Below the pieces are notes generated by a model. It saw only the letters and a program-made list of their open reading frames with translations. It had not been told where the DNA came from and did no database searches. A DNA stretch of 64,000 nt from Streptococcus suis (lineage in GTDB: Bacteria; Bacillota; Bacilli; Lactobacillales; Streptococcaceae): positions 124,001 through 188,000 of the forward strand of contig NZ_CP082205.1 of assembly GCF_019856455.1 (NCBI RefSeq), given 5' to 3'. Both the position numbers and the translations under genes were made by a program. This document shows positions 1 to 64,000 of the stretch, piece by piece (position 1 is the stretch's first letter; the number at the start of each line of letters is the position of its first letter).

Positions 1-474
1 AAATACGAAGCACTTCCTATAGTATGTGTTAATGCGACGGCTGAAAAGAGTACTCGTTGTTCACTAATTCAGAAGAAAGTAGCTGTGTATACAGATAAGT
101 TTTATAATACCAGCGTTAGTATTGATTTTGGATTTTATGTCCCCAAAGGATACATAATAGATCAAAAACAATCTAAATTTACTGAGTTTGATGTAACTGC
201 ATCTTACACTTTAAACGGATCAGTATTCACTTATCATAATATTATTCGTGGTGAATGGTGGGTAGGGCAGACTGCAAAAATGGAAATTCCGATTGGTAAG
301 GATATTTCTGAGGAAGTAGATGTGCATTTTGCTGTATCATCTAAATTAGTGGGAGATAGACCATACCACTATGAAGATATTATAAAATTTGAGTTTAATG
401 AAATGGTTGATGTGACTAGTAGCTCTCAGCACAAATATAAGCAGGAATTTGACCTTAATAAGGTTGTAGTTTAA
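1..474 (+). CDS. Unknown protein, 5' end outside window
   Basis: The frame is open from the first base to TAA at 472-474. A GTG at 85 could start translation, but the codons before it read as normal protein, so the gene very probably begins upstream of the window. The visible 157 residues are rich in beta-prone, aromatic and charged residues and show no signal peptide, transmembrane segment or motif I recognise. Codons are AT-rich, as in the next two genes and unlike the genes after 4151. It lies 56 bp before the propeller gene on the same strand and may share its transcript. Function unknown. Confidence 0.6.
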   Translation, partial: KYEALPIVCVNATAEKSTRCSLIQKKVAVYTDKFYNTSVSIDFGFYVPKGYIIDQKQSKFTEFDVTASYTLNGSVFTYHNIIRGEWWVGQTAKMEIPIGKDISEEVDVHFAVSSKLVGDRPYHYEDIIKFEFNEMVDVTSSSQHKYKQEFDLNKVVV

Positions 475-478
475 GTAA

Positions 479-512
479 TTAAAGATATCATATTTGTATA
501 TGATATCTTTAA
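479..512 (+). terminator. Perfect 15-bp stem-loop between genes
   Basis: Arms 479-493 and 498-512 are perfectly complementary around a TTGT loop. No long T-run follows, so it may be an attenuator or processing site that sets the ratio between the first gene and the propeller/ABC pair rather than a full terminator. Confidence 0.55.
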
Positions 513-530
513 CTGTATAGAGGTGAAGAT

Positions 531-2189
531 ATGTTTAGAAAAAAATTAATAGAAGATATTGAAAATACTAATTTGCTATTTTCTAATTTAAAATGGGCTT
601 TACCTATTGATGGATTAGTTAGAACTCCGTTTTTTGATCCTGAAAATCCACAAGATGGATATGTAGTATTTTATTCAGAAGTTAAGCAAGAATATGGTAT
701 TATAAAGTTCAATATTTTTACTGGTGAAGTTTTATGGACACAGAGTGTAGTCAACGGAGGATATGGGACACCCTTAGTATATAAAAATTTAGTTATTGTA
801 TTGAAGGAATTTGATTCTATTGCAGCATTTTCGAAAGAAGACGGAAAATTTATTTGGGAATATAGAGGGTGTGGGCGAGTACGAAGTTCACTTAATATTA
901 TTGATGATAAAATAGTATTTTCTTCAAGCAATATAATTTATTTTATAACCGAAGATGGAAAATTAGATTTTAAAATAGAAAAAGAAAATTCTTTCTTTTT
1001 TGGAACAATATCTTTATTTAATGGATATTTATTGACAATGTACACTAAGAATGACGCATTAACGCAAACATCTCATATTGTCATAGGTGGTCTCAATCTT
1101 GATGGAGGAGCTCTTTTTGAAGTTGATTTGGGCGAGAGCTATATTATTAGTGCAGACACATCTGGTTTTTTCTTATCGGATGATAGTATATTTGTTTCCT
1201 GTGGAGAAATCGTATTCAATATCAATGCTAATTCAGGAAGTATACTTTGGGAACAACGAATATCAGGTATAGCAGGGAGACATTTACCCGTAGTAGATAG
1301 TAACAACGTTTATACTACAACTCTGTCAGGGAATATATATTGTATAAATAAAAAATCTGGGGAAATAGATTGGATAATAGAAACAAAAGAAGGTTCAATT
1401 GTGGCTCCTCCTAGTATTTTTAGAAAAACTCTTTTGGTTTTAGCTGATTGTTCAATGTACTTTATTGATAAGGTAACAGGTAGAATATATGATCGAAAGG
1501 TGATAGGACACTCTCCTTATAGTGCGATTACAATACAAAGTAATTGCATAATTGTGGGCGGTGGCGAACCACCAGCACATGGTTTATTACAAGGATATCA
1601 AGTATCTGCAGATTACCCTGATGAATTGCTCATAAATCATTTTGAAATAGGAGATATTGTAGAAAATAATGAGTTACAGGTACTGATAAAGATAGATAGT
1701 GATGATATAGAGAATATCAAGATGTTTCCAGCAGTAATATCTCAGAAAGAAATTCTTATAGGTGATAGGATAGGAGAAAGTAAAATATTTTCATTTTTAG
1801 TCCCTCTCAAAAATAATAATGTAAAGGGAATGTATTGTGTACCACTTAAGGTTACTTTTAAATCAGGACTAGAGAAAATAGAGCCTATAATTATTGGGTT
1901 AAGTTCTAATAATTTATTACCAAGTTCTTTTAAGTTAAATCATTTATATCGGAATATACAGCAATCGGATTATTATAATAGTGGAGCGGCAATTGCTGAA
2001 TTTTTATTTAGTATTTATGGAAAAGATATGAAACAAGATGAGTTTAGGAAAATCATTGATTATATAAAAGAAAGAAGTAAGTGGAAAGATGCAGATTTTC
2101 AAACTTGGAGATTAGTTTTAAAAAGAGCATTGAGTTCGCCAGCAACAACTTTAGAAGAATTTATTATAAATGAAGAGGGGATAGAATGA
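531..2189 (+). CDS. PQQ-like beta-propeller repeat protein
   Basis: The 552-residue product has repeated blades in residues about 40-340 of the type seen in PQQ-like/quinoprotein propellers: a G-x-V/I-L/D-W turn followed by hydrophobic strands (GEVLW, GKFIWE, GSILWE, GEIDWI). The last 200 residues form a separate mixed region with a helical end. There is no signal peptide or membrane segment, so it is probably cytoplasmic or carried out with a partner. The start ATG at 531 follows AGAGGTGA. Its stop overlaps the start of the ABC gene by 4 bp, which implies translational coupling. Propellers of this type often act as scaffolds; the substrate here is unknown. It is AT-rich and probably horizontally acquired. 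Confidence 0.7.
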   Translation: MFRKKLIEDIENTNLLFSNLKWALPIDGLVRTPFFDPENPQDGYVVFYSEVKQEYGIIKFNIFTGEVLWTQSVVNGGYGTPLVYKNLVIVLKEFDSIAAFSKEDGKFIWEYRGCGRVRSSLNIIDDKIVFSSSNIIYFITEDGKLDFKIEKENSFFFGTISLFNGYLLTMYTKNDALTQTSHIVIGGLNLDGGALFEVDLGESYIISADTSGFFLSDDSIFVSCGEIVFNINANSGSILWEQRISGIAGRHLPVVDSNNVYTTTLSGNIYCINKKSGEIDWIIETKEGSIVAPPSIFRKTLLVLADCSMYFIDKVTGRIYDRKVIGHSPYSAITIQSNCIIVGGGEPPAHGLLQGYQVSADYPDELLINHFEIGDIVENNELQVLIKIDSDDIENIKMFPAVISQKEILIGDRIGESKIFSFLVPLKNNNVKGMYCVPLKVTFKSGLEKIEPIIIGLSSNNLLPSSFKLNHLYRNIQQSDYYNSGAAIAEFLFSIYGKDMKQDEFRKIIDYIKERSKWKDADFQTWRLVLKRALSSPATTLEEFIINEEGIE

Positions 2190-3760
2190 ATAAAAAGCGA
2201 ACAATAAGTTTTTTTAGACAATTAATTAAAAGTATAGGAATTACTCAAGTTTGTATCTATGTAGGCATCATAGTCGTTTTATTCTTATTGATAGGAATCC
2301 AGCCTTTTTTAATATCTGAACTTTTTTCATTTACTAAATCAACTATAGATTATACTTATCTATTCTTACTTTTATTATCATTTTTATCTGTATCATTTGT
2401 AGCGTTTCCGAAAAATTATATGTTGCAAAAAGTCAGAAAAGTTTCGAAATCTATTGTTTTTAAGGACATATCAGATAAAAGTTATTCTAAGTTCGTTGAT
2501 ATGAATTTAGGAGAAGTTCAAAATTTAGCATCTGAAATTTCATACTCAGCTAGATCGCTACAGTATGAAAGTATTAGTTTTATTTTAAATGTTATATTGA
2601 TTATCTCTTTGTACGCATTTTCGCTTATAACCTATGATATTTTTATTGGTGGCGTTTATATATTATTTTGTAGTCTTTATCTATGGCTATCTATTGTATT
2701 TTCAAAAGATAATGTTCGCCTGATTCAAGATGCGTTGGATTCAACTAGTGAGACCAATTCCTTTTTTGTTGATTATTTTCAAAATGTAGAGGTAATTATT
2801 TCTACATTTAGACAATTTTTTGAAACTAAGAAATACGATACAATTTTAAGCAAAGAGCAAAAAACATATTTTAATCTACAAAAAAGGATAGATAGTCATC
2901 AGTTATTGTTACAGTTAATTCTATCAGTTATGACTGTTGTCATGATTGTATTAGTATTAAATAAAAGTAGTGATGGTAGTATGGCTTATATCCTAGTCTT
3001 AGTTTACTCATCTATTCATATGAACGGATTTGGCAAACAATTTTTATCTGTTTTAGAATCCCTAGATCGATTAGATTTAGCTTTAGATAAAATTGATTTT
3101 GGTAGATTAAATAAGGTATCTATATCACATGAGAATACAGATACAGATAGTTTGATTTCTTTAAAAAATGTTCAATTTTCCCATGGTGATAAGAAAATTT
3201 TTGATAATTTAACATTCAGCATTCGAAGAGGAAAATTTATTTTAATTAGAGGAAAAAATGGAACGGGAAAGTCAACTTTATTAAAGTTAGTAAAAGGGAT
3301 GATTACTCCTGATTCTGGAAGCGTTACGCATTATTTATCTTCAGAACAAATAGGGTATTTATCACAAAAGATGACTTTATTTGATCGTACTTTGAAAGAG
3401 AACATGATATACCCTTTGGATAAGGTTGATGATGCCTTGTTAATGAACCTAATCGCAGAATTAAAAATGACAACTCTTATTCAAGATGTACATGGATGGT
3501 CTGAAAGAAAACCAGGTGATTTTGGGGATAAGTTGTCAGGTGGGGAAAAGCAAAAGATATTGATTGCCAGAGGTATAATCAATCAATATGAAGTTTTATT
3601 ATTGGATGAAATAGATTCTGCTTTAGATTTAGAAATGCAGACTCAATTAATGACTATTTTAAAAAAATATTACCAAAATAAAACCGTCGTTATGGTAAGT
3701 CATAGGAAAATAGAAGAGTCGTTCTTTGATGATATAATTGATATTGAAACGATTAATTGA
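2186..3760 (+). CDS. ABC exporter, fused permease and ATPase
   Basis: 524 residues. The N-terminal 290 residues contain about six hydrophobic segments of an exporter-type membrane domain. The nucleotide-binding domain has Walker A GKNGTGKST (near residue 360), signature LSGGEKQ, Walker B VLLLDEID and a switch histidine in VSHR. One half-transporter per polypeptide implies a homodimer. No N-terminal C39 peptidase domain is present, so it would not trim a double-glycine leader itself. It overlaps the propeller gene by 4 bp after a GAGGGG ribosome-binding site, so the two should act together, perhaps in export of a peptide or lipid-like product. Substrate unknown. Confidence 0.85.
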   Translation: MNKKRTISFFRQLIKSIGITQVCIYVGIIVVLFLLIGIQPFLISELFSFTKSTIDYTYLFLLLLSFLSVSFVAFPKNYMLQKVRKVSKSIVFKDISDKSYSKFVDMNLGEVQNLASEISYSARSLQYESISFILNVILIISLYAFSLITYDIFIGGVYILFCSLYLWLSIVFSKDNVRLIQDALDSTSETNSFFVDYFQNVEVIISTFRQFFETKKYDTILSKEQKTYFNLQKRIDSHQLLLQLILSVMTVVMIVLVLNKSSDGSMAYILVLVYSSIHMNGFGKQFLSVLESLDRLDLALDKIDFGRLNKVSISHENTDTDSLISLKNVQFSHGDKKIFDNLTFSIRRGKFILIRGKNGTGKSTLLKLVKGMITPDSGSVTHYLSSEQIGYLSQKMTLFDRTLKENMIYPLDKVDDALLMNLIAELKMTTLIQDVHGWSERKPGDFGDKLSGGEKQKILIARGIINQYEVLLLDEIDSALDLEMQTQLMTILKKYYQNKTVVMVSHRKIEESFFDDIIDIETIN

Positions 3761-3798
3761 AATTAGAATAAACATTAGTTGTTCGAGTCAATTTTTTA

Positions 3799-4011
3799 GT
3801 GACTATAAGATTATTCATAGTGGTAATAAAATTATTCGATTGCATTGGTGAAGTTAATTCTCAATACTCACAGGTATGTCCCAAAAGAATAGTTAGATTT
3901 TATTGGGGTAGTGATATAGACCACGGAGTAACTTTGGATGAACTAAAAAATTTATTGATAACTAAAGATATTAAGAAATGTCGAAAAAATACACTTTACA
4001 TTCTTCGGTAG
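3799..4011 (+). CDS. Doubtful 70-codon ORF in 390-bp gap
   Basis: A GTG-initiated frame with no convincing ribosome-binding site and no recognisable motif. The whole 3761-4150 interval is AT-rich. It could be a decayed gene or chance. I see no RNA gene or repeat here; a TATAAT-like box lies near 4066 ahead of the HAD gene. Confidence 0.2.
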   Translation: MTIRLFIVVIKLFDCIGEVNSQYSQVCPKRIVRFYWGSDIDHGVTLDELKNLLITKDIKKCRKNTLYILR

Positions 4012-4150
4012 CATTAAAAAGCCTCTCTTAATTTTTGGGGATTATGTTTCATGCTAACTGTGTGGTATAATAAAAGAAATTATACTAGGATTTAAGATGC
4101 ACACCCTACATGGTTTTTGCACCCCCTTGAAAGGGAAAAGGTTAGATTGT

Positions 4151-4981
4151 ATGATAAAGCTGATAGCAACAGATATGGATGGCACATTCTTAGATGGTCA
4201 AGGAAGTTTTGATAGAGAGCGATTTTCGAGGGTCTTGGATCAACTAGATCAGAAAAAGATTCCTTTTGTTATCGCTAGTGGCAATGGAATTGGGCGATTG
4301 CTACAATTATGCCAAGGATTTGAGCAACGACTGATTTTTGTAGCAGATAATGGAGCCCATGTTTATCAAAATGGCCAAACCATGATTCGACGGGCTATTC
4401 AGCAAGAAGAAGTCGAAGCTATACTGCATTTTTTCAAAGGACGTTGGGCGGATGTATGTCTGATGTTATCCAATGAAGAAAATATCTATATGCAGGCGGG
4501 AGCCGGACAGCCTTTTGAGGGAACGGATTTACCGATTGAACCTGCCCAAATGGCTGCCTTTCAGAGTCGTGTGACCTATTTAGACGACCTCAGTGCCTAT
4601 CCTATTTCTGAGCCGATTTATAAGGTTGGTCTCTGGGTTCCTGAAGCGCGTGTGGAGTCGATAACGGAAGGCTTTAATCAGGCCTTTCAAGGCACTCTAG
4701 TGGCAGTCACTAGTGGCTATGGCTCCATCGATATCTTGCCAGAAGGGATTCATAAGGCATGGGGCTTGAAACAGGTTTTGACCTGTTTGGATATCGAACC
4801 TGAACAGGCAATGGCCTTCGGAGATTCGGACAATGATATCGAGATGTTAAACTATGTAGGTTATTCCTATGCCATGGAAAATGCGACAGACAAGGTCAAG
4901 GCAGTAGCCAAGTACCGAGCTCCCAGCCATTTGGAAGCTGGTGTGCTTCAGGTCATTGAAGAATATATAGACAATATGTAA
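4151..4981 (+). CDS. Cof-type HAD-IIB sugar-phosphatase-like hydrolase
   Basis: 276 residues from ATG 4151, preceded by AAGGGAAAAGG; an in-frame ATG at 4097 lacks family similarity ahead of MIKLIATDMDG. HAD motif I is DMDGT with the nucleophile Asp and acid Asp, motif II is VIASGNG, the motif III lysine lies before the cap exit, and motif IV is GDSDNDIEML. The C2 cap lies between motifs II and III. The family dephosphorylates sugar phosphates or pyridoxal phosphate in the cytoplasm; the substrate cannot be told. The last three codons and the stop come from the end of the adjacent IS110 element, so the native C-terminus has been replaced. Before insertion the frame would have ended two codons further on, inside the repeat now at 6577. 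Confidence 0.9.
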   Translation: MIKLIATDMDGTFLDGQGSFDRERFSRVLDQLDQKKIPFVIASGNGIGRLLQLCQGFEQRLIFVADNGAHVYQNGQTMIRRAIQQEEVEAILHFFKGRWADVCLMLSNEENIYMQAGAGQPFEGTDLPIEPAQMAAFQSRVTYLDDLSAYPISEPIYKVGLWVPEARVESITEGFNQAFQGTLVAVTSGYGSIDILPEGIHKAWGLKQVLTCLDIEPEQAMAFGDSDNDIEMLNYVGYSYAMENATDKVKAVAKYRAPSHLEAGVLQVIEEYIDNM

Positions 4982-5078
4982 AGACCCCCAGTTGAGAATT
5001 CGTGGATTTACCTGTACACTAGAATAAAAAAACAATCAACTTCTAACAGGAATTACCACACTCAATTGGAGGTCTTAT

Positions 5079-6200
5079 ATGTTTCATTTTACCACACTTT
5101 TCATCGGAATGGATGTTCACAAAGAAAGTTTTTCACTCTGCTATTATGATATGATGACCAATCAATTCAAACATAGCACTAAAGTTAGTCCAAATGTTAG
5201 CTATATTGTGAACTATGTGAATGAGCTTCGTCGTTTATATGGTCAAGATGCAGAAGTGTTATGTGGCTACGAAGCTGGATGCCTCGGATTTACCCTATAT
5301 CACCAGCTACAAGCTCACGGGATTCCCTGTATCGTGATGGCACCTACAACGGTAATGAAGGAAGGATCTAAGCGTGTTAAGACTGATAAGAAAGATGCGG
5401 CTCAGCTCGCAAAAGCTCTGGCCTTTCGTAGCTATCAGCCTGTTCATATTCCTACTGCTGAGGATGAACAAGTCAAAGAATATATCCGTATGAGAACAGA
5501 CCACAAAGTGGCTCTGAAGAAAATCAAACAACAAATTCTTGCCTTCTGTCTCCGACATGATTTTCGCTATACCGAGGGAAGCAGTAATTGGACACAGAAA
5601 CATGTTCGCTGGCTCCGTTCCCTAAAACCTGAGGGACTTTACGCAGAGATTTTGACAGAATATCTATTGACCTATGAGAAATTAGTAGATCAAATAGAAC
5701 GGTATGATGCACGAATTGAGCAACTGGGTCAAAGCGACAGTTATCAAGAGAAGGTCTCACGGCTTTCTTGCTTTATTGGCATTAAAACACTAACTGCTCT
5801 TTCCATTGTGACAGAAATCGGTGATTTTAATCGCTTTGCGACAGCTCAACATTTTGCTTCTTATCTTGGGCTAACTCCTAGCGAAAATTCTAGCGGCGAC
5901 AAGGAGAGAAGAGGTGCTATCACCAAAGCTGGGAATAGCCATGTGAGACGACTTCTGATAGAAGCTGCACAATCATTGGCTAAGGGGACGATTGGGTATA
6001 AATCCAAAGAATTGAAAAGGAGACAAAGTGGAAACCGAGTGGAGGTGATTGCTTATGCGGATAAGGCTAATGAACGCTTAAGAAGACGTTATCGCACACT
6101 TGTTCTAGGAAAAAATAAGAAACAAAATGTTGCTAAAACAGCTATTGCACGAGAATTGTCTGGTTTTATTTGGGGGATGATGACAGGAAGAATAGCTTGA
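5079..6200 (+). CDS. IS110-family DEDD transposase
   Basis: 373 residues. The N-terminal RuvC-like DEDD domain shows GMDVHK (Asp), CGYEAG (Glu) and TDKKDA (two Asp). A central coiled region is followed by the Tnp_20 domain with GLTPSENSSG containing the serine cluster characteristic of the family. These recombinases insert without target duplication and are guided by an element-encoded bridge RNA (established for IS110/IS1111). The start follows GGAGG at 5068-5072. It differs from the other copies at a few residues (MMTNQ here versus MMANQ), so the copies are recent. Confidence 0.95.
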   Translation: MFHFTTLFIGMDVHKESFSLCYYDMMTNQFKHSTKVSPNVSYIVNYVNELRRLYGQDAEVLCGYEAGCLGFTLYHQLQAHGIPCIVMAPTTVMKEGSKRVKTDKKDAAQLAKALAFRSYQPVHIPTAEDEQVKEYIRMRTDHKVALKKIKQQILAFCLRHDFRYTEGSSNWTQKHVRWLRSLKPEGLYAEILTEYLLTYEKLVDQIERYDARIEQLGQSDSYQEKVSRLSCFIGIKTLTALSIVTEIGDFNRFATAQHFASYLGLTPSENSSGDKERRGAITKAGNSHVRRLLIEAAQSLAKGTIGYKSKELKRRQSGNRVEVIAYADKANERLRRRYRTLVLGKNKKQNVAKTAIARELSGFIWGMMTGRIA

Positions 6201-6576
6201 AGTTAGCGCTTGTTTTCATGTACACTTTTGACCATTAAGTTTTATCATCGCAGAGCGATGAGGAATCCCTATTTCTATCCAAAATCACTGGGTGAATTTG
6301 GACAGAAATAAGGATTGAAATCATGTTTGAATGGAAAGTATCTTGAAGGAGTTTAGGACTTCAAGGTTTGAGTCATCTACGAAACGACTAAGTGGCACAA
6401 TTGTGATCCACGCTTATAGAGAGTAGGACTCGCGGCAGAACCATTGACCTGTAGGTAACCAATCCACGAATATCAGAGTGGCCAATGCCCGAAGCTAAGA
6501 ACTAGGCTCTTTCTAGATACTTTTCATTTTTTAATCAGTTCGATTGTTTTTACTTGACAAAGGGCTTTACATATCA
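6201..6576 (+). ncRNA. Candidate bridge/seek RNA region of IS110 copy 1
   Basis: The 376-bp right noncoding end is the place where IS1111-type elements encode their guide RNA. Visible structure: a perfect 7-bp stem 6245-6251/6255-6261 and a long imperfect hairpin at 6264-6315. Possible guide segments are AAACGAC (6382-6388), complementary to GTCGTTT of the target at 6577, TATAG (6415-6419) matching the left target flank, and ATATCAG (6470-6476) matching the element end. The same sequence is present in inverse at 6788-7163 and 49489-49864. The RNA and guide assignments are inference. Confidence 0.5.
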
Positions 6577-6787
6577 GTCGTTTAGTTTGCTTTTAGTACT
6601 AGCTTCAAAGGTTCGGGGAACCTTTGGAGGCTGGAAATAAAGCGAACAACGTTCGCATCAAAAAGTCGCAGGCTGTACTGGAGTACGGCAAAGCGAGTTC
6701 AAATCACTCCTGTGGAGTGTTTGAAGTTGGAAATAAGGAAACGACGTTTCCTCGCTCGTCGAAGTAATCAAAGATAAACTAAATGAC
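6577..6787 (-). repeat. Hairpin-rich miniature repeat between two IS110 copies
   Basis: 211 bp with imperfect terminal inverted repeats GTCGTTTAGTTT / AAACTAAATGAC. Read on the minus strand, its ends match the element at 28104-28201 (GTCATTTAGTTT...ATTACTTCG and CTAGTACTAAAAG...AAACTAAA.GAC), but the middle differs. The middle is a row of short hairpins, including AAAGGTTC/GAACCTTT, GCGAAC/GTTCGC, GTACT/AGTAC and CACTC/GAGTG. No coding capacity. It is a non-autonomous mobile repeat rather than a gene. Confidence 0.7.
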
Positions 6788-8394
6788 TGATATGTAAAGC
6801 CCTTTGTCAAGTAAAAACAATCGAACTGATTAAAAAATGAAAAGTATCTAGAAAGAGCCTAGTTCTTAGCTTCGGGCATTGGCCACTCTGATATTCGTGG
6901 ATTGGTTACCTACAGGTCAATGGTTCTGCCGCGAGTCCTACTCTCTATAAGCGTGGATCACAATTGTGCCACTTAGTCGTTTCGTAGATGACTCAAACCT
7001 TGAAGTCCTAAACTCCTTCAAGATACTTTCCATTCAAACATGATTTCAATCCTTATTTCTGTCCAAATTCACCCAGTGATTTTGGATAGAAATAGGGATT
7101 CCTCATCGCTCTGCGATGATAAAACTTAATGGTCAAAAGTGTACATGAAAACAAGCGCTAACTTCAAGCTATTCTTCCTGTCATCATCCCCCAAATAAAA
7201 CCAGACAATTCTCGTGCAATAGCTGTTTTAGCAACATTTTGTTTCTTATTTTTTCCTAGAACAAGTGTGCGATAACGTCTTCTTAAGCGTTCATTAGCCT
7301 TATCCGCATAAGCAATCACCTCCACTCGGTTTCCACTTTGTCTCCTTTTCAATTCTTTGGATTTATACCCAATCGTCCCCTTAGCCAATGATTGTGCAGC
7401 TTCTATCAGAAGTCGTCTCACATGGCTATTCCCAGCTTTGGTGATAGCACCTCTTCTCTCCTTGTCGCCGCTAGAATTTTCGCTAGGAGTTAGCCCAAGA
7501 TAAGAAGCAAAATGTTGAGCTGTCGCAAAGCGATTAAAATCACCGATTTCTGTCACAATGGAAAGAGCAGTTAGTGTTTTAATGCCAATAAAGCAAGAAA
7601 GCCGTGAGACCTTCTCTTGATAACTGTCGCTTTGACCCAGTTGCTCAATTCGTGCATCATACCGTTCTATTTGATCTACTAATTTCTCATAGGTCAATAG
7701 ATATTCTGTCAAAATCTCTGCGTAAAGTCCCTCAGGTTTTAGGGAACGGAGCCAGCGAACATGTTTCTGTGTCCAATTACTGCTTCCCTCGGTATAGCGA
7801 AAATCATGTCGGAGACAGAAGGCAAGAATTTGTTGTTTGATTTTCTTCAGAGCCACTTTGTGGTCTGTTCTCATGCGGATATATTCTTTGACTTGTTCAT
7901 CCTCAACAGTAGGAATATGAACAGGCCGATAGCTACGAAAGGCCAGAGCTTTTGCGAGCTGAGCTGCATCTTTTTTATCAGTCTTAACACGCTTAGATCC
8001 TTCCTTCATCACCGTTGTAGGCGCCATCACGATACAGGGAATCCCGTGAGCTTGTAGCTGGTGATATAGGGTAAATCCGAGACATCCGGCTTCGTAGCCA
8101 CATAACACTTCTGCATCTTGACCATATAAACGACGAAGCTCATTCACATAGTTCACAATATAGCTAACATTTGGACCAACTTTAGTGCTATGTTTGAATT
8201 GATTCGCCATCATATCATAATAGCAGAGTGAAAAACTTTCTTTGTGAACATCCATTCCGATGAAAAGTGTGGTAAAATGAAACATATAAGACCTCCAATT
8301 GAGTGTGGTAATTCCTGTTAGAAGTTGATTGTTTTTTTATTCTAGTGTACAGGTAAATCCACGAATTCTCAACTGGGGGTCTTTACATATTGTC
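6788..8394 (-). mobile_element. IS110-family element, copy 2, inverted
   Basis: 1607 bp, inverted relative to copy 1, with the same ends. It abuts the other terminus of the 6577-6787 repeat, so each terminus carries one IS in mirror orientation. The flank outside its left end is TATA, as at the other copies. Confidence 0.85.
7164..8285 (-). CDS. IS110-family DEDD transposase, copy 2
   Basis: 373 residues, nearly identical to the product at 5079-6200 with the same DEDD residues and PSENSSG serine cluster. Three substitutions are evident near the N-terminus and around residue 130 (MMANQ, VGPN, SYRPVHIPTVE). The reading frame is intact and the ribosome-binding site GGAGG precedes the start, so it is potentially active. 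Confidence 0.95.
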   Translation of the reverse strand: MFHFTTLFIGMDVHKESFSLCYYDMMANQFKHSTKVGPNVSYIVNYVNELRRLYGQDAEVLCGYEAGCLGFTLYHQLQAHGIPCIVMAPTTVMKEGSKRVKTDKKDAAQLAKALAFRSYRPVHIPTVEDEQVKEYIRMRTDHKVALKKIKQQILAFCLRHDFRYTEGSSNWTQKHVRWLRSLKPEGLYAEILTEYLLTYEKLVDQIERYDARIEQLGQSDSYQEKVSRLSCFIGIKTLTALSIVTEIGDFNRFATAQHFASYLGLTPSENSSGDKERRGAITKAGNSHVRRLLIEAAQSLAKGTIGYKSKELKRRQSGNRVEVIAYADKANERLRRRYRTLVLGKNKKQNVAKTAIARELSGFIWGMMTGRIA

Positions 8395-8414
8395 TATATT
8401 TTATAAGTATATAG

Positions 8415-8457
8415 AAAAAAGCTAGTGCTCTCAATCCAGAGAATGCTAGCTTTTTTT
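8415..8457 (-). terminator. Terminator after the ABC-2 exporter operon
   Basis: A hairpin built on AAAAAGCTAG and CTAGCTTTTT with an inner GCTCTC/GAGA pairing ends in T-runs on both strands, so it can work in both directions. It directly follows the stop of the last permease gene. Confidence 0.8.
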
Positions 8458-9238
8458 AATTTCCAACACTGGTGAATTTGGTCATACCATAGCGGAAGAG
8501 TTTGTAATTGATGGTAAATAAGACTAGGACAACCAGTGGCAGAGCCAGTCCCCATATGGATAGGTCTAAGAAGTAGAGGGCTGGGAAATAGGCTGTAAAA
8601 GCATAAGGGAAAACAAAAATCAGCAGGATTTGAATGATTTTTGGATAGATGTTGAGTGGGTATTGAGCCATCTGATTGAGGGCGAAAATTCCCATAGTCA
8701 AAGGAAATGATTCCACAATCCAAAATGCTAGAGCGGTTGGACCGAGTTGAATGGCTGCATAGAGTAGCCCGATACAAATGGCAATAAAGATTAGTAAGGC
8801 TAGTTTTCCAAGACTCCATTCCATGCCTAGCTCATTTGAAGCCTGGACTAGTGCAAGGGTACCGATGAGAGTTGTTCCGATTCCTTGAGGTTGAATTCGT
8901 TCACAGACAAGTTGAAAAAGTGGGTTCACAGGCATGAGGAGGAGGCGTTCAAATTCGCCTTGTCGGATGTAGCGACTGCCAAACATCCAGAGATTGTCAA
9001 AGAAAATCAGGTGAATGGAGCGTCCGACGGTCGCTATTCCATAGATGAAAAGCATTTGACCGTAGTTGAAACCAGCGATTTCCTTGATATTTCCAAAGAG
9101 GATGTTGAGGAAAATCAGGTAGACAATTTGTTCAATCAAAGAGGAGAAAAGCCCGATGAAGAAGTCCACCCGAAAGGACATCTGGGCCATCATGTAGACC
9201 TTGATGTTATATAGATAGAGGCTGATATATTTCTTCAT
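8456..9238 (-). CDS. ABC-2 type permease
   Basis: 260 residues starting MKKYISLYLYNIK. I chose the start at 9238 because GGAGG lies six bases ahead; the longer frame from 9259 would overlap the previous gene without a good site. Six hydrophobic segments and an amphipathic N-terminus fit the ABC-2/DUF990-type permeases. It should pair with the next permease and the ATPase at 10012 as a heteromeric exporter. The three genes are packed with 1-8 bp spacing or overlap. Substrate not determinable. Confidence 0.85.
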   Translation of the reverse strand: MKKYISLYLYNIKVYMMAQMSFRVDFFIGLFSSLIEQIVYLIFLNILFGNIKEIAGFNYGQMLFIYGIATVGRSIHLIFFDNLWMFGSRYIRQGEFERLLLMPVNPLFQLVCERIQPQGIGTTLIGTLALVQASNELGMEWSLGKLALLIFIAICIGLLYAAIQLGPTALAFWIVESFPLTMGIFALNQMAQYPLNIYPKIIQILLIFVFPYAFTAYFPALYFLDLSIWGLALPLVVLVLFTINYKLFRYGMTKFTSVGN

Positions 9239-9239
9239 G

Positions 9240-10019
9240 TTAACCTCCAAAAATGACAATACGACGCTTGGCTTGGGACCAGAGTAGAGCGATGAAGCAG
9301 GCTAGAATGGGTATCCATATAACTTGCAATCCCAAAGCAGTTAGATCGCTTTCCTGTCCTAGTAAAATGGAAACTGGAACGTTAACTGCATAATTATAGG
9401 GTAGGAGTTTCAAAAAGTTTTCCACAGCCTGTGGATAGAAGCTGAGTGGCAAAAGCGCTCCAGAAGCTAGATTGAAAAGCCCCATTCTCAGAAGCATGAC
9501 TCCCCAGGCATTGACCGTAAAAAATGCTAAGAAGCCAAAAGCCATATCCAGGAGTTGAACGATGAACATACCGAGGATGGAGCTGACCAGAAAGAGTAAA
9601 ATGGTCTGGCCGTCAGGTAGATAAAAATCCTGATGAACAAGTATGATACCGATAAATACGATAGCAAACTTTATCAGTTCCAAGAGCTTATTTCCAAGGT
9701 CTTTGAAAAAGAGGGCTAGGATAAAGGAATAGGGTCTGAGAAATTCTCCAGCAATGCTTCCTTTTAAAATGCTGTAGGACAAATCTTCCCCGAGTGAGAA
9801 AGAATTTAAACTGGCTAGTAGATTAGCAAAGATGATATATGTCGTAAAGGTTTGCAGGGTAAAACCATTGACTTCTGATTGAGTGAAGAAAATGGTTTTC
9901 CAGACATAGAGAGCTACCAAAATCTTCACTGCCAGTGAAACGAAAGTCGCTAGAAAGAAAGCCTTATACTGCATAGCATTCATCATGGTCAGGCGGGTCA
10001 TGTAGAGATATTTACGCAT
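9240..10019 (-). CDS. ABC-2 type permease
   Basis: 259 residues from ATG 10019, which has GAGGAGGG six bases upstream and overlaps the ATPase stop by 8 bp. Six transmembrane segments with a conserved-looking SLGEDLSYSILKGSIAGEFLRPYSF stretch between the second and third segments, typical of this exporter type (quoted in part). It is distinct from its neighbour permease, so the transporter probably has two different membrane subunits. Confidence 0.85.
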   Translation of the reverse strand: MRKYLYMTRLTMMNAMQYKAFFLATFVSLAVKILVALYVWKTIFFTQSEVNGFTLQTFTTYIIFANLLASLNSFSLGEDLSYSILKGSIAGEFLRPYSFILALFFKDLGNKLLELIKFAIVFIGIILVHQDFYLPDGQTILLFLVSSILGMFIVQLLDMAFGFLAFFTVNAWGVMLLRMGLFNLASGALLPLSFYPQAVENFLKLLPYNYAVNVPVSILLGQESDLTALGLQVIWIPILACFIALLWSQAKRRIVIFGG

Positions 10020-10995
10020 GGATACCCTCCTCATAAATTTGGCGGACCATGGTTTCGATTTCCAATTCCTTCATGGTGACATCTTCAATTGAATAATGAT
10101 TGAAAACTTGCTCAATCACCTGGGCGCTGGACCAAAGCTTGCTTTGATAATGGATTTCAAAGTGAAAATCATCTATTCGTTCAAATTCCCAGCCCTCCAA
10201 TTGCAAATCTTTTTCAATCGTTTTATCTGTGGAAAAGAGAATAGTCTTGACTGTGGAAAAGCGTTCTTTGAGGACGGTCAGCGAACCATCGTAGACCTTC
10301 TTGCCCTTATCAATGATAAAAATCCGCTCACAGAGGCTCTCGATGTCCTTCATATCATGGGAAGTAATCAAAAAAGTGGTCTGGTATTCTTGATTCATAT
10401 AGCGGATGAAGGAGCGAATGGTTTCCTTGACGCTGGCATCCAAGCCGATGGTTGGCTCGTCCAAAAAAACAACGGCAGGCTGGTGGATAAAGATAGCCGC
10501 AAATTCACAGCGAACCCGTTGGCCGAGTGACAGATTACGGATTGGTTGCTTCATAATATCTGCCAAGTCTAATAGATCAATCAAGACAGTCAATCGCTCT
10601 TTGAATACCTTGTCTGGAACATCATATATTTTTGCGTGAAGGATAAAAGATTCCTGGACAGGCAAGTTCCAATCCAAGTGAGATTTTTGTCCAAAGAGAA
10701 GGCCGATTTGCTTGTTGACAGCCTTGCGATTTTCTTGCGGATTGAGTCCATTGATGCGGACGGAACCCTGGTCTGGATAGAGAACACCTGTCAGCATTTT
10801 GATGGTGGTGGATTTACCAGAACCGTTGGAGCCGATATAGCCGATGATTTCTCCTTTTCTCACTTCTAAGGAAATATCTTGAACAGCAGGGATGGCCTTT
10901 TTCTTGGGCTTGAAAAAGGCCTTGATAGAGCCTTTTAGACCGACTTCCTTATCAATGATTGAATATGTTTTTGAAAGATGTTCTGCCTGAATCAT
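10012..10995 (-). CDS. ABC transporter ATP-binding protein (NatA-like)
   Basis: 327 residues. Walker A GSNGSGKST, Q-loop FGQKS, signature LSLGQR, Walker B VVFLDEPT, D-loop GLDAS and H-loop TSHD are all present, so the ATPase should be active. The C-terminal 90 residues form the extra domain common to ATPases that work with ABC-2 permeases. It is the first gene of the minus-strand operon with the two permeases. The start is preceded by AAAGGAGATAATG. Confidence 0.9.
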   Translation of the reverse strand: MIQAEHLSKTYSIIDKEVGLKGSIKAFFKPKKKAIPAVQDISLEVRKGEIIGYIGSNGSGKSTTIKMLTGVLYPDQGSVRINGLNPQENRKAVNKQIGLLFGQKSHLDWNLPVQESFILHAKIYDVPDKVFKERLTVLIDLLDLADIMKQPIRNLSLGQRVRCEFAAIFIHQPAVVFLDEPTIGLDASVKETIRSFIRYMNQEYQTTFLITSHDMKDIESLCERIFIIDKGKKVYDGSLTVLKERFSTVKTILFSTDKTIEKDLQLEGWEFERIDDFHFEIHYQSKLWSSAQVIEQVFNHYSIEDVTMKELEIETMVRQIYEEGIHA

Positions 10996-11078
10996 ATCAT
11001 TATCTCCTTTTAAGAAAACGTTTGCACAATAATGCTATTATACCATATTTCTTAAGTTGTGAAGGCAGAAAATAATGT

Positions 11079-11612
11079 TTACGGTAACATTTTGATTAGA
11101 AAATCCGTCATGAATTGAGGTGATTCTTGTTTCCCATTTTTTATCCATACCTGCATGATACCGAAGAAGGCATGTGAAAAATAAATACTACGGTATTCTT
11201 TTTCCAGTTGTGATAAATTCTCTTTTCCTAAGCGCTCCGCTAAATCATTGGCAATAAGAAGTCGGACTTTATTGATAAGAAAATTTTGGATTTCTTGAGT
11301 TCCGTTATGGGTAAGTAGGGCAGAAAGCAATTTTTCACGATAGAGCAACTCGAAAATTTCTAAAAATGATGATTGGCGATTGCCATCATAACGGTCAAAT
11401 ATAGCCTCTAGTTTGTGAAAAAGTCCCTGTTGATAGGAGTCAATCAATTCATATTTATCCTTATAGTGGGTATAAAAACTGGAACGACTGATACCAGCAG
11501 TCTGGGCTAGGTGGGTGGTTGTAATGTCATTAAATCCTTGTGATTCCAGGCAGGTTACCATAGCTTCTAAAATAGCCTGTCGGGTTCGTTCTTTCCGATT
11601 ATCTGTTCCCAT
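11079..11612 (-). CDS. TetR-family repressor
   Basis: 177 residues. The N-terminal helix-turn-helix (residues about 8-55, ending SRSSFYTHYKDKYEL) is a TetR DNA-binding domain; the rest is a helical ligand/dimer domain. It is divergent from the YhgE/Pip gene with two matching palindromes between them, so it most likely represses that gene and itself, as TetR regulators usually do. Inducer unknown. Confidence 0.9.
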   Translation of the reverse strand: MGTDNRKERTRQAILEAMVTCLESQGFNDITTTHLAQTAGISRSSFYTHYKDKYELIDSYQQGLFHKLEAIFDRYDGNRQSSFLEIFELLYREKLLSALLTHNGTQEIQNFLINKVRLLIANDLAERLGKENLSQLEKEYRSIYFSHAFFGIMQVWIKNGKQESPQFMTDFLIKMLP

Positions 11613-11630
11613 AATTTCTCCTTTTGAACA

Positions 11631-11653
11631 TTTTTAGACACAGTGTCTAAAAA
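11631..11653. promoter_or_regulatory. Operator 1, perfect palindrome
   Basis: TTTTTAGACAC-A-GTGTCTAAAAA: 11-bp perfect arms centred on 11642, just upstream of the TetR gene start. It is the size and symmetry of a TetR-type operator. Confidence 0.8.
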
Positions 11654-11666
11654 CAGTTCTTATGAC

Positions 11667-11694
11667 TTGATTTTGAAATTGATACTTGTATAAT
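11667..11694 (+). promoter_or_regulatory. Promoter of the YhgE/Pip gene
   Basis: TTGATT (11667-11672), 16-bp spacer, TATAAT (11689-11694). It lies between the two operators, so a repressor bound at both would block it. Confidence 0.65.
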
Positions 11695-11708
11695 GTATTT
11701 TATCAGTT

Positions 11709-11727
11709 TTTGGACACGATGTCTAAA
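11709..11727. promoter_or_regulatory. Operator 2, imperfect palindrome
   Basis: TTTGGACA-CGA-TGTCTAAA repeats the half-site of operator 1 with one mismatch in the arm. Its centre is 76 bp from operator 1 and it overlaps the transcribed leader immediately before the ribosome-binding site. Confidence 0.75.
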
Positions 11728-11737
11728 GGAGTTGCTT

Positions 11738-14197
11738 ATGTTACAAAAAGTGAAGAATATTTTCAAAAAACCAATGACTTTGGTTACCATTATTGGTGTT
11801 GCCTTTGTCCCAGCCTTATATAACATTAGTTTCCTAACCTCTATGTGGGACCCTTACGGTCGACTAGACCAGCTTCCTGTAGCAGTTGTCAATCAAGACC
11901 AGTCGGCGAGCTTTCAAGATAAAACCCTCACCATTGGTGATGACATGGTAGATAATATGAAAGAGAGCAAAAGTCTAGATTTCCACTTTGTATCAGAAAA
12001 GGATGCGGAAAAGGGCTTGGAAGAAGGGGACTACTATATGGTCATCACTCTACCAGAAGATTTATCAGAAAAAGCATCCAGTCTCTTGACGAATCAGTCT
12101 GAACCGATAACGATTTCCTATCAAACATCTAAAGGTCACAGCTTTGTCGCTTCTAAGATGGGCGAATCAGCTATGGAGAAATTAAAGACATCTGTTTCAG
12201 AGACGATTACTGAAACATATACCTCTGCCGTTTTTGACAGCATGGGAGAGATTCAATCTGGTATGGTTGAGGCAGCATATGGAAGTCAACAATTGACAGA
12301 TGGTGCTAGTCAATTAGAAACCGGAAGTCAGACTCTATCATCAGGCTTATCTACCTTATCGTCATCAGGCCAATCACTGGTGACAGGAGCAAACCAATTG
12401 GCTACTGGAGTTGTGTCTTATACAGATGGAGTCAATCAGGTTGCTTCAGGAAGTCAAACACTTTCCAGTGGCTTAATGACCTACACAAATGGGGTAGCGA
12501 GTCTTGCTTCAGGTGCGGAGCAATTAAATGCCAATTCCTCTCAGCTCATCGCTGGGGTGGGACAATTGCAAACAGGAGCAAGTCAGGTTGAACAACTGGT
12601 AACAGGAGCCAATCAATTGCAGGCAGGCTTGGAACAACTCGCTAGTTCAACTAGTTTGTCTGCTGAACAGTCTAGTCAGATACAGGCCTTATTGACAGGG
12701 CTTCCTCAGTTGCAAGCGGCCATCAATCAATTAAATGATAGCCTATCAAGTATTGGAGGAGTTGCTGTAGATACTTCTACTTTATCTAGCCTCTTGACGG
12801 AGATGGGTGCTCAAGCTCAAGGCTTGTTGACTGCAGCCCAAGCTGATAAAACAGCCAGCATTGAAGCCTTGCAAGCAACGGCTACCTATCAAAACTTGAC
12901 AGCTGATCAGCAAGCTGAATTGGTTGGAGCCCTCCAAAATTCACCTTCGACAACAATGACAGGAGCCCAAACGATTTTGGGGCAATTATCTCAACTGAGT
13001 CAAGCCTTATCTAGCCTACAAAGTCTTTCTGGCATGGCAACACAAATGACCCAGCTACAATCAGCTGTCGGTCAGATCAACACGGCTGCCAATCAAGCCT
13101 TGCCAGGTGCCACAACAGCCATTGAAAACCTATCAAGTAGCTTGAGTCAGGTCGACACCGCCCTGAACCAACAAGTTCTATCAGGAACTCAAGCCTTGAC
13201 GAGTGGTGTGAATCAACTTCAAACGCAATTATCAAATGGAGCAAGTCAGCTCATGTCAGGAGTAACAGTCTATACCGCAGGTGTTGCCCAACTAGCAGAG
13301 GGTGGAGCTCAGTTGGTTGCTAACAACAGTAGTATCCAATCTGGAGGTAGCCAGTTAACATCAGGATTGGCAATTTTAGCTACTAACTCTAGTCAACTTG
13401 TCAGCGGTTCAGGACAACTGGCTTCTGGTAGTCAGCAATTAATTGCTGGTGCGGATCAATTAGCAAGTGGCGGTCAAACCTTGACAAACGGTATTTCCAG
13501 TCTTCGTACAGGTAGTGAGACCCTAACGAATTCGCTCAGCTCAGCCAGTCAACAACTATCAGTCGTCTCTGTAGAAGACAAAAATGCAAAAGCAGTTTCT
13601 CAACCAGTCACCTTGGAACACAGTGACAAAGATGATGTGAAAACCAACGGTGTCGGAATGGCTCCTTACATGGTGTCTGTCGCACTGATGGTTGCAGCCT
13701 TATCTGCCAATGTTATTTTTGTCAAACACATTGATAATCGCTCCTACAAGAATCGTTGGGACTGGGCCAAAGGAAAACTCTTGCTCAATGGGATCATTGC
13801 CAGCCTAGCAGCATTGATTCTGTACGGTGTTCTTCGCTTGATTGGAATCGAACCGGCTCATCCAATGGCAACCTTGGGATTAATCCTCTTAGCTTCTTGG
13901 ACCTTCATGGCCCTCGTTACAGCCCTGGTGGGTTGGAATAATCGTTTCGGATCCTTCGCCAGTTTAATTATCTTGTTACTACAGCTTGGCTCAAGTGCAG
14001 GTACCTATCCAATTGAACTCAGCCCACGCTTCTTCCAAGTCATTCAGCCCTATCTTCCAATGACCTATTCTGTTTCAGGTCTTCGTCAAACCATTTCTAT
14101 GGTTGGAAATAGTAGTCATCAAGTTTGGATGCTGAGCCTCTTCTTAGCAGGCTTCATGGGACTAGGTCTTTTGATTTATAATCAGAATAATGAATAA
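11738..14197 (+). CDS. YhgE/Pip-family membrane protein
   Basis: 819 residues from ATG 11738 after AAAGGAG; the in-frame ATG at 11693 lies in the promoter. One transmembrane helix near residues 15-35 is followed by a large outside domain and, from about residue 650, five hydrophobic segments of the ABC-2/YhgE membrane domain. The middle (about 180-610) is built of degenerate Q-L-x-S/T-G repeats rich in Ser, Gln and Ala, probably a long helical stalk. The family includes phage-infection proteins and the EsaA component of type VII secretion, but no other type VII gene is seen here. Likely controlled by the divergent TetR repressor. Confidence 0.9.
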   Translation: MLQKVKNIFKKPMTLVTIIGVAFVPALYNISFLTSMWDPYGRLDQLPVAVVNQDQSASFQDKTLTIGDDMVDNMKESKSLDFHFVSEKDAEKGLEEGDYYMVITLPEDLSEKASSLLTNQSEPITISYQTSKGHSFVASKMGESAMEKLKTSVSETITETYTSAVFDSMGEIQSGMVEAAYGSQQLTDGASQLETGSQTLSSGLSTLSSSGQSLVTGANQLATGVVSYTDGVNQVASGSQTLSSGLMTYTNGVASLASGAEQLNANSSQLIAGVGQLQTGASQVEQLVTGANQLQAGLEQLASSTSLSAEQSSQIQALLTGLPQLQAAINQLNDSLSSIGGVAVDTSTLSSLLTEMGAQAQGLLTAAQADKTASIEALQATATYQNLTADQQAELVGALQNSPSTTMTGAQTILGQLSQLSQALSSLQSLSGMATQMTQLQSAVGQINTAANQALPGATTAIENLSSSLSQVDTALNQQVLSGTQALTSGVNQLQTQLSNGASQLMSGVTVYTAGVAQLAEGGAQLVANNSSIQSGGSQLTSGLAILATNSSQLVSGSGQLASGSQQLIAGADQLASGGQTLTNGISSLRTGSETLTNSLSSASQQLSVVSVEDKNAKAVSQPVTLEHSDKDDVKTNGVGMAPYMVSVALMVAALSANVIFVKHIDNRSYKNRWDWAKGKLLLNGIIASLAALILYGVLRLIGIEPAHPMATLGLILLASWTFMALVTALVGWNNRFGSFASLIILLLQLGSSAGTYPIELSPRFFQVIQPYLPMTYSVSGLRQTISMVGNSSHQVWMLSLFLAGFMGLGLLIYNQNNE

Positions 14198-14201
14198 TTA
14201 G

Positions 14202-14235
14202 AAAACCAACTGCTCCATGTGAACAGTTGGTTTTT
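14202..14235 (+). terminator. Terminator of the YhgE/Pip gene
   Basis: AAAACCAACTG / CAGTTGGTTTTT hairpin with a T-run, 5 bp after the stop. Confidence 0.9.
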
Positions 14236-14246
14236 GGTTGATGTAG

Positions 14247-14487
14247 TTATTTTGGGGTCCCTAAATTGATTGTCGCATTGGTGGCTTCAATGGTCAGTTT
14301 GTTCTTGCTACCTTTGTTTTCTAGGGTTAGGGTCTGTAGATCGTTTTCTGTCTTGACAGGGTATTTTGTGTACTTATCGCTAGTGAAAATGCCGATTTCC
14401 CCGAGTCGCTCTTGTAAGTAAGGGTCTTGGTTAACCATCTCTCCCAAATCCTCCCCATCTTCATAGTAGTAACCTTGGGCTTCTATT
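14247..14487 (-). pseudogene. C-terminal fragment of an unknown gene cut by IS630
   Basis: On the minus strand an open frame runs from the IS630-type end to a stop at 14247. It reads ...LIEAQGYYYEDGEDLGE... and ends LTIEATNATINLGTPK; about 78 residues remain. No start with a ribosome-binding site is present. The other flank of the IS is a different gene, so the missing 5' part was deleted, not merely interrupted. The family is not recognised. Confidence 0.6.
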
Positions 14488-14518
14488 AACTACTCAACAA
14501 AAATCAAAATCAAACCAA

Positions 14519-15016
14519 TCAAGTGTTTTTTAACCATCGTCTACTAACAATTGGTTTTAAAATAGACCAATCTAACTCTCGTATCACTTCTTGAAGCTTG
14601 TTTATCACATCATCTAGTGTTTTAAAAGCTTTATTCTTAAACCCTCTCTTTCGAATCTCAGCCCAAACTTGTTCAATTGGATTCATTTCAGGAGTATAGG
14701 GAGGAATAAACTCAAAACCAATATTATGTGGTTTCTCTAAGGTACTTGATTTATGCCAAACGGCATTGTCCATCACTAATAAAATATAATCGTCAGGATA
14801 AGCTTCAGATAGTTGTTTGAGAAAAACATTCATCCAATCTGTATTGCAACCCCCAGCGATAATGAAGAAGGACTCTCCTGTATGGGCATCAATAGCACCA
14901 TAGCAATAGCGATACTCACGAATATAGTGGCTATGTACATGCGGTCTCACCCCTTTTGGTGCCCAGGCCTTTCCAATTTTACTAATCCGACCGAAACCCG
15001 CCTCATCTTGATACAT
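14519..15016 (-). CDS. IS630-family transposase, catalytic part (orfB)
   Basis: 165 residues from the first ATG, though the frame is open about 20 codons further upstream ([14 protein letters not shown]...), which overlaps orfA. The DDE_3 catalytic residues are visible: QDEAG (Asp), VMDNAVWH (Asp) and NPIEQVW (Glu). The frame is +1 relative to orfA, so a frameshift is needed to make the full transposase. Confidence 0.85.
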   Translation of the reverse strand: MYQDEAGFGRISKIGKAWAPKGVRPHVHSHYIREYRYCYGAIDAHTGESFFIIAGGCNTDWMNVFLKQLSEAYPDDYILLVMDNAVWHKSSTLEKPHNIGFEFIPPYTPEMNPIEQVWAEIRKRGFKNKAFKTLDDVINKLQEVIRELDWSILKPIVSRRWLKNT

Positions 15017-15041
15017 TAGTCTGACTTTATGATAGCGACGA

Positions 15042-15554
15042 CTATTCTTGAAGCGCTTTCCTATTTTCGTGAATGAAGATTTTATTTTTAGACGCTAGAA
15101 TCGTTTCGGCGTCTGCTTTTTTAGGGTGTTCTGGTCTTGGCGTCACTTTGCGCCAACCATGGCGTTTCAGAAGGGCATAGAATCCTTCCTTGGTCGTAGG
15201 GTGTCCAACCCGTTTCTGATAAGTTTCGTAGAGAGAGTTTATGGTCACAAATTCGCCATTTAGTGAAGCTGTTAACTGTTCTTTTAGAAATGCTTCCTCT
15301 TCTTGAAGGGTTAAATATTGACGGTTCCGTCCACCTCGCGTTTCTCTTACTAGAGCTGAAATCCCACCAAGCTCATACTTGCCTTGTAAGGACCAGATTG
15401 TATACTTTGAATAGCCGATAAGGTTAGTGATTTCCTTATAACTAAGCCCTTCTGCTCTGAATAGGATTACTTGAAGTCGTCTATGAAATGGGGAATAGGT
15501 TTTATCTTTCAAATAAGTTTTTAATTCGTTTGTTTGTTCGATAGTAAGTTTCAT
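15042..15554 (-). CDS. IS630-family transposase, DNA-binding part (orfA)
   Basis: 170 residues from ATG 15554 ([12 protein letters not shown]...). Helix-turn-helix domain with [17 protein letters not shown], followed by a linker with GGISAL and a winged helix. The frame happens to stay open upstream into the truncated flavin reductase, giving an apparent 286-residue fusion that is an insertion artefact. Confidence 0.8.
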
Positions 15555-15590
15555 AAATCTATTATACGTTAGTTTTTGTTTTTTGAACAG

Positions 15591-15872
15591 TATAAAGCTG
15601 AGCCATTCCAGAGTACTCTTAAGGGCAGGGGTAATGGTATGATTGTGCTCAGGGGTAGCAATAATGACCCCGTCAGCACGGGTGATTTTGTTGTAAAGGT
15701 ATTGAATTGCAAAACAATCAGACTGGTCTTCGTCCTGATTGAACATTGGAACATCTTTGATTTCCAAAAGTTCTAGTTCAAACTTCACTTTAAAGTGGCG
15801 TTGAATGAATTGCAATAGCATGCGGTTATAAGATTGATCTGCATTTGATCCAACAATTCCGACAAATTTCAT
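15591..15872 (-). pseudogene. NADPH-dependent FMN reductase, truncated by IS630
   Basis: From ATG 15872 the frame reads [14 protein letters not shown]..., the flavodoxin-like phosphate-binding start, and continues to [21 protein letters not shown] (in part) and EWLSF. It then runs into the IS630 end after about 94 residues. The C-terminal half, including the second FMN-binding loop, is missing. It is a paralogue of the intact gene at 15887 and was probably its operon partner. Confidence 0.85.
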
Positions 15873-15886
15873 AGTATATTCCTCTC

Positions 15887-16489
15887 TTACAGGTTTTCCC
15901 AATCGAAGTTTTCAGCTTCTTTTTGGAGTAATTTTTTTGCGTTAGACAGCTTGCCAGTCATGGTGACAAAGAGGCGGAAGTCATCAAAGATGGCATCCAG
16001 TTTTTGACTAGTTTCTAAATCAATGAGCTCCCCATTGGCATCAAAGGCTTGCAAGGAATGTGACAATAAAAATTCATCTGGCAAGACAGTGGCCTTGAGT
16101 TCAGGAGCGTTGAGAATTTGACGTAGCTGTAGTTGGGCACGAGAGGAACCAAGTGTTCCATAAGAAGCACCAGTAATCATAACTGGTTTGTTTAATAGTG
16201 GATAGACACCGTATGATACCCAAGCAAGGGCATTCATAAGGACAGCTGGAATAGAGTGGTCATATTCGGGAGTTCCGATGATGACTCCATCAGCAGCCTC
16301 AATTTTTGCGACCAATTCTTTGACAATTTCTGGTAATTCTCGATTGGCTGGTTTATTGAATATTGGGAGTTCCTTGATTTCAACCAGTTCGATATCTGCC
16401 TTATCAGCGAAGTGCTGTTCAATGTACTGCAAGAGTTTGCGGTTGGTTGAGCGAGCGGAGTTTGTTCCGACCAGTCCTAGAAGTTTCAT
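15887..16489 (-). CDS. NADPH-dependent FMN reductase
   Basis: 200 residues from ATG 16489 ([20 protein letters not shown]). The flavodoxin-like fold shows the FMN phosphate loop [10 protein letters not shown] and the [19 protein letters not shown] signature; [13 protein letters not shown] is the second flavin loop. The family reduces free FMN or quinones with NAD(P)H in the cytoplasm. It lies directly upstream of its truncated paralogue, 14 bp apart, and is divergent from the DUF454 gene. Confidence 0.9.
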
Positions 16490-16600
16490 AGCGTCTTCTC
16501 TCTTTCCCAAATTTGGTACCTTTATCATACCCGTTTATCCAATATAATGCAAGCGTTTTCTGAAAGTGTAATAAAATTGTTCAAAAATTCACGAGTTTTT

Positions 16601-16609
16601 TGGTATAAT
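16601..16609 (+). promoter_or_regulatory. Extended -10 promoter abutting a start codon
   Basis: TGG-TATAAT ends only six bases before the ATG at 16616 of the DUF454 gene, and there is no ribosome-binding site. The mRNA would start at or near the ATG, i.e. be leaderless. Confidence 0.55.
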
Positions 16610-16615
16610 ATTAGT

Positions 16616-16975
16616 ATGCAGAGAATATTCTATCTAGTATTTGGTTTTGTTAGTTTGATGCTTGGTGTCATTGGGATTGTTTTGCCGATAGTTCCGACAA
16701 CCCCTTTTTTACTTTTAGCTGGTTTTTGCTTTGCGAGAAGTTCAAAAAGGTTTGAAAAATGGCTACACAATACAAAAATTTATCAATTTTACGTAGCTGA
16801 TTACGTTGAGACCAAATCCATTTCCCGTAAACGAAAAAGGCAAATTATCTGGCAAATTTACTTACTCATGGCAATTTCTATCTGGCTGGCTCCTATTTTA
16901 TTGGTCAAAATAGGACTGGGACTATTAACAATCTTCATCACTTACTATTTGTTTTGGGTCATACCGGAGAAATAA
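16616..16975 (+). CDS. DUF454 (YbaN-like) small membrane protein
   Basis: 119 residues from ATG 16616; the longer frame from 16547 crosses the promoter. Four hydrophobic segments in pairs, with the family signature LGVIGIVLPIVPTTPFLLLA near the N-terminus and a basic cytoplasmic loop (SRKRKRQ). Function of the family is unknown. Probably translated from a leaderless message. Confidence 0.85.
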   Translation: MQRIFYLVFGFVSLMLGVIGIVLPIVPTTPFLLLAGFCFARSSKRFEKWLHNTKIYQFYVADYVETKSISRKRKRQIIWQIYLLMAISIWLAPILLVKIGLGLLTIFITYYLFWVIPEK

Positions 16976-16993
16976 AGTCAGATTTGAGGGTTG

Positions 16994-17104
16994 AACATTG
17001 TCCTCAAAGACGGAAAGGTGATCGAGCAAGGCAACCACAGCCAGTTCCTCAAGCTCAACGGCTTCTACGCCGAACTCTACCACAACCAGTTTGTGTTTGA
17101 ATAG
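16994..17104 (+). pseudogene. C-terminal remnant of an ABC exporter ATPase
   Basis: The frame reads [19 protein letters not shown] followed by [15 protein letters not shown] and TAG at 17102. This is the standard tail of an ABC multidrug-type exporter, after the H-loop. All upstream domains are missing, replaced by the DUF454 gene, so it marks a deletion. Its terminator is still present at 17107. Confidence 0.8.
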
Positions 17105-17106
17105 AC

Positions 17107-17135
17107 AAAAACTCCAGCCACTAGGTTGGAGTTTT
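17107..17135 (+). terminator. Terminator of the lost ABC gene
   Basis: AAAACTCCA / TGGAGTTTT hairpin with inner CC/GG pairing directly after the remnant's stop codon. Confidence 0.75.
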
Positions 17136-17167
17136 GCTTTACCCTGTATTTCCTGTATAATAGACCT

Positions 17168-17703
17168 ATGAAAAGACAGAGTCTTCAAGTTGAATTGTTT
17201 CCCCTGAAAAAAGAAGAAATCCTTGCCTACTTAGATGATAAGGGGATTTTGGTGAATGATTATTTTAAGACCTACCTAGCTCACCCCACTTATTAAGAAG
17301 TGGTGGAGAAACAGAAGTGTTTGGTTGAGATTGTCAGTCTAGCCGACATGGGATTTGCTAGGGAAGCAACTGCTCCTCAGATAGAGGAGAGAGCCGTGGA
17401 GATGGGGCATCAATTACCACCAGCTCATCTGGGAGTTTATCTTCGCCTGGCCTTGTTGGAACAGGAAGTCAGTCAAGATGCCATACTCTCCCAAGGAAAA
17501 TCACCAGACGGAGCCATTTGTCTGCTGTCGCCTCAGTTGGAGAGAGAGTTTACCTTCCCTCGTAGGTCTATCTTCGCAAGGTTGACCAAGACTTGTGGCT
17601 ACGTGCAGCCCGCTTTGATGACGAGTATGCCTTCCCCTTAACAACACTTTTTGCATTTGTGACGAAAAATGCGAATGAATCTGTAGTAGGGAGTGAACCC
17701 TAA
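17168..17703 (+). pseudogene. Broken hypothetical gene (nonsense plus frameshift)
   Basis: ATG 17168 starts MKRQSLQVELFPLKKEE... and stops at TAA 17294-17296 after 42 codons. The same frame continues at once with EVVEKQKCLVEIVSLADMG, so this is an internal nonsense codon. Near 17555 the protein-like reading shifts frame to VYLRKVDQDLWLRAARFDD, which continues to TAA at 17701. Without the two lesions the product would be about 178 residues. I do not recognise the family with confidence. Confidence 0.65.
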
Positions 17704-17721
17704 ATAACCAAAGAGGCAAAT

Positions 17722-18708
17722 ATGAAGGAATTACAATTTTTAATTTACCGAGCAGAAAACGATCAAGAAAAGGCTAGTGTCATTGTCAGCGATGAGACGA
17801 TTTGGGCCAGTCAAAAGGAAATGGCAAGATTGTTTGATGTTGGTGTACCAGCTATCAGCAAACATTTGAAAAATATTTTTGAAGAAGGCGAACTAGATGA
17901 GCATTCAGTTATTTCCAAAATGGAAACAACTGCAAGTGATGGTAAAAATTATCTAACTAGTTATTACAATCTCGATGCCATCATTTCCGTCGGTTACCGT
18001 GTCAATTCTCAAAAGGCTACTAAGTTTAGGCAGTGGGCAACGACTGTACTTCGAGAATACATGATTAAAGGTTTTGCCATGGATGATGAGCGTTTGAAGC
18101 AAGGCGAAAACTTGTTGGAAAAAGACTATTTTCGTGAGCTTTTAGAACGAGTTCGTTCTATCCGTGCTAGTGAACGACGAATTTGGTTGCAAATCACAGA
18201 TATTTTTGCAGAGATTGCGATTGATTATGATGCCAATAGCTTGATGACCAAGCAATTCTATGCACATGTGCAAAATAAATTTCATTATGCGATTACAGGT
18301 AAAACTGCTGCAGAAATTATTTATGAAAAGGCAGACCATAGCAAAGCAAACATGGGTTTGGTAACCTGGAAAAACTCTCCAGATGGACGTATCTTGCAAT
18401 CCGATGCTCTTGTTGCTAAAAACTATCTGAACGAAAAGGAAATTCGTTCACTGGAACGCAGTATTTCAGGTTACTTTGACTATCTGGAGCGACAAATTGA
18501 GCAAGGAAAGACTCAGACCATGCAAGATTTAGCAGATAGCATTGACCGATTTTTAGCCTTCCAAGATTATGAACTCTTGGAGGGACATGGTCAGATTACA
18601 AGGCAGGTAGCCAAGGAAAAAGCTCGGTCAGAATATGCAGTTTTTAATAAAACCCAAAAGATAAACTCTGATTTTGAAAAATTACTTGAAGATTTATCCT
18701 CAAAATAA
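17722..18708 (+). CDS. RhuM-family protein
   Basis: 328 residues. The N-terminal 120 residues resemble an atypical DNA-binding/Bro-like module (TIWASQKEMARLFDVGVPAISKHL, quoted in part, then YYNLDAIISVGYRV, the RhuM signature). The C-terminal half is helical with a KTAAEIIYEKADHSK stretch typical of the family. RhuM proteins are scattered in genomic islands, often beside restriction genes; their function is unproven. The start follows AGAGGCAAAT. It sits in a decayed region and looks intact itself. Confidence 0.85.
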   Translation: MKELQFLIYRAENDQEKASVIVSDETIWASQKEMARLFDVGVPAISKHLKNIFEEGELDEHSVISKMETTASDGKNYLTSYYNLDAIISVGYRVNSQKATKFRQWATTVLREYMIKGFAMDDERLKQGENLLEKDYFRELLERVRSIRASERRIWLQITDIFAEIAIDYDANSLMTKQFYAHVQNKFHYAITGKTAAEIIYEKADHSKANMGLVTWKNSPDGRILQSDALVAKNYLNEKEIRSLERSISGYFDYLERQIEQGKTQTMQDLADSIDRFLAFQDYELLEGHGQITRQVAKEKARSEYAVFNKTQKINSDFEKLLEDLSSK

Positions 18709-19123
18709 GCACTCGAAAGGAAACAAACATGAAAATCCGTGGAATTGAAATTTGACTAACGTTTGAGAGTGTCATAACTCCCAAACTCTTGATTTTACTG
18801 GTTTTTTAAAAAATCGTATCTCTTTAGATTTCCTTAGAACACCTCCAAAGGTGAACAAGAGGGTGAACAAATTTTACAAAGAAAAAAAGGTTATCAGAAG
18901 GCGATAACCTAAAAATTTAATGAGTTCAGCAGGCAAGCAACTAGCGTAGTGATCAGCTACGCTTTTTTTGATCGCTGATAAGTGTATTATACCATAGTCA
19001 TGCACCGCTGTCTTGGTTTATCTTGGTAGTGCGTGCGGTATTGTCTTGCTGTGTCTGAACATTTTTCCCGTGAAAAAATTTGTACAGTGACGGCGTGAAG
19101 CGCGGTAAGTAGGGTAGGTAGGG
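18709..19123. other. Gene-free stretch with two terminators
   Basis: After the RhuM gene a start MKIRGIEI ends at once in TGA (18730-18756), probably the remnant of a lost neighbour. GGTTATC/GATAACC (18889-18909) has T7 on the minus strand, and AGCGTAG/CTACGCT followed by T7 (18943-18969) serves the plus strand. Converging terminators suggest the junction of an inserted region. I see no gene. Confidence 0.55.
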
Positions 19124-19215
19124 TTACCCGCCCCTATATCGTTCTAGTATCCCACTACGGTACTGACTAGCAAACTCTTCCAAGGCTTCATTCTTAGCCA
19201 AGTAGTAAGTAGATG
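19124..19215 (-). pseudogene. C-terminal gene remnant at IS66 edge
   Basis: On the minus strand the frame entering from the IS66 end reads YYLAKNEALEEFASQYRSG then ILERYRGG and stops at 19124. About 29 residues survive. They read like real protein but are too short to assign; a replication or mobilisation gene of an integrative element is only a guess. Confidence 0.4.
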
Positions 19216-19297
19216 GTAACCGCCCAATAACAAGGTATCTATCCACCCACTCCCTCCTCCAGTATACTGTTAGAAAAACAAAACTGGAGGATTTATT

Positions 19298-19483
19298 ATG
19301 TCACACCCCATCATTCCATTGACTGTTCCCCAATCTCGCCGCTTTGAGAAGCGAGGCAGAAACGATATTATGATGAAAATTCGTCTCGGAAAAGTGGAGC
19401 TCACAGTCTTTCACACTATCAATCAAGAAACACTAGAAACAATCTTAGATAAGGTACTGTTCTATGACCATCCAACTCAGTGA
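19298..19483 (+). CDS. IS66 accessory small protein
   Basis: 61 residues beginning MSHPIIPLTVPQSRRFEKRG, with a GGAGG site before ATG 19298. It occupies the first-gene position of streptococcal IS66 elements and overlaps tnpB by 20 bp. A second diverged copy lies at 21656. Possibly a shortened TnpA-type accessory factor. Confidence 0.7.
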   Translation: MSHPIIPLTVPQSRRFEKRGRNDIMMKIRLGKVELTVFHTINQETLETILDKVLFYDHPTQ

Positions 19484-19814
19484 TTTAGGTCAAGTTTACT
19501 TGGTCTGTGGAAAAACAGATATGCGTCAGGGAATTGATTCCCTGGCCTATCTTATCAAAAGTCAGTTCAACCTGGATCCCTTCTCCGGTCAGGTCTATCT
19601 CTTCTGCGGAGGTCGAAAAGACCGGTTCAAAGCTCTTTATTGGGATGGACAGGGATTTTGGTTATTGTATAAACGTTTTGAAAATGGGAAATTGACCTGG
19701 CCAAACAATGAAGAAGAGGTCAAGGCTCTAACTTCCGAGCAAGTCGACTGGCTCATGAAAGGATTTTCTATCATTCCAAAAATAAATGTTTCAAAAAGTC
19801 GTGATTTCTATTGA
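19464..19814 (+). CDS. tnpB: IS66 TnpB accessory protein
   Basis: 116 residues with the Orf2/TnpB signatures VYLVCGKTDMRQGIDSLA, QVYLFCGGRKDRFKALYWDG and GFWLLYKRFE. Needed with the other IS66 genes for transposition; its biochemical role is unknown. Intact. Confidence 0.9.
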   Translation: MTIQLSDLGQVYLVCGKTDMRQGIDSLAYLIKSQFNLDPFSGQVYLFCGGRKDRFKALYWDGQGFWLLYKRFENGKLTWPNNEEEVKALTSEQVDWLMKGFSIIPKINVSKSRDFY

Positions 19815-19864
19815 AATCATGGCTTTTCTTTGTGTATAATGAGATAAAAAGAAGGAGATTGGTT

Positions 19865-21377
19865 ATGTCATCACTAGAAAAAATTATTGAAACACAGTCA
19901 AAAACGATAGAGATGATGGCTAATGAACTCATTCTCCTTCGAGAACAGGTTGACTATCTGAGACAGAAACTCTACGGAAAATCATCAGAGAAGGTCGTAT
20001 ATCAACCAGGTCAGCTGAGCTTGTTTGGGGAGGAAAGTCTCCCTGAAGAAGAAGCTGACTTACCCAGTTGAAACGGAGACCATCACCTATAAACGCAAGA
20101 AAGCTAAGGGAGTTCGTCAGGCTATTTTCAGCCAGTTCACTCCAGAGATTGTGCATCACGAATTGCAGGGCGAAGACTGCACTTGTCCAGACTGTCATGG
20201 TCAGCTGAAAGAGATTGGCTCAACTGTTCAACGACAAGAGTTGGTCTTCATTCCTGCACAATTAAAGCGGATTGACCATGTTCAACACGCATACAAGTGT
20301 CAGGCATGTAGTCAGAAGAATCTAAGCGATAAGATTATCAAGGCTCCTGTTCCTAAGGCACCTTTGGCACACAGCTTGGGTTCAGCCTCTATCATCGCTC
20401 ACACCATTCACCAGAAATTCAATCTGAAGGTACCCAATTACCGTCAGGAAGAGGACTGGCATAAACTTGGCCTGCCCATCAGTCGGAAGGAAATAGCCAA
20501 CTGGCACATCAAGTCTAGTCAGTATTATTTCGAGCCGATTTATAACCTGTTGCACGAGAAATTGTTGGAGCAGCCTATTCTTCATGCGGATGAGACTTCC
20601 TACAAGGTCTTAGAAAATGATAGCCAGTTGACCTACTACTGGACTTTCTTGTCTGGGAAACATGAGAAAAATGGAATTACCCTCTATCATCATGACAAAC
20701 GACGGAGCGGCTTAGTTGTGGAGGAGTTTCTTGGGGACTATGCGGGCTACGTTCATTGTGACATGTGGAGTGCTTATCGTCAATTAGACAAGGCTCAGCT
20801 CGTTGGCTGTTGGGCTCATGTTAGACGAAAATTTTTTGAGGCGACTCCTAAGAAGACAGATAATACTTCTTTAGGAGCCAAGGGATTAGCCTATTGCGAC
20901 CGCCTGTTTGCCTTGGAGAGTGACTGGGCTGACCTGTCTACTGAGGAACGGCTACATAAACGGCAGACAGAGTTAACTCCCTTGATGGACGAGTTCTTTT
21001 ATTGGTGCCGTGAACAGGCTGTCTTGCCAGCTTCCAAATTGGGTACTGCAATAGAGTATAGCCTCAAATACGAAACCACCTTCCGAGCCGTTCTCTCGGA
21101 CGGTGACCTAGTCCTGTCCAACAATATGGCTGAGAGGGCTATGAAGACCTTGGTGATGGGCAGAAAAAATTGGCTTTTTTCTCAGAGCTTTGAGGGAGCC
21201 AAGTCGACAGCTGTCATTTTGAGTCTTTTAGAAACAGCTAAGCGACACGGACTTGATGCAGAAAAATATATGACCTATCTTCTAGAACACTTACCTAATG
21301 AGGAGTCGCTCGCAAAAAAGGAGGTTTTAGAAGCCTATTTGCCATGGGATAAAAATATTAAGAGAGCTTGTAAATAG
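19865..21377 (+). pseudogene. IS66 transposase TnpC, frameshifted
   Basis: The N-terminal leucine-zipper part (MSSLEKIIETQSKTIEMM...) runs from ATG 19865 to a stop at 20071. The remainder is in another frame from about 20050 (PVETETITYKRKKAKG...) to 21377. Removing one C from the CCC at about 20066 rejoins DLP to VET, so a single-base insertion broke it. The zinc-finger CTCPDCHG, catalytic HADETSY and CDMWSAY, and final NNMAERAMK with Glu are all still readable. Full length would be about 503 residues. Confidence 0.85.
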
Positions 21378-21448
21378 AAAAAGGTTCCAGAGTCGACAGG
21401 ACTTTGGAGCCTTTTCAATATACCTTGTTATTGGGCGCTTACGATAGT

Positions 21449-21575
21449 ATAATGGTTTGAATTAGAAAAAGGACAACCTTAAGTTATAGTAATTAGTAGC
21501 CTACTCCCAACATAGCTCTAGGGTTCTCAAATTGATAAACTTAAATGTGTCCTGTTTCTAATTCATTTTGCTATA
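21449..21575. repeat. Miniature inverted-repeat element beside IS66
   Basis: GAATTAGAAAAAGGACA (21459-21475) and TGTCCTGTTTCTAATTC (21548-21564) are inverted copies with one mismatch. The inversion continues inward as TTAAGTT/AACTTAA and outward to TATA at both ends. About 125 bp, non-coding, inserted between the IS66 element and an IS66 remnant. Confidence 0.65.
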
Positions 21576-21844
21576 ACCGCCCAATAACAAGGTATCTATC
21601 CAATCACTCCTTCCTCCAGTATATTGTTATAAAAAACAAACTGGATGATTTTTTTATGTCACAGCCCGTTGTCCCATTGACTGTTCCCCAATCTCGCCGC
21701 TTTGAAAAGAAAAGCAGAAACGATATTCTGATGAAAATTCGTCTCGGAAAAACGGAAGTCACATTCTTCCAATCTATCAATCCTGATTTTAGTCGTATTT
21801 TTATACTCATGCCTATCGCATATTTTGGGGGTGCTCGTCAGTAG
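21576..21844 (+). pseudogene. Second IS66 left end with truncated first gene
   Basis: The sequence from AACCGCCCAATAACAAGGTA repeats the left end at 19216. The ORF at 21656-21844 begins MSQPVVPLTVPQSRRFEKK and follows the accessory gene at 19298 for about 42 residues, then diverges into unrelated sequence. tnpB and tnpC are absent. Confidence 0.7.
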
Positions 21845-21967
21845 AGTGGATCAGTTTTTCCCTTGATGAATAACATCATTAACTCGTCAACCACAAAAAT
21901 TATAAGAAATATGTACCGCCTAACGAAGGTGAAGCCATCATGGCTGTCTTGCCCAGCTTCTTTTTCC

Positions 21968-22022
21968 ATTCCCGAACATTACCCGGCTTTTTCTATCAAA
22001 ATCCGTCTGTTTTTGCTATACT
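21968..22022 (+). promoter_or_regulatory. purD promoter with PurBox
   Basis: ATTCCCGAACATT (21968-21980) matches the Firmicute PurBox core CCGAAC with A/T flanks. TATACT at 22017-22022 is a -10 box. PurR bound here would control the pur operon in response to phosphoribosyl pyrophosphate (known for lactococcal and streptococcal PurR). No strong -35 is seen, which fits activator dependence. The 21845-21967 stretch before it shows no gene. Confidence 0.65.
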
Positions 22023-22055
22023 GTTTATATAAAATCCGTTTTTGAGGTGTGAAAA

Positions 22056-23318
22056 ATGAAACTTTTGGTTGTTGGGTCTGGTGGTCGTGAACATGCTATC
22101 GCAAAGAAATTGTTAGAGTCTGAGCAGGTAGAACAGGTTTTTGTTGCTCCTGGAAATGACGGAATGACTTTAGATGGTATCAAGTTAGTCAATATCGGAA
22201 TTTCCGAACATTCTGCTCTAATCAACTTTGCTAAGGAAAATGACATTGCCTGGACTTTTGTTGGTCCAGACGATGCTCTGGCAGCAGGTATCGTTGATGA
22301 TTTTGAACAGGCGGGACTAAAAGCTTTTGGTCCCAGTCGTCTAGCCGCGGAGCTGGAGTGGTCAAAAGACTTTGCCAAACAAATCATGGTCAAATACGGC
22401 ATTCCAACAGCAGCCTTTGGCACATTTTCCAACTTCGAAGAAGCCAAAGCCTACATCCAAGAGCAGGGCGCACCCATCGTGGTCAAGGCGGACGGCTTGG
22501 CACTGGGCAAGGGTGTAGTCGTGGCGGAAACCGTCGAGCAGGCGGTCGAAGCGGCACGGGAGATGCTCTTGGACAACAAGTTCGGCGACTCAGGTGCCCG
22601 CGTGGTCATCGAGGAGTTCTTGGCAGGCGAGGAGTTTTCCCTCTTTACCCTGGTCAACGGCGACCAGTTTTATATCCTGCCGCCAGCCCAGGACCACAAG
22701 CGTGCCTTTGACGGCGACCAAGGTCCAAATACAGGCGGTATGGGGGCTTACGCTCCTGTTCCCCACCTGCCTCAAAGCGTGGTGGACACAGCGATTGACA
22801 CCATTGTCAAGCCTATTCTGGATGGCATGATTGCGGAAGAGCGATCTTATCTGGGCGTGCTCTATGCTGGCTTGATTCTGACCGACCAAGGTCCCAAGGT
22901 CATCGAGTTCAACGCCCGTTTTGGCGACCCAGAAACCCAGATTATCCTGCCTCGCCTGACCTCTGACTTTGCTCAGAACATCGACGACATCCTCCATAAA
23001 CGCCCGACACAGCTGACTTGGCTGGATAGTGGCGTGACGCTGGGCGTAGTCGTGGCTTCAAACGGCTACCCTCTGGACTATGAGAAAGGCGTAGAGTTGC
23101 CAGAAAAGACAAAGGGCGACATCACGACCTACTATGCAGGGGCTCGTTTTGCGGACAATAGCAGAGCACTGCTCTCAAACGGCGGTCGGGTCTATATGTT
23201 GGTCACCACAGCAGACACCGTCCAAGAAGCCCAAGAAAAAATTTACTCGGAGCTGAAAAATCAGGATACGACAGGCCTCTTTTATCGGACAGATATTGGA
23301 AGTAAGGCCGTGAAATAA
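22056..23318 (+). CDS. purD: Phosphoribosylamine-glycine ligase
   Basis: 420 residues, full length. Starts [16 protein letters not shown], the glycine-rich N-domain, followed by the ATP-grasp domain with [15 protein letters not shown] and the NTGGMGAY loop, and the metal-binding [10 protein letters not shown]. It joins glycine to phosphoribosylamine in step 2 of purine synthesis in the cytoplasm. First gene of the operon behind the PurBox. The middle of the gene is unusually GC-rich for this genome. Confidence 0.97.
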
Positions 23319-23343
23319 GGGAAAAAGAAAAGGAAAGACAAGT

Positions 23344-23832
23344 ATGAACATTCCAATTTCCATCATCATGGGTTCTAGTTCTGACTGGAAAACCATGAAA
23401 AAAGCAGCCGATGTGCTGGACAAATTTGGCGTAGCCTATGAAAAGAAAGTAGTATCTGCCCACCGCACGCCAGACCTCATGTTCCGTCATGCCGAAGAAG
23501 CTCGTGGCCGTGGCATCAAGGTTATTATCGCAGGAGCGGGCGGTGCGGCTCATTTGCCAGGTATGGTAGCAGCCAAGACCACCCTGCCTGTCATCGGTGT
23601 CCCTGTCCAATCTCGTGCCCTTAGCGGTGTGGATTCCCTCTATTCTATCGTGCAGATGCCAGGCGGCGTGCCTGTTGCGACCATGGCGATCGGTGAAGCA
23701 GGTGCCACCAACGCAGCCCTGACAGCTCTCCGCATTCTCTCCATTGAAGACCCAACTATTGCAGCTCAGCTGGCAGATTTTGCCAAGGAACAGGAAAAAA
23801 TTGCGGAGGCGATGACAGATGACCTCATCTAA
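23344..23832 (+). CDS. purE: N5-CAIR mutase
   Basis: 162 residues. Contains the class I PurE signature GSSSDWKTM near the N-terminus, SAHRTPD with the catalytic His, and [11 protein letters not shown]. It moves the carboxyl group of N5-CAIR to make CAIR in purine synthesis. Overlaps purK by 14 bp, so the paired enzymes are coupled. Confidence 0.97.
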
Positions 23833-24892
23833 GACAATCGGAATTATCGGCGGCGGTCAGCTAGGGCAGATGATGGCTATTTCCGCTATTTACATGGGCC
23901 ACAAGGTCATCACGCTGGATCCCGCGGCGGACTGTCCAGCCTCCAAGGTCAGCGAGGTTATTGTCGCTCCCTATCACGATGTGGCGGCCCTCAAACAGTT
24001 GGCGGAGCGGTGCCATGTCCTGACCTACGAGTTTGAAAATGTCGATGCCGACGGACTGGATGCGGTCATCAAGGACGGTCAGCTCCCTCAAGGGACAGAC
24101 CTGCTCCGCATTTCCCAGAACCGCATTTTTGAGAAGGATTTTTTGGCGAAAAAAGCTGGCGTGCAAGTCGCCCCCTACAAAGTCGTCACATCTAGCCTAG
24201 ACCTAGAAGGTCTGGATCTCAGCAAAAACTACGTTTTGAAAACAGCTACTGGGGGCTATGACGGACATGGTCAGAAGGTCATTCGAGAAGAGGCGGACTT
24301 GGTAGAGGCTAGTCAGCTAGCCAACTCTGCCGAGTGTGTATTGGAAGAGTTTGTGAATTTCGACCTAGAAATCTCCGTCCTTGTGTCTGGCAATGGCTCC
24401 GACTACACCGTCTTTCCTGTGCAGGAAAATATCCACCGCAATAATATTCTTTACAAGACCATTGTGCCTGCTCGTATTTCAGATGAACTAGCTGAAAAAG
24501 CCAAAAACATGGCCCTGCAAATCGCAGACAAGCTCCATTTAGCAGGCACCCTCTGCGTTGAAATGTTTGTGGCAGGGCAAGATATTCTGGTTAACGAAAT
24601 CGCCCCTCGACCACATAATTCAGGACATTATTCCATTGAAGCCTGCGATTTTTCACAGTTTGACACCCATATCTTGGGTGTGCTAGGACAACCATTACCA
24701 TCCATCAACCTCCATGCCCCAGCCGTTATGCTCAACGTCCTCGGCCAACACATGGAACAAGCCCAAAACTACGTCGCAGAAAACCCTAGCGCTCACCTCC
24801 ACCTCTATGGTAAAATAGAAGCAAAGCACAACCGCAAGATGGGACACGTGACGGTGTTGGGGGAAGATGCGGATAGTGTGGAGGAGTTTTGA
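23819..24892 (+). CDS. purK: N5-CAIR synthetase
   Basis: 357 residues, ATP-grasp enzyme beginning with a GGGQLGQM nucleotide-type loop. [14 protein letters not shown] and [13 protein letters not shown] are the ATP and metal-binding signatures. It carboxylates AIR with ATP and bicarbonate to feed PurE. Start overlaps the purE end by 14 bp. Confidence 0.97.
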
Positions 24893-24907
24893 AAAGGAGC
24901 ACTCGAT

Positions 24908-25504
24908 ATGACTAAGTTAAAATTACAGGCAGATGAAGTAGTTGTTTTGCAAGAAATTGGTGTGGAACATGGATTTGGACTTACCAGTGCATACACCGAT
25001 GAATTGTACTTGACAAATAGGAATATATATTGTGTGAATAAGGGAATATTTGGGAATACAAAAAATATTTTTTGTTACCCATTGAATCAAATAAAAAGAC
25101 TGAATGATCGTCCACAAGCAATGTTAGGAAAAAAGTCTAACGGTACACCTTCTTTGGAGATTTATTTTATTAACGGAAATGAATCATTTAGTTTTCAGTC
25201 TGGAAATAGGATAAAAATTAAAAAGTGGATAAAAGAAATTAGTAAGACGCTGGGGTATAGTGAACTTCCTGATGAGGAATTTGATAATTCAGATACTCCA
25301 ATTGGGGAATTAAAAGGAGTGTTTAATGATGCTATGTCTGAGTTAGGGTTTAATTTTCAATTGGGAAAGAAAAAAACTTCAAATTCAATAAATCATAGAG
25401 AATCAAAGATAAATAAAAAATGCATTTCATGTTCTGCACCGTTAATTGGTATCAAAGGCCAGATGGTACAATGTCAGTATTGTGATACGCAACAAACTTT
25501 GTAA
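24908..25504 (+). CDS. PH-like domain protein with C-terminal zinc ribbon
   Basis: 198 residues. Residues about 1-115 look like a bacterial PH/GRAM-type domain (TDELYLTNRNIYCVNKG followed by beta strands and a final helix). The last 30 residues hold CISC...CQYC, a four-cysteine zinc ribbon. No membrane segment. It starts 15 bp after purK and is followed 17 bp later by the SPFH gene, with which it probably works. Much more AT-rich than the pur genes, so likely inserted into the operon. Confidence 0.65.
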   Translation: MTKLKLQADEVVVLQEIGVEHGFGLTSAYTDELYLTNRNIYCVNKGIFGNTKNIFCYPLNQIKRLNDRPQAMLGKKSNGTPSLEIYFINGNESFSFQSGNRIKIKKWIKEISKTLGYSELPDEEFDNSDTPIGELKGVFNDAMSELGFNFQLGKKKTSNSINHRESKINKKCISCSAPLIGIKGQMVQCQYCDTQQTL

Positions 25505-25521
25505 TTAAGGAGTCGAATAAT

Positions 25522-26646
25522 ATGGGAATTGTTAAAGCTTTCAGCGGTTCAATCAGTAGTACGTTTGCAGATCAATGGAAGGATATATTTACTGCAGGTG
25601 TTTTTGATGAGCATATTGTTGTAGCACCAGGCATTCAAAAGTCTCTTAATAATGGTAAAGGAGCTAATTACAGAGGTTCAAATGGTGTGATTTCAAATGG
25701 TTCAAAAATTTATGTGCCAGAAAATACAGTTGCCTTTATTTTTAATCAATCTGGTATTGAAGAAATTATCACTGAAGTAGGTGGTTATGAGTATCAGAAT
25801 GGACAAGCTAGTATATTTAATGGTGATGGTGTAGCAAAATCTATATTTCATCAAGTATCAGATAGAGTTGGTTTTGGAGGGATTACATCTGATGATAAAC
25901 AAATCGCTTTTGTAAATTTACGGGAGATTCGCAATATAAAGTTTGGTACTAGAGGAGCACAAGTTTACAATGATCACTATTATGGGACAGATTTAGAAAT
26001 ATTTGCATATGGTTCATTTACAATTAAAGTCATAGATCCTGTAAAATTTATTAAGAACTTTGTCCCAGCAAATGTTACTTACTATTCTTTTGATGATGTG
26101 AAAGTGCGGTCTCAAATCCTTTCTGAGTTTTTACAGTCTTTCATTGTTGCTTTAAATTCTATGTCAAATAACTATAGAATCTCTCAGTTGCCCTCCCAAG
26201 CAAATACTCTGGCACAAATAGTGATAAACGATAGCAATAATGCAGGTACGTGGCCAGAAAGATTTGGCTTTTCGATTGTTCAAGTAGCTATTGAAAATAT
26301 TGAACTCACAGAAGACTCAAGGGAACTTGTAAAACAATTCTCATCAAACAAGATGAATATGAAAGCATTTGAAGATATATCACAAAAAGCTTCTAATATT
26401 GCTGCTCAGCAAAAGATTGCTCAAGGGATACAAGAACATGGATTTGGGGATGGTGGTAATATGATTATGGGAATGAATATGGCCCAAACTCTCAATTCCA
26501 ATGGTGCAGTGAAGGAAGAAAGTAATTCTTCTATGACTTTAGAACAACAGATTGATGCTTTGAGGAAATTAAAAGAACTGGTTGATACTGGAATTCTTTC
26601 TGAAGAAGAATTTCAGCATAAAAAGAAAGAAATTATGGGTCTTTAA
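25522..26646 (+). CDS. SPFH-domain protein with SHOCT tail
   Basis: 374 residues. Residues 20-330 resemble the YdjI/virion-core-like branch of the SPFH (stomatin/flotillin) superfamily, with VPENTVAFIFNQSG near residue 70. The last 35 residues are a SHOCT motif (LEQQIDALRKLKELVDTGIL then SEEEF). There is no transmembrane helix, so membrane contact would be peripheral. Such proteins are linked to envelope stress in bacilli; the role here is not known. Located between purK and purB. Confidence 0.75.
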   Translation: MGIVKAFSGSISSTFADQWKDIFTAGVFDEHIVVAPGIQKSLNNGKGANYRGSNGVISNGSKIYVPENTVAFIFNQSGIEEIITEVGGYEYQNGQASIFNGDGVAKSIFHQVSDRVGFGGITSDDKQIAFVNLREIRNIKFGTRGAQVYNDHYYGTDLEIFAYGSFTIKVIDPVKFIKNFVPANVTYYSFDDVKVRSQILSEFLQSFIVALNSMSNNYRISQLPSQANTLAQIVINDSNNAGTWPERFGFSIVQVAIENIELTEDSRELVKQFSSNKMNMKAFEDISQKASNIAAQQKIAQGIQEHGFGDGGNMIMGMNMAQTLNSNGAVKEESNSSMTLEQQIDALRKLKELVDTGILSEEEFQHKKKEIMGL

Positions 26647-26710
26647 ATTGCTTACTAATTGACAAGGAGATGGATTTTCCGTGAGTTAATGATTGAGAAA
26701 GGGAGCTAAT

Positions 26711-28003
26711 ATGCTAACACGTTATTCCCGCCCGGAGATGGCGGCTATTTGGAGTGAAGAGAACAAGTACAAGGCTTGGTTGGAGGTGGAAATCCTCGCT
26801 GATGAGGCTTGGGCTGAGTTGGGTGAGATTCCCAAGGAAGATGTGGCCTTGATTCGTAAGAAGGCGACTTTTGACATCGACCGCATTTTAGAGATTGAAG
26901 AGGAAACCCGTCACGATGTGGTGGCTTTCACGCGTGCGGTTTCGGAAAGTCTTGGTGAGGAACGCAAGTGGGTCCACTACGGTTTGACTTCGACCGACGT
27001 GGTGGATACGGCTTACGGCTACCTCTACAAGCAGGCCAACGACATTATCCGTCGTGACCTTGAAAACTTTACCAATATCATCGCCGACAAGGCACGTGAG
27101 CACAAGTACACCATCATGATGGGCCGGACCCACGGAGTCCATGCGGAGCCAACGACCTTCGGTCTGAAACTGGCGACTTGGTATAGCGAAATGAAACGCA
27201 ATATGGAGCGTTTTGATGTGGCAGCTAAGGGCGTTGAGGCTGGTAAAATTTCAGGTGCGGTTGGTAACTTTGCCAACATCCCTCCATTTGTGGAAGAGTA
27301 TGTTTGTGGCAAATTGGGCATTCGTCCGCAGGAAATTTCGACTCAGGTCCTTCCTCGTGACCTCCACGCAGAATATTTCTCAGCCCTAGCCTTGATTGCA
27401 ACGTCTATCGAGCGTATGGCGACAGAAATCCGTGGGCTACAAAAATCTGAACAACGTGAAGTCGAAGAGTATTTCGCCAAAGGCCAAAAGGGCAGCTCTG
27501 CTATGCCTCATAAACGCAACCCTATCGGATCTGAAAATATGACCGGTCTGGCTCGTGTGGTGCGTGGTCACTTGGTGACGGCTTTTGAGAATGTGGCTCT
27601 CTGGCACGAACGTGATATTTCCCACTCGTCAGCGGAGCGGATTATCACGCCGGATACGACCATTCTCATCAACTATATGCTCAATCGTTTTGGCAATATC
27701 GTCAAGAACTTGACGGTCTTCCCTGAAAATATGAAACGCAATATGGAGTCAACTTTTGGCTTGATTTACAGTCAGCGTGTCATGCTTAGTTTGATTGAAA
27801 AAGGTATGACCCGTGAGGAAGCCTATGACTTGGTGCAACCAAAAACCGCACAGTCATGGGATAATCAAGTGGACTTCAAGCCTCTTCTTGAAGCAGATGA
27901 GCGTGTGACAGCCAAACTCAGCCAGGAAGAAATCGATGAGCTCTTCAACCCAGACTACTATGCTAAGCGGGTGGATGACATCTTTGAACGACTTGGATTA
28001 TAA
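26711..28003 (+). CDS. purB: Adenylosuccinate lyase
   Basis: 430 residues from ATG 26711, which follows AAAGGGAG; the frame opens 18 bp earlier. The fumarase/aspartase signature [11 protein letters not shown] is present, with [11 protein letters not shown] and [15 protein letters not shown] carrying active-site residues. It removes fumarate from SAICAR and adenylosuccinate. Last gene of the purine operon, followed by a terminator. Confidence 0.97.
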
Positions 28004-28009
28004 AAAATT

Positions 28010-28041
28010 AAAATTCTTTGGATTTTCCAGAGAATTTTTTT
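28010..28041 (+). terminator. Terminator of the pur operon
   Basis: AAAATTCTTTGGA / TCCAGAGAATTTT hairpin with a T-run. The same sequence is repeated after the MFS gene at 31975-32005. Confidence 0.85.
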
Positions 28042-28048
28042 GTTTACT

Positions 28049-28056
28049 TGCGAATA
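28049..28056 (+). promoter_or_regulatory. ComX box 1 (TGCGAATA)
   Basis: TTGCGAATAAATAGGT around this box is identical to the box at 38823, beyond the 8-bp core. The streptococcal ComX (SigX) box consensus is TNCGAATA. It lies just after the pur terminator and points toward the peptide cluster. Confidence 0.6.
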
Positions 28057-28103
28057 AATAGGTGAAGGGGAAGCCAGCTCACAACTTATTCAAAAAAAGT
28101 ATC

Positions 28104-28201
28104 GTCATTTAGTTTTTCTTTTATTACTTCGTTAACTCGCCTTGCCTAACTCTAGTTATGCCTGCGGCTCATTGCCTAGTACTAAAAGTAAACTAAAAGA
28201 C
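28104..28201 (+). repeat. Miniature repeat, short form
   Basis: 98 bp with GTCATTTAGTTT and AAACTAAAAGAC ends. Both ends match the 211-bp element at 6577-6787, and the middle is different, with TAACT/AGTTA as its only clear hairpin. It separates ComX box 1 from boxes 2 and 3 and here carries no IS. Its right flank is TATA. Confidence 0.7.
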
Positions 28202-28234
28202 TATAAAAAATTTTTTCAAAAAAAGAAAACGATT

Positions 28235-28242
28235 TGCGAATA
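28235..28242 (+). promoter_or_regulatory. ComX box 2 (TGCGAATA)
   Basis: TTTGCGAATAAGTAAGTG, followed by a GGGGAA/TTCCCC palindrome. The downstream layout resembles that after box 1, suggesting a duplicated promoter segment split by the repeat at 28104. Confidence 0.6.
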
Positions 28243-28312
28243 AGTAAGTGAGAGGGGAAATTCCCCTCAAGGAGATACACACTTGAAAAAATAAATCATT
28301 TTCCAAATGATT

Positions 28313-28320
28313 TACGAATA
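28313..28320 (+). promoter_or_regulatory. ComX box 3 (TACGAATA) of the peptide genes
   Basis: The canonical core TACGAATA, 33 bp before the first peptide ATG. It lies at the foot of an AAATCATTT/AAATGATTT hairpin (28292-28314). I take this as the main competence promoter of the cluster. Confidence 0.7.
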
Positions 28321-28353
28321 AACAAGTGTAGGAAAAATGAAAGGAGAATGAAT

Positions 28354-28443
28354 ATGACACAATTTATGAATGAAACAAATCGAAAGTTTGAAGTAAGCCA
28401 ACCAGAATTCATCACCGTTACATGGAAATGTACCATGAAATAA
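28354..28443 (+). CDS. Candidate lanthipeptide precursor 1
   Basis: 29 residues, ATG 28354 after AAAGGAG. It starts MTQFMNETNRKFEVSQ and ends PEFITVTWKCTMK. The first 20 residues are nearly identical to the second copy. The C-terminal part has two Thr, one Cys and a final Thr, which could be dehydrated and cyclised by the LanKC encoded downstream. No double-glycine motif is present, so another protease would remove any leader. It is too short for usual gene finders. Precursor role is inferred from position, duplication and the adjacent synthetase. Confidence 0.7.
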   Translation: MTQFMNETNRKFEVSQPEFITVTWKCTMK

Positions 28444-28465
28444 TTAATAAAGTAAGGAGAAAACT

Positions 28466-28555
28466 ATGACCCAATTTATGAATGACACAAGTCGTAAGTT
28501 TGAAGTAAGCCAACCAGAGTTCATCACCGTTACATGGAAATGTACAGTTGGATAA
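28466..28555 (+). CDS. Candidate lanthipeptide precursor 2
   Basis: 29 residues, ATG 28466 after AAGGAG. It starts MTQFMNDTSRKFEVSQ and ends PEFITVTWKCTVG. It differs from precursor 1 at NE/ND, TN/TS and the last two residues only; the TVTWKCT segment is unchanged. Tandem, nearly identical small peptides are common for precursors of ribosomal natural products. It lies 22 bp after the first. Confidence 0.7.
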   Translation: MTQFMNDTSRKFEVSQPEFITVTWKCTVG

Positions 28556-28614
28556 AATGATACATAGGTACGTTGATTCATTTTGTAGGTATAAAGTCTA
28601 GTGGAGAAAAGTAA

Positions 28615-28788
28615 ATGAAAGAAGCAACTTATACATTATCTTGTGGTAAAGCTGATATAGGGAATAAAAATACTTCAAAGATTGAAGAAAAATTTGAAAG
28701 ATATATGGAGGGAGTAGCTGAAAAATTAATCAAATCAGATAAAAAACGTATTGATAAATGGTTTTTTCATGTAAGAATTGAGGAATAA
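28615..28788 (+). CDS. 57-residue protein of the lanthipeptide cluster
   Basis: From ATG 28615 (GTGGAGAAAAGTAAATG) to 28788, two bases before the synthetase start. It begins MKEATYTLSCGKADIGNK and continues as a charged amphipathic helix (KIEEKFERYMEGVAEKL, KSDKKRIDKWFFHV). The N-terminal third has Thr, Ser and one Cys, so it could be a third substrate; the charged tail fits an accessory or immunity protein better. Family not recognised. Confidence 0.6.
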   Translation: MKEATYTLSCGKADIGNKNTSKIEEKFERYMEGVAEKLIKSDKKRIDKWFFHVRIEE

Positions 28789-28790
28789 GT

Positions 28791-30737
28791 ATGTTTAAGA
28801 TGGTAGATGCCCAACAAGTAAATAACCAAATTTATGGATTTAAGATTCATATCTCAGCAACTGCTGAAAACTATAAGCAAGTTTTTCAAGTAGTCTATCC
28901 TTTACTAGTAGAAAGTAAGGTTTGTTTTAAATATATTGAAGAAGATGTAGATGTATTGCGAAACTTTTCAGAACTTGAAAGTCGAGCAGAGTCTGGGAAG
29001 TATTTTACAATTTATCCTAACTCCCATATTCATTTTTTGGAGTTACTAGAGCAGCTCTACCTGAATATACCTAAGGATTTACAAGGAATCTATATTTTGA
29101 GCGACCGTCCCTACAAGGATTCAAATATTATTTTTTATCGATATGGATTTTTTGAAGATCATTCTCAATACAATGTTAATGGAATTCCCACTTTAGAGGG
29201 ACCAAATGGAGAGGTTTGGCAAGATTATCAGAAAGCTTATTTTGACTTGCCACCTTGGATTGACGATATTCAAGAGCCTCAAGTATTTCAGAAAAGTTAT
29301 CTTGCAGAAAAATATCAAGTTACGGATTGCCTGCGTATGAGTAATGGTGGAAATGCTTACCGAGGTTTTGATAAGGAAACCAATCAAGAAGTTATCATTA
29401 AGGAAGCACGAGCGGAAGTCGTTTCATATGAAAAGATTACAAAAAAGATGCTGCGAGAAAATGAATACAAATATGCTAAGCACCTGCAAGCTTCTAATCG
29501 AACTCCTAAGATACTGGAAAGAGTAAAAGAGTGGATAAATGACTACTATATCTATGAAAGCATCAGAGGCCAGAATTTGCTAGACTATGCTAGTCCAATG
29601 TCACTCTTTACGTACAGTAGCGACACTCCTGGTGAAAATATTGATAAATTTCAACATTTTCTTTCTCTAACAAAACAACTGATACATTTTATTGACTACT
29701 TCCATAAACGCAATATTGTTTTAAATGATATTCATGCTAATAATTTTATTGTGTCAGAAGATAATAAACTGTATTTTATTGATTTAGAAAATTCTTATGA
29801 AAACGAAAATGATAATTTAATTGGAATATATAATGAAATTAGTTTGAAAGAATGGAATAGACTAGATGGAAAACTTGGGGATTGTCATAAACTGGCGAAT
29901 TTAATCTTATTTTTACTAGGTCGTTTGCAAATAAGAAGTGGAGAGAAATATGAAGCTTGTTTAACAGATGATTTGCTAAGTAGATATGGTATAAAAACTA
30001 ATCTATCCCAACTGATTTCCTATCTACTTTCTGACGAAGCAAGTATATCTGTTGCAAAAGAAAAGGTTGAAAATGTAAGAGCAGAGCTAGGAAAAGTCTG
30101 TTGTGAGTTAATACCTTATGAAGATTCAATGCCTGAAGTTTCCATTCCCATTAGTCAATTATTGGATTTAGATGGCTTATCCAGATATTTGCATTGTAAG
30201 GAAGATGAAGCTCGCTTGAAAATTCTTATTGATAGAGAAACCAATATGGGATTAGATGGCTTGGCTGGAGTTATCGTCTTAATGGAGGACGGGGATCTAC
30301 CAGCTACCCATCAGCAATATGTTGTAACAAAGATTTTGGACAAAATTGTAGAAACAGAGTATGGACCATCAATTGCATATGGACTGGGGTATGCTTCGCC
30401 TTATCTAACTACAGGTGTTGCGGGGGTGCTTAAAGCCTTGCAGTATATTGGTTATCCGAAGTTCCTCGACCTATCGCAAGAATTAGTGAAGAGTTTGTTA
30501 GTTGAGTATGGTCAATATCCAGATTTTAGGCAAGGGATGTTGGGAGTTGCAGATACCTTGCTAGATATATTTAGTGCTACAACGGATCAGAAACTACTGG
30601 CAACCGTAGAGAAACAGTTAGTGATGGTTGCAATTAAGGCAAAGTATGATAAGAAATTACAAAAAGAATTATTTTATGTATTTTCACGTTACGGGAGAAT
30701 AAAAAATGAATTTATTATTAAGGAACAAACTGTATAA
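28791..30737 (+). CDS. Class III lanthionine synthetase (LanKC type)
   Basis: 648 residues, against roughly 850 in typical members. Order: N-terminal lyase-like domain (about 1-165) with YFTIYP, YILSDRPYKDS and IIFYRYGFF, then PPWI. A Ser/Thr-kinase-like domain (about 175-400) follows, with a glycine loop GGNAYRG, NDIHANNF as catalytic loop and FIDLE in place of DFG. A shortened LanC-like cyclase (about 450-640) has GLDGLAGV, YLTTGVAGV and QGMLGVAD helices but no visible zinc ligands, as in class III. It would phosphorylate and dehydrate Ser/Thr of the precursors and add Cys. The start follows GAGGAATAAGT. Next gene overlaps by 32 bp. Confidence 0.85.
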   Translation: MFKMVDAQQVNNQIYGFKIHISATAENYKQVFQVVYPLLVESKVCFKYIEEDVDVLRNFSELESRAESGKYFTIYPNSHIHFLELLEQLYLNIPKDLQGIYILSDRPYKDSNIIFYRYGFFEDHSQYNVNGIPTLEGPNGEVWQDYQKAYFDLPPWIDDIQEPQVFQKSYLAEKYQVTDCLRMSNGGNAYRGFDKETNQEVIIKEARAEVVSYEKITKKMLRENEYKYAKHLQASNRTPKILERVKEWINDYYIYESIRGQNLLDYASPMSLFTYSSDTPGENIDKFQHFLSLTKQLIHFIDYFHKRNIVLNDIHANNFIVSEDNKLYFIDLENSYENENDNLIGIYNEISLKEWNRLDGKLGDCHKLANLILFLLGRLQIRSGEKYEACLTDDLLSRYGIKTNLSQLISYLLSDEASISVAKEKVENVRAELGKVCCELIPYEDSMPEVSIPISQLLDLDGLSRYLHCKEDEARLKILIDRETNMGLDGLAGVIVLMEDGDLPATHQQYVVTKILDKIVETEYGPSIAYGLGYASPYLTTGVAGVLKALQYIGYPKFLDLSQELVKSLLVEYGQYPDFRQGMLGVADTLLDIFSATTDQKLLATVEKQLVMVAIKAKYDKKLQKELFYVFSRYGRIKNEFIIKEQTV

Positions 30738-31959
30738 TGTATTAGCTGTTTCACGTTTACTCAATTCATTGGGTGCACACATTTATAACCTTGTTTTCGT
30801 GATCTATGCAGCTACTCAATTTCGCTCAACATGGGCGATATCTGTCGCTAATATAATTATGGTTCTCCCTACAATTTTTTCATTTTATATGGGGATTCAA
30901 GCAGATAAGACTAAGAAAAAGGCAAACGCATTGTTTTCAGCAGCCCTTGTTCAGACTGTGTTATTCTTTGTTATGTCATTCTTACTTCAAAGTACAACGA
31001 TTGGAGTATTTGCTCTTGTTTGTGTGATGAATGTAATAACTGATTTACTGTCTGATTATTCTTCAGGTTTGAGGTTACCGATTATGCAGAAGAACTTGAA
31101 AGAGGACGAACTTATGGAGGCTTATTCCTTCTTTCAGTTCATTTCTTGTGTGAGTGGTATTGGTGGGCAGGCTTTAGGGTTATGGCTTCTATCATTGTCA
31201 GGTAATAATTTTAGTATTGTTGCGATGTTGAACGCTTGTTTCTTCTTTATTTCTGGAATTTTACTCTATACACATAAAAAACATTTGACGCATGATGAGA
31301 TTGAAATAGCATCGTCACAATCCATCAAACAACAGCTAAGTGATGTGATTGATGGTATTAAGGTTGTTTTTGAAACCAATGCCTCTGGTAATCTTTTGAC
31401 AACTTTAAGTTGTATTTTACTTATGAATGCCCTAGGTGGTGCACTTGGTTCTATCTATACTATCTATTTTCTAGATAAGAGCTTGTTTGGGATGACTTAT
31501 GGTCAGAGTCTTTTGACTATCAATGCTATCTTGGTTGTGAGCATGATTGTTGGGAGCTTAACACCAAATGATTACTTTGCAAAGTTATCTCTTACAAAAA
31601 TGATGATTTGTAATGCGATAGCATTGATCGGAATTGGTTTGAGCCATTTATTGGGGTTAAGTGAGTTTATTGGAGTAGTTTTTCTAGCATTTTCAGCCTA
31701 TATCGGTGGAAAGGTCAATCCTAAAATTGATTCTCTATTACTAGCGAATACTTCGCCGGAACTACTAGCTCGAACAGATACTTTATTGACCATGTTATTT
31801 ACACTTTCTCTTCCTGTGGGAACCATTCTCTTTTCTACATTAGCTACTATACATATTCATTTGACTTGGGGGATGTTTGCTTTTATTGGATTGCTTGCAA
31901 CTATCTTGGCAGTCCAATCTCAGCTAGCAACTGAAAAATCTAAACTTGTATCTGTATAG
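30706..31959 (+). CDS. MFS transporter of the lanthipeptide cluster
   Basis: 417 residues with about 12 hydrophobic segments in two halves and a charged central loop (about 190-215), as in major-facilitator drug-efflux proteins. After segment 2 comes GIQADKTKKK, the motif A-like loop. The start ATG 30706 follows GGGAG inside the end of the LanKC gene, so the two are translationally coupled. It most likely exports the modified peptide or gives self-protection, replacing the ABC exporter usual for such clusters. Confidence 0.85.
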   Translation: MNLLLRNKLYNVLAVSRLLNSLGAHIYNLVFVIYAATQFRSTWAISVANIIMVLPTIFSFYMGIQADKTKKKANALFSAALVQTVLFFVMSFLLQSTTIGVFALVCVMNVITDLLSDYSSGLRLPIMQKNLKEDELMEAYSFFQFISCVSGIGGQALGLWLLSLSGNNFSIVAMLNACFFFISGILLYTHKKHLTHDEIEIASSQSIKQQLSDVIDGIKVVFETNASGNLLTTLSCILLMNALGGALGSIYTIYFLDKSLFGMTYGQSLLTINAILVVSMIVGSLTPNDYFAKLSLTKMMICNAIALIGIGLSHLLGLSEFIGVVFLAFSAYIGGKVNPKIDSLLLANTSPELLARTDTLLTMLFTLSLPVGTILFSTLATIHIHLTWGMFAFIGLLATILAVQSQLATEKSKLVSV

Positions 31960-31974
31960 AATGGTTTGTTACTC

Positions 31975-32005
31975 AAAATTCTTTGGATTTTCCAGAGAAT
32001 TTTTT
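31975..32005 (+). terminator. Terminator of the lanthipeptide cluster
   Basis: The same AAAATTCTTTGGA / TCCAGAGAATTTT hairpin that ends the pur operon, with a T-run. The identity of the two terminators suggests the cluster was inserted or duplicated together with this sequence. Confidence 0.85.
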
Positions 32006-32079
32006 AGTTTTCCTTAAGTTTGACGAGTTATACTCTATTCAAGCTAGAAATAGCGAAATTTCTTTTTCATATAATTTCC
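32004..32079 (+). repeat. Intergenic direct repeat, copy A
   Basis: About 76 bp containing CCTTAAG, CGAGTTATACT, CAAGCTAGAAATAGC and CATATAAT. It recurs at 33468-33594 in the same orientation with roughly 50 extra bases. Confidence 0.6.
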
Positions 32080-32081
32080 AG

Positions 32082-32116
32082 AAAACAGTCGGCAAGAATT
32101 AGCTGACTGTTTTTTT
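32082..32116 (+). terminator. Terminator-like hairpin
   Basis: AAAACAGTC / GACTGTTTT with T7, between the repeat and the MerR promoter. Confidence 0.75.
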
Positions 32117-32137
32117 GTATAAAAAATCAAAAAATCC

Positions 32138-32168
32138 TTGACTCACCCCTAGGGGAATAGTGTATGCT
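32138..32168 (+). promoter_or_regulatory. MerR-type promoter with 19-bp spacer
   Basis: TTGACT (32138-32143), 19-bp spacer and TATGCT (32163-32168). The spacer carries the dyad CACCCCTAGGGGAATAGTG. An overlong spacer with a centred dyad is the hallmark of MerR-activated promoters. Confidence 0.8.
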
Positions 32169-32197
32169 AGGACTATCAAAACAGATGGAGGTTGCTT

Positions 32198-33456
32198 ATG
32201 CAAGTCAAAGATGTGGAGAAGTTGACAGGCTTGTCAACTAAGGCGATACGACTGTATGAAGAAAAGGGCCTGATTGAAGTGGCGAGAAATCCGGTCAATG
32301 ACTACCGAGATTACTCAGAGGAAAATGTGCGTCAGCTTCGCTTAATCAAGTTGCTCCGCTATTTTGAATGTTCTCTAGTAGAGATTAAGGAGCTACTGTC
32401 TTTTTCAGAGGAGGATTTGCGGTCAGCCTTGCATGAGAAAAAGCAGGGAATCAACCAGCAAGCAGAAGAATTGGCAGACAAGGTTGATTTACTGACTCAG
32501 GTAATCCAGGACTTGGGCAAGAAAGAGGATTGGTTGGAAGAAGCACAGGACTCCATTGCCTTTGTGGAAAGCGGTGAATTTCAAGACTTCAAACAAGATT
32601 TAGAAGATGCCTTGTTGCCAAGTATTTGGATGACTCTCTTGCAGACCTTGTCGCTATCAGGTCCAATCCTCTGGCTGTTTATTCGAATCCAAGAGGGTCG
32701 TCAGGAAAATCTTTTCCTACTAGCAGTGGTTTCCTTGCTAGCAACCGCTTGGATAACGCTTCTCTGGCGAGACTACCTCGTAACCTGGTGGAAACATCGG
32801 GACAAGGTTCGTCAGAAGAATCGTAGTCAGGTCTGGTGGACCCCGATTGGTCTTATCTCCCTCGTAGGTGGAATTGCCTACTTTGTCCTTGTCGGCTGGT
32901 TGACCGAAAGATTTTTCCTACCAAGCGATTGGCTCTTCTATGAGTATTCGACTGGTCTGGGCAAGGTTGCTATATTTTTTATCATGACTTTTCTCGTTTT
33001 TCTTTTGGGAAAACTGGCGAAGCTGGTGAAGTTATCTTGGAAATACGGCTTAGGTATGGCAGGCGGTTGTATCCTATTGACCGCTCTGCTGATTTCTACC
33101 ACAACAGCAGTGACCAAAGACCAGATTATCGACATCAATTTGCTGGCTCCGTCCAAGGAATATCTTTACAGCGATGTCAAGTCTGTCTGGACAGGCTTTG
33201 GGACCAAGCTAGTGACAGTGAACAGCAAGGGGAATTTAGCTATCGAATTCAACTGGATGGGAAAAAGATTGTGTTTATGCAACCAACTGTTAATCAGAAC
33301 TTGATCCCTGACGACACCTATATCGAACTAGAGGAGTTTGATCGGCGACTGATGAATTTGGGCATTCCCAAAGAAAGTTCAACAGAGGGCAGTCAGTACA
33401 ATGAGTTAGATTCGCACTATCTAAAACGATTTTTGCGAATAGTGGAAAATCAATAA
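32198..33456 (+). pseudogene. MerR-family regulator with membrane domain, frameshifted
   Basis: ATG 32198 (GGAGG upstream) opens an N-terminal MerR helix-turn-helix (VKDVEKLTGLSTKAIRLYEEKGLI, quoted from residues 3-26) and dimer coiled coil to about residue 115. About four hydrophobic segments and an outside domain follow. The frame ends at 33304, but the protein continues in another frame (GEFSYRIQLDGKK to VENQ) to 33456. Adding one G to the GGGG at 33229-33232 restores a protein of about 419 residues. The DNA-binding domain is unaffected; only the last 75 residues are altered. Confidence 0.75.
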
Positions 33457-33467
33457 AATGAATTCTG

Positions 33468-33594
33468 TTTTAGTTTCCCTTAAGCTTGGCGAGTTATACT
33501 ATATCCAAGCTAGAAATAGCAGAAATACTTTTCACCTAAAGGTGTCCCTAGCTCTAAGTCGCAAGCGACAAGAGCTAGGTATCATATAATCTCC
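33468..33594 (+). repeat. Intergenic direct repeat, copy B with hairpin insert
   Basis: It repeats copy A (CCTTAAG, CGAGTTATACT, CAAGCTAGAAATAGC, CATATAAT) and carries an added segment with the strong hairpin CCTAGCTCT / AGAGCTAGG (33547-33579) enclosing GTCGC/GCGAC. The two copies flank the MerR gene. Confidence 0.6.
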
Positions 33595-33634
33595 TGAGAA
33601 TACTGGACTCATTGAGTCTGGTATTTTCATTTTG

Positions 33635-33643
33635 TGCTATAAT
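33635..33643 (+). promoter_or_regulatory. Extended -10 box abutting ruvB start
   Basis: TGC-TATAAT ends six bases before the ruvB ATG at 33650 and no ribosome-binding site exists between them, so the mRNA is probably leaderless. Confidence 0.6.
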
Positions 33644-33649
33644 GGTTTC

Positions 33650-34651
33650 ATGACAAATCGAATTTTAGATATGGAACAAATGCAGGACGAGGAGTATGTT
33701 GAGCGTACCCTGCGTCCACAGAAATTAAATGAATACATCGGTCAGGACAAGGTTAAGGACCAGCTGAAAATCTTTATCGAAGCAGCCAAGCTCCGTGATG
33801 AAGCCTTGGATCATACGCTTCTTTTTGGCCCTCCAGGTTTGGGAAAGACCACCATGGCCTTTGTTATTGCCAACGAATTGGGGGTCAACATTAAGCAGAC
33901 CAGTGGTCCTGTTATTGAAAAAGCAGGTGACTTGGTGGCCCTTCTCAACGACTTGGAGCCTGGTGATGTCCTCTTTATCGATGAAATCCACCGTATGCCT
34001 ATGGCGGTCGAGGAAATTCTCTATTCTGCTATGGAAGATTTCTACATCGACATTATGATTGGGGCTGGGGAGGCCAGCCGGTCCGTGCATTTGGAGTTGC
34101 CACCTTTTACCCTGATTGGAGCAACCACTCGTGCGGGTATGCTGTCCAATCCTCTGAGGGCCCGTTTTGGTATTACCGGTCATATGGAGTATTATGAACT
34201 GGCTGATTTGACGGAGATTGTCGAGCGGACTGCGGACATCTTTGATATGGAGATTACCCATGAAGCTGCTATTGAGCTGGCTCGTCGGTCTCGTGGAACT
34301 CCCCGTATCGCCAACCGTCTGCTCAAGCGGGTGCGGGATTTTGCACAGATTATGGGCGACGGTCTGATTGATGACACCATTACGGATAAGGCCTTGACTA
34401 TGCTGGATGTGGACCGCGAGGGGCTGGACTACGTGGACCAGAAGATTCTCCGTACCATGATTGAGATGTACGGAGGCGGTCCCGTCGGCCTCAACACCCT
34501 GTCGGTCAATATCGCCGAGGAGCGTGAAACGGTGGAGGATATGTATGAGCCTTACCTGATTCAGCAGGGCTTCCTCATGCGGACACGGACGGGGCGGGTT
34601 GCGACAGCCAAGGCCTACGAGCACTTGGGTTATCCCTATACGGAAAAATAA
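33650..34651 (+). CDS. ruvB: Holliday junction branch-migration ATPase RuvB
   Basis: 333 residues from ATG 33650 ([10 protein letters not shown]). Walker [10 protein letters not shown], Walker B FIDEIHR, sensor 1 GATTRAG and the arginine finger region SNPLRARFG are present; a C-terminal winged helix ends the protein. It forms hexameric rings that drive RuvA-bound Holliday junctions. ruvA is 8 kb downstream rather than adjacent, as in other streptococci. Its stop overlaps the next start (TAATG). Confidence 0.97.
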
Positions 34652-35397
34652 TGGCAGAGCAGATGAGACAAGTAGCCAGTTTATTTGGAGCTTGGCCTGA
34701 GGCAATTATTTGGACCTGTTTAGAAGGTGTCATGGGAGACATTTATGTTGATGACAGCCAGTTGCCCCAGTCAGTTCTAGCTCTCTATGGACGGCAGAGC
34801 TTCTTTGGTTTTTTAGCTGGCCAGCCACATCGAGACTTGCTAAAAATGTGCGAGGGAAAGGATATTATACTAGTCCCCCAAAACCAAGCCTGGTCAGACT
34901 TGATAGAAGAAGCTTACGGAGAAGGAGTTCGTTTTTTTACTCGATACGCTACGAAAAAGGAAACTGAGTTTGACCTTGGGCATTTACAGAAACTGGTTGA
35001 TGACTTGCCTGAAAGCTTTGATATGAAACTGATTGACCGTAATCTGTATGAGGCTTGTCTGGTAGAGGAATGGTCACGGGATTTGGTGGGAAATTATATA
35101 GATGTGGAACAATTTTTGGACTTGGGGCTGGGCTATGTCATCTTGCACAAGGGGCAGGTGGTCTCAGGGGCTTCGTCCTATGCCAGCTATTCAGCTGGGA
35201 TTGAGATAGAAGTGGATACCAGGGAAGACTATCGAGGTCTGGGTTTGGCAAAAGCCTGTGCGGCTCAGTTAATTTTAGCTTGTTTAGACCGTGGACTCTA
35301 TCCAAGCTGGGATGCCCACACCTTGATATCCTTGAAACTAGCTGAAAAGCTGGGCTACCAACTGGACAGACCCTATCAGGCTTACGAATGGAGATAA
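34651..35397 (+). CDS. GNAT-family acetyltransferase
   Basis: 248 residues. The C-terminal half carries the acetyl-CoA-binding GNAT core, with DTREDYRGLGLAKACAAQL as motif A and WDAHTLISLKLAEKLGY as motif B. The N-terminal 120 residues are an extra domain as in ZmaR-like/GNAT_acetyltr_2 proteins. Substrate unknown. Overlaps ruvB by one base and precedes the HAD gene by one base, so these form one operon. Confidence 0.8.
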   Translation: MAEQMRQVASLFGAWPEAIIWTCLEGVMGDIYVDDSQLPQSVLALYGRQSFFGFLAGQPHRDLLKMCEGKDIILVPQNQAWSDLIEEAYGEGVRFFTRYATKKETEFDLGHLQKLVDDLPESFDMKLIDRNLYEACLVEEWSRDLVGNYIDVEQFLDLGLGYVILHKGQVVSGASSYASYSAGIEIEVDTREDYRGLGLAKACAAQLILACLDRGLYPSWDAHTLISLKLAEKLGYQLDRPYQAYEWR

Positions 35398-35398
35398 G

Positions 35399-36022
35399 AT
35401 GACACCGACATTTATTTGGGATTTGGATGGAACGCTCTTGGATTCCTATGAAGCGATTTTGGCTGGTATACAGGAAACCTATGAGCAGTTTGGCCTTCCT
35501 TTTGACCGTGAAGAAGTAAGGAATTTCATTCTTCGCTATTCTGTCAAGGATTTACTGGTGCGTGATGCGGACAAGTACGGTCTAGATAGCCATGAACTTA
35601 ATCGTGTGCGTGCGACTTCCTTGAAGGAGAAAAATACGCAGATTCCTTTGATGTCTGGTGCGCGTGAAATTCTGGACTGGACAGCAGAGAAAGGAATTCA
35701 AAATTTCGTTTATACACACAAGAGTGACAATGCTTTTCAGGTTTTGGAGGATTTGGGTGTCCGTCACCATTTCACAGAAATCTTGACAAGCGATTCTGGT
35801 TTTGCCCGCAAACCAAGTCCAGAAGCTCTGCTATTTCTCATCGAAAAATACGGACTGAACAAAGAAAATACCTACTATATCGGTGACCGTTTGCTCGATG
35901 TAGAAACAGCTATCAACGCAGGGATTCAAAGCATCAACCTGCAAATTGATGGTGTGGAGCAGAATTGGAAGATTGTTTCTTTATTGGACATAAAACAAAT
36001 GTTAACTGATGAATACAAATAA
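35399..36022 (+). CDS. HAD phosphatase, phosphoglycolate-phosphatase-like
   Basis: 207 residues. Motif I DLDGTLLDS, motif II YTHKSD, motif III lysine in ARKPSPEA and motif IV GDRLLDVETA define an active HAD-IA enzyme with an all-helical cap. The family removes phosphate from phosphoglycolate, pyrophosphate or small sugar phosphates. End of the ruvB operon, followed by a terminator. Confidence 0.9.
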   Translation: MTPTFIWDLDGTLLDSYEAILAGIQETYEQFGLPFDREEVRNFILRYSVKDLLVRDADKYGLDSHELNRVRATSLKEKNTQIPLMSGAREILDWTAEKGIQNFVYTHKSDNAFQVLEDLGVRHHFTEILTSDSGFARKPSPEALLFLIEKYGLNKENTYYIGDRLLDVETAINAGIQSINLQIDGVEQNWKIVSLLDIKQMLTDEYK

Positions 36023-36049
36023 AAACAAACGTAAAACCGTTTGTTTTTT
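36022..36049 (+). terminator. Terminator of the ruvB operon
   Basis: AAAACAAACG / CGTTTGTTTT hairpin with T-run, starting at the stop codon of the HAD gene. Confidence 0.85.
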
Positions 36050-36125
36050 ATTTAAAAACAGAAAAAGTATGGAAATTGAGTGGTAATTTTGCTATAATAT
36101 ACAAAAGAATATTTGGAGGTATTTT

Positions 36126-37028
36126 ATGAACGATAAGGAATTTGGACAACGTGTACGTCAACTTCGAGAAACCGCTAGTCTGACACGTGAACAGTTTTGC
36201 GATGACGAACTTGAGCTCTCCGTCCGCCAACTAACCCGTATCGAAGCAGGTACTTCTAAGCCGACTTTTTCAAAAATCCAGTATATCGCAACCCGCTTAG
36301 GCATGGGGCTCTATGAGCTTATGCCTGATTATGTGTCGCTACCTGAACGATATTCCAAACTGAAGTTTGATGTACTTCGTACACCGACTTATGAAAATGA
36401 GGAATTGATGGGAAAACGGGCAGATATGATGACGGAAATCTATGATGATTATTACGACGACTTGCCTGAGGAGGAGAAAATAGCGATTGATGCCATTCAA
36501 TCCATTATTGATGTATTTGAAACGAAGACAGCAGAATTTGGTCAAGATATTCTAGAAGATTATTTTGAACAAATCCAAAGAAAACCCCAATTTTCAGCCA
36601 ACGATTTGTTGATAATCCAGCTCTATTTAATCAATTTGAGAATGGAAGTTAAACAGAGTAGTGATTTTCAGCACTTTTTAGACTTGGTGGAAAAGTTACC
36701 AAGCCAAGTAGAATTAGTTGAATCTGGGGATTTGTTTATTTTAAGGGATGTGATGATAACTTCTGTTGGACTTTTGGGACAAAAGGAAGAATTTAGCTAT
36801 ATTCCTACACTCTTTGAAGCACTTGATAAGATAATGCAGAAGACCCAAGATTTTCAAAAGAAACCTATTCTTAATCTGCTTAAGTGGAAATATGAGTTGT
36901 TAATAAATAAAGATAAAGATGCTGCAACTGCCTTATATGAAGAAGCACTTCTTTTTGCAAGAATAATTGGTAATGCCCACCTAACGGCTAAATTAGAAGA
37001 AGAGTGGAGAAAAGATAGTCAATTATAG
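36126..37028 (+). CDS. comR: ComR, Rgg-type competence regulator
   Basis: 300 residues. N-terminal XRE helix-turn-helix (FGQRVRQLRETASLTREQF to about residue 65), followed by a TPR-like helical peptide-binding domain. ComR binds the imported ComS-derived peptide XIP and then activates comS and comX at palindromic ComR boxes (established in streptococci). The assignment is supported by comS immediately downstream and the shared box. The gene has its own TATAAT near 36092 and a GGAGG site. Its stop codon overlaps the first ComR box by one base. Confidence 0.95.
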   Translation: MNDKEFGQRVRQLRETASLTREQFCDDELELSVRQLTRIEAGTSKPTFSKIQYIATRLGMGLYELMPDYVSLPERYSKLKFDVLRTPTYENEELMGKRADMMTEIYDDYYDDLPEEEKIAIDAIQSIIDVFETKTAEFGQDILEDYFEQIQRKPQFSANDLLIIQLYLINLRMEVKQSSDFQHFLDLVEKLPSQVELVESGDLFILRDVMITSVGLLGQKEEFSYIPTLFEALDKIMQKTQDFQKKPILNLLKWKYELLINKDKDAATALYEEALLFARIIGNAHLTAKLEEEWRKDSQL

Positions 37029-37041
37029 GACATTTTTGTCC
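37028..37041. promoter_or_regulatory. ComR box of comS copy 1
   Basis: GGACATTTTTGTCC, an interrupted palindrome (GGACA/TGTCC). It is followed by TGTTGGAAAATTTAC, which is conserved at copy 2 and partly at comX. Confidence 0.9.
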
Positions 37042-37098
37042 TGTTGGAAAATTTACTAAGATTGTAAAATAGTTTTATCAAATGAAGGAGATAGAGCA

Positions 37099-37164
37099 AT
37101 GATTACAATTCTTACAAAAGTTTTTCCATTTGGAGATTTCTCAACAAGCTGGTGGAATTTTTAA
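37099..37164 (+). CDS. comS: ComS pheromone precursor, copy 1
   Basis: 21 residues from ATG 37099 after GAAGGAGA. It begins MITILTKVFPF and ends GDFSTSWWNF, a double-Trp XIP tail as in streptococcal ComS peptides. It is exported and processed, the C-terminal part re-enters by oligopeptide permease and binds ComR. It lies 70 bp after comR. Copy 2 differs at one residue (ILTK here, IFTK there), outside the mature tail. Confidence 0.92.
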   Translation: MITILTKVFPFGDFSTSWWNF

Positions 37165-37178
37165 CATTCACCTTGTTC

Positions 37179-37207
37179 AAAAAGCCAACATATGTTAGGC
37201 TTTTTTT
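37179..37207 (+). terminator. Terminator of comS copy 1
   Basis: AAAAAGCC / GGCTTTTT hairpin with inner ACA/TGT pairing and T7, 14 bp after comS. Confidence 0.85.
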
Positions 37208-37238
37208 GTTATACATAGACAGTATGTAGGAGGTGGTT

Positions 37239-37346
37239 GTGTTAGAAAATTGGTTAAACACCAAACAAGGTCAGGTGTTTCATTACAAGATGGAGAGGAC
37301 TGAGGATGCTATGGGGTGGTTAGGTAATCCATATTTAAATTGTTAG
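37239..37346 (+). pseudogene. Duplicated 5' fragment of folC
   Basis: From GTG 37239 (AGGAGG upstream) the frame reads LENWLNTKQGQVFHYKMER and stops after 35 codons. It matches the first 32 codons of the real folC at 37593 with substitutions, then diverges. It is the end of a duplicated comS-folC unit. Confidence 0.85.
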
Positions 37347-37383
37347 AATTAGAAATAGATTGGTAGCAAGACGGTCTGTTATG

Positions 37384-37397
37384 TGACATTTTTGTCC
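37384..37397. promoter_or_regulatory. ComR box of comS copy 2
   Basis: TGACATTTTTGTCC followed by TGTTGGAAAATTTAC. One outer base differs from box 1 (T for G), which shortens the palindrome by one pair. Confidence 0.88.
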
Positions 37398-37454
37398 TGT
37401 TGGAAAATTTACTAAGATTGTAAAATAGTTTTATCAAATGAAGGAGATAGAGCA

Positions 37455-37520
37455 ATGATTACAATTTTTACAAAAGTTTTTCCATTTGGAGATTTCTCGA
37501 CAAGCTGGTGGAATTTTTAA
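37455..37520 (+). CDS. comS: ComS pheromone precursor, copy 2
   Basis: 21 residues, MITIFTKVFPF...GDFSTSWWNF, with the same GAAGGAGA ribosome-binding site and upstream ComR box as copy 1. The predicted mature tail is identical, so both genes feed the same pheromone. Confidence 0.9.
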   Translation: MITIFTKVFPFGDFSTSWWNF

Positions 37521-37534
37521 CATTCACCTTATTC

Positions 37535-37562
37535 AAAAAGCCAACATCTGTTCGGCTTTTTT
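37535..37562 (+). terminator. Terminator of comS copy 2
   Basis: AAAAAGCC / GGCTTTTTT hairpin, duplicated with the gene; the loop differs slightly from copy 1. Confidence 0.85.
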
Positions 37563-37592
37563 GCTATACTAGACAATATATAGGAGGTGGCT

Positions 37593-38813
37593 ATGTTAGA
37601 AAATTGGTTAAATGCCAAACAAGGTCAGGTATTTCATTACAAGATGGAAAAGATAGAGTATGCCCTGGAACTGCTGGGCAATCCTCAATTTACAGTTCTG
37701 GTCATTCATGTTGCTGGAACCAATGGCAAGGGGTCGACCATTGCCTTTATGCGCCAGCTATTTCAGGCACATGGTATGCGTGTTGGAAGTTTTGTATCCC
37801 CCCACATGGTGAGTGTGCACGACAGGATTTGTATTGACAGCCAGCCCATTTCAGACCATGATTTTCAGCACTATTTACAGAAAGTCTACGACTTGGAGCA
37901 GGAAGTCGCCACTCGTTATGAACCTTTTCGCTATTTTGAGGTCATGGTGCTCATTATGTTCCTCTATTTCGAAGCTCAACAACCCGATGTGGCACTAGTA
38001 GAGGTGGGCATCGGAGGACTTTTGGATACGACTAACGTCGTGGCACCGGCTCTCAGCGTCATCACCTCCATCGGCATGGACCATCAGGATTTACTAGGCT
38101 CGACTTTAAGGGAAATAGCAGAGCAGAAAGCAGGGATTATCAAGCAAAACGTACCTGTCGTCCTTGGACCACTTTGTCCAGAAACCACAGCCATCTGTCG
38201 CCACATTACCCAAGACAAACAAGCCTCTGTCCACCAATTTGGTCAGGAGTTTACCTATAAAGCAGGACAGTTCAGCAATGCGGACTTGGAACTGTCAGAA
38301 TTGGTTCTAGGCTTGGCTGGTCAGCACCAAGAAGAAAATGCGGCCGTTGCCTTGCAAACTTTTTTGCTTTATATGACTAGTATCCAAAAAGACATTCAGC
38401 CTCAGTTGATTCAACAAGCCCTTGCTCAAACCAACTGGGCCGGTCGTTTGGAATTGGTAGTTCAAGAGCCAAAAATCTATTTGGATGGTGCCCACAATGT
38501 TCCTGCCATTGAACGCTTGCTTGAATTTATTCAGGAACAAGAAGAACCTGTCACTATTCTCTTTTCAGCCCTTCGGCGCAAGGACTTTCAAGAAATGCTT
38601 GAATTATTGGAAGAAAAATTACCACATACTGCCCTTGTATTAACCAGCTTTGCTTATGATGGTGCCTTGTCTGAGGAAAACCGACAAGGACGAGATTATG
38701 TTGAGAATTATCAGCAGTTTATAGAAGACTGGCAATCTAGCGAGCAAGGTATGTTGATTGTCACAGGCTCTCTCTACTTTATCTCAGAAGTTCGTCGGAT
38801 TTTTAAAAAATGA
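37593..38813 (+). CDS. folC: Folylpolyglutamate/dihydrofolate synthase
   Basis: 406 residues from ATG 37593 (AGGAGG upstream). The Mur-ligase-type P-loop HVAGTNGKGST, VEVGIGGLLDTTN with metal ligands, SIGMDHQDLLG and the C-domain YLDGAHN are present. It adds glutamate to folates in the cytoplasm. Located downstream of comS as the intact member of a partial duplication. Confidence 0.93.
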   Translation: MLENWLNAKQGQVFHYKMEKIEYALELLGNPQFTVLVIHVAGTNGKGSTIAFMRQLFQAHGMRVGSFVSPHMVSVHDRICIDSQPISDHDFQHYLQKVYDLEQEVATRYEPFRYFEVMVLIMFLYFEAQQPDVALVEVGIGGLLDTTNVVAPALSVITSIGMDHQDLLGSTLREIAEQKAGIIKQNVPVVLGPLCPETTAICRHITQDKQASVHQFGQEFTYKAGQFSNADLELSELVLGLAGQHQEENAAVALQTFLLYMTSIQKDIQPQLIQQALAQTNWAGRLELVVQEPKIYLDGAHNVPAIERLLEFIQEQEEPVTILFSALRRKDFQEMLELLEEKLPHTALVLTSFAYDGALSEENRQGRDYVENYQQFIEDWQSSEQGMLIVTGSLYFISEVRRIFKK

Positions 38814-38822
38814 ATATCTTTT

Positions 38823-38830
38823 TGCGAATA
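38823..38830 (+). promoter_or_regulatory. ComX box before a 37-codon ORF
   Basis: TTGCGAATAAATAGGT, identical over 16 bases to the box at 28049. It is preceded by a T-run, as is common upstream of these boxes. Confidence 0.65.
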
Positions 38831-38837
38831 AATAGGT

Positions 38838-38951
38838 ATGACACATGCAGAAACAGTAGCCTTTTTAAAGGAATTTGAAAAAACCAAACGCCATACCTTC
38901 CGTCAATTAGAGCAGTTTGCAAAAATTTCCAGAACTCCCGATAGGAAATGA
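38838..38951 (+). CDS. Small competence-box ORF, 37 residues
   Basis: ATG 38838 lies only 7 bp after the ComX box, so its message may be leaderless. The product begins MTHAETVAFLKEFEKTKRHT and ends RTPDRK; it is helical and charged. The stop codon lies inside the loop of a terminator (38933-38968). Either a real competence-induced peptide or the front of a gene truncated by deletion. Family not recognised. Confidence 0.5.
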   Translation: MTHAETVAFLKEFEKTKRHTFRQLEQFAKISRTPDRK

Positions 38952-38968
38952 CATCGGGAGTGCTTTTT
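38933..38968 (+). terminator. Terminator overlapping the small ORF end
   Basis: ACTCCCGAT (38934-38942) / ATCGGGAGT (38953-38961) with a T5 run. Together with the ComX box it delimits a transcript of about 130 nt. Confidence 0.85.
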
Positions 38969-39003
38969 GATATAATAAGGAAAGCAAATCCAAGGAGAAG
39001 AAA

Positions 39004-40527
39004 ATGACAGAATTAGATGTAGTTTCGGACGTAGTTACTCATCCTGAGGAAACTTATCGACGTAGTCGTAGAGCATCCCGCAGACAGCAAGTGCAACTGA
39101 ATGGTGAATTTCATGAAAGAGTATTAAAGACAAAGTACTGGCCAGCTCTTGTTTGGAGCTTAGTTTTAAGTGTTTTTAGCGTAGCCAATCCACTGCTAAT
39201 GCCATTTGCAACCAATATACAAACTCAAAATTTATATGCAGGGATGGCAATGGCAAATGGACAAATCCCTTATGGTGATTTCTTTGGTACAAGCGGGTTA
39301 TTATTCTACTTACTTGCTTTCTTAGGTCATCTGGGAGGGACTTTCATTATCTTTGGAATCCTCCAGTTTATAGCATTACTGATAGCGGGAATCTATTTTT
39401 ATAAGATTGTAGCTTATTTTAGTCAGTCAGAACACCTAGCGACAAGTTCTAGCCATTGGTTCTATGTATTTATTTTTGCACTTGGTTTTGGAGGGATGTA
39501 TGCAGAAATGTTTGCTCTTCCGTTTCTTTTGACTAGTGTGTGGTTTCTGGTCCGCTATTTTGAAAATGCAGTGCGTGATGAGGCATTTATCCTCTACGGA
39601 ATCGATGCGGCATTGGTATTTTTAATTTACCCAAAAAGTCTGATTCTTTGGTTAGTTGCGGGTCTAGTTTTATTTATTTTTAATATCCAACACCGCCAAG
39701 TTACTCGAGGAATCTATCAATTATTAGCAACCATTTTTGGTTTTCTTCTGATTCTATATGCGGTAGGTTATTATGCTTTTGAGGCGCAGATTCTGGGGAC
39801 AGCTATTCAACAAACTTTCCTTTATAACTTACAGTTAGACTTTCACCATTCCTATCTATATTTAGCCTTGGCGATTGTGTCTGTATTTTTACTCTTATCT
39901 GGATTCTTTAAAAGTTTCATCCAAATGGTGTTTTCTTTCAAACAAGGAAGACATACCTATATCAAAGTTCTCCTATTATTGACTTTCTTAGTTCAATGTG
40001 TCTTTATTATTGGGAATGCTAATTTTCAATGGAGCCAACTCATTCTTCTTTTACCGTATGGTTTTGCGATGTCGGTCGTTTACCTGCGTGATGAGGATGT
40101 AGAAGATTATCGTGGGTATTTGCGTCGTCAATTCTTTCTTCCGTTAGCTATTTGCTTGGGTATTATCGCTCAACCTGCTTATCTTTATTTGGTACAGGGA
40201 GATTTGAGAACTGACCGTGAACAAGTTGCCAATTACATTGGTGAACAAACAAAAGATTCGGATAAGATTTATGTTTGGGATAATAGCGCAAGCATCTATC
40301 TTTCAAGTCAACGTTTATCTGCCGCAACGATTACTACAGCAGAATCCTATCTGAATACTGACGACAATAAAAATAGCTTGATGTATGACATCAATAAAAA
40401 TGAGGCAAAATTTGTAGTCGTCAATAAGACTTTGCCAATTCTAGATGAAATCAAGACAAATTTAGAATCACAGTACCAGTCTGTTCAGACAACGGACTAC
40501 TTTACGATTTATCAAAAGAATGAATGA
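39004..40527 (+). CDS. GT-C type polytopic membrane glycosyltransferase-like protein
   Basis: 507 residues with 10-12 hydrophobic segments starting near residue 50 after a basic cytoplasmic N-terminus (RRSRRASRRQQ). The first outside loop has NGQIPYGDFFGTSG, resembling the acidic motif of family 39/ArnT-like GT-C enzymes, and the C-terminal 110 residues form an outside domain. Members transfer sugars from lipid carriers; the substrate is not known. It has its own TATAAT near 38971 and GGAG site. Confidence 0.65.
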   Translation: MTELDVVSDVVTHPEETYRRSRRASRRQQVQLNGEFHERVLKTKYWPALVWSLVLSVFSVANPLLMPFATNIQTQNLYAGMAMANGQIPYGDFFGTSGLLFYLLAFLGHLGGTFIIFGILQFIALLIAGIYFYKIVAYFSQSEHLATSSSHWFYVFIFALGFGGMYAEMFALPFLLTSVWFLVRYFENAVRDEAFILYGIDAALVFLIYPKSLILWLVAGLVLFIFNIQHRQVTRGIYQLLATIFGFLLILYAVGYYAFEAQILGTAIQQTFLYNLQLDFHHSYLYLALAIVSVFLLLSGFFKSFIQMVFSFKQGRHTYIKVLLLLTFLVQCVFIIGNANFQWSQLILLLPYGFAMSVVYLRDEDVEDYRGYLRRQFFLPLAICLGIIAQPAYLYLVQGDLRTDREQVANYIGEQTKDSDKIYVWDNSASIYLSSQRLSAATITTAESYLNTDDNKNSLMYDINKNEAKFVVVNKTLPILDEIKTNLESQYQSVQTTDYFTIYQKNE

Positions 40528-40644
40528 TTGCTCAGGCAGTCATTTTTTCTTTAGCCTATCTGGGAAAAGGAGGGAAAGTGGATATGTGGTATAATGGAAA
40601 AATAAGCATTCGGGAAAAATTATTAAAGAAATGTAGGAGAAATG

Positions 40645-42582
40645 ATGTCACATATTATTGAACTACCAGAAATACTAGCCAACCAGATTGCGGCTGGTGA
40701 GGTCATTGAGCGACCAGCCAGTGTGGTTAAGGAGTTGGTGGAAAATTCCATTGACGCAGGGGCTAGTCAGATTGAAATTAGTGTTGAAGAGGCTGGCCTT
40801 AAAATGATTCAAATTACGGATAACGGTGAGGGGATTGCCCCTGATGAAGTAGCGCTTGCCCTCCGCCGTCACGCTACTAGTAAGATAAAAAATCAATCGG
40901 ATTTGTTTCGTATTCGCACCCTAGGTTTTCGTGGAGAAGCTCTGCCTTCCATTGCTTCTGTCAGTCATATGATCATTGAGACAGCTACGGCAGACTCTGC
41001 ACACGGACTTCATTTGGAGGCCAAAGGTGGTGTCATCGAGAAAGAGGAGCCAGTTAGTCGTCCAGTTGGCACACAGATTACTGTTTCGGATTTATTTTAC
41101 AATACCCCTGCTCGTCTCAAATACGTTCGCAGTCAACAGGCTGAATTATCACATATTGTTGATGTTGTAAATCGATTGAGTCTAGCTCATCCGGAAATAG
41201 CCTTTGCCTTAGTAAACGAAGGACGAGAATTAATTAGAACTGCAGGGACAGGGAAACTTCGTCAGGCAATTTCAGGGATTTATGGGATTGCTTCTGCCAA
41301 AAAAATGGTTGAAATTATGGCAGAAGATCTGGATTTTCAGATTTCAGGTTACGTTTCCCTGCCAGAGTTGACTCGTGCCAACCGCAACTACATTTCCATT
41401 TTCATCAACGGTCGCTATATCAAGAATTTTTTGCTGAATCGAGCGATTTTGGAAGGTTACGGCAGTAAGTTGATGGTTGGACGCTTTCCATTGGCAGTCA
41501 TTTCTATAGAAATTGACCCCTATCTTGCTGATGTCAATGTGCATCCGACCAAGCAGGAAGTTCGTATCTCCAAGGAAAAAGAACTCATGACCTTGATTCG
41601 AGAGGCGATTAGTCAAGCACTTAAAGAGCAGGACTTGATACCAGATGCTCTTGAGAATTTAGCTCAGTCAAGTACTCGACCAAAAGTAAAAGCAGAGCAA
41701 GGTACCTTACCACTCAAAGAGCCAAAAATCTATTATGATACGATTAAGCAAGACTTCTTCTTAAAGCCAGACGTGGTCGCTGAGGATGTCAAACCTCTCG
41801 AAGAGGATAGGCAAGAGATTGTTGAGTCGCCTGTCGAAAATAAACCTACATCTGTTCAATTTGCAGAACGTCAGTCAGTGGAATCAGAAGATCAGGAGCA
41901 TCCGAATCTAAGCGCAAAAGAATTGGCAAAACTGGCAGATAAATTAGACCGAGAGGAAACATCGACATTTCCAGAGTTAGAATATTTTGGTCAAATGCAT
42001 GGGACGTATTTATTTGCGCAAGGTAAGACAGGACTTTATATCATTGACCAGCATGCCGCACAAGAGAGGGTCAAATACGAATACTACCGTGAGAAGATTG
42101 GTCAGGTAGACAATTCAGCTCAACAGTTATTGGTGCCCTATATCTTTGAATTTCCGCAGAATGATGCCCTTGACCTCGTCCACAAAATGGATGCCCTTCG
42201 TCAAGTTGGTGTCAACTTGGAAGAATATGGAGCTAATCAATTTATTCTGCGTGAACATCCTATTTGGATGAAGGAAGAGGAGATTGAGTCTGGCATTTAT
42301 GAGATGTGCGACATGTTGCTCTTGACGGATCAGGTGTCAATCAAGCAGTATCGGGCAGAACTGGCCATCATGATGTCTTGTAAACGGTCAATCAAGGCCA
42401 ACCATGCTTTGGATGATTATTCGGCGCGTGATTTATTGAGACAATTGTCTTACTGCCAAAATCCCTATAACTGCCCGCACGGTCGTCCGGTTTTAGTACA
42501 TTTTAGCAAGTCAGATATGGAAAAAATGTTCAGACGCATTCAGGAAAATCACACCAGTTTGCGAGAGTTGGGCAAGTATTAA
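40645..42582 (+). CDS. mutL: DNA mismatch repair protein MutL
   Basis: 645 residues from the second of two adjacent ATGs. GHKL ATPase motifs are ENSIDAG, DNGEGI and [18 protein letters not shown] follows. The C-terminal domain has [12 protein letters not shown], the DQHA-x2-E-x4-E endonuclease motif of bacteria lacking MutH, plus CPHGRP. It nicks DNA after MutS recognition. mutS is not in this window's upstream flank. Followed by ruvA 38 bp later. Confidence 0.97.
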
Positions 42583-42620
42583 CATAGTTGCAAAAGTTGA
42601 CACATTAGTAAGGGAAGTAT

Positions 42621-43211
42621 ATGTACGACTATATCAAAGGAATTTTAACAAAAATCACTGCAAAGTATATTGTGGTAGAAACGCACGGAGTTGGCTACCT
42701 CTTGCAAGTAGCTAATCCCTACGCTTACTCTGGACAGGTCCAGCAAGAAGTGACGGTTTATACCCATCAAGTCATTCGTGAGGATGCTCATTTGCTCTAC
42801 GGATTTGCTACAGAAAATGAAAAATCTGTCTTTCTGAGTCTGATTTCTGTTTCAGGTATTGGTCCGACAACGGCTTTGGCTATTATTGCTGTTGATGATA
42901 ATGATGGACTTGTTCGTGCTATTGAGCAGAAAAACATTACCTACCTGACCAAGTTTCCAAAGATTGGCAAGAAAACAGCCCAGCAGATGATTTTGGACCT
43001 GGAAGGCAAGTTTGTCATGAGCGAAGAAGCGGGTCCTGTTCAACAAGTAGCACCATCCAGTGAAAATATCGCTCTTGATGAAGCTATGGAAGCCATGGAG
43101 GCCCTTGGTTACCGCCCAGCCGAACTCAAGAAAATCAAGAAATTCTTCGACGGCACCAACGACACCGCAGAAAACTACATCAAGTCAGCCCTTAAAATGC
43201 TGATGAAGTAA
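42621..43211 (+). CDS. ruvA: Holliday junction DNA helicase subunit RuvA
   Basis: 196 residues: N-terminal OB fold ([20 protein letters not shown]), tandem helix-hairpin-helix ([24 protein letters not shown]) and C-terminal RuvB-binding domain. It binds Holliday junctions and recruits RuvB. Between it and tag lies a 700-bp repeat region that interrupts the repair operon. Confidence 0.97.
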
Positions 43212-43540
43212 CGTACCAGTATGATGGTTACTAAAGTAACTCATCATACTACGGCAATCGCTATTTGCGACTTGCCTAGGTACCTTACTAATTCGCCACA
43301 AAAATAATGTCGATTTTTGTGGCTCATGTCGTGTCCAGATACAAAGGACGTAAAGGACAAAGAGAAAATAGACGGCCGAACAGAAATTTTGCAAGAAATT
43401 TCGTTGTGAGACCTCCGCAATGACAACTAGGTAAAAGGCGAGTTTTGACGAAGCCTTTTGCCAGATGTCAGCTGCGTTATTCGGTGATATTTAGGATTCA
43501 GTTTGACAATTTTGCAAAGTATCGTAGCCGTGTTCAACTA
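43211..43540 (+). repeat. 330-bp tandem repeat, unit 1
   Basis: It begins ACGTACCAGTATGATGG and repeats from 43541 with about 95% identity by eye. It contains AGTATGATG/CATCATACT, GGCAA/TTGCC, CCACAAAAAT/ATTTTTGTGG and AAAAGGC/GCCTTTT hairpins. The only ORFs are 60-69 codons, antisense and without ribosome-binding sites. Confidence 0.8.
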
Positions 43541-43864
43541 ACGTACCAGTATGATGGTTGCTGAAGCAACTCATCATACTACGGCAATCGCTATTTGCGA
43601 CTTGCCTAGGTACCTTACTAATTCGTCACAAAAATAATATCGATTTTTGTGGCTCATGTCATGTCCAGATATAAAAGACGTGAAGGACAAAGAGAAAATA
43701 GACGGCCGAACAGAAATTTTGCTAGAAATTTCGTTGTGAGACCTCCGCAATGACAACTAGGTAAAAGGCGAGTTTTGACGAAGCCTTTTGCCAGATGTTA
43801 ACTGCGTTATTCGGTGATATTTAGGATTCAGTTTGACAATTTTACAAAGTATCATAGCCGTGTT
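43541..43864 (+). repeat. 330-bp tandem repeat, unit 2
   Basis: The second unit retains every hairpin. Compensating changes are visible in the first stem: GGTTACT/AGTAACT in unit 1 becomes GGTTGCT/AGCAACT here, which points to selection on RNA or DNA structure. It ends about 50 bp before the tag gene. Confidence 0.8.
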
Positions 43865-43916
43865 TCAGTCAGTTTATCCTGATTCGCACTTTAGTTATTC
43901 ACGAAAAGGAGTTTCT

Positions 43917-44486
43917 ATGTCCCCTTGTGCTTGGGTCAATCCCAACAATCCACTCTATATTGCTTACCATGATAAAGAATGGGGCAAGCCACTTCACGAT
44001 GAGCAGTCTTTGTTTGAGTTGCTTTGCTTGGAATCCTACCAAGCTGGACTTTCCTGGGAAATTGTTCTCAATAAACGTCAGGCTTTTCGCTCTGCTTTTT
44101 TCAACTATGATATTCAAAGGGTTGCAGCTATGACAGATAGTGAGTTAGACGGTCTTCTTGCCAATCCCAACATCATTCGCCACAAGGCAAAGCTGTACGC
44201 TACCCGCACCAATGCTCAGGCCTTTCTTCGAGTACAGGAGGAATTCGGTACGTTTGATACGTATCTTTGGGAATGGGTTAACTTTACATCTATCGACAAC
44301 CCTATTAAGACCTTTCGAGAGCTACCGACCAAAAGTGAACTATCAGAAAGATTGTCCAAAGATTTGAAGAAACGAGGCTTCAAATTTGTTGGTCCTGTCT
44401 GTGTTTACTCTTATTTGCAGGCGGCGGGTCTCTTAAATGAACACGAGGAATCTTGTGATTTTAGAAATCAATTACGAATTTATTAG
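43917..44486 (+). CDS. tag: DNA-3-methyladenine glycosylase I
   Basis: 189 residues from ATG 43917 after AAAAGGAG; the longer frame runs into the repeat. Starts MSPCAWVN with a zinc-ligand Cys, followed by YHDKEWG and ESYQAGLSWE with the catalytic-region Glu; HEESC supplies the last zinc ligands. It excises 3-methyladenine from DNA. Part of the ruvA-tag-cinA-recA repair/competence group. Confidence 0.93.
   Translation: MSPCAWVNPNNPLYIAYHDKEWGKPLHDEQSLFELLCLESYQAGLSWEIVLNKRQAFRSAFFNYDIQRVAAMTDSELDGLLANPNIIRHKAKLYATRTNAQAFLRVQEEFGTFDTYLWEWVNFTSIDNPIKTFRELPTKSELSERLSKDLKKRGFKFVGPVCVYSYLQAAGLLNEHEESCDFRNQLRIY
44473..44480 (+). promoter_or_regulatory. Probable ComX box of cinA-recA
   Basis: TACGAATT inside the last codons of tag, 42 bp before the cinA start; seven of eight bases match the consensus. 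The cinA-recA operon is a known late-competence operon in streptococci, which supports the call despite the mismatch. Confidence 0.5.
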
Positions 44487-44522
44487 ATGGGCGAGCAATC
44501 GCACCCTAGACAGAGGAGGAAT

Positions 44523-45704
44523 ATGAAAGCAGAACTAATCGCCGTTGGGACGGAGATTTTGACAGGTCAAATCATCAATACCAACGCCCAGTTCCTTTCG
44601 GAGAAATGTGCAGAGCTGGGAATTGATGTTTACTTCCACACAGCTGTTGGAGATAATGAAAACAGGCTTTTGTCTGTACTGGAGGTAGCCAGCAAGCGTA
44701 GTGAGCTAGTCATTCTCTGTGGAGGACTTGGCCCAACTGAGGATGACTTGACCAAGCAGACCCTGGCGACCTTCTTAGGTAGAAATCTTGTGTTTGATGA
44801 GTTGGCTATGGCAAAATTAGACCGCTTCTTTGCCAGTCGCCCAGGTCGTGTTCGTACACCAAATAATGAACGTCAGGCACAGATTGTGGAGGGAAGTCAG
44901 GCGCTACAGAATCCAGCTGGTTTAGCTGTTGGTGGTATGATTGAGCAAGATGGTGTAACCTATATTGTTTTGCCTGGCCCACCAAGTGAGCTCAAGGCCA
45001 TGTTTTCTGAGAGTCTCTTACCTTTACTGTCCCAATCTCAGCAGCAACTTTATTCGCGTGTCCTACGCTTTTTTGGCATTGGTGAAAGCCAGTTAGTGAC
45101 TGTTTTGGCGGACTTGATTGACAACCAAACTGACCCGACGATTGCACCCTATGCTAAGGTTGGTGAAGTAACCTTGCGTCTGTCCACCAAAGCGACCAGC
45201 CAAGAAGAAGCAGATTTACGTCTGAATCAGTTGGAAGAAGACATCTTACAACGTGATAAACTGAGAGAATATTTCTATGCTTACGGTGAGGACAATAGTT
45301 TGGTCAAAACGGTAGCGACTCGTTTGGCGGAGAAAAGACAAACCATCGCTATCGTCGAACAGGGGACAGGTGGTCTCTTGCAAGCTGAATTGAGCCTGGC
45401 TTTGGCTGTTCAGCCGTATTTTAGCGGAGGAAAAGTCATCGGTCAGCTAGGGACAGAATCGGGCAGGCTATCAGAGGAAGCTGACTGCATTCGGCAGGAG
45501 CTGCAAGCTGATTTGGGTTTGGCTGTGTCTGTGCTTATCAAACCGAAATCAACAGAGGACAACGTACTTGCAAAAGTATATCTCACTTTGGCTACGACCT
45601 CGGGTATTTCCCAAAAAGAGATAGATTTAGGTGGTTATTCGTGGCAATACCTTCGCCAGCTTGCTTGTCTGCAGGCCTGGGATTTTGTACGAAACACTTT
45701 GTGA
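44523..45704 (+). CDS. cinA: Competence-damage protein CinA
   Basis: 393 residues from ATG 44523 after AGAGGAGGAAT. The N-terminal COG1058/MoeA-like domain has VGTEILTGQI, GGLGPTEDDLTK and PGPPSELK. The C-terminal domain keeps the fold but reads VEQGTGG where active nicotinamide-nucleotide amidases have AESCTGG, so the nucleophile Ser is absent. CinA brings RecA to the membrane during competence in pneumococcus. Followed 51 bp later by recA. Confidence 0.95.
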   Translation: MKAELIAVGTEILTGQIINTNAQFLSEKCAELGIDVYFHTAVGDNENRLLSVLEVASKRSELVILCGGLGPTEDDLTKQTLATFLGRNLVFDELAMAKLDRFFASRPGRVRTPNNERQAQIVEGSQALQNPAGLAVGGMIEQDGVTYIVLPGPPSELKAMFSESLLPLLSQSQQQLYSRVLRFFGIGESQLVTVLADLIDNQTDPTIAPYAKVGEVTLRLSTKATSQEEADLRLNQLEEDILQRDKLREYFYAYGEDNSLVKTVATRLAEKRQTIAIVEQGTGGLLQAELSLALAVQPYFSGGKVIGQLGTESGRLSEEADCIRQELQADLGLAVSVLIKPKSTEDNVLAKVYLTLATTSGISQKEIDLGGYSWQYLRQLACLQAWDFVRNTL

Positions 45705-45755
45705 AATAGCAGATATTTGCTATAATAGTTTGACTAAGAAAAGAGGAGAAAATCA

Positions 45756-46907
<1,152 letters not shown>

Positions 46908-46912
46908 AAGCG

Positions 46913-46940
46913 AAAAAGTTTGGGGAGACCAAACTTTTTT
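46913..46940 (+). terminator. Terminator of recA
   Basis: AAAAAGTTTGG / CCAAACTTTTTT hairpin. Confidence 0.92.
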
Positions 46941-47066
46941 CTTGCCAAAACCCGAATTTTCCCACAAAAATTTAAAGTTTTTTTAAAAATAGGTCTACAG
47001 ACGGATGGAATATGTGGTATAATAGACTATAATGTGCTTACTAAGATGTAGCAAAGGAGTGACTAC

Positions 47067-47465
47067 ATGATTAAAATTTATACAGTATCTAGTTGTACTT
47101 CTTGTAAGAAAGCAAAGAACTGGCTGAATGCCCATCAATTGTCCTATAACGAACATAATCTGGCTAAAGAGGCAATCACCAAGGAAGAAATTTTAAATAT
47201 TTTAACCAAGACGGAAAATGGCATTGCAAGTATTGTATCGTCAAAAAATCGCTATGCCAAGAGTTTGGATTTTGATATAGAAGATTTAAGTGTCAATGAA
47301 GTGATCGACTTGATTGCCTCTAATCCACGTATTTTGAAAAGTCCAATTCTGATTGACGAGAAACGATTGCAGGTTGGATATAAGGAAGATGACATTCGCG
47401 CCTTCTTACCACGAGCGGTTCGAAATGTTGAAAATGCCCAAGCTCGTATGCGAGCAGCCCTATAA
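47067..47465 (+). CDS. spx: Spx-family transcription regulator
   Basis: 132 residues of the ArsC-like fold with the redox CTSC (residues 10-13) near the N-terminus. RILKSPILIDEKRLQVGY is the family's RNA-polymerase alpha-contact region. Spx binds RNA polymerase under thiol stress and is degraded by ClpXP. Own TATAAT near 47020 and GGAG site. Streptococci have two paralogues; which one this is cannot be decided here. Confidence 0.93.
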   Translation: MIKIYTVSSCTSCKKAKNWLNAHQLSYNEHNLAKEAITKEEILNILTKTENGIASIVSSKNRYAKSLDFDIEDLSVNEVIDLIASNPRILKSPILIDEKRLQVGYKEDDIRAFLPRAVRNVENAQARMRAAL

Positions 47466-47473
47466 AGAGTAGG

Positions 47474-47500
47474 AAGAACTCTATTTATGGAGTTCTTTTT
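47474..47500 (+). terminator. Terminator of spx
   Basis: AAGAACTC / GAGTTCTT with a T-run. Confidence 0.88.
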
Positions 47501-47571
47501 GCACTTTCTTTGTGCTTGTTCTAGAAATATGATATAATGAAAATGAATAAAAATTGAAAGAAGGTGTAAGT

Positions 47572-47838
47572 ATGGGATTCACGGAAGAAACAGTTCGTTT
47601 TCGTCTGGATGACACAGATAAACAAGAAATCAGCAAGACATTGACTGGTGTTTATCGTTCGCTAGAGGAAAAGGGCTATAATCCGATTAACCAAATCATT
47701 GGCTATGTATTAAGTGGGGACCCTGCTTATATTCCTCGCTATAATGATGCCCGCAATCAGATTCGTAAGCATGAACGAGATGAAATCATTGAAGAATTGG
47801 TGCGCTACTATTTGAAAGGAAATGGGATTGACCTCTAA
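47572..47838 (+). CDS. IreB-family regulatory phosphoprotein (UPF0297)
   Basis: 88 residues from ATG 47572 (GAAGGTG upstream). [14 protein letters not shown] and [20 protein letters not shown] are family signatures. In Enterococcus faecalis IreB is phosphorylated by the Ser/Thr kinase IreK and tunes cephalosporin resistance. Overlaps ruvX by one base; the three-gene order ireB-ruvX-DUF1292 is standard in Firmicutes. Confidence 0.92.
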
Positions 47839-48257
47839 TGAGAATAATGGGATTAGACGTCGGTTCTAAGACAGTTGGTGTAGCTATTTCAGACCCCTTA
47901 GGATTCACAGCTCAAGGTTTGGAAATCATCCCAATCGATGAAGAAAAGGGCGAATTCGGTCTGGAGCGTTTGACCGAACTTGTAGAACAGTACAAGGTTG
48001 ATAAATTTGTTGTCGGTTTACCTAAGAACATGAACAATACTAGCGGACCTCGTGTTGAGGCTAGTCAAGCCTATGGAAATTTATTGATTGAGCAATTCAA
48101 ACTACCGGTTGATTACCAGGATGAACGTTTGACGACCGTTGCGGCAGAACGCATGTTGATTGAGCAAGCGGATATCAGCCGAGGAAAACGTAAGAAAGTT
48201 ATCGATAAATTAGCAGCTCAGCTGATTTTACAAAATTATTTAGATAGAACATTTTAA
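47838..48257 (+). CDS. ruvX: Holliday junction resolvase-like YqgF/RuvX
   Basis: 139 residues, RNase H fold. Acidic residues in [21 protein letters not shown] and near the C-terminus ([13 protein letters not shown]) form the active site. Implicated in 16S rRNA 5' processing or junction resolution. Start overlaps the ireB stop. Confidence 0.94.
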
Positions 48258-48268
48258 AGGAGATACGA

Positions 48269-48589
48269 ATGGCACATCATCATGACCATGAACACGACCA
48301 CAACCACGACGAACGTGAATTGATTACTTTGGTAGACGACCAAGGTAACGAAACACTTTTTGAAATCTTATTGACGATTGACGGTCAAGAAGAGTTTGGT
48401 AAGAACTACGTCCTCTTAATCCCTGCAAGTGCAGAAGAAGATGAGAACGGAGAAGTTGAAATCCAAGCCTACTCATACATCGAGAATGAGAACGGCACAG
48501 AAGGCGACCTCCAACCAATCCCAGAAGACGCAACAGCAGAATGGGATATGATTGAAGAAGTCTTCAACAGCTTTATGGAAGAGGAATAA
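48269..48589 (+). CDS. DUF1292 protein (UPF0473)
   Basis: 106 residues, very acidic, with a His/Asp-rich N-terminus ([16 protein letters not shown]) that may bind metal. Conserved downstream of ruvX in Firmicutes; function unknown. Followed by an array of terminator-like hairpins. Confidence 0.92.
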
Positions 48590-48591
48590 AA

Positions 48592-48857
48592 AGGTCCAGT
48601 GGACCTTTTTATCATGAGCCTGAAAACAAGAAAGCGAATTGAGGTCCAGTGGACCTTTTTATCTTTTGCTTGAAAACAGGAGAGCAAAACTAGGTCCAGT
48701 GGACCTTTTTATCTTTTGCTTGAAAACAGGAGAGCAAAACTAGGTCCAGTGGACCTTTTTATCTTTTGCTTGAAAACAAGAGGGCCAAACTAGGTCCGGT
48801 GGACCTTTTTATCATGAGTTTGCAAATCAAAGAACGAATTAAGGTCCGGTGAATGTT
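48592..48857 (+). repeat. Tandem array of terminator-like hairpins, 50-bp period
   Basis: The palindrome AGGTCCAGTGGACCT plus TTTTTATC begins at 48592, 48642, 48692, 48742 and 48792, with a broken sixth at 48842. Spacing is exactly 50 bp. The spacers are also related (TTTTGCTTGAAAACAGGAGA in units 2 and 3), so this is a tandem expansion and not a CRISPR. Units 5 and 6 have GTCCGG instead of GTCCAG. Confidence 0.9.
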
Positions 48858-48958
48858 TTATCTGCTCCCTGTCGTTAGAATGATATTTCTAACGATTTCT
48901 TTAAGGAAGCTAGAAAAAATAACTAAAATCAATGAACAACTTGAAGGTAGAGGATTGT

Positions 48959-49498
48959 ATGAAAGAAGAGTTGGGAAAATATTTATCGCAAGACCCTGAT
49001 ATCAATAGGATTTTGGGGATTGTAAAGGATTTAGACTTAGCGGATTCATGGATTTGTGCGGGAACAATTCGTAATTTTATCTGGAATCACTATCGTTTTG
49101 ATAAAAAAACGGATATTGATATCATCTTTTACGATGAAAAAATATCCTATCAAGAAACGAAAGAAATAGAAGCAAATTTGCATCAAAGATATCCGGAATA
49201 TCAGTGGGAAGTTAAGAATCAAGTATTTATGCACATTCATAGCCCAGACACCCGTCCTTATCAATCGTCAAAAGATGCAATAGAAAAATTTCCCGAAAGG
49301 TGTACCGCAATCGGTGTCCGTCAGACAAAAAACGGGAATCTCGAAATTTTTGCACCTTATGGATTAGATGATATCTATCATTATTTGGTACGACCAACTC
49401 CTCATTTTATTGGTAATTCTAAACGTATGGATTTATATGAGAAAAGAATAAAAAAGAAAAACTGGAAAGAACAATGGCCTGTAATAACTGATATGTAA
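48959..49498 (+). CDS. Nucleotidyltransferase-family protein, 3' end altered by IS110
   Basis: 179 residues from ATG 48959 (AGAGGA upstream); an in-frame ATG at 48932 is weaker. WICAGTIRNFIWN and KTDIDIIFYD give the G-x-R-N and D-x-D nucleotidyltransferase pattern of the COG3575/DUF925 type. The last two residues and stop come from the IS110 copy 3 end. Joining the flanks of the IS restores VITIKYE and TGA, so the native protein was only two residues longer. Substrate unknown. Confidence 0.8.
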   Translation: MKEELGKYLSQDPDINRILGIVKDLDLADSWICAGTIRNFIWNHYRFDKKTDIDIIFYDEKISYQETKEIEANLHQRYPEYQWEVKNQVFMHIHSPDTRPYQSSKDAIEKFPERCTAIGVRQTKNGNLEIFAPYGLDDIYHYLVRPTPHFIGNSKRMDLYEKRIKKKNWKEQWPVITDM

Positions 49499-51095
49499 AG
49501 CCCTTTGTCAAGTAAAAACAATCGAACTGATTAAAAAATGAAAAGTATCTAGAAAGAGCCTAGTTCTTAGCTTCGGGCATTGGCCACTCTGATATTCGTG
49601 GATTGGTTACCTACAGGTCAATGGTTCTGCCGCGAGTCCTACTCTCTATAAGCGTGGATCACAATTGTGCCACTTAGTCGTTTCGTAGATGACTCAAACC
49701 TTGAAGTCCTAAACTCCTTCAAGATACTTTCCATTCAAACATGATTTCAATCCTTATTTCTGTCCAAATTCACCCAGTGATTTTGGATAGAAATAGGGAT
49801 TCCTCATCGCTCTGCGATGATAAAACTTAATGGTCAAAAGTGTACATGAAAACAAGCGCTAACTTCAAGCTATTCTTCCTGTCATCATCCCCCAAATAAA
49901 ACCAGACAATTCTCGTGCAATAGCTGTTTTAGCAACATTTTGTTTCTTATTTTTTCCTAGAACAAGTGTGCGATAACGTCTTCTTAAGCGTTCATTAGCC
50001 TTATCCGCATAAGCAATCACCTCCACTCGGTTTCCACTTTGTCTCCTTTTCAATTCTTTGGATTTATACCCAATCGTCCCCTTAGCCAATGATTGTGCAG
50101 CTTCTATCAGAAGTCGTCTCACATGGCTATTCCCAGCTTTGGTGATAGCACCTCTTCTCTCCTTGTCGCCGCTAGAATTTTCGCTAGGAGTTAGCCCAAG
50201 ATAAGAAGCAAAATGTTGAGCTGTCGCAAAGCGATTAAAATCACCGATTTCTGTCACAATGGAAAGAGCAGTTAGTGTTTTAATGCCAATAAAGCAAGAA
50301 AGCCGTGAGACCTTCTCTTGGTAACTGTCGCTTTGACCCAGTTGCTCAATTCGTGCATCATACCGTTCTATTTGATCTACTAATTTCTCATAGGTCAATA
50401 GATATTCTGTCAAAATCTCTGCGTAAAGTCCATCAGGATTTAGGGAACGGAGCCAGCGGACATGTTTCTGTGTCCAATTACTGCTTCCCTCGGTATAGCG
50501 AAAATCATGTCGGAGACAGAAGGCAAGAATTTGTTGTTTGATTTTCTTCAGAGCCACTTTGTGGTCTGTTCTCATGCGGATATATTCTTTGACTTGTTCA
50601 TCCTCAACAGTAGGAATATGAACAGGCCGATAGCTACGAAAGGCCAGAGCTTTTGCGAGCTGAGCTGCATCTTTTTTATCAGTCTTAACACGCTTAGATC
50701 CTTCCTTCATCACCGTTGTAGGCGCCATCACGATACAGGGAATCCCGTGAGCTTGTAGCTGGTGATATAGGGTAAATCCAAGACATCCGGCTTCGTAGCC
50801 ACATAACACTTCTGCATCTTGACCATATAAACGACGAAGCTCATTCACATAGTTCACAATATAGCTAACATTTGGACCAACTTTAGTGCTATGTTTGAAT
50901 TGATTCGCCATCATATCATAATAGCAGAGTGAAAAACTTTCTTTGTGAACATCCATTCCGATGAAAAGTGTGGTAAAATGAAACATATAAGACCTCCAAT
51001 TGAGTGTGGTAATTCCTGTTAGAAGTTGATTGTTTTTTTATTCTAGTGTACAGGTAAATCCACGAATTCTCAACTGGGGGTCTTTACATATTGTC
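49489..51095 (-). mobile_element. IS110-family element, copy 3
   Basis: 1607 bp, same ends and orientation as copy 2. Flanks are AAC on the left and TATAAAATACG on the right. It contains the 376-bp candidate guide-RNA region at 49489-49864. It sits between the nucleotidyltransferase and comX, with its left end 40 bp from the ComR box. Confidence 0.85.
49865..50986 (-). CDS. IS110-family DEDD transposase, copy 3
   Basis: 373 residues, identical in motifs to the other copies (GMDVHK, CGYEAG, TDKKDA, PSENSSG) and closest to copy 2, differing at LNPDG for LKPEG. Intact. Confidence 0.95.
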   Translation of the reverse strand: MFHFTTLFIGMDVHKESFSLCYYDMMANQFKHSTKVGPNVSYIVNYVNELRRLYGQDAEVLCGYEAGCLGFTLYHQLQAHGIPCIVMAPTTVMKEGSKRVKTDKKDAAQLAKALAFRSYRPVHIPTVEDEQVKEYIRMRTDHKVALKKIKQQILAFCLRHDFRYTEGSSNWTQKHVRWLRSLNPDGLYAEILTEYLLTYEKLVDQIERYDARIEQLGQSDSYQEKVSRLSCFIGIKTLTALSIVTEIGDFNRFATAQHFASYLGLTPSENSSGDKERRGAITKAGNSHVRRLLIEAAQSLAKGTIGYKSKELKRRQSGNRVEVIAYADKANERLRRRYRTLVLGKNKKQNVAKTAIARELSGFIWGMMTGRIA

Positions 51096-51134
51096 TATAA
51101 AATACGAATGATAAACCATATTTACTAATTAGTA

Positions 51135-51147
51135 GACAAAAATGTCC
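51135..51147. promoter_or_regulatory. ComR box of comX
   Basis: GACAAAAATGTCC followed by TGTTGGAAAT, matching the comS boxes in both the palindrome and the downstream conserved block. A TAAACT -10-like element follows near 51171. Confidence 0.88.
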
Positions 51148-51201
51148 TGTTGGAAATCGTGCCTTTTCGATAAACTAAAACCATCAAACAGAGGAGATGG
51201 G

Positions 51202-51675
51202 ATGATGAAATTTGAAAAGGTCTATGATAGCGTAAAAGGGATTGTCAACAAGGCTCGAAAAGAGTACTATATTAAATTATGGGAAAAGGAAGATTGGGAT
51301 CAAGAGGGCATGATGACCTTATTTGAATTGTTGGAAGATCAACCGTGGTTAGCTGATGAGCAAGAACAGTTGTATTGCTATTTTAAAGTGAAATTTAGAA
51401 ATCGGGTCAAAGACCGTGTACGCAGACAAGAAAGTCAGAAGCGTAAGTTTGACCGTATGCCGCATGAGGATATTCACGATTTATCTCACGTTATACAATC
51501 GCCAGGTTTAGTCAATGATGAGTTGTTAATGTTGAGAGGAGCATTGAGGGATTATCGAAAAAAACTAAGCAATGACCAGCTTGAAAATTATGAAAAACTA
51601 ATTAGTGGCCAATGTTTCCGTGGTCGCCGTGAAATGATTCGCGATTTACAAATCTATTTAAAAGACTTTCGCTAA
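51202..51675 (+). CDS. comX: ComX (SigX) competence sigma factor
   Basis: 157 residues from ATG 51202 (GAGGAGATGG upstream); the adjacent ATG at 51205 is equally possible. KFEKVYDSVKGIVNKARKEY, the region-2-like YCYFKVKFRNRVKDRVRRQ and the final RGRREMIRDLQIYLKDFR are typical of streptococcal ComX. It directs RNA polymerase to TNCGAATA boxes of late competence genes. Controlled by ComR through the box at 51135. Position beside the S10 operon is usual for streptococcal comX copies near ribosomal genes. Confidence 0.95.
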   Translation: MMKFEKVYDSVKGIVNKARKEYYIKLWEKEDWDQEGMMTLFELLEDQPWLADEQEQLYCYFKVKFRNRVKDRVRRQESQKRKFDRMPHEDIHDLSHVIQSPGLVNDELLMLRGALRDYRKKLSNDQLENYEKLISGQCFRGRREMIRDLQIYLKDFR

Positions 51676-51705
51676 TACTCTTCTATAAAAAGGAAATAGA
51701 GGAGG

Positions 51706-51746
51706 TTCAAAAAATCTTAGAACAAGTGTTTTAAGATTTTTTTGAA
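51706..51746 (+). terminator. Terminator of comX
   Basis: Long palindrome TTCAAAAAAATCTTA-type arms around GAACAAGTGTT, ending in T7; it may act on both strands. Confidence 0.85.
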
Positions 51747-51762
51747 TTTCGAGTAAAAACTC

Positions 51763-51928
51763 TTGCAATGTACAATATAATTTGATAGAATGTTCTAGTG
51801 CCGTAAAAATTACGGCTGTAGCTTTGATGCAAGAGGTTGCGACACGCTCGGTTGCATTGCCACGCAACACGTGTTGGTTTTCTTGTGGAGCTAGCCTATT
51901 ATGTTAAATAGACGAAAAGGAGAAAAAG
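51763..51928 (+). promoter_or_regulatory. S10 operon promoter and structured leader
   Basis: TTGCAA (51763-51768), 17-bp spacer, TAGAAT (51786-51791). The leader of about 130 nt begins with GCCGTAA/TTACGGC (51800-51816) and contains further pairing around ACGCAACACGTGTTGG. Leader regulation by a ribosomal protein is plausible but not shown. Confidence 0.7.
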
Positions 51929-52237
51929 ATGGCAAACAAAAAAATCCGCATCCGCTTGAAAGCGTACGAACACCGTACACTTGATACAGCAGCTGCAAAA
52001 ATCGTTGAAACTGCAACACGTACAGGTGCTCAAGTAGCTGGTCCAGTTCCGCTTCCAACAGAACGTAGCCTCTACACAATCATCCGTGCGACTCACAAGT
52101 ACAAAGACTCTCGTGAGCAGTTCGAAATGCGTACACACAAACGTTTGATCGACATCATCAACCCAACTCAAAAAACAGTTGATGCTTTGATGAAATTGGA
52201 TCTTCCAAGTGGTGTAAACGTAGAAATTAAATTGTAA
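51929..52237 (+). CDS. rpsJ: 30S ribosomal protein S10
   Basis: 102 residues, [19 protein letters not shown] with the family signature around [21 protein letters not shown] (quoted in part as VPLPTE...). First gene of the S10 operon after an AAAAGGAG site. Also the transcription factor NusE. The 136-bp gap to rplC holds a GTGTTC/GAACAC hairpin and a GAGC/GCTC hairpin. Confidence 0.98.
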
Positions 52238-52373
52238 TCAAGTAGCAAGGTAGAAAAGCAAGTGTTCATCAAGTAATCGAACACGGGTTAAACTCGGTGT
52301 ATCTTGGTTTGAGCATGAAAAACGCTCGTTAAAAACTTTTTAACTATAAAATAAGAAAAGGAATATTTTTCTC

Positions 52374-53000
52374 ATGACAAAAGGAATCTTAGGGAAAAAA
52401 GTGGGAATGACTCAAATCTTCACTGAATCTGGTGAATTTATCCCTGTAACTGTCATCGAAGCAACTCCAAACGTTGTTCTTCAAGTGAAAACAGTTGAAA
52501 CTGATGGTTATGCAGCAGTTCAAGTTGGTTTTGATGACAAACGTGAAGTATTGAGCAACAAACCTGCCAAAGGCCATGTAGCTAAAGCTAACACAGCTCC
52601 TAAGCGCTTCATTCGTGAATTCAAAAACATTGAAGGCTTGGAAGTTGGACAAGAAATTACAGTTGAAACTTTCGCAGCTGGTGATGTTGTTGATGTAACT
52701 GGTACATCTAAAGGTAAAGGTTTCCAAGGTGTTATCAAACGCCATGGTCAATCACGTGGTCCTATGGCTCACGGTTCTCGTTACCACCGTCGTCCAGGTT
52801 CTATGGGTCCTGTTGCACCTAACCGTGTATTCAAAGGTAAAAACCTTGCAGGTCGCATGGGCGGCAACCGTGTAACAATTCAAAACCTTGAAGTTGTACA
52901 AGTTGTTCCAGAAAAAAATGTTATCCTTATCAAAGGTAACGTACCAGGTGCTAAGAAATCTCTTATCACTATCAAGTCAGCAGTTAAAGCTGGTAAATAA
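52374..53000 (+). CDS. rplC: 50S ribosomal protein L3
   Basis: 208 residues, [16 protein letters not shown]; signature [18 protein letters not shown], and the loop [12 protein letters not shown] that reaches the peptidyl-transferase centre. Standard second gene of the operon. Start follows AAAAGGAAT. Confidence 0.98.
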
Positions 53001-53024
53001 TAAGGAAAGGGGAAATCAGTCGAA

Positions 53025-53648
53025 ATGGCAAACGTAACATTATTTGACCAAACTGGTAAACAAGCTGGTGAAGTAGTTCTTAACGATGCGATCTTTGGTA
53101 TCGAGCCAAACCAAGCAGTTGTATTTGATGTGATCATCAGCCAACGTGCTAGCCTTCGTCAAGGTACTCACGCAGTTAAAAACCGTTCAGCAGTCTCAGG
53201 TGGCGGACGCAAACCATGGCGTCAAAAAGGAACTGGACGTGCTCGTCAAGGTTCTATCCGCTCGCCACAATGGCGTGGCGGTGGCGTAGTCTTCGGACCA
53301 ACTCCACGTTCATACGCGTACAAACTTCCACAAAAAGTTCGCCGCTTGGCACTTAAATCTGTTTACTCAGAAAAAGTTGCTGAAAACAAATTTGTAGCTG
53401 TTAACTCACTTGAATTCACAGCTCCAAAAACTGCTGAATTTGCAAAAGTACTTGCAGCATTGAGCATTGATTCTAAAGTCCTTGTTATTCTTGAAGAAGG
53501 CAACGAATTCGCAGCTCTTTCTGCTCGTAACATCCCAGGAGTTAAAGTTGCAACTGCAACAACTGCAAGCGTACTTGACATCGCAAATGCAGACAAACTT
53601 CTTGTAACTCAAGCAGCTATCTCTAAAATTGAGGAGGTTCTTGCATAA
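53025..53648 (+). CDS. rplD: 50S ribosomal protein L4
   Basis: 207 residues with the long tunnel loop [18 protein letters not shown] lining the exit tunnel. In many bacteria L4 also regulates its own operon. Stop overlaps rplW start by one base. Confidence 0.98.
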
Positions 53649-53947
53649 TGAATTTGTATGATGTTATCAAAAAACCTGTCATCACAGAAAGCTCAATGGG
53701 CCAACTCGAAGCAGGCAAGTATGTATTTGAAGTTGACACTCGTGCACACAAACTCTTGATCAAGCAAGCTGTTGAAGCTGCATTCGAGGGTGTTAAAGTT
53801 GCAAATGTTAACACAATCAACGTGAAACCTAAAACAAAACGCGTAGGTCGTTATGTAGGTCGCACAAACAAAGTGAAAAAAGCAATCATCACATTGGCTG
53901 CTGATTCAAAAGCGATCGAATTGTTCGCTACAGCTGACGCTGAATAA
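53648..53947 (+). CDS. rplW: 50S ribosomal protein L23
   Basis: 99 residues, [17 protein letters not shown]; sits at the exit-tunnel rim where SRP and trigger factor dock. GAGGAGG-type site lies inside the end of rplD. Confidence 0.98.
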
Positions 53948-53964
53948 TCAAAGGAGGAATTAAC

Positions 53965-54798
53965 GTGGGTATTAAAGTTTATAAACCAACGACAAATGGC
54001 CGTCGTAACATGACTTCTTTGGACTTCGCTGAAATCACAACAAGCACTCCAGAAAAAAGCTTGCTTGTTGCATTGAAAAACAAAGCTGGTCGTAACAACA
54101 ACGGTCGCATCACTGTTCGTCACCAAGGTGGCGGTCACAAGCGTTTCTACCGTTTGATTGACTTCAAACGTAACAAAGATGGCGTTGAAGCAATCGTTAA
54201 AACTATCGAGTACGATCCAAACCGTTCAGCAAACATCGCTCTTGTACACTACACAGACGGTGTTAAAGCTTACATCATTGCTCCTAAAGGTCTTGAAGTT
54301 GGTCAACGTATCGTTTCAGGTCCAGAAGCAGATATCAAAGTTGGTAACGCACTTCCACTTGCAAACATCCCAGTCGGTACTGTTGTTCACAACATCGAGT
54401 TGAAACCAGGTCGCGGTGGTGAGTTGGTTCGTGCTGCTGGTGCATCTGCACAGGTTCTTGGTCAAGAGGGTAAATACGTTCTTGTTCGCCTTCAATCAGG
54501 TGAAGTTCGTATGATCCTTGGCACTTGCCGTGCTACTGTTGGTGTGGTAGGTAACGAACAACATGGCCTTGTTAACCTTGGTAAAGCAGGTCGTAGCCGT
54601 TGGAAAGGTATCCGTCCAACAGTTCGCGGTTCTGTAATGAACCCTAACGATCACCCACACGGTGGTGGTGAAGGTAAAGCACCAGTTGGTCGTAAAGCAC
54701 CATCTACACCATGGGGTAAACCAGCTCTTGGTTTGAAAACTCGTAACAAGAAAGCTAAATCTGACAAACTTATCGTTCGTCGTCGCAACCAAAAATAA
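53965..54798 (+). CDS. rplB: 50S ribosomal protein L2
   Basis: 277 residues from GTG 53965 after [29 protein letters not shown] start and the PxxH region [15 protein letters not shown] near the peptidyl-transferase centre are present. A 250-bp structured gap follows before rpsS. Confidence 0.98.
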
Positions 54799-55048
54799 TA
54801 TATTCTTAGTTGCCTAGCATTCTATATCATCCGCCAACTCGGTAGGGTTTGTTATGGACTGACTATTCCAGCATCTCAGTTTGATTGAAATGCCAGTTTG
54901 ACGCAGTGGTTGATTGCAGTTTCTAGTAGCTTAGCTACGTCGAAACTTCTAATCAACTGTGCGGGGGCAGGACAACGAATACGGTAACTGGGGTTCTGTC
55001 CAGCTCCCAAGCCGCTGTGGTACATATTTTAAAGGAGAAAATACTAAA
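54799..55048 (+). other. Structured gap rplB-rpsS
   Basis: 250 bp without a gene. A branched hairpin GTTGATT-AGTTTC-GTAGC / GCTAC-GAAACT-AATCAAC occupies 54910-54957. GGGGGCAGGACA and TGTCCAGCTCCC may pair further along. No T-run follows, so it is not an ordinary terminator. Confidence 0.65.
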
Positions 55049-55330
55049 ATGGGACGTAGTCTTAAAAAAGGACCTTTCGTCGATGAGCATTTGATGAAAA
55101 AAGTTGAAGCTCAAGCAAATGACGAAAAGAAAAAAGTAATTAAAACTTGGTCACGTCGTTCAACGATCTTCCCAAGTTTCATCGGTTATACAATCGCAGT
55201 TTACGATGGACGTAAACACGTACCTGTATACATTCAAGAAGACATGGTAGGTCACAAACTTGGTGAATTTGCACCAACTCGTACTTACAAAGGTCATGCT
55301 GCTGACGACAAGAAAACTCGTCGTAAATAA
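55049..55330 (+). CDS. rpsS: 30S ribosomal protein S19
   Basis: 93 residues from ATG 55049 (AAAGGAGAA upstream); the frame is open 30 codons earlier without a site. [15 protein letters not shown] and HNGR-region variant [23 protein letters not shown] (in part) identify it. Confidence 0.98.
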
Positions 55331-55347
55331 TTTAGGAGGAAAACACA

Positions 55348-55692
55348 ATGGCAGAAATTACTTCAGCTAAAGCAACTGCTCGCACAGTACGTGTTTCACC
55401 TCGTAAATCACGTCTTGTCTTGGATAACATCCGTGGCAAAAGCGTAGCAGACGCAATCGCAATCTTGAAATTCACACCAAACAAAGCTGCAGGCATTATC
55501 GAGGGAGTTTTGAACTCAGCAATCGCTAACGCTGAAAACAACTTTGGTTTGGAAAAAGCTAACTTGGTAGTCAGCGAAGCATTCGCAAACGAAGGGCCAA
55601 CGTTGAAACGTTTCCGTCCACGTGCGAAAGGTTCTGCTTCACCAATCAACAAACGCACAGCTCACATCACTGTAGTTGTGGCAGAGAAATAA
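55348..55692 (+). CDS. rplV: 50S ribosomal protein L22
   Basis: 114 residues; start [20 protein letters not shown] and the tunnel hairpin [14 protein letters not shown], a known site of macrolide-resistance changes, which here looks unaltered in length. AGGAGG precedes the start. Confidence 0.98.
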
Positions 55693-55704
55693 GGAGGTAA
55701 AAAC

Positions 55705-56358
55705 GTGGGTCAAAAAGTACATCCAATTGGTATGCGTGTTGGCATCATCCGTGATTGGGATGCTAAATGGTATGCTGAAAAAGAATACGCGGATTACCTT
55801 CATGAAGATCTTGCAATCCGCAACTTTATCAAAAAAGAATTGGCTGATGCGTCAACATCAACAATCGAAATCGAACGTGCTGTAAATAAAGTAATCGTTT
55901 CTATCCACACTGCTAAGCCAGGTATGGTTATCGGTAAAGCTGGTAGCAATGTTGATGCACTTCGTGCTCAATTGAACAAATTGACTGGTAAGCAAGTACA
56001 CATCAACATCATCGAAATCAAACAACCTGATTTGGATGCACACCTTGTTGGTGAGTCAATCGCTCGTCAATTGGAGCAACGTGTGGCATTCCGCCGTGCT
56101 CAAAAACAAGCTATCCAACGTGCAATGCGCGCTGGTGCAAAAGGTATCAAAACACAAGTTTCTGGTCGTTTGAACGGTGCTGATATTGCTCGTGCAGAAG
56201 GCTACTCAGAAGGAACTGTTCCTCTTCATACACTTCGTGCGGATATCGACTACGCTTGGGAAGAAGCTTTGACAACTTACGGTAAACTTGGTGTTAAAGT
56301 ATGGATCTACCGTGGTGAAGTTCTTCCAGCTCGTAAAAACACTAAAGGAGGTAAATAA
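55705..56358 (+). CDS. rpsC: 30S ribosomal protein S3
   Basis: 217 residues from GTG 55705 after AAGGAGG. KH domain with [11 protein letters not shown] and the C-terminal [20 protein letters not shown] (in part). It helps form the mRNA entry helicase site. Confidence 0.98.
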
Positions 56359-56361
56359 CAA

Positions 56362-56775
56362 ATGTTAGTACCTAAACGTGTAAAACACCGTCGTGAATTC
56401 CGTGGAAAAATGCGCGGTGAAGCTAAAGGTGGAAAACAAGTAGACTTTGGTCAATACGGTCTTCAAGCAACTACTAGCTCATGGATTACAAACCGCCAAA
56501 TCGAAGCTGCCCGTATCGCTATGACGCGTTACATGAAACGTGGTGGTAAAGTTTGGATTAAGATCTTCCCACACAAATCATACACTGCTAAAGCTATCGG
56601 TGTACGTATGGGTTCTGGTAAAGGTGCTCCTGAAGGTTGGGTAGCTCCAGTTAAACGCGGTAAGGTTATGTTTGAAGTAGCTGGCGTTTCTGAAGAAATC
56701 GCACGTGAAGCATTCCGCCTTGCTGGTCACAAATTGCCAGTTAAAGTTAAATTCGTAAAACGTGAAGCAGAATAA
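56362..56775 (+). CDS. rplP: 50S ribosomal protein L16
   Basis: 137 residues, [19 protein letters not shown]; contacts the A-site tRNA elbow. Signature MRMGSGKG-like [13 protein letters not shown] is present. Three bases separate it from rpsC. Confidence 0.98.
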
Positions 56776-56784
56776 GGAGAAGAC

Positions 56785-56991
56785 ATGAAACTTCAAGAAA
56801 TTAAAGATTTTGTAAAAGAACTTCGTGGCCTTTCTCAAGAAGAACTTGCTAAGAAAGAAAACGAATTGAAGAAAGAACTCTTCGAACTTCGTTTCCAAGC
56901 TGCTGCTGGTCAACTTGAGCAAACTGCTCGTTTGAACGAAGTGAAGAAACAAATTGCACGTATCAAAACTGTGCAATCTGAAGCTAAATAA
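56785..56991 (+). CDS. rpmC: 50S ribosomal protein L29
   Basis: 68 residues, two-helix protein [16 protein letters not shown]...; located at the tunnel exit beside L23. Confidence 0.98.
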
Positions 56992-57014
56992 TAGATTGGG
57001 AAAGGAGAATTTCA

Positions 57015-57275
57015 ATGGAACGCAATAATCGTAAAGTTCTTGTTGGACGCGTAGTATCTGACAAAATGGACAAAACAATCACAGTTGTAGTTGAAACTAA
57101 ACGTAACCACCCAGTCTATGGTAAACGTATTAACTACTCTAAAAAGTACAAAGCTCATGATGAAAACAATGTTGCTAAAGAAGGCGATATCGTTCGTATC
57201 ATGGAAACTCGCCCACTTTCAGCTACAAAACGTTTCCGTCTTGTAGAAGTTGTGGAAGAGGCAGTTATCATTTAA
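57015..57275 (+). CDS. rpsQ: 30S ribosomal protein S17
   Basis: 86 residues, OB fold with [14 protein letters not shown] and [18 protein letters not shown]. Preceded by AAAGGAG. Confidence 0.98.
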
Positions 57276-57299
57276 TCAACCTGAAAGGAGAAAATTGAC

Positions 57300-57668
57300 A
57301 TGATTCAAACAGAAACTCGTTTGAAAGTTGCTGACAACAGTGGCGCACGCGAAATCTTGACAATCAAAGTTCTTGGTGGTTCAGGACGTAAATTCGCGAA
57401 CATCGGCGACATCATCGTTGCTTCAGTAAAACAAGCTACTCCTGGTGGTGCGGTTAAAAAAGGTGACGTTGTAAAAGCCGTTATCGTTCGTACTAAGACA
57501 GGTGCTCGTCGTGCTGATGGTTCTTACATCAAATTCGATGAGAATGCTGCAGTTATCATCCGTGAAGATAAAACACCTCGCGGAACTCGTATCTTTGGCC
57601 CAGTGGCACGCGAATTGCGTGACGGCGGTTTTATGAAAATCGTTTCATTGGCACCAGAAGTACTTTAA
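57300..57668 (+). CDS. rplN: 50S ribosomal protein L14
   Basis: 122 residues; start [19 protein letters not shown] and end [14 protein letters not shown]. The 80-bp gap to rplX has a CCCTGTTA/TAACAGGG hairpin. Confidence 0.98.
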
Positions 57669-57748
57669 TCTAACAAACTAAGTCCCCTGTTATCTCGCCA
57701 GAGTAACAGGGTGCCCATTAGGGCGTAAGAAATCATAGGAGAAATCAA

Positions 57749-58054
57749 ATGTTTGTAAAAAAAGGCGATAAAGTTCGCGTAATCGCTGGTAAAGACAAAG
57801 GCGTTGAAGCTCTTGTTGTAACAGCACTTCCAAAAGTAAACAAAGTTATTGTTGAAGGTGTTAACATCGTTAAGAAACACCAAAAACCAAATAGCGAAAA
57901 CCCTCAAGGTGCTATCGTTGAAAAAGAAGCTCCAATCCATGTGTCAAACGTTCAAGTTCTTGACAAAAATGGTGTTGCAGGACGCGTTGGTTACAAGTTT
58001 GTAGATGGCAAAAAAGTTCGCTACAACAAAAAATCAGGCGAAGTGCTTGATTAA
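57749..58054 (+). CDS. rplX: 50S ribosomal protein L24
   Basis: 101 residues with the KOW motif [15 protein letters not shown] at the start; an assembly initiator of the large subunit. Confidence 0.98.
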
Positions 58055-58077
58055 TCACGAAGGAAAGGAGAAGTATA

Positions 58078-58620
58078 ATGGCAAATCGTTTAAAAGAAAA
58101 ATATCTTAATGAAGTAGTTCCTGCTTTGACTGAACAATTTAACTATTCTTCAGTGATGGCTGTGCCAAAAGTTGATAAGATCGTTTTGAACATGGGTGTT
58201 GGTGACGCTGTTTCTAACGCTAAAAACCTTGAGAAAGCTGCTCAAGAATTGGCTTTGATCTCAGGTCAAAAACCACTTATCACTAAAGCTAAGAAATCAA
58301 TCGCCGGCTTCCGTCTTCGTGAGGGTGTTGCAATCGGTGCGAAAGTAACTCTTCGTGGCGAACGTATGTATGAGTTCTTGGACAAATTGGTTACAGTTTC
58401 ACTTCCACGTGTACGTGACTTCCACGGTGTACCAACTAAGTCATTTGACGGACGTGGTAACTACACACTTGGTGTGAAAGAGCAATTGATCTTCCCAGAA
58501 ATCAACTTCGACGATGTTGATAAAACTCGCGGTATGGATATCGTTATCGTTACAACTGCTAACACTGACGAAGAATCACGTGCATTGCTTACTGGCCTTG
58601 GTATGCCGTTTGCAAAATAA
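58078..58620 (+). CDS. rplE: 50S ribosomal protein L5
   Basis: 180 residues; 5S rRNA-binding. [16 protein letters not shown] and [21 protein letters not shown] (in part) are the family signatures. Confidence 0.98.
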
Positions 58621-58634
58621 GAGGGAGAGAATAA

Positions 58635-58820
58635 ATGGCTAAAAAATCAATGATCGCTAAGAACAAACGCCCAGCTAAGTTCTCTACACAAGCTTACACA
58701 CGCTGTGAAAAATGTGGACGTCCACACTCAGTTTACCGCAAATTCAAATTGTGCCGTGTATGCTTCCGCGACTTGGCTTACCTTGGACAAATTCCGGGTG
58801 TAACAAAAGCTTCTTGGTAA
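58635..58820 (+). CDS. rpsN: 30S ribosomal protein S14 type Z
   Basis: 61 residues of the zinc-binding form, with CEKC and CRVC supplying four cysteines. The zinc-free paralogue, if any, is outside this window. Confidence 0.97.
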
Positions 58821-59126
58821 GATAAGATGTGAGAGCGTTTAGCAACCAAGGCAAAGATCGGAGATTTGACGATGAAGTTTACTTCTAGGAAAATCTATCT
58901 TCTTTGCTAAGGTTGTAGCTCGAACTCAATTAAAACAACCCCGATACAAAGTTTGCTTGCCGATTTGAACACGGGCGAAAGCCTGTGTGAAAAAGACAAA
59001 CTTTCCTAGAAACCAAAGTTTCTACGTCAAGTTTTCTATTTTCACTTTGGCTTTTTAGCGCCCTTTGTATCATGAATTAACTAGCAAGTGATTTAATCAA
59101 ACTGCTAGTAAGAGGAGAAACAACAA
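58821..59126 (+). other. Structured 306-bp gap rpsN-rpsH
   Basis: No gene. A long hairpin pairs GAGC..GCAACC..GGCAAAGA (from 58832) with TCTTTGC..GGTTGT..GCTC (to 58921). A second unit is bounded by GATACAAAG (58942-58950) and CTTTGTATC (59063-59071) and contains ACACGGGC/GCCTGTGT and GAAAC/GTTTC stems. CATGA follows the second arm, as in the gap at 59526. Confidence 0.65.
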
Positions 59127-59525
59127 ATGGTTATGACTGACCCAATTGCAGATTTTTTGACACGTATTCGTAACGCTAACCAAGCAAAACACGAAGTGCT
59201 TGAAGTTCCTGCATCAAACATCAAAAAAGGTATTGCTACAATCCTTAAAAACGAAGGTTTTGTAAAAAACGTTGAATTCATCGAAGATGACAAACAAGGC
59301 ATCATCCGTGTATTCTTGAAATACGGACCAAACGGTGAAAAAGTTATCACTAACTTGAAACGCGTTTCAAAACCAGGTCTTCGTGTTTACTCAAAACGTG
59401 AAGATATTCCAAAAGTTCTTAACGGACTTGGTATCGCAATCATCTCAACATCAGAAGGTCTTTTGACTGATAAACAAGCTCGTCAAAAGAACGTTGGTGG
59501 TGAGGTTATCGCATACGTTTGGTAA
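59127..59525 (+). CDS. rpsH: 30S ribosomal protein S8
   Basis: 132 residues; [18 protein letters not shown] start and the C-terminal signature [21 protein letters not shown]8 is the translational repressor of the spc operon in E. coli; a target site is not evident here. Confidence 0.98.
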
Positions 59526-59807
59526 TCTTTTAGCTTCCAATTTCGTCATGTGCCTGTGTTAGAGCGTCTTGACATACTCAAGTATGGTCTGCGTCGCTCT
59601 GCCGTGCCACATTTAGAAATTGAAACCTAAAAGCATGATACAAACGCGAGAGGACCAGCTCTTCGTGCGTGTTCAAATCAGATTTACTGATTATTTAGTA
59701 TCATGTAAACTGCTCAATCGAACACGGGCTATTGTCCGTGTTTAAATGAGCCCCCGTGAAAACTAGTCGCTTGACGGCTTGATAATTTAACAGGAGAATT
59801 AAAAAAT
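59526..59807 (+). other. Structured 282-bp gap rpsH-rplF
   Basis: No gene. 59528-59634 folds as a very long stem: CTTTTAG, CCAATTTC, ATGTG, AGAGCG and GACATACT on one side, AGTATGGTC, CGCTCT, CACAT, GAAATTG and CTAAAAG on the other. A second unit is bounded by CATGATAC (59634-59641) and GTATCATG (59698-59705). A third hairpin is AACACGG/CCGTGTT. Confidence 0.7.
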
Positions 59808-60344
59808 ATGTCACGTATTGGTAATAAAGTAATTACATTGCCTGCTGGCGTTGAGCTTGCTCAAAACAACGGCGTGGTAACTGTAAAAGGACCTAAAGGG
59901 GAATTGACTCGTGAATTCCCAACTGCTATTGAAATCCGTGTGGAAGGTGCAGAAGTAACTCTTCATCGTCCAAACGATTCAAAAGAAATGAAGACTATTC
60001 ACGGTACTAGCCGTGCTAACCTCAACAACATGGTTGTTGGTGTTTCTGAAGGCTTCAAAAAAGAACTTGAAATGCGTGGTGTCGGTTACCGTGCTCAATT
60101 GGCTGGTAACAAATTGACACTTGCTGTTGGTAAATCACATCCAGATGAAGTGGTTGCACCAGAAGGTATTACATTTGAAGTTCCAACACCAACACAAATC
60201 GTCGTGTCTGGTATCAACAAAGAAGTTGTTGGTCAAACAGCAGCTTACATCCGTAGCCTTCGCGCTCCTGAGCCATACAAAGGTAAAGGTATCCGCTACG
60301 TTGGTGAATTCGTTCGCCGTAAAGAAGGTAAAACAGGTAAATAA
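59808..60344 (+). CDS. rplF: 50S ribosomal protein L6
   Basis: 178 residues with two repeated domains and the C-terminal signature [21 protein letters not shown] (in part). Followed by an AGGTGGC/GCCACCT hairpin and a TGTTTC/GAAACA hairpin before rplR. Confidence 0.98.
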
Positions 60345-60432
60345 TAGCTTGCTGAGGTGGCTTAGCCACCTGGCTGACTATTTCTCAAATTGTTTCGTAA
60401 GAAACAGAATCATACATTAAGAGGTGAATATT

Positions 60433-60789
60433 GTGATTTCAAAACCAGATAAAAACAAAATCCGCCAAAAACGCCACCGTCGCGTTCGCGGTAAAATCTC
60501 TGGAACTGCTGCTCGCCCACGTTTGAACATTTTCCGTTCTAATACAGGCATCTACGCTCAAGTGATTGATGACGTAGCGGGTGTAACGCTCGCAAGCGCT
60601 TCTACTCTTGATAAAGAAGTTTCAAAAGGTACTAAGACAGAACAAGCTGTTGTTGTAGGTAAACTCGTTGCTGAACGCGCGGTAGCTAAAGGTATTTCTG
60701 AAGTGGTCTTTGACCGCGGTGGATATCTCTATCACGGACGTGTGAAAGCTTTGGCTGAATCAGCTCGTGAAAACGGATTGAAATTCTAA
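60433..60789 (+). CDS. rplR: 50S ribosomal protein L18
   Basis: 118 residues from GTG 60433 ([20 protein letters not shown]), chosen because AGAGGTG lies 7 bp upstream; another GTG at 60424 overlaps that site. 5S rRNA-binding. Confidence 0.97.
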
Positions 60790-60807
60790 TAGGGAGGACA
60801 CTAAGAA

Positions 60808-61302
60808 ATGGCATTCAAAGATAACGCAGTTGAAATTGAAGAACGCGTAGTAGCCATCAACCGTGTTACAAAAGTTGTTAAAGGTGGACGTCGTCTTCGT
60901 TTTGCAGCTCTTGTGGTTGTTGGTGACCGTAACGGTCGCGTAGGTTTCGGTACTGGTAAAGCTCAAGAAGTACCAGAAGCTATCCGTAAAGCAGTTGAAT
61001 CTGCTAAGAAAAACATGATTGAAGTACCAATGGTTGGTACAACAATCCCTCACGAAGTTCGCTCAGAATTTGGTGGCGCTCGTGTATTGTTGAAACCTGC
61101 TTCAGAGGGTTCTGGGGTTGCTGCCGGTGGTGCAACTCGTGCTGTAATCGAATTGACAGGTATCGCAGATGTGACTTCTAAGTCACTTGGTTCAAACACA
61201 CCAATCAACATCGTTCGCGCAACAGTTGAAGGTTTGAAACAATTGAAACGTGCTGAAGAAGTGGCTGCACTTCGTGGCATCTCAGTTTCTGATTTAGCAT
61301 AA
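60808..61302 (+). CDS. rpsE: 30S ribosomal protein S5
   Basis: 164 residues; double-stranded RNA-binding domain with [19 protein letters not shown] (in part) and [17 protein letters not shown]. Near the decoding centre. Confidence 0.98.
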
Positions 61303-61316
61303 GAAGGGAGATACTC

Positions 61317-61499
61317 ATGGCTCAAATTAAAATCACTTTGACTAAGTCTCCAATCGGTCGCAAACCAGAACAACGTAAAACAGTTGTTGCACTTGGACTT
61401 GGTAAATTGAACTCTTCAGTTGTTAAAGAAGATAACCCAGCTATTCTTGGAATGGTTAACGCTATCTCTCACTTGGTAACTGTAGAAGAAGTTAAATAA
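61317..61499 (+). CDS. rpmD: 50S ribosomal protein L30
   Basis: 60 residues, [19 protein letters not shown]; 14 bp after rpsE. Followed by an AAGTCGCA/TGCGACTT hairpin in the 135-bp gap to rplO. Confidence 0.98.
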
Positions 61500-61634
61500 T
61501 CTAACAAATAGACTAAGTCGCATAGAGAAATCTTTGCGACTTCTAGTCCATTTTACATATTTACATACAGCGAGTTTGTGGAGGAAGACTCTTGTACTTC
61601 ACAGGCGCTAGCATATATAAGAGGAGAAATAATA

Positions 61635-62075
61635 ATGAAACTTCATGAATTACAACCTGCTACAGGTTCTCGTAAAGTCCGCAACCGTGTAGGTCGTGGT
61701 ACATCATCAGGTAACGGTAAAACATCTGGCCGTGGTCAAAAAGGTCAAAAAGCTCGTAGCGGTGGCGGTGTTCGCCCAGGTTTTGAAGGTGGACAAACTC
61801 CATTGTTCCGTCGACTTCCAAAACGTGGATTTACAAATATCAATGCTAAAGAGTACGCAATCGTTAACCTTGATCAATTGAACGCTTTTGAAGATGGTGC
61901 AGAAGTAACACCAGTTGTGCTTATCGAAGCTGGAATCGTTAAAGCTGAAAAATCAGGAATTAAAATTCTTGGTAACGGTGAATTGACGAAGAAATTGACA
62001 GTTAAAGCTGCTAAATTCTCTAAATCAGCTGAAGAAGCAATCACTTCTAAAGGTGGCTCAGTAGAAGTCATCTAA
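61635..62075 (+). CDS. rplO: 50S ribosomal protein L15
   Basis: 146 residues from ATG 61635 after GAGGAGAA; the frame is open 19 codons upstream in the gap. The glycine- and basic-rich start [20 protein letters not shown] reaches into 23S rRNA. Confidence 0.98.
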
Positions 62076-62088
62076 GAGGTGACCGCCT

Positions 62089-63399
62089 ATGTTTTTTAAA
62101 CTTTTAAAAGATGCCTTAAAGGTAAAATTGGTACGTAGTAAAATTCTATTTACTATCTTTATCCTTTTTGTCTTCCGTGTAGGAACCCACATTACAGTAC
62201 CAGGAGTAAACGCAAAGAGTCTTGAAGCCTTGTCAAACGTTCCATTTTTGAACATGTTGAGTTTGGTTTCGGGAAATGCTATGCGTAATTTCTCAGTTTT
62301 CGCACTAGGTGTTAGTCCTTATATTACAGCTTCCATCATTGTTCAACTTTTGCAAATGGATATTTTACCTAAATTTGTTGAATGGGGTAAGCAAGGTGAA
62401 GTTGGTCGTCGTAAACTGAATCAGGCAACACGCTACATTTCTTTGGTACTGGCATTTGTTCAATCTATTGGTATTACAGCAGGCTTTAATGCCTTGTCTG
62501 GTGCAAAATTGACCAATATGCCATTAAATTGGCAAACATATTTGTTGATTGGATCAATCTTGACAACAGGTTCGATTATTGTAACTTGGTTGGGGGAACA
62601 AATTTCTGAAAAGGGCTATGGTAATGGTACATCAATGATCATCTTCGCGGGTATCATTTCATCATTACCAGGGACTTTTCACGAGATTTACATTGATCGC
62701 TTTGTTAATATTGAATCAAGTCGTTTGGGGGAGTCAGCAATCTTTGTTGCTGCACTCGTCGTATTAATATTCTTTGTTGTGTATTTTACAACTTTTGTAC
62801 AACAAGCAGAATATAAATTACCAATTCAATATACAAAACGTGCACAAGGAGCACCTTCTAGCTCATATTTACCGCTGAAATTGAATCCATCAGGAGTCAT
62901 TCCCGTAATCTTTGCAGGCTCAATCACTGCAGTTCCAACTTCTTTGATTCAATATTTCGCAAGTCAAAATAAGAGTGCCGGGTGGTTATTGACGGTTCAG
63001 GAATACTTTGATTATTCAACTGCTAAAGGTATGATTGTATATGCAGGTTTAATTATTGCCTTTACATTCTTCTACACCTTTGTTCAAGTAAATCCTGAGA
63101 AGACTGCAGAAAGCCTTCAGAAAAGTGCAGCCTATATCCATGGAGTTCGTCCTGGTAATGGCACTGAACAGTTTTTGTCAAAATTATTGACAAGATTGGC
63201 AGTAATCGGTGCGCTCTTCTTGAGTTTTGTAGCTTTGTTGCCTATCCTTGCGCAAAATCTCTTTGGGCTTTCTTCAAGCATTGCGTTCCTTGGTACAAGT
63301 TTGATTATCGTAATCTCTACAAGTATCGAAGGCATCAAGCAATTAGAAGGCTACCTTCTTAAGAGAAAATATGTAGGTTTCTTAGAAATTACAGAATAG
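62089..63399 (+). CDS. secY: Protein translocase subunit SecY
   Basis: 436 residues with ten hydrophobic segments. ITVPGV in the N-terminal plug region and GYGNGTSMIIFAGI (loop after segment 4/5) are signatures. It forms the channel for secreted and membrane proteins with SecE and SecG. Spacing of 13 bp to rplO fits the spc operon. Confidence 0.97.
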   Translation: MFFKLLKDALKVKLVRSKILFTIFILFVFRVGTHITVPGVNAKSLEALSNVPFLNMLSLVSGNAMRNFSVFALGVSPYITASIIVQLLQMDILPKFVEWGKQGEVGRRKLNQATRYISLVLAFVQSIGITAGFNALSGAKLTNMPLNWQTYLLIGSILTTGSIIVTWLGEQISEKGYGNGTSMIIFAGIISSLPGTFHEIYIDRFVNIESSRLGESAIFVAALVVLIFFVVYFTTFVQQAEYKLPIQYTKRAQGAPSSSYLPLKLNPSGVIPVIFAGSITAVPTSLIQYFASQNKSAGWLLTVQEYFDYSTAKGMIVYAGLIIAFTFFYTFVQVNPEKTAESLQKSAAYIHGVRPGNGTEQFLSKLLTRLAVIGALFLSFVALLPILAQNLFGLSSSIAFLGTSLIIVISTSIEGIKQLEGYLLKRKYVGFLEITE

Positions 63400-63492
63400 A
63401 ATATAGGTTGACCTAGTCAACCTTCTATTTTGTTTTTAGATAAGTTTGTCAATAATGGCAAATTTATGTGAAAACAAAATAAGGAGTTTGTC

Positions 63493-64000
63493 ATGAATCT
63501 TTTAATTATGGGTTTACCAGGTGCTGGTAAAGGGACACAAGCGGCCAAGATTGTTGAGAAATTCAATGTTGCTCATATCTCAACAGGAGATATGTTCCGT
63601 GCAGCAATGGCCAATCAGACTGAAATGGGTATTCTTGCCAAGTCGTACATTGATAAGGGTGACCTCGTTCCTGATGAAGTTACTAATGGCATTGTCAAAG
63701 AACGTTTGGTTCAGGATGACATCAAGGAAAAAGGCTTTTTACTAGATGGCTATCCTCGCACGATTGAACAAGCCCATGCCTTGGATGAAAATTTGGCTGA
63801 CTTAGGAATTGAGTTGCAAGGTGTTATCAATATTGAGATTGATCCTTCAAAATTGGTAGAGCGTCTCAGCGGTCGTATTATTCATAAAGAAACCGGAGAG
63901 ACTTTCCACAAAGTATTCAATCCACCTGTTGGAGACTACAAAGAGGAAGACTTCTATCAACGTGAAGATGACAAGCCAGAATCTGTCAAACGTCGTTTAG
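63493..64000 (+). CDS. adk: Adenylate kinase, 3' end outside window
   Basis: 169 codons are visible. P-loop [10 protein letters not shown], the NMP-binding STGDMFR, DGYPRT and the start of the LID ([20 protein letters not shown]) are present. It interconverts AMP, ADP and ATP. It follows secY by 93 bp, the usual order. Confidence 0.97.

Follow-up and report, generated by a model that had tools for sequence, protein, structure and literature searches.

A LanKC-like peptide cluster as cargo of a variable slot behind competence boxes near comRS in Streptococcus suis

In Streptococcus suis, a bacterium of pigs, we describe a locus in which two 29-aa peptides, a 57-aa ORF, a 648-aa enzyme and an MFS-type gene lie downstream of three ComX (CIN) boxes, and which we read, with a probability of about 0.6, as a swappable, competence-fired peptide-weapon cassette whose product would be a small TxxC-ringed peptide. 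The key context, beyond the original prediction's view of the window, is a slot near comRS that lies behind CIN boxes and whose peptide cargo is exchangeable. LanKC-type streptococcal systems and competence-coupled bacteriocins are already known. The window, to which the coordinates below refer, is the whole 64,000-nucleotide stretch that was analysed.

28013..28040, + strand: terminator-like motif 3' of purB, left copy of the direct repeat flanking the cassette
28049..28056, + strand: CIN (ComX) box 1, TGCGAATA
28099..28206, no strand: intergenic repeat element in the interval between boxes 1 and 2 (query 300-407)
28235..28242, + strand: CIN (ComX) box 2, TGCGAATA
28313..28320, + strand: CIN (ComX) box 3, TACGAATA
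28354..28443, + strand: precursor peptide A (29 aa), beginning MTxF and with TWKC close to its C-terminus
28466..28555, + strand: precursor peptide B (29 aa), beginning MTxF and with TWKC close to its C-terminus
28615..28788, + strand: accessory ORF, 57 aa
28791..30737, + strand: short LanKC-like synthetase, 648 aa, with RamC_N lyase, kinase and apparently truncated cyclase-like domain
30706..31959, + strand: MFS-type transporter, 417 aa, overlapping the enzyme gene
31978..32005, + strand: terminator-like motif after the cluster, right copy of the direct repeat
36126..37028, + strand: comR, pheromone receptor gene (ComR_TPR), downstream of the slot
37099..37164, + strand: ComS-like ORF, 21 aa, with WW motif

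The gene set claimed in the original prediction, overlapping transporter gene included, is confirmed by the ORF coordinates (28354-31959), and the terminator placed at the end of the cluster is there as a terminator-like motif (~31978-32005), the same motif standing at the other end of the cassette after purB (~28013-28040). An alternative start of peptide A at 28348 would give 31 aa and lies ~1 nt from the RBS. The intergenic repeat element has further copies in the same genome (the second at G000:C1:578348) and in other S. suis-type genomes. No peptidase gene was found in the cluster, nor was an immunity gene recognised there. The cassette lies between purB and ruvB and ends ~4 kb upstream of comR; comR and comS correspond to SSU0049/0050 in the available part of PMC4072589, which also describes the WW motif of ComS.

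The slot varies between strains. Among the 28 purB sites that were read, the window included (these being the sites read of 30 closely matching genomes, with G244 and G260 outside), CIN boxes are present in 15 and absent from 13, and the cargo of the boxed slots consists of class II bacteriocins, a circular bacteriocin, tandem 30-aa peptides or the LanKC-like cluster. Profile scans, which covered four ORFs of L087 and one to four each of L086, L090, L092 and L105, the rest being named from ORF lists, matched a circular bacteriocin (TIGR03651, carried by L090), two class IIb-type peptides (TIGR03949) and a C39 exporter (TIGR01193), together with a CAAX protein (PF02517) and two ABC proteins in the scanned part of L087. 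The sequence from box 3 to the RBS is found again in strains with other cargo: the segment from CIN box through RBS recurs in 10 of the 15 boxed sites (5 are without it), and in these 10 the cargo types part from one another in sequence near the start codon. The flanking terminator repeat occurs at 4/15 boxed sites, with an internal copy in L090. Judging from gene content and position, the SSU0038-45 operon, which is CIN-box regulated and induced by the pheromone XIP according to the available part of PMC5167698, appears to occupy the same slot. A fixed link between pherotype and cassette was rejected, the LanKC cassette being found with different ComS-like ORFs (..FGDFSTSWWNF in the window, ..GGNWGKWTDG in L032). 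In G244, where the contig carries no purB, boxes are present and the ORFs, judged by eye, are like the neighbours of the L090 circular bacteriocin; that peptide itself is absent from the G244 ORF listing.

By its sequence, the enzyme is a shortened relative of LanKC and not a full LanKC. The domain search places it with RamC_N (PF25816, 1.1e-33), but its score of 259 bits against NCBIfam NF038151 (LanKC) falls under the curated cut-off of 575, and the Pfam profile search gave no match to the cyclase family PF05147. It matches named S. suis relatives at 96-100%. Its subfamily, streptococcal and short (~650 aa), is represented in 24 of the 284 Streptococcus genomes searched; the best whole-chain structural matches of the enzyme are class III LanKC enzymes (ThurKC, CurKC/CuvL, PneKC, SalKC). 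The lyase residues given for ThurKC in the available part of PMC10604976 are K65, H67, K94, K108, K117, D152, R163 and R191, and six of the eight match here (K65, H67, K94, K117, D152 and R163 as K18, H20, K47, K70, D105 and R117), all invariant in the subfamily alignment. The remaining two, read by hand from the alignment like the others, are K108 and R191; substituting alanine at these positions impairs ThurKC (PMC10604976), and here they are replaced by E61 and Q147. The kinase has its Lys, alphaC Glu, catalytic Asp and DFE motif, the last as D331-L332-E333 (DLE); E225, D313 and D331 are invariant and K204 and E333 at least 90% conserved across 61 sequences, in which the catalytic residues of lyase and kinase are mostly invariant or nearly so.

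In the profile alignments the synthetase ends early: roughly its final quarter, which falls in the cyclase, is missing, and the cyclase is apparently truncated. The alignment by hhalign against the LanKC profile stops at template column 677 of 915, whereas the structural alignment extends to ThurKC residue 843; the two disagree on the register of the cyclase, and the catalytic cyclase residues F770/D771 of ThurKC (PMC10604976, available part) have no clear counterpart. It is conceivable, if on the unlikely side, that the cyclase is non-functional and that the enzyme only phosphorylates or dehydrates, leaving a product that is either linear (a Dhb or phospho peptide) or carries a ring that closed spontaneously, as the C-terminal truncation against LanKC profiles, the missing match to F770/D771 and the replacement of K108 and R191 would suggest.

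Peptides A and B are near-identical, and all 22 of the distinct precursors across loci have an MTxF start and [S/T]xxC; outside S. suis these were chosen by eye, one per locus, from small ORFs with an RBS, L041 being the least certain. At 27-38 aa in the related loci they are, to our knowledge, the smallest precursors of LanKC type. By inspection both window peptides lack Sx2Sx3C, and labionin chemistry was set aside because its motif is absent. The claim of a class III lanthipeptide cluster stands for a LanKC-related enzyme, precursors and transporter, but the missed NF038151 cut-off, the absent last quarter or so of the synthetase and the precursors without Sx2Sx3C make the cluster class III-like rather than demonstrably class III. 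The 57-aa ORF was considered a possible second substrate, its core being an N-terminal TxxC, since small ORFs at its position carry TxxC in the window, L032, L040, L042, L043, L044, L046, L047, L051, L052 and L054 (L040 lacks an ATG at that place, the L052 ORF is cut short, and in L049 no more than SREC is seen, within a stretch that has no start). This idea is weakened by four S. suis alleles (P0245-P0248) that read TLSL instead, and the Cys is therefore not essential.

The cluster type, which the original prediction proposed to seek in other streptococci by its gene order, recurs in 20 related loci. There the enzyme gene comes after a precursor of 27-38 aa and, in 19 of them, before an MFS-type gene; upstream stands an Rgg-like regulator, whose ORF is full-length in 18 (profile scans covered three of these 18 ORFs). 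The order elsewhere in the genus is regulator-precursor-enzyme-transporter, and since this cluster type adjoins an Rgg-like regulator elsewhere, the competence link looks like a rewiring in S. suis. The tree built here leaves out the broken L051-L054, has L049 in part and holds six rows of unknown context. In Rgg-type loci boxes stand alone: L052 has one 36 bp upstream of the enzyme, and L042 and L033 have one ~160 bp upstream of the regulator. These were taken as chance. The window transporter has no significant Pfam match, and an MFS_1 match was found on the relative P0131; the window protein is probably an exporter, a means of self-protection or both.

These relatives bear on the view that the modified peptide, instead of being a weapon, signals between cells or acts back on its own producer as a regulator, for instance of competence exit. 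Rgg proteins sense small peptides, as the available part of a review has it, and the cluster has a very short precursor and an MFS-type transporter in place of a bacteriocin-type ABC exporter; the S. suis cassette, however, holds neither an Rgg gene nor a receptor candidate, and bacteriocin families are matched among the slot's other cargo, so we think this view improbable. Still less probable is a decaying, unexpressed remnant: 6/24 short-type genomes have split, truncated or stop-bearing copies, and the enzyme of L111 has lost its N-terminal part, but in 18/24 an open frame spans the greater part of the query, the window copy is intact, and dN/dS against L032 is well below 1 (0.21 for the enzyme, 0.12 for the 57-aa ORF, 0.16 for the transporter).

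The three ComX boxes of the original prediction, at 28049, 28235 and 28313, are all on the + strand and match TNCGAATA exactly. The stretch from the purB stop to the first peptide, 350 bp long, contains all three; shuffles of it give a mean of 0.026, and 0/5000 reach three. The extended motif TNCGAATARNNARGTG, derived from the cluster's own three boxes, occurs six times in the 2.56-Mb genome (reversed control: 0), the other sites standing directly upstream of radC, a PC4-domain gene and a helicase gene with ComFA-like sequence that we call comFA-like; radC and comFA belong to the published S. suis ComX regulon (PMC5167698, available part). Other published late competence genes were not recovered by the strict motif in this genome, and it is therefore selective, not sensitive. 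With CIN boxes in its promoter, as genes of the ComX late competence regulon have, the cluster's proposed place behind a competence promoter is supported at the level of sequence. That the boxes are chance matches and the cluster lies outside the ComX regulon is very improbable: taken alone and counted over the whole window, the octamer is not unusually frequent (9 observed, 7.26 expected) and the extended motif misses late genes, but the shuffles and the genome distribution of TNCGAATARNNARGTG set chance aside, and the boxes are retained upstream of unrelated cargo.

The induction, chemistry, export and antagonism that we infer for the competence-fired cassette would run as follows. The purB-ruvB slot opens with one to four CIN boxes; XIP-ComR would switch on ComX, and the slot would be transcribed alongside the late competence genes, as the boxes and the published induction of SSU0038-45 at an apparently equivalent site lead one to predict. 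The strain would then make two near-identical 29-aa precursors and the short LanKC-like enzyme, whose kinase and lyase would phosphorylate and then eliminate the conserved Thr/Ser three residues before Cys (Thr23 here), and Cys26 would add to give a single four-residue TWKC methyllanthionine ring, the shortened cyclase still assisting or the ring closing unassisted. The MFS-type protein would export the product and may protect the producer. The ancestor was probably Rgg-controlled, the cluster being later re-wired to competence, and its likely role is antagonism of cassette-free neighbours during competence.

More tentatively, at somewhat under even odds for the whole, the purB-ruvB interval may be a competence-promoter dock near comR for peptide-weapon cassettes exchanged by transformation, in which cassettes would be near start-codon fusions to one ComX box array and the repeated terminator motifs would allow cassette loss in some strains. 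As parts of the same tentative reading, the enzymes of one cassette would make a distinct minimal lanthipeptide class, with a cyclase-reduced LanKC, 27-38-aa precursors and a single TxxC ring, largely missed by mining that requires LanC and switched from Rgg quorum sensing to competence. If true, a cassette slot under competence promoters would account for the diversification of armament in a naturally transformable species, links the usually separate study of DNA uptake, weapon diversity and RiPP chemistry, and makes it testable whether strains gain DNA by killing neighbours without their cassette; the short enzyme subfamily is also a natural test of how much cyclase is needed.

We found no published description of the present system in the open-access literature that was searched. 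The suggestion that LanKC enzymes are mostly actinomycete has to be qualified, PneKC and SalKC being known from structures that we take to be of streptococcal class III enzymes. The S. pneumoniae class III family III_3, already described as LanKC-based (PMC7268733, available part), is likewise streptococcal, but has Sx2Sx3C precursors, a prolyl oligopeptidase (LanPB) and a CAAX protease, unlike the present cluster, and its survey demanded a LANC_like Pfam match, which the window enzyme lacks. ThurKC, CurKC/CuvL, PneKC and SalKC share the RamC_N lyase domain with our enzyme, whose kinase has DLE for DFE; ThurKC chains run to ~859-875 aa against 648 aa, and where LanKC has a complete cyclase and K108/R191, here the cyclase is apparently truncated, without PF05147, and both residues are replaced. 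Class III precursors carry Sx2Sx3C, whereas those here are of 27-38 aa with [ST]xxC and an MFS-type partner.

Nearest in position is SSU0038-45, a few genes before comR (SSU0049), with content like L087-type cargo, CIN-box regulated and XIP-induced; unlike the present cassette it has CAAX/ABC genes and small ORFs and no LanKC, and the available part of PMC5167698 describes no strain-to-strain variability of the site. RaS-RiPPs, which are Rgg/SHP-controlled, set an Rgg-type regulator beside a short precursor, as do the relatives of our enzyme, in the accounts available. Their enzyme is a radical SAM protein, whereas here it is LanKC-like and the S. suis copy lies behind CIN boxes. Competence-coupled bacteriocins, mostly double-glycine and unmodified, occur in S. 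salivarius and as pneumococcal cib/blp. They are also described in S. gordonii and S. mutans (PMC5167698, available part), and produce peptides with competence, as proposed here; the present case differs in its LanKC-like cluster and in the exchange of cargo close to the start codon.

The stretch occupies positions 124001-188000 of a Streptococcus suis chromosome of 2,561,054 bases, and the boxes, peptides, ORF, enzyme and transporter of the original prediction were all found where it had placed them. On the + strand, purB is followed by a terminator-like motif, three CIN (ComX) boxes and the cluster itself, and beyond the transporter lie a second terminator-like motif, a MerR-like gene, ruvB, more genes, comR and a ComS-like ORF. 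The names purB, merR and ruvB are given here from the sequence; comR is named by profile.

Features of the cluster and of comR (window positions)
28354-28443, +, peptide A
28466-28555, +, peptide B
28615-28788, +, 57-aa ORF
28791-30737, +, 648-aa LanKC-like enzyme
30706-31959, +, MFS-type transporter, its gene overlapping that of the enzyme
about 31978-32005, +, second copy of the terminator-like motif
36126-37028, +, comR

The transporter of the window gave no significant Pfam match, MFS_1 being matched instead by its relative P0131. The enzyme's named relatives, 96-100% identical to it, come from S. suis strains. An intergenic repeat element, copies of which occur in many S. suis-type genomes, lies between boxes 1 and 2 (28099-28206). 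Downstream of comR are two near-identical ComS-like 21-aa ORFs of the double-Trp type (37099-37164 and 37455-37520), separated by an apparent folC fragment, and from their sequence these are possibly a duplicated pheromone gene.

The three TNCGAATA boxes fall within the 350 bp that separate purB from peptide A. Shuffles of this region gave a mean of 0.026 boxes and reached three in 0 of 5000 cases, so the array is not due to chance; across the whole window the octamer count is ordinary (9 observed vs 7.26 expected). An extended motif derived from the three boxes, TNCGAATARNNARGTG, occurs at six sites in the whole genome (reversed control: 0), namely the three in the window and three just upstream of the start codons of radC (assigned by PF04002), of a helicase gene, which we name ComFA-like from its sequence and in which Pfam finds helicase domains, and of a PC4-domain gene. 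The ComX regulon published for S. suis (PMC5167698) includes both radC and comFA; its other late genes were not picked up genome-wide by the strict motif, which is therefore selective, not sensitive. The predicted ComX-box promoter is thus borne out at the sequence level by the shuffles and the genome-wide sites, and the sequence evidence for ComX control of the cluster is strong. A further CIN box, TTTTTGCGAATAAATAGGT, lies at 38823-38830 ahead of a 507-aa ORF (at 39004) for which Pfam gave no match at 0.001.

The cluster looks to be kept, not drifting, judging from dN/dS: against the S. suis contig L032 the enzyme gives 0.21, the transporter 0.16 and the 57-aa ORF 0.12 (8 changes). Peptides A and B differ at 4 of 29 residues, with dN/dS 0.22 on 10 changes.

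The purB-ruvB slot was compared at 28 readable sites: the window, the named S. suis contigs L031 and L032, and further S. suis-type genomes. One to four CIN boxes lie within 900 bp of purB at 15 sites, window counted, the first at most 130 bp from purB, and no box was found within that distance at the other 13. The cargo behind the boxes varies between sites, as seen in ORF lists and in profile scans of part of them.

Cargo types at the boxed loci
LanKC-type: window, L031, L032; remnant in L111
Tandem RRGRHTL-ending peptides, CAAX protein (PF02517), two ABC proteins, more ORFs: L087; by ORF list L088, L089, L094
Tandem FGYRGK-type peptides, ORF set similar to the RRGRHTL type: L095, L096; in part L093
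Circular bacteriocin (TIGR03651), then a second, FGYRGK-type cassette: L090
Double-glycine peptides and C39 exporter (TIGR01193): L092
Double-glycine peptides, the two scanned matching class IIb (TIGR03949): L105
Small ORF and ABC-type pair: L086

L105 also has a 717-aa ORF that resembles the exporter of L092 by ORF list, and in L090 a terminator motif and CIN boxes precede each of the two tandem cassettes. The RRGRHTL cargo consists of tandem arrays of basic peptides of about 30 aa, many with that ending. In L092 a comR-like gene, its product 37% identical to the window ComR, lies between the bacteriocin and exporter genes and ruvB. In L095 and L096 a second CIN-box cluster, followed by double-glycine peptides, is found about 7.3-9 kb downstream of purB, past a MerR-like gene; by sequence, each is a case of two competence-linked peptide loci in a single stretch.

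A published operon appears to occupy the same slot. PMC4072589 gives comR and comS as SSU0049 and SSU0050, and PMC5167698 reports SSU0038-45 to be a CIN-box operon whose expression is high after XIP. Its described content is three membrane proteins, two ABC proteins and a CAAX protease, plus a pair of small ORFs, and a bacteriocin role is suggested for it. The cargo of the L087 type, which sits between purB and ruvB, resembles this content, and from position and described content we infer that the two, and their sites, are the same. This likeness suggests that the RRGRHTL-type tandem peptides are competence-induced.

The segment spanning the last box and the ribosome-binding site is identical or nearly so in the window, L031, L032, L086-L089 and L094; beyond it, where cargo types within this group differ, the sequence changes close to the start codon. 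L095 and L096 share the segment directly after their first box; it is absent from L090, L092, L093, L105 and L111. The terminator-like motif, located by a strict pattern, is present at both cassette ends in the window, L031, L032 and L086. L090 also has two copies, of which the second lies between its cassettes, and the remaining ten boxed sites have one each. Nine of the 13 box-free sites have one copy, and the strict pattern found none in L106-L109. At five box-free sites compared with the window, the sequence past the single copy resembles that past the window's right-hand copy. Cassette loss by recombination between copies is therefore possible in some strains.

Elsewhere in the genus, 20 loci begin with a regulator gene, followed by a short peptide, the enzyme and the transporter. 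In 18 of them the regulator ORF is full-length (282-296 aa) and in two partial (L038, L039), and the three scanned all match TIGR01716 (RGG_Cterm). The transporter follows the enzyme in 19 of the 20 (exception L041); it is in pieces in L047 and has just 23-24% identity in L036, L037 and L053. The precursors were selected by eye at 22 loci and number 24, of which 22 are distinct. All have an MTxF start and [ST]xxC, which a single shuffled precursor carries with a mean probability of 0.23. The Rgg-type loci have no CIN array ahead of their precursors; a pair of isolated CIN boxes lies near genes, one in L042 and one in L052. In the enzyme tree the S. suis CIN-box copies group together (100/100) and lie among Rgg-associated copies, with the protein P0003, assigned to neither context, beside them. 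Rgg control is likely to be ancestral. Genome G250 has a box-free purB site and carries an Rgg-type copy elsewhere.

We propose that XIP-ComR would raise ComX, which would read the boxes, so that precursors, enzyme and transporter would be made together with the uptake machinery. Thr23, and perhaps other residues, would be phosphorylated and eliminated by the enzyme, and addition of Cys26 would give a TWKC ring; the peptide would then be trimmed by a housekeeping protease and exported by the MFS-type protein, and by analogy with the slot's other cargo the product may act on neighbours that do not have the cassette. This probable chain, from XIP-ComR to the action on neighbours, is read from sequence.

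Neither the short LanKC group nor the exchangeable purB-ruvB slot was found described in the openly accessible literature, which is weak evidence because most subscription journals lay outside the search. Of the predicted class III lanthipeptide, the LanKC-like enzyme stands, and the product is better called class III-like: the enzyme falls below the curated cut-off and the precursors lack the class III motif. Two further class III traits are seen in part, six of eight ThurKC lyase residues being matched and the cyclase appearing truncated. The window cluster resembles LanKC systems in its enzyme, and in its proposed way of working it resembles the competence-coupled bacteriocins.
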